From Deltaproteobacteria bacterium (GTDB lineage Bacteria > Desulfobacterota_B > Binatia > Binatales > Binataceae), in the NCBI GenBank assembly GCA_021827465.1, contig JAKAVX010000056.1, positions 1 through 9,816 on the forward strand: a DNA stretch of 9,816 bases. Direction: 5' to 3'. Positions 1 through 9,816 of this stretch are shown here, in pieces. Made by a program: the position numbers and the translations under genes. The notes under the pieces are model-generated. The model worked only from the letters and a program-made list of their open reading frames with translations, searched no databases and had not been told where the DNA came from. Each line of letters opens with the position of its first letter. Position 1 is the first letter of the stretch.

Positions 1-986
1 AGGCCAACGGTGATGCGGCGGTCGCGTTCGTGGTCGGTTCGAACAATGTGATCGCGGAAATCGAAGCCAGCGCCTCGCTGACGCGCGAGTTCCTGGATTC
101 GTGGCGCGCGCCCGGCGAGCGCTTCGCCCATAGCTGGGAGGAGCGCTTCGCACTCACGCAGGCCTACGCGCCGCTGCTCGGCCGGGTCATCCAGACCGTG
201 CTCGAGCGGGCCAAGGTCGCGCCGTCGGATCTTGCGAAAGTGGTGCTCGACGTGCCGAACCCGCGGGCGATCGACGAGGTTGCGCGCAGGATGAAGCTCG
301 AGCCCGCGAAATTCGCCGATTCGCTTGCGCTGACCGTAGGCCAGACCGGTGCGGCTCACGCGGGCCTGATGCTCGCCAATGCGCTGCCCGCAGCAAAGCC
401 GGGCGACCGCATCCTGGTTGTTTCGGTGGCCGACGGCGCGGACGCGATGGTGCTTCGGGTTACGCCAGCGGCGGCGTCGTATCGGCCCGCGCGCTCGGTC
501 GGTGGGATGATTGAATCCAAGGGCGACGTGTCGTACGGGAACTATCTCAAGTGGCGTGAGATACTTCCCACCGAACCGCCGCGCCGGCCCGACCCCACGC
601 GTCCGGCCGGACCGCCGATGTTCCGGGCCGAGCGATGGAAGTTCGGTTTCGTGGGCTCGCGATGCACCGCGTGCGGCACTCCGCAGCTTCCACCGCAGCG
701 CGTATGCGTCAAGTGCCGGGCGTTCGACAAGATGGAACCGTATTCGTTTGCGGACCGCGGCGGCCGCGTGGCGACGTTTACCCTGGATAGACTGGCCTAT
801 TCGCTCAATCCCCCAACGGTAAACGTTGTGATAGACTTTGACGGCGGTGGCCGCTTTCTTTGCGAGATGACCGACTGTGAACCCGACAAGGTCGCGATTG
901 GCGACCAGGTCGAAATGACGTTTCGCCGCCTGTTTACCGCCGACGGCGTTCATAACTATTTCTGGAAGGCGCGCCCGAAGCGCTAG
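1..986 (+). CDS. HMG-CoA synthase-like/DUF35 fusion protein, 5'-truncated
   Basis: The frame is open from base 3 with no stop before it, so the gene starts upstream of the window; the GTG at 30 is internal. The first roughly 150 visible residues look like the C-terminal half of a thiolase-fold protein of the HMG-CoA synthase/KAS III-like type: an early NGDAAVAFVVG stretch, then VGQTGAAHAGLMLANAL, then GDRILVVSVADGADAMVLRV. After a Pro/Arg-rich linker (about 570-620) comes a DUF35 module. This has a four-cysteine zinc ribbon (CTAC at 663-674, CVKC at 705-716) followed by an OB-fold-like beta region to the end. DUF35 proteins normally bind acyl-CoA and partner thiolases, and here the domain is fused to the synthase-like domain. 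The next gene, a thiolase, starts 18 bases after the stop, so a complex or shared pathway is likely. Where HMG-CoA synthases carry a catalytic His-x-Pro, this protein seems to read DVPNP, so classic HMG-CoA synthase chemistry is doubtful. Family assignment is fairly sure; the substrate is unknown. Confidence 0.85.
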   Translation, partial: ANGDAAVAFVVGSNNVIAEIEASASLTREFLDSWRAPGERFAHSWEERFALTQAYAPLLGRVIQTVLERAKVAPSDLAKVVLDVPNPRAIDEVARRMKLEPAKFADSLALTVGQTGAAHAGLMLANALPAAKPGDRILVVSVADGADAMVLRVTPAAASYRPARSVGGMIESKGDVSYGNYLKWREILPTEPPRRPDPTRPAGPPMFRAERWKFGFVGSRCTACGTPQLPPQRVCVKCRAFDKMEPYSFADRGGRVATFTLDRLAYSLNPPTVNVVIDFDGGGRFLCEMTDCEPDKVAIGDQVEMTFRRLFTADGVHNYFWKARPKR

Positions 987-1004
987 AGTCCCAGGAGGAT
1001 CGCG

Positions 1005-2186
1005 ATGGCAAGCAAGGGCATAAAGGACCGGGTGGCAATCGTCGGGATGGGATGCACCTCATTCGGCGAGCATTGGAACAAGAGCGCCGACGATCTGCTG
1101 GTCGAGGCGGCCTACGAGGCTTACAACTCGGCCGGCGTCGATCCGAACGACGTTGACGCCTACTGGCTCGGCACGGTGGGAAATCTCTCCGGGCTCACGC
1201 TTTCCGGCCCGCTCAAGATTCCCTACAAACCCGTGAGCCGGGTCGAGAACTTCTGCGCGACGGGTTCCGAAGCGCTTCGCCAGGCGTGCTACGCGGTCGC
1301 CTCGGGCGCATACGATATTGTGATGGCGATCGGGGTCGAGAAGCTCAAGGACTCGGGCTACTCGGGCCTGGTTATTTCCGATCCTCCCAATGACGGCACG
1401 CTCGGCAGCATGACCGCGCCAGCTTCGTTCTCGCTTCTCGCCCCGGCCTATTTCAAGAAGTACGGGCTCGATTCCGAGAAGGGCAAGGACGTCCTGACCC
1501 GTATCGCCTGGAAGAACCATCGCAACGGCGCGAAGAACACCAAGGCGCAGTTCCAGAAGGAAGTGCCGCTCGAAGTGATCAGGAACTCGCCCAAGGTTGC
1601 CGACCCTCTCGGGATCATGGACTGCTCGGGCGTCTCGGACGGCTCGGCCGCCGCGATCGTGGTCCGCGCCGAAGACGCGCACAAGTACTGCAAGAACCCG
1701 ATCTATATCAAGGCGCTGTCGTTCGTCGCCGGCCCGGGCGAAGGCCATCTCTCGCCCGAGTACGACTTCACGACCTTCCCTGAAGTGGTCGCTTCGGCCA
1801 AGGACGCGTACGCGCAGGCCGGCGTGACCAATGCGCGCGAGCAGATCAGCATGGCCGAAGTCCACGACTGCTTCACCCCGACCGAACTCGTGCTCTACGA
1901 GGATCTCGGTTTCAGCAAGCGCGGCACCGCGTGGCAGGACGTGCTCGACGGTTTCTTCGACCTCGAGGGCAAGCTTCCGGTCAATCCGGACGGCGGACTC
2001 AAATCGTTTGGCCATCCGATCGGCGCCTCGGGCCTGCGCATGATGTACGAGATGTGGCTCCAGTTGCGCGGCGAGGCCGGTCCGCGCCAGATCGGCGATC
2101 CGAAGCTCGGTCTCACCCACAACCTGGGCGGCGCGCCCGGGCGATGCGTCAGCTTCGTGTCGGTCGTCGGCCGCAACGTCGGCTGA
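1005..2186 (+). CDS. Thiolase family protein (SCP-x/lipid-transfer thiolase type)
   Basis: This is a 393-residue thiolase, the usual length for the SCP2-thiolase/lipid-transfer subgroup. The start is set by AGGAGG 7 bases before the ATG. Visible motifs in order: VAIVGMGCTSFGEH at the N-terminus; nucleophile Cys84 in VENFCATGSEALR; SGVSDGSAAAIV near 208-219; EVHDCF with His288; the GHPIGASG loop with His337; and a C-terminal LTHNLGGAPGRC with Cys381. With Cys84 and both histidines present it can plausibly do Claisen-type condensation or cleavage of acyl-CoA. That separates it from Ltp2-type aldolases, which lost the thiolase residues. It lies 18 bases behind a DUF35-containing gene. Thiolase/DUF35 pairs are known to assemble (archaeal acetoacetyl-CoA thiolase/HMG-CoA synthase/DUF35, and the steroid side-chain ChsH2-DUF35/Ltp2 system). 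The pathway (fatty acid, steroid or ketone catabolism) cannot be decided from the sequence. A strong terminator follows. Confidence 0.93.
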   Translation: MASKGIKDRVAIVGMGCTSFGEHWNKSADDLLVEAAYEAYNSAGVDPNDVDAYWLGTVGNLSGLTLSGPLKIPYKPVSRVENFCATGSEALRQACYAVASGAYDIVMAIGVEKLKDSGYSGLVISDPPNDGTLGSMTAPASFSLLAPAYFKKYGLDSEKGKDVLTRIAWKNHRNGAKNTKAQFQKEVPLEVIRNSPKVADPLGIMDCSGVSDGSAAAIVVRAEDAHKYCKNPIYIKALSFVAGPGEGHLSPEYDFTTFPEVVASAKDAYAQAGVTNAREQISMAEVHDCFTPTELVLYEDLGFSKRGTAWQDVLDGFFDLEGKLPVNPDGGLKSFGHPIGASGLRMMYEMWLQLRGEAGPRQIGDPKLGLTHNLGGAPGRCVSFVSVVGRNVG

Positions 2187-2215
2187 GCGCGCGCATCATA
2201 GCTGACAAGCAACGG

Positions 2216-2256
2216 GAAGGCGCCGGATATACACCGGCGCCTTCTTTGTTTATTTT
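2216..2256 (+). terminator. Intrinsic terminator of the DUF35-thiolase operon
   Basis: A perfect 11-bp inverted repeat (2216-2226 with 2234-2244, a GC-rich stem) encloses a 7-base loop (ATATACA). The run TTCTTTGTTTATTTT follows. It lies 29 bases after the thiolase stop and reads in the plus direction, so it closes the two-gene operon and separates it from the phosphoesterase gene. Confidence 0.93.
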
Positions 2257-2312
2257 CTCCCTGAAAAACCGCGCGCGCTCCCGGCGCGATTCGAGCGTAT
2301 CGAGGAAACCCG

Positions 2313-3512
2313 ATGGCGATGAACCTCGACCGGATTCAGACTTTGGTGATCGCGATGATGGAAAACCGATCGTTCGATCACATCCTCGGATATCTGAGCC
2401 TGCCCGAATTCAAGCATCCCGCGTATCAGCGGATCGACGGCGTCCGGCAGGCCGAGGCTTACTATGCGCACGATCCGTATCCGCCGCGCCCGCTTACCAG
2501 CCCGAGCCTCGACCCCGACCCGCCGCACGAGCGCGAGGATATAGAGATTCAACTGAACCCGCCGCTGGGCGGGCGGATGCACGGCTTTATCGCCAGCTAC
2601 AAGCGGGTCAATCCGGGCGCGCGGCTTGCCGGCGTGATGGAATACTGCACGCCGAATGACATCCCGGTGACGGACTTCCTCGCGCGCAACTTCGCCATCT
2701 GCGACAACTGGTTCTCATGCATCCCGGCCAGCACGCTGCCCAACCGCCTGATGGCGATGAGCGGTTATGCACTCGTCGATCACACGCCCGACGGCTATCT
2801 GCAGATCATTGAAAATCTCTTTTACGACGACCCGGACAACCTGCTCTACGAATGGCTCGACAGGCGCGGCGTGAGCTGGCGCCTTTACCATTCGGGCACG
2901 TTCTTCTTCATGCAGATGCCGCGGCTCGCGATTCGCTACGAAGCGGACGATGGGCGACTGTTTCGCCCGATCGATCGTCTGGCCGCGGATTTCGCCGCCG
3001 GCGACGTGCCGCAGGTGGTGTTTATCGAGCCGCTTTACGAAGACGATCCGCGAAGGGAGGGCGCCGAGGCGACCGACGATCATTCGCCTGCGTCGATATG
3101 GGGCGGCCAGCGGTTTCTCAAGATGGTCTACGAGGCGATTTCGGCAAATCAGGACGTGTGGTCGAATCTGGTCGCGATCGTCACCTACGACGAGCACGGC
3201 TCGTTCTTCGACCACGTCTATCCGCCCGCGATAAAGACCGATCCTCCGGCGAACGCGCGTTACCATGATGGATTTCGCACGCTTGGCGTGCGGGTTCCCG
3301 CGATCGTCGTCTCCCCGTTCGTGGAAACCGCCTCGCTCAGCGAGAGCCTGCTCGACCATACTTCGATCCTGAAATTCATCGGCGAGAAATTCGGCAAGGG
3401 AAACTACACTCCGCTGGTCGACGCGCGTCCCGTCGGCAGCATCTCGGAAGTGCTGAGCGACGCGCGGCTGGCTTCGATCGCGCCGATTCCACGCCCGCCC
3501 GCGATTCCGTAG
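2313..3512 (+). CDS. Phosphoesterase family protein (phospholipase C/acid phosphatase type)
   Basis: This is a 399-residue member of the phosphoesterase family that contains bacterial phospholipase C and acid phosphatase AcpA. The hallmark blocks are present in order: MENRSFDH (16-23, metal-binding Glu17/Asn18); CDNWFSCIPASTLPNR (130-145, with Thr141 at the expected nucleophile position before PNR); DDHSPAS (255-261); VTYDEHGSFFDHVYPP (290-305); and GVRVPAIVVSPF (325-336). A metal-dependent hydrolase of phosphate mono- or diesters is the expected activity. The ATG at 2313 has GAGG 7 bases upstream; Met3 is an alternative start. Oddly, the catalytic MENRSFDH block begins 15 residues from the N-terminus, so there is no room for the Tat or Sec signal many secreted relatives carry, and no C-terminal domain either. 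The enzyme is probably cytoplasmic. It is transcribed separately from the upstream operon and converges with the next gene. Confidence 0.9.
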   Translation: MAMNLDRIQTLVIAMMENRSFDHILGYLSLPEFKHPAYQRIDGVRQAEAYYAHDPYPPRPLTSPSLDPDPPHEREDIEIQLNPPLGGRMHGFIASYKRVNPGARLAGVMEYCTPNDIPVTDFLARNFAICDNWFSCIPASTLPNRLMAMSGYALVDHTPDGYLQIIENLFYDDPDNLLYEWLDRRGVSWRLYHSGTFFFMQMPRLAIRYEADDGRLFRPIDRLAADFAAGDVPQVVFIEPLYEDDPRREGAEATDDHSPASIWGGQRFLKMVYEAISANQDVWSNLVAIVTYDEHGSFFDHVYPPAIKTDPPANARYHDGFRTLGVRVPAIVVSPFVETASLSESLLDHTSILKFIGEKFGKGNYTPLVDARPVGSISEVLSDARLASIAPIPRPPAIP

Positions 3513-3568
3513 AGAAAAACGCGGCGCGAGCCCCGGGATTCCAGCCCCGCCGGAAGATCGCGCCGCGT
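3513..3568 (-). terminator. Intrinsic terminator of the minus-strand flavoprotein gene
   Basis: An 11-bp perfect inverted repeat (3519-3529 with 3558-3568) is followed on the minus strand by a run of five T (plus-strand A at 3515-3519) and CTC. The plus-strand exit from the stem is GTGTCCC, with no T-run, so it serves mainly the minus-strand gene ending at 3604. The 28-base loop is long for a terminator but GC-rich enough to fold further. Confidence 0.75.
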
Positions 3569-3603
3569 GTCCCTCCGTCGATACCGTGCGCGCGTCGGCC
3601 GGC

Positions 3604-4860
3604 CTATTCGGCCATCAGCTTCGCCATCACCTTGAGGCCCATGTCCATCGCGTCCCACGCGAATCCCGCATGGAAGGGCTCGCCGTGGCCGAATCGCCAC
3701 GGAGCGTACACGCCGAGCAGTTTCTTCCCGATTCGCCACATGGGCGACACCCCGACCTTGTAGTTCCCTTGCTCGGTTGCGACGGCGACGGGCTTCAGCG
3801 GATCGTCGGTGTACTTGAGCGGCACCTGCGCGAAAGTCGCGCGATTGAATTCCTCCATCACGCACATGCTCATCGGCTCGAACTTGAGTTCCGGCGCCTT
3901 GCCCATGATTTCAGCGGCGATATGCTCGCCCGCCGCGTCGCCCTGCAAGAGCGCGAGAAACGCCTGCTTGATCGGGAAATCGGCCGCGTCTCCCACCGCA
4001 AAGACGGAAGCCTGTCCTTTCACCCTGCGGCTGTCGGGATCGACGTGGACGAAGCCGCGGTCGTCGCTCGGCAACGTCGCGTAAGTTTCCTTCGCGATAT
4101 ACGGAGGGAACGAAGCCAGTACGTCGAATTCCCGCTTCTCGCCGTTCTGGTATCTGACCACGCCCGGTTCGACCGAGGTCGCGACGAAACCCTTCAGGCC
4201 AATGATGCCGCGCTCCTCGAACTCGTCGGTTATGACAGTGTTGAGCCGCGGGCCGAATGCCTGGATAAAGCCGGTTTCGTAAGTGGTCCAGGTGATGTCG
4301 ATACGCTCGCGGACGCCCTGGCGGCGAAGCCACGTATCGCTCATCAGGCACATCTCGTACAGCGGCCCCGAGCATCGGTTGTTCGGCGGAATGAGGAACA
4401 GGAGCCGACGGCGTATTCCGGCGTTCGCATCTTCAACCAGCTTTTTCATCGCGGCGCGCAGTCGCAGCATCTCTTCCGGCGTCCAGACCGTGACTGCGTT
4501 TTCGCGAAGACCCGGAATCTCCGACGGACGCAGGTCAGCGCCGGTTGCGACGACCAGGTAGTCGTAGCCGATTTCCCGCGTCGCAAGACGCACTTTGCGC
4601 AATTCGGGCTCGACGCCGCGCACAATGTCCTTGATGAACTCGATATTCTTGCGTTTGGCCGCGCCCGCGAGCGGAACCTTGAAACTTTCCGGGTTTTCGC
4701 CGAACGGGATGTAGATCGTGTTGGGCTTGAACAGGAAATAATCGCGATCCGAGACCAGCGTGAGATCAACGCGGTCTGCAAGCTTGTATCGGAGATAGAA
4801 GACGGCTTCCAATCCGCCGAAGCCGCCTCCAAGAACGACAACTTTTGGCCTTGCGCCCAT
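3604..4860 (-). CDS. NAD(P)/FAD-dependent oxidoreductase, sulfide:quinone reductase-like
   Basis: The protein has 418 residues. The ATG at 4860 is chosen because AAGGAG sits 6 bases before it. The frame stays open upstream to 5094, but the in-frame ATGs there lack ribosome sites and the added residues match nothing I recognise. Features in order: dinucleotide-binding VVVLGGGFGGLEA (7-19); YDYLVVATGAD (99-109); IPPNNRCSGPLYEM (157-170, Cys163); and the second FAD contact SVFAVGDAADFP (285-296). A C-terminal tract rich in Trp, Phe and basic residues (about 374-418) could be amphipathic and membrane-associated. SQR and flavocytochrome c sulfide dehydrogenase use a pair of redox cysteines on the re face of FAD. 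Cys163 in a CxGP context and Cys333 lie at plausible positions for that pair; the third SQR cysteine has no counterpart near residues 110-130. Sulfide or sulfane oxidation feeding electrons to quinone is the best guess. A type II NADH dehydrogenase-like role is the alternative. It stands alone, with its own leader and terminator. Confidence 0.85.
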   Translation of the reverse strand: MGARPKVVVLGGGFGGLEAVFYLRYKLADRVDLTLVSDRDYFLFKPNTIYIPFGENPESFKVPLAGAAKRKNIEFIKDIVRGVEPELRKVRLATREIGYDYLVVATGADLRPSEIPGLRENAVTVWTPEEMLRLRAAMKKLVEDANAGIRRRLLFLIPPNNRCSGPLYEMCLMSDTWLRRQGVRERIDITWTTYETGFIQAFGPRLNTVITDEFEERGIIGLKGFVATSVEPGVVRYQNGEKREFDVLASFPPYIAKETYATLPSDDRGFVHVDPDSRRVKGQASVFAVGDAADFPIKQAFLALLQGDAAGEHIAAEIMGKAPELKFEPMSMCVMEEFNRATFAQVPLKYTDDPLKPVAVATEQGNYKVGVSPMWRIGKKLLGVYAPWRFGHGEPFHAGFAWDAMDMGLKVMAKLMAE

Positions 4861-4982
4861 GATGCTCTCCTTGGTCAAGGCCGTTTGCTTTCGGTTCGCG
4901 CGCGGGAAAGCTTCGGCTTGGGAAGCGGAACCGAAGCGAACGACCTTTTCCCTTCCAACCTCATGGAACATGCAAACGGCTT
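4861..4982 (-). promoter_or_regulatory. Foldable 5' leader of the flavoprotein gene
   Basis: Immediately before the flavoprotein start lie nested inverted repeats. The outer stem pairs 4880-4888 with 4972-4980 (9 bp perfect). An inner stem pairs 4890-4897 with 4928-4935 (8 bp perfect). A tip pairs 4910-4914 with 4922-4926, or alternatively 4908-4911 with 4916-4919. A further short repeat (4869-4873 with 4876-4880) includes part of the Shine-Dalgarno AAGGAG and abuts the outer stem, so the ribosome site could be masked or freed. The repeats are seen directly; function as an RNA leader is inference. It matches no riboswitch class I can name. Confidence 0.5.
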
Positions 4983-5114
4983 GCCGCTCATTTTCTTGGA
5001 AAAAGGAACGAATTTCGTAATTTTTCCCTAGATTCTGCTCCATGAAATGCGGTCTGGCCGGGGAGGCGATGGCCGCCCGCGCGCCAGCCGCCAATATGTC
5101 TTCCCTAAGGGGAC

Positions 5115-5158
5115 ATCGGCCGATGAATCCATCGGCAACACTCTTCAGTGCTGCCGAT
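5115..5158. other. Two mutually exclusive hairpins
   Basis: GCCGATG (5119-5125) pairs with CATCGGC (5130-5136) around a 4-base loop. The same 5131-5142 segment can instead pair with 5147-5158 over 12 positions, with one A-C mismatch on the plus strand that becomes a G-U pair on the minus strand, around a CTTC loop. The palindrome ATCGGCCGAT (5115-5124) adds a third option. No T-run follows on either strand, so this is not an ordinary terminator. It may be part of a small RNA or a 5' leader of the downstream small ORF, or of an extended minus-strand leader. Confidence 0.4.
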
Positions 5159-5220
5159 CGACGCGGAGGACTCGCTTAACGATGCCAGCGGCGATCGTGA
5201 GGCGTGTCGGGGAGGATTGG

Positions 5221-5361
5221 ATGAATGCGTGTTCGTGCCGCATCTGCTGGTCCGCTTTCAGACTTGCGCGATCTTCGCCGGAAACTGGAGCGATCTTGCC
5301 GTTCCGCCTGTTGAAAGCCGTGAATAGGATCGAGAAGGCTTGGAAGGCTTGGTGTAGGTGA
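5221..5361 (+). CDS. Candidate small cysteine-rich cationic protein, 46 residues
   Basis: The ATG at 5221 is preceded by GGGGAGG with a 5-base spacer, an excellent ribosome site; an in-frame ATG at 5182 would give 59 residues with a poorer site. The product starts MNACSCRICW and carries Cys at 4, 6, 9 and 45. It ends in a basic stretch with aromatic and aliphatic residues (LPFRLLKAVNRIEKAWKAWC), which could form a cationic amphipathic helix. I recognise no family. A small regulatory, membrane-active or modified peptide is possible, as is a chance ORF. The case rests on the Shine-Dalgarno sequence and composition only. Confidence 0.35.
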   Translation: MNACSCRICWSAFRLARSSPETGAILPFRLLKAVNRIEKAWKAWCR

Positions 5362-5387
5362 TTTAAGAATAGTCACTCCGACGGCGC

Positions 5388-5418
5388 TTGTCACATTTGA
5401 CTATCAACTTGGTATAAA
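5388..5418 (+). promoter_or_regulatory. Candidate sigma-70 promoter
   Basis: TTGTCA (5388-5393, five of six consensus bases) and TATAAA (5413-5418, five of six) lie 19 bases apart, slightly wide, in one of the few AT-rich patches of the window. Transcription would start near 5425, about 16 bases before the ATG at 5441. Confidence 0.4.
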
Positions 5419-5440
5419 CTCGGCGAAAGGGCTGGCAGGC

Positions 5441-5599
5441 ATGTTTGGCATGGTCAGCGAGGATCGCAACGCCTATGCTGCGCTGGCCTGGATGTCAGCC
5501 TCAATGGAAACCCTGATTAAAGGTGCCGGGAGGTCGATATGTACCTGCGTTCGGAACTTCCCGCCGGAGTCGGCCCGTGCCGGATTCTGGCCGCGATAG
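5441..5599 (+). CDS. Candidate small protein, 52 residues
   Basis: The ORF begins MFGMVSEDRNAYAALAWM and ends at TAG 5597-5599. It follows the candidate promoter at 5388-5418 directly. Its ribosome site is weak (GGCAGG right before the ATG), and its third-codon GC (about 69% by hand count) is only moderate for this sequence. Residues 11-26 are hydrophobic; Cys34 and Cys36 form a CTC pair. It overlaps the next candidate ORF by 61 bases in another frame. Family unknown; it may be spurious or a leader peptide. Confidence 0.22.
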   Translation: MFGMVSEDRNAYAALAWMSASMETLIKGAGRSICTCVRNFPPESARAGFWPR

Positions 5600-5712
5600 C
5601 GACGGCCGAGATCAGGGGTGTGCTGCAAGCCGACGGTTCGACTGCCGCGACTTCGGTCGATCAGGGAAGCGGCTCTGGCGGTGATGGCGGGGGCGGCGAC
5701 GGCGGCGACTGA
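5539..5712 (+). CDS. Candidate small protein with Gly/Asp-rich tail, 57 residues
   Basis: GGGAGG lies 5 bases before the ATG, one of the best ribosome sites in the window, and third-codon GC is about 72% by hand count. The N-terminal half (MYLRSELPAGVGPCRILAAI) is ordered-looking with a single Cys14. The C-terminal 15 residues are almost only Gly, Ser and Asp (a GSGSGGDGG-type tail). This leader-plus-low-complexity-core outline resembles precursors of ribosomally made modified peptides, but no modifying enzyme is adjacent and I recognise no family. The GGC/GAC repeats could also be simple-sequence drift. Confidence 0.33.
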   Translation: MYLRSELPAGVGPCRILAAIATAEIRGVLQADGSTAATSVDQGSGSGGDGGGGDGGD

Positions 5713-6023
5713 CCGACTCAATCTCCCCGGTGTCGTCGCGATGTCGTCCGGCGGATGGCAGGTCGAGGAGTTGATGGCCTGGAACCTCTGCGGCGGAATC
5801 GAGGCGACATTGGGGAGCAATCTAAACTGACAGTAATCCATCCGTAACGCGGCGTAACCCCCGCGTCCGGGAAACCAAACCTCCGAGGCCGGTGCTCCCG
5901 CGGCGGCGTCGCGAAAAGCCGTTTTTGCTCCCAGACGCCTGCAATTCTCCAGCACTGGCGCGCGGCAAGCCATCTCCGGCTCAAGGCCACTCTGGGCACG
6001 CCACGTTCGGGGCTGCCGAGCGC
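5713..6023. other. Stretch without a recognisable gene
   Basis: No open frame here looks coding. The overlapping frames on both strands give Arg/Pro/Ser-rich translations typical of out-of-frame GC-rich DNA. A short hairpin (GCGAAAA, GCCG loop, TTTTTGC) lies near 5910-5927. No promoter, repeat or decayed gene could be identified. Confidence 0.4.
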
Positions 6024-6081
6024 ACCGGCTTGCCCATCGGGTTTTTCCCGCGCACGCTTTGTGCAGCGCAGGCGAGCCGGT
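6024..6081 (+). other. Predicted three-way-junction element before the SGNH gene
   Basis: ACCGGCTTGCC (6024-6034) pairs with GGCGAGCCGGT (6071-6081) over 11 positions, with one wobble. Inside are two adjacent hairpins: CGGG/CCCG around five T (6038-6050) and GCAC/GTGC around GCTTT (6052-6064). The element ends 41 bases before the ATG at 6123. A structured 5' leader is one reading; a terminator for upstream transcription is less likely because no T-run follows the outer stem. Confidence 0.4.
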
Positions 6082-6122
6082 AGGCTTTCTTCTTGCCCGA
6101 TGAAAGTGAATGCTGGTACAGG

Positions 6123-7403
6123 ATGCTGAAGCGTATTTTGCTCAATTTTGCTGTCGTTGCTGCAGGGATCCTCGCCGCGCTCGGCCTTTTCGAAATCGGA
6201 CTCCGTGTCGCCAACCGCAGGTTTCCGTACTTCTACTGTTACGATCGGTATCGCGGATGGGGACTGAAGCCGGGGGCCTCTGGCCTTTACGATCGCGAAG
6301 GGGTCGCGTTCGTGAAGATCAATCGCGACGGTTTCCGCGGCCCGGATGAGCCAAAGCAAAAGCCGCCGAACACGTTTCGTGTGGCCGTCGTCGGCGATTC
6401 CTATACTGAAGCGATGCAGGTGCCGTATCGGGAGACGTTCTGCGCCGTGATGCAGCGTCATCTCGCCGATTGCCCCGAGCTTCGCGGAAAACGTGTCGAG
6501 GTGATGGACTTCGGCGTGGACGGCTATGGCACCGCGCAGGAGCTAATCACACTGCGCCGCCAGGTATGGGCCTATTCGCCGGATGCGGTGGTGCTCGAGT
6601 TCTTCCCCGGCAACGACATCCGCAACAACTCGGTCGTGCTCGAGGGCGACCAATGCCGGCCGTTTTACGTCTATCGCAACGGCGAGCTCGTACTCACCGG
6701 TCCGTTCGTCACCTCACGCAGTTTTCGCCTGTGGTGCATGGCGCGCTTCGATTACCGCACGATGAGCCTGCTGACGCTCGCGGGCCGCGCGTGGAGCATC
6801 CTGACGGAGTCGCCGCATGTTCCCTCGGCGCAGAATCCCGAAGAAGTTGCGATCAACTACAGCATCTACAAGCCGCCGGCCGACGCGGCGTGGCGCGACG
6901 CCTGGCAGGTAACCGAGGGCCTGCTCGGAGAGATGAACGAGGAGGTGAGGGCGCATGGCGCGCGTTTTCTCGTGGCCACGCTCGACGTCGGAATCCAGAC
7001 CTGGCCCAATCCGAAGGTGCGCGCAAAATTCATGAAGCATCTCGGCGTGACCACGCTCTCCTATCCGTCCCAACGCGTCGAAGCGATAGGCCGAGCCGAC
7101 GGCTTCCAGGTGCTCCCGCTCGCGCATCCGATGCAGATGTACGCCGAGGAGCATAACGTCTATCTTCACGGCTTTTCGAACACTCCGCGCGGCTTCGGCC
7201 ATTGGAACGCGATCGGTCATCACCTCGCCGGCGAACTGATCGCGGCGAAGCTGTGCTCGATGCTTCAGGGGACGGGCGGCGAGCCGGCGCCTCAACAAAC
7301 GGCGAGCGACAGTGCGGCACACTGCACCACCGACACGGCGCGGGACCCTGCGAAGCGGAAGTCCGGCGGCGCCTGGTGCGAACTGCATCCGCCGACGCGC
7401 TGA
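6123..7403 (+). CDS. Membrane-anchored SGNH/GDSL hydrolase-like protein
   Basis: The protein has 426 residues from the ATG at 6123. An in-frame TTG at 6093 is possible, but neither start has a clear Shine-Dalgarno sequence. The N-terminus (about 4-30: KR, then a hydrophobic run ILLNFAVVAAGILAALGLF) is an uncleaved signal anchor or signal peptide, so the catalytic domain should face the periplasm. SGNH blocks are visible: FRVAVVGDSYTEA with Ser93; the block II glycines in FGVDGYGTAQEL (131-141); FFPGNDIRNN with Asn164; and the C-terminal GHWNAIGHHLAGEL with His360. Such enzymes are esterases or O-acyl transferases acting on polysaccharides and lipids. The Asp that normally precedes the catalytic His two residues earlier (D-x-H) appears to be Phe358, so the dyad may be altered. 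The last 45 residues are polar, Cys- and Lys-containing and of no known domain. It is preceded by a foldable element and is not clearly in an operon. Family call good; substrate unknown. Confidence 0.82.
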   Translation: MLKRILLNFAVVAAGILAALGLFEIGLRVANRRFPYFYCYDRYRGWGLKPGASGLYDREGVAFVKINRDGFRGPDEPKQKPPNTFRVAVVGDSYTEAMQVPYRETFCAVMQRHLADCPELRGKRVEVMDFGVDGYGTAQELITLRRQVWAYSPDAVVLEFFPGNDIRNNSVVLEGDQCRPFYVYRNGELVLTGPFVTSRSFRLWCMARFDYRTMSLLTLAGRAWSILTESPHVPSAQNPEEVAINYSIYKPPADAAWRDAWQVTEGLLGEMNEEVRAHGARFLVATLDVGIQTWPNPKVRAKFMKHLGVTTLSYPSQRVEAIGRADGFQVLPLAHPMQMYAEEHNVYLHGFSNTPRGFGHWNAIGHHLAGELIAAKLCSMLQGTGGEPAPQQTASDSAAHCTTDTARDPAKRKSGGAWCELHPPTR

Positions 7404-7452
7404 ATCCGCCAATCCGCGCGCCGCAGCCGGGACTTGACGCCGGAAGAACGGC

Positions 7453-7477
7453 GATCACGGCCCCTTGATCACGTGAT
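7453..7477. promoter_or_regulatory. Palindrome ATCACGTGAT with GATCACG repeat
   Basis: A perfect 10-bp palindrome occupies 7468-7477. Its half GATCACG (7467-7473) recurs at 7453-7459, 14 bases upstream. It lies between the SGNH gene and the regulator promoter and could be a binding site for another factor. Short palindromes also occur by chance. Confidence 0.25.
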
Positions 7478-7510
7478 TGCCAGCTCGGTGCCGCTCCCCA
7501 GTCGCTCGGT

Positions 7511-7539
7511 TTGACATAGTTTAGTCTTAGACCTAGTCT
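7511..7539 (+). promoter_or_regulatory. Promoter of the PerR-like regulator, leaderless layout
   Basis: A perfect -35 TTGACA (7511-7516) is followed after 17 bases by TAGTCT (7534-7539), a modest -10. Transcription would start around 7546-7548, essentially at the GTG start codon (7548). No Shine-Dalgarno sequence precedes that codon, and an in-frame TAA at 7539-7541 rules out an earlier start. The mRNA therefore looks leaderless. Confidence 0.6.
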
Positions 7540-7541
7540 AA
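7527..7541. promoter_or_regulatory. 15-bp PerR/Fur-type operator over the -10 box
   Basis: TTAGACCTAGTCTAA is a 7-1-7 palindrome with six of seven pairs intact, the geometry of PerR and Fur boxes. It covers the -10 element of the regulator's own promoter. A second overlapping palindrome, GTCTTAGAC (7524-7532), may allow extended or cooperative binding. Autorepression by the protein encoded directly downstream is the natural inference. Confidence 0.65.
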
Positions 7542-7547
7542 ACGCTG

Positions 7548-7961
7548 GTGGAGATTCACGTCGCAAAGCTCCTGCGAGACGCCGGTATCCAGCCCTCCGC
7601 GCAACGCGTCGCAGTCGCCCAGTACGCGCTCGCCAACTCCGATCATCCGACTGCCGACAACGTATGGGCGAAGGTGCGCAAGAGCTTTCCGATGATTTCG
7701 CGGGCGACCGTCTACAACACGCTCAACCTGTTCGTCAAAAAAGGCCTCCTGCGTCAGTTCGTGCTGGGCGAACGCAAGACCGTCTTCGACGCCAGCGTGG
7801 ACAGTCACCATCATTTCGTCGACGAGGAAACCGGCCGCGTTTATGACATCCCGTTCGAGGCGCTCTCGGTCTCGAAGCTGGAATCATTGAGCGGCTTCGA
7901 CGTGCTTGACTATCACGTTGTCGTGCGCGGACGGAAAAGTGGCGCGCGAAAACGCGGATGA
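7548..7961 (+). CDS. Fur-family regulator, PerR-like, lacking the CxxC zinc site
   Basis: This is a 137-residue Fur-superfamily protein with a GTG start bounded by the in-frame stop at 7539. The N-terminal winged helix contains PSAQRVAVAQYAL, HPTADNVW and SRATVYNTLNLF. The C-terminal domain has FDASVDSHHHFVDEETGRVYDIP. By my memory of Bacillus subtilis PerR, its five regulatory metal ligands (H37, D85, H91, H93, D104) fall on H33, D81, H87, H89 and D100 here, each shifted by exactly four. The Asp at the D85 position favours a peroxide-sensing PerR over a Fur. The CxxC of the structural zinc site is replaced (Asp92, Thr95), and there are no cysteines at all, as in Irr and some PerR-like proteins. 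So dimer stability must come from elsewhere. Sensing of peroxide or haem/iron status is inferred. It probably represses itself through the operator at 7527-7541. The pqqA leader begins a few bases after its stop. Confidence 0.88.
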   Translation: MEIHVAKLLRDAGIQPSAQRVAVAQYALANSDHPTADNVWAKVRKSFPMISRATVYNTLNLFVKKGLLRQFVLGERKTVFDASVDSHHHFVDEETGRVYDIPFEALSVSKLESLSGFDVLDYHVVVRGRKSGARKRG

Positions 7962-7968
7962 AGTTTTT

Positions 7969-8083
7969 CCGGGAACACGATTTCCTGGAGCGAAGGCCGC
8001 GGGCTCTCAGCCCACAGCCTTGGTGATGGTCCGATAACCGGAACTCGTTCCCGGTCCCGCGACTGGGAACCCTCCGGATAGGG
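7969..8083 (+). promoter_or_regulatory. Structured leader upstream of pqqA, with alternative hairpins
   Basis: Between the regulator and pqqA almost every base can pair. Hairpin A is 7969-7975 with 7982-7988. Hairpin B is 7993-7997 with 8017-8021, topped by 8001-8005 with 8009-8013. Hairpin C is 8047-8054 with 8063-8070 (8 bp, one wobble, 8-base loop). Hairpin E is 8070-8073 with 8080-8083. Segment 8048-8054 can alternatively pair with 8038-8043 (hairpin D), which excludes C. The loop of C (TCCC, 8055-8058) could also pair with GGGA at 8081-8084. The ribosome site AAGGAGG follows at 8097-8103. The segment CGGTCCCGCGACTG recalls a conserved part of cobalamin riboswitches, but the GGGAA-GGTG block and B12 box are not evident, so I do not call it one. 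Confidence 0.5.
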
Positions 8084-8112
8084 AAGAACGCGAACGAAGG
8101 AGGTCTGGTCAA

Positions 8113-8187
8113 ATGAAGTGGAGCAAGCCCCGGTTCGAAGAGCTGCGTTTCGGCTTCGAAGTAACCATGTACATCTACAACCGCTAA
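8113..8187 (+). CDS. pqqA: PqqA, PQQ precursor peptide (24 residues)
   Basis: A 24-codon gene preceded by AAGGAGG with a 9-base spacer. The product starts MKWSKPRFEELRFG and ends FEVTMYIYNR. It closely follows known PqqA peptides, whose shared outline is a W-x-KP start, a DLR-like turn and a G-[FL]-EVT-[ML]-Y core. Glu16 and Tyr20, the residues that PqqE (radical SAM) cross-links and that become pyrroloquinoline quinone, are both present with the correct three-residue gap. In most genomes pqqA precedes pqqB, C, D and E; here a strong hairpin follows and the next gene on this strand is an unrelated flavoprotein 360 bases on. PQQ would serve periplasmic alcohol or sugar dehydrogenases. The rest of the pathway must be elsewhere. 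It is far below usual ORF length cut-offs and easily missed. Confidence 0.93.
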   Translation: MKWSKPRFEELRFGFEVTMYIYNR

Positions 8188-8206
8188 CCACCAGCGAGCC
8201 AACGCT

Positions 8207-8242
8207 CCGGGGGCGCCGAAAGTTATTCTTCGGCGCCCCCGG
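8207..8242 (+). terminator. 14-bp hairpin after pqqA
   Basis: A perfect 14-bp GC-rich stem (8207-8220 with 8229-8242) encloses an 8-base loop (AGTTATTC) and starts 19 bases after the pqqA stop. The next bases are CTGTCAGA, without a T-run, so it is not a classical intrinsic terminator. It may stabilise the pqqA transcript or attenuate read-through, as proposed for hairpins between pqqA and pqqB elsewhere. Confidence 0.7.
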
Positions 8243-8397
8243 CTGTCAGAACATCTCTGCATAGCGAAACAGCATCGCACGCTCGCCCGCCTGCAAAGCT
8301 CCCCGGCTCGCAAAAAGCTCTGTCAGGTTCGTTCGCCGTAAACTTCGTGTTGCTTGTCTGACGCCGGGTTGCGCCAGGCGCCGTTGCGCGCGCGTGT

Positions 8398-8427
8398 TTG
8401 ACATCCTCGAACGAGCGGGCGTAGATG
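8398..8427 (+). promoter_or_regulatory. Candidate promoter of the LLM oxidoreductase gene
   Basis: A perfect TTGACA (8398-8403) is followed after 18 bases by TAGATG (8422-8427), a weak -10. The spacer contains the inverted repeat CTCGAACGAG (8406-8415), which could be an operator. Nothing else in 8243-8547 looks like a gene; the only other notable item there is the hairpin at 8495-8514. Confidence 0.35.
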
Positions 8428-8490
8428 CAACGATTGACGCGGGTCTTCCGCTTGCGCTGCCCGAGAGGTAATGCCTAAGGGGTCGACGTC

Positions 8491-8514
8491 AGAAAAAGGC
8501 CAGGGGCGGCCTTT
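8491..8514 (-). terminator. Hairpin with T-run on the minus strand
   Basis: AAAGGCC (8495-8501) pairs with GGCCTTT (8508-8514) around AGGGGC. Read on the minus strand the stem is continued by T (CCTTTTTCT), the layout of a small intrinsic terminator. No minus-strand gene leads into it. On the plus strand it sits 33 bases before the LLM start codon and could be part of that leader. Confidence 0.4.
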
Positions 8515-8547
8515 ATCCACTCAATCCAGCCTGGGGACGGAGGATTT

Positions 8548-9816
8548 ATGATCGAAATCGGGGTTTTCCAAAACGGCGCGTCTGATCTTCCGGTGACCCA
8601 CACCTCCTCGGGAGTTGCGATTAACGACGGCAATCTTGCCGAGGTCCATGAGTCCAGCCAGCGCGGGTTGGTGGGACAGGTGCGGCAGGGAATTCTCGCC
8701 GACAAGCTCGGCTTCAACTACTTCTTCATGACCGAGCATCATTTCCAGCCCGAGGGCGCGGAGTTCAGCCCCAACCCTCTGCTGGCCGAGGCCGCGATCG
8801 CCACGCGCACACGCCAGATTCGTCTCGGGCAGGCGGCGAATATCGTGACCTGGTGGCATCCCGTGCGGATTGCCGAGCAGGCCGCGATGCTCGACGTGAT
8901 CAGCGGCGGGCGGCTCGAATTCGGAATCGGCCGCGGTTATCAGCCGCGCGAGGCCGAGGTCTTCGGATGGCCGTTCGCGACGATCCAGGACCAGGAGCGC
9001 AATCGCGCGTACTACCAGGAAGCCTACGACATCATCATCAAGGCGTGGACCAAGCAGTCGTTCTCGCATCACGGCCAGTTCTTCACGATTCCTCCCGTGT
9101 TCACCCGATGGAACCATCAGCAGACCATCGCGTATTTCGAATCCGGCAAGGCCGGCCGCAAGCTCGAAGAAGTGTTGAGCATCGGCGCGCCCGATCCATA
9201 CGGCGGCGCGAATCCTGTGATGCAGAGCGCGACTGTGCTGAAGGAACTGCAGGTATTTCCGCAGCCGCTTCAGCGGCCTCATCCGCAAATATGGGAGCCG
9301 CTCACGACCGAGCGCTCGATCAAATGGGCTGCGGAGCGGGGAATCAACGGCTATTTCATTGTCGAGCCGAATTCGCGCCTGAAAAAGAATATCGAAATTT
9401 TCTATCGCGAATCCGAAAAGGCCGGATGGCCCGATCGGCTCGGGCGCGGACGCTTCAAGTACGGATGGGACGCGGAGAAGCATCGCGGCGTGCTCACCGG
9501 GCGCTATATCCACATGGTGCTTCCCGGGCAGAACCGCGAGCGCGAACTGAAGCGCTACAAGTCAGCACTCGAAGTGCAGTGGGATTATTACGGCCCGTTC
9601 GGCTTTGCCGCGGTGCTTGCCGACGCGAACGAGGCGATGCTCGATCCGGCGGCAAAGGTCGAGCCCGAGATGCTGCTCAAGAAGGAAGTGGCGCTGTTCG
9701 GAACTCCAGCCGAAGTGACCGAACAGATCATGCGTATCAAGGAGACCTGCGGGTACGAGGACTTCGCATTCAACGCGTGGTTTGAAAAGGGTGGCCTCTC
9801 GAGCAAGGAAATCGAA
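8548..9816 (+). CDS. LLM class flavin-dependent oxidoreductase, 3'-truncated
   Basis: The ATG at 8548 follows GGAGG at 8539-8543 (4-base gap). The frame has 423 codons with no stop before the window end, so the C-terminus is missing. The fold is the bacterial-luciferase-like TIM barrel: IGVFQNG at the N-terminus; FFMTEHHF (59-66), the typical Glu-His-His block; NPLLAEAAIATRTRQIRLGQ; HPVRIAEQAAMLDVISGGR; and EFGIGRGYQPREAEVFG (124-140), the canonical flavin-binding strand. Members use FMNH2 or F420 to oxygenate or reduce alkanes, sulfonates, aldehydes and other small molecules. A middle insertion (about 165-240) makes it longer than the simplest members. It follows a candidate promoter and is probably transcribed apart from pqqA. 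The substrate cannot be inferred. Confidence 0.9.
   Translation, partial: MIEIGVFQNGASDLPVTHTSSGVAINDGNLAEVHESSQRGLVGQVRQGILADKLGFNYFFMTEHHFQPEGAEFSPNPLLAEAAIATRTRQIRLGQAANIVTWWHPVRIAEQAAMLDVISGGRLEFGIGRGYQPREAEVFGWPFATIQDQERNRAYYQEAYDIIIKAWTKQSFSHHGQFFTIPPVFTRWNHQQTIAYFESGKAGRKLEEVLSIGAPDPYGGANPVMQSATVLKELQVFPQPLQRPHPQIWEPLTTERSIKWAAERGINGYFIVEPNSRLKKNIEIFYRESEKAGWPDRLGRGRFKYGWDAEKHRGVLTGRYIHMVLPGQNRERELKRYKSALEVQWDYYGPFGFAAVLADANEAMLDPAAKVEPEMLLKKEVALFGTPAEVTEQIMRIKETCGYEDFAFNAWFEKGGLSSKEIE

Follow-up and report, generated by a model that had tools for sequence, protein, structure and literature searches.

A pqqA gene apart from pqqBCDE and behind a PerR-like regulator gene in a Binataceae-type bacterium

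PQQ is formed from a glutamate and a tyrosine residue of a small precursor peptide, PqqA. A pqqA gene split from the other pqq genes is not in itself new, having been described for Methylosinus, the Methylophilaceae and M. extorquens. In Methylosinus trichosporium OB3b, pqqA is not clustered with pqqBCDE or pqqFG, and transcript levels are given as 11857 and 13927 for pqqA as compared to 161-372 for pqqB, C/D and E (PMC3615186). That gene is separate, as is the one described here, but OB3b is an alphaproteobacterial methanotroph and the accessible text of its report describes no PerR-type partner. The Methylophilaceae carry 3 to 12 pqqA genes, the remaining pqq genes being typically single-copy (PMC4109929), and in M. 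extorquens (Methylorubrum extorquens) the orphan genes pqqA2 and pqqA3 differ between lanthanide conditions (PMC11317620). In both cases pqqA copies outnumber the other pqq sets, the other pqq genes are present, and the linked signal described is lanthanides, not peroxide. An earlier note on the DNA studied here suggested that an isolated precursor gene lets the cell set precursor supply apart from the enzymes, or points to a second copy feeding one PqqE; the principle of separate supply is established in other bacteria by these three sources, and for the present locus it is a matter of the readings weighed below. XoxF-bearing Binatota genomes have been reported to encode PQQ biosynthesis (PMC8262859). 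Our searches of a literature library for PerR together with pqqA, and for pqqA with Binatota, found no paper, and a PerR-like partner of pqqA may be the new part of the arrangement described here.

The window, by which we mean the whole stretch of 9,816 nucleotides that was analysed, contains a pqqA gene on the forward strand at positions 8113..8187, the translation of which is MKWSKPRFEELRFGFEVTMYIYNR, followed by a stop. The profile search that had been proposed as a check gave 46.4 bits against NCBIfam TIGR02107 (curated cut-off 20) and 43.7 bits against Pfam PqqA, PF08042 (curated cut-off 21.1). Both scores exceed the cut-offs, and the frame is therefore no chance frame; it encodes a genuine PqqA of 24 residues. 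The precursor pair, Glu16 and Tyr20 with three residues between them, is present at the spacing that the earlier note had read from the letters, and the strong ribosome site it had pointed to is a Shine-Dalgarno sequence, AAGGAGG, at 8097..8103 on the forward strand, 9 nt before the ATG.

The absence of PQQ enzymes from the window was judged from seven of its long frames, which were put to Pfam. These gave an acyltransferase/OB-fold protein, a thiolase, a phosphoesterase, an FAD oxidoreductase, a GDSL-like protein (with Pfam scores below the cut-offs), a Fur-family regulator and a luciferase-like (LLM) monooxygenase, so that 0/7 frames encodes a PQQ enzyme. The LLM monooxygenase gene (PF00296; 8548..9816, forward strand, open at the window end) is the sole frame tested 3' of pqqA, and it is the unrelated gene that comes next where a pqq operon would have pqqB straight after pqqA. 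As far as this frame goes, pqqBCDE directly 3' of pqqA is ruled out to the window end. Between the two genes, a 14-bp perfect stem-loop at 8207..8242 on the forward strand, seen both as a fold and as an inverted repeat, is terminator-like or could stabilise the 3' end, and lacks a U tract. The stretch 8188-8256 folds with a z-score of -5.5 and the corresponding stretch of the nearest related locus with -2.4, the inverted repeat being found in both. This strong hairpin, taken with the unrelated next gene, implies that pqqBCDE do not lie directly behind pqqA, in agreement with what had been proposed from the letters alone.

We found 25 relatives of the LLM gene, and among their loci (L001-L025) only L001 holds pqqA. 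This closest relative belongs to G001, a Deltaproteobacteria MAG of the Binataceae, and its LLM protein is 98% identical. A comparison of gene order, also proposed earlier as a check, showed that the regulator-pqqA pair recurs in G001: the DNA is 81.6% identical over 7511-8248, the Shine-Dalgarno sequence is conserved, and 23/24 PqqA residues are identical. Ungapped identity is 86.5% for the regulator gene, here called perR, 65.9% for the 151-bp gap and 94.7% for pqqA. Only 4/75 bases differ in pqqA, compared with 56/414 in perR; at the perR divergence measured (13.5%), 4 or fewer differences in 75 bases have P = 0.02. PqqA is thus both true and conserved. Upstream of the pair the DNA of the window and of L001 does not align, and downstream L001 has about 2.5 kb more than the window between pqqA and the LLM gene. 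This extra DNA includes, at L001:7298-9419, hypB-, hypA- and ferredoxin-like frames (named by eye) that lie on the other strand and are absent from the window. The next gene after pqqA in L001 is the hypB-like frame, not pqqB. In the window and in this one related assembly, then, pqqA is physically separate from pqqB-E. The pair is known from these two genomes only.

G001 shows a single pqqA copy, and none of PqqB, PqqC and PqqE was matched in its 3.5 Mb under the thresholds applied. A loose threshold yielded nine weak PqqE-model matches in G001, the best scoring 72 bits where the cut-off is 381; such weak matches occur in all 14 control genomes too, and we take those in G001 to be probably other radical-SAM proteins. 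The assembly is incomplete: 30 tRNA matches were found, as compared to a median of 41 over the 41 family genomes, with four genomes lower, and the counts elsewhere are if anything low, with only 91 candidates scored in many of the other genomes. The absence of one pqq cluster is therefore unsurprising. G001 does encode a PQQ alcohol dehydrogenase piece, the C-terminal part, truncated at a contig end.

The family set, 41 genomes including G001, G003, G004, G005 and G011, shows the more usual arrangement. PqqA matches (E up to 0.001) were found in at least 12/41 genomes. With E limited to 1e-20 for PqqB and PqqC, 1e-50 for PqqE and 1e-30 for PQQ alcohol dehydrogenase, PqqB was matched in 17 genomes, PqqC in 16, PqqE in 17 and the dehydrogenase in 14; the model cut-off was exceeded in 16 for PqqB, 15 for PqqE and 12 for the dehydrogenase. 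PqqE is present in 11/12 genomes with a PqqA match, and G001 is the only family genome with PqqA and without B, C and E. The other 11 genomes have 12 pqqA loci, each 59-187 bp from pqqB on the same contig and strand. The PqqA peptides of these Binataceae operons are similar to that of the window, for example MKWEKPTFEELRFGFEVTMYIWTR in G026; the difference lies in the window having no pqq gene behind pqqA. Across the class, TIGR02107 matched 12/148 genomes, the same 12 of the family, and in a wider search 4/395 genomes drawn from a larger group matched, all four from the family. A weak match in G028 (C201) was left out of these counts, as it lies inside a 550-aa frame. The 12 genomes are a lower bound because the TIGR02107 search missed divergent PqqA peptides beside pqqB at four loci, L070-L073 (G007, G022, G009 and G008), which start MSEWRKPEFVELRMDAEISCYSF... 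in G007, G008 and G009 and MSEWRKPDF... in G022. Genomes with such a peptide could wrongly be taken as pqqA-free.

Other departures from the operon pattern were seen in the family. G039 has a second pqqA outside its pqq operon (contig C14; L075:5481-5552), which heads a block of alcohol dehydrogenase-, PQQ methanol dehydrogenase-, binding-protein- and cytochrome c-like frames, named by eye except for the PQQ dehydrogenase, a profile match. Second pqqB-C-E clusters in which the PqqA profile found no pqqA occur at L083 (G035:C18) and L084 (G036:C25). In G019 and G020 a PQQ alcohol dehydrogenase scores above its cut-off, and PqqB, PqqC and PqqE gave no match; these genomes are possibly users of outside PQQ, or else incomplete assemblies.

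In Bacillus PerR the regulatory metal ligands are His37, Asp85, His91, His93 and Asp104, and the protein carries a Cys4 zinc site in addition. The gene upstream of pqqA (7548..7961, forward strand) encodes a 137-aa protein of the Fur superfamily (PF01475), and the redox-type regulator that had been assigned to this position from the letters is recognisable in it as PerR-like by its metal ligands. Its best PDB sequence matches are 5nl9, a Fur-family regulator, and 2fe3, a peroxide operon regulator. In the alignment to 2fe3 all five ligand positions are filled (H33, D81, H87, H89 and D100), and these residues are invariant in 7/7 aligned sequences, namely the window regulator and 6 of the 15 strong orthologues defined below. 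Unlike Bacillus PerR, the regulator has no cysteine, and hence no Cys4 zinc site. Among curated NCBIfam models the best was NF045678 (IrrA), at 97.9 bits below its cut-off of 150, and the scores for PerRB (94 versus 250) and PerRA (90.7 versus 200) are likewise below; since it falls far short of each of these curated PerR and Irr cut-offs, we call the protein PerR-like. By its ligands it looks like a peroxide sensor.

Matches to the regulator (E up to 1e-15) were found in 25/148 genomes of the class, and 15 of these, at 56% identity or more, were taken as strong orthologues. By Pfam, the gene next to perR encodes a di-haem cytochrome c peroxidase in 4/15, a KatG-like peroxidase in 3/15 and AhpC in 1/15, that is, a peroxidase or AhpC in 8/15. 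Outside this count are G001, where the slot behind perR is filled by pqqA as in the window; G019, where the neighbour is unclear; G453 (by Pfam), G454 and G455 (by eye), where it is enoyl-CoA hydratase-like; and G488 and G489, where AhpC-like starts beside perR were seen by eye only. The locus thus shares with PerR regulators that have linked peroxidase genes the metal ligands, the 7-1-7 site described next and the peroxide-defence neighbours of its orthologues, and differs in that pqqA occupies the place of the peroxidase. An association of perR orthologues with pqq genes across the family was set aside, since kinship was not removed; by hand count, uncorrected for kinship, PqqE occurs in 6/9 family genomes with a strong perR match versus 11/32 without.

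Ahead of perR, the 7-1-7 inverted repeat TTAGACCTAGTCTAA at 7527..7541, the arms of which differ by one mismatch, is a candidate PerR-type operator. In L001 the corresponding position carries a 7-1-7 palindrome without mismatch, and 11/15 strong orthologues have a similar site ahead of perR, chosen by eye among the three best palindromes per locus. A candidate -10 element, TAGTCT (7534-7539), lies inside the repeat, and a TTGACA at 7511..7516 on the forward strand is the candidate -35 of a perR-pqqA promoter; TTGACC or TTGACA is also found upstream of perR in L001 and L089. The -35 is one we infer from the sequence, because the consensus scan missed it. The scan of the window found no second copy of the operator-modelled pattern, and the pattern TTAGACTNAGTCTAA, modelled on the G001 site, matched G001 with up to 2 mismatches at one place, the perR site, with the reversed control pattern matching 6 and 6. 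A 7-1-7 operator at perR's own promoter is thus a predicted feature of both genomes.

The gap between perR and pqqA is another matter. With a matrix built from 12 7-1-7 sites and significance taken from 500 shuffles, no operator-like site above chance was found in the gap, 336/500 shuffles scoring as well in the window and 118/500 in L001. The same matrix, applied to stretches of 120-238 bases after perR, found a site in 6/9 relatives (9/500 shuffles or fewer as good), and none in those of G026, G476 and G489. Given a gap that lacks the operator found in 6/9 relatives, pqqA as a direct PerR target is unsupported; if PerR does act on pqqA, it would have to do so through transcripts that run on from the perR promoter. 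A precedent may be G026: its peroxidase gene begins 41 bases behind perR, no operator was seen in between, and it may be reached by read-through. A search of 7400-8560 found neither a sigma-70 consensus promoter nor a U-tract terminator; for promoters this is a weak test, because it also missed the candidate promoter of perR.

The part of the gap nearest to pqqA may form an RNA structure. A candidate leader stem-loop at 8030..8084 on the forward strand, with an inner 10-bp hairpin at 8047-8070, has the same fold in L001. Four of its pairs are changed on one side yet kept, and 0 main-stem pairs are broken. A 98-nt leader stretch is 78.6% identical to that of L001. Within the stem-loop, differences fall in 6/15 unpaired versus 4/40 paired columns (Fisher P = 0.018, from two sequences). 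Taken as a whole, the leader does not clearly exceed its shuffles in stability (z -0.9 in the window and -1.7 in L001). A known RNA element in the leader was rejected: the two Rfam matches in 7400-8560 have E-values over 5, fall far short of the gathering score and do not rise above chance. A covariance model of the leader (R1), run over 44 sources including other pqqA loci, was strong only at its own two places; five further matches were weak, two of them being the opposite strand of these same places.

The reading we favour, tentatively and at somewhat under an even chance, is that perR and pqqA form a two-gene unit in which precursor supply is coupled to peroxide by read-through. In this Binataceae-type bacterium the two genes would be cotranscribed as one unit, and the PerR-like repressor would control its own promoter through the 7-1-7 operator, which extends over the -10 region. 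Peroxide would oxidise the metal site of the repressor and so open the promoter. Transcripts reading across the 151-bp gap would then carry pqqA with its strong ribosome site and stable 3' hairpin, and PqqD/PqqE and the remaining PQQ enzymes, presumably encoded elsewhere, would work on the peptide, so that precursor supply, and hence that of PQQ, which the cell presumably uses, might rise with peroxide. This reading draws on the PqqA scores and conservation, the PerR ligands, the operator-like sites in 11/15 orthologues and their peroxide-defence neighbours, on the lack of a U-tract terminator, the G026 precedent and the PQQ dehydrogenase piece in G001, and on a pair kept in L001 despite the non-aligning DNA upstream and the extra DNA before the LLM gene. 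Against it stand a gap without operator that is less conserved than perR, the restriction to two genomes, the missing PqqB, PqqC and PqqE matches in G001, the regulator's scores below the curated PerR and Irr cut-offs, and 5/15 orthologues, leaving aside G001 and the 8 assigned by Pfam, with other, unclear or by-eye AhpC-like neighbours. Close behind comes plain neighbourhood, which we regard as a serious possibility short of probable. Here pqqA would be an ordinary separate gene with its own strong promoter in the gap, serving PQQ dehydrogenases via enzymes encoded elsewhere and standing behind perR by inheritance alone. The separate or multiple pqqA genes described in methylotrophs (PMC3615186, PMC4109929, PMC11317620) speak for it, as do the second pqqA of G039 at the head of its methanol dehydrogenase-like block, the gap without a PerR-operator-like site and the conserved 98-nt leader, which would fit a promoter. 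It is countered by the promoter scan of the gap, weak as that test is, by a pair that stayed joined while the DNA upstream changed, and by the peroxide-defence genes behind perR in 8/15 orthologues.

That pqqA is an orphan, left over or turned to a new role in a lineage that lost pqqB-E and takes up outside PQQ, seems unlikely to us. G001, with pqqA and no PqqB, PqqC or PqqE match, could be read in this way, and so could the PQQ alcohol dehydrogenases of G019 and G020; but pqqA has changed little, in bases (P = 0.02) and in residues alike, G001 is incomplete, and PqqE accompanies PqqA in nearly all family genomes that have it. Least probable, and in our estimate very improbable, is control through the leader, in which CCCTCC of the stem-loop could pair with the ribosome site and act as a translation switch for PQQ or another signal. 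The shared fold with its pair-keeping changes, and differences that avoid paired positions, would suit such a switch; these come from only two sequences, however, and neither the stability of the whole leader, nor Rfam, nor the covariance search lends it weight.

Beyond the favoured coupling of perR to pqqA lies the idea that PqqA supply is itself an output of the peroxide response, with pqqA expressed together with perR under a single operator and sitting in the peroxidase slot of relatives, and PQQ acting as, or feeding, an antioxidant or respiratory response; we consider this rather doubtful. If the locus is mere neighbourhood, it adds one more separate pqqA, now in Binatota. If the coupling is true, a peroxide sensor is linked genetically to the PQQ precursor, and a soil bacterium could in this way tie its PQQ supply to oxidative stress. 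This could make testable the notion that PQQ is regulated as a stress molecule, beyond its role as a dehydrogenase cofactor.
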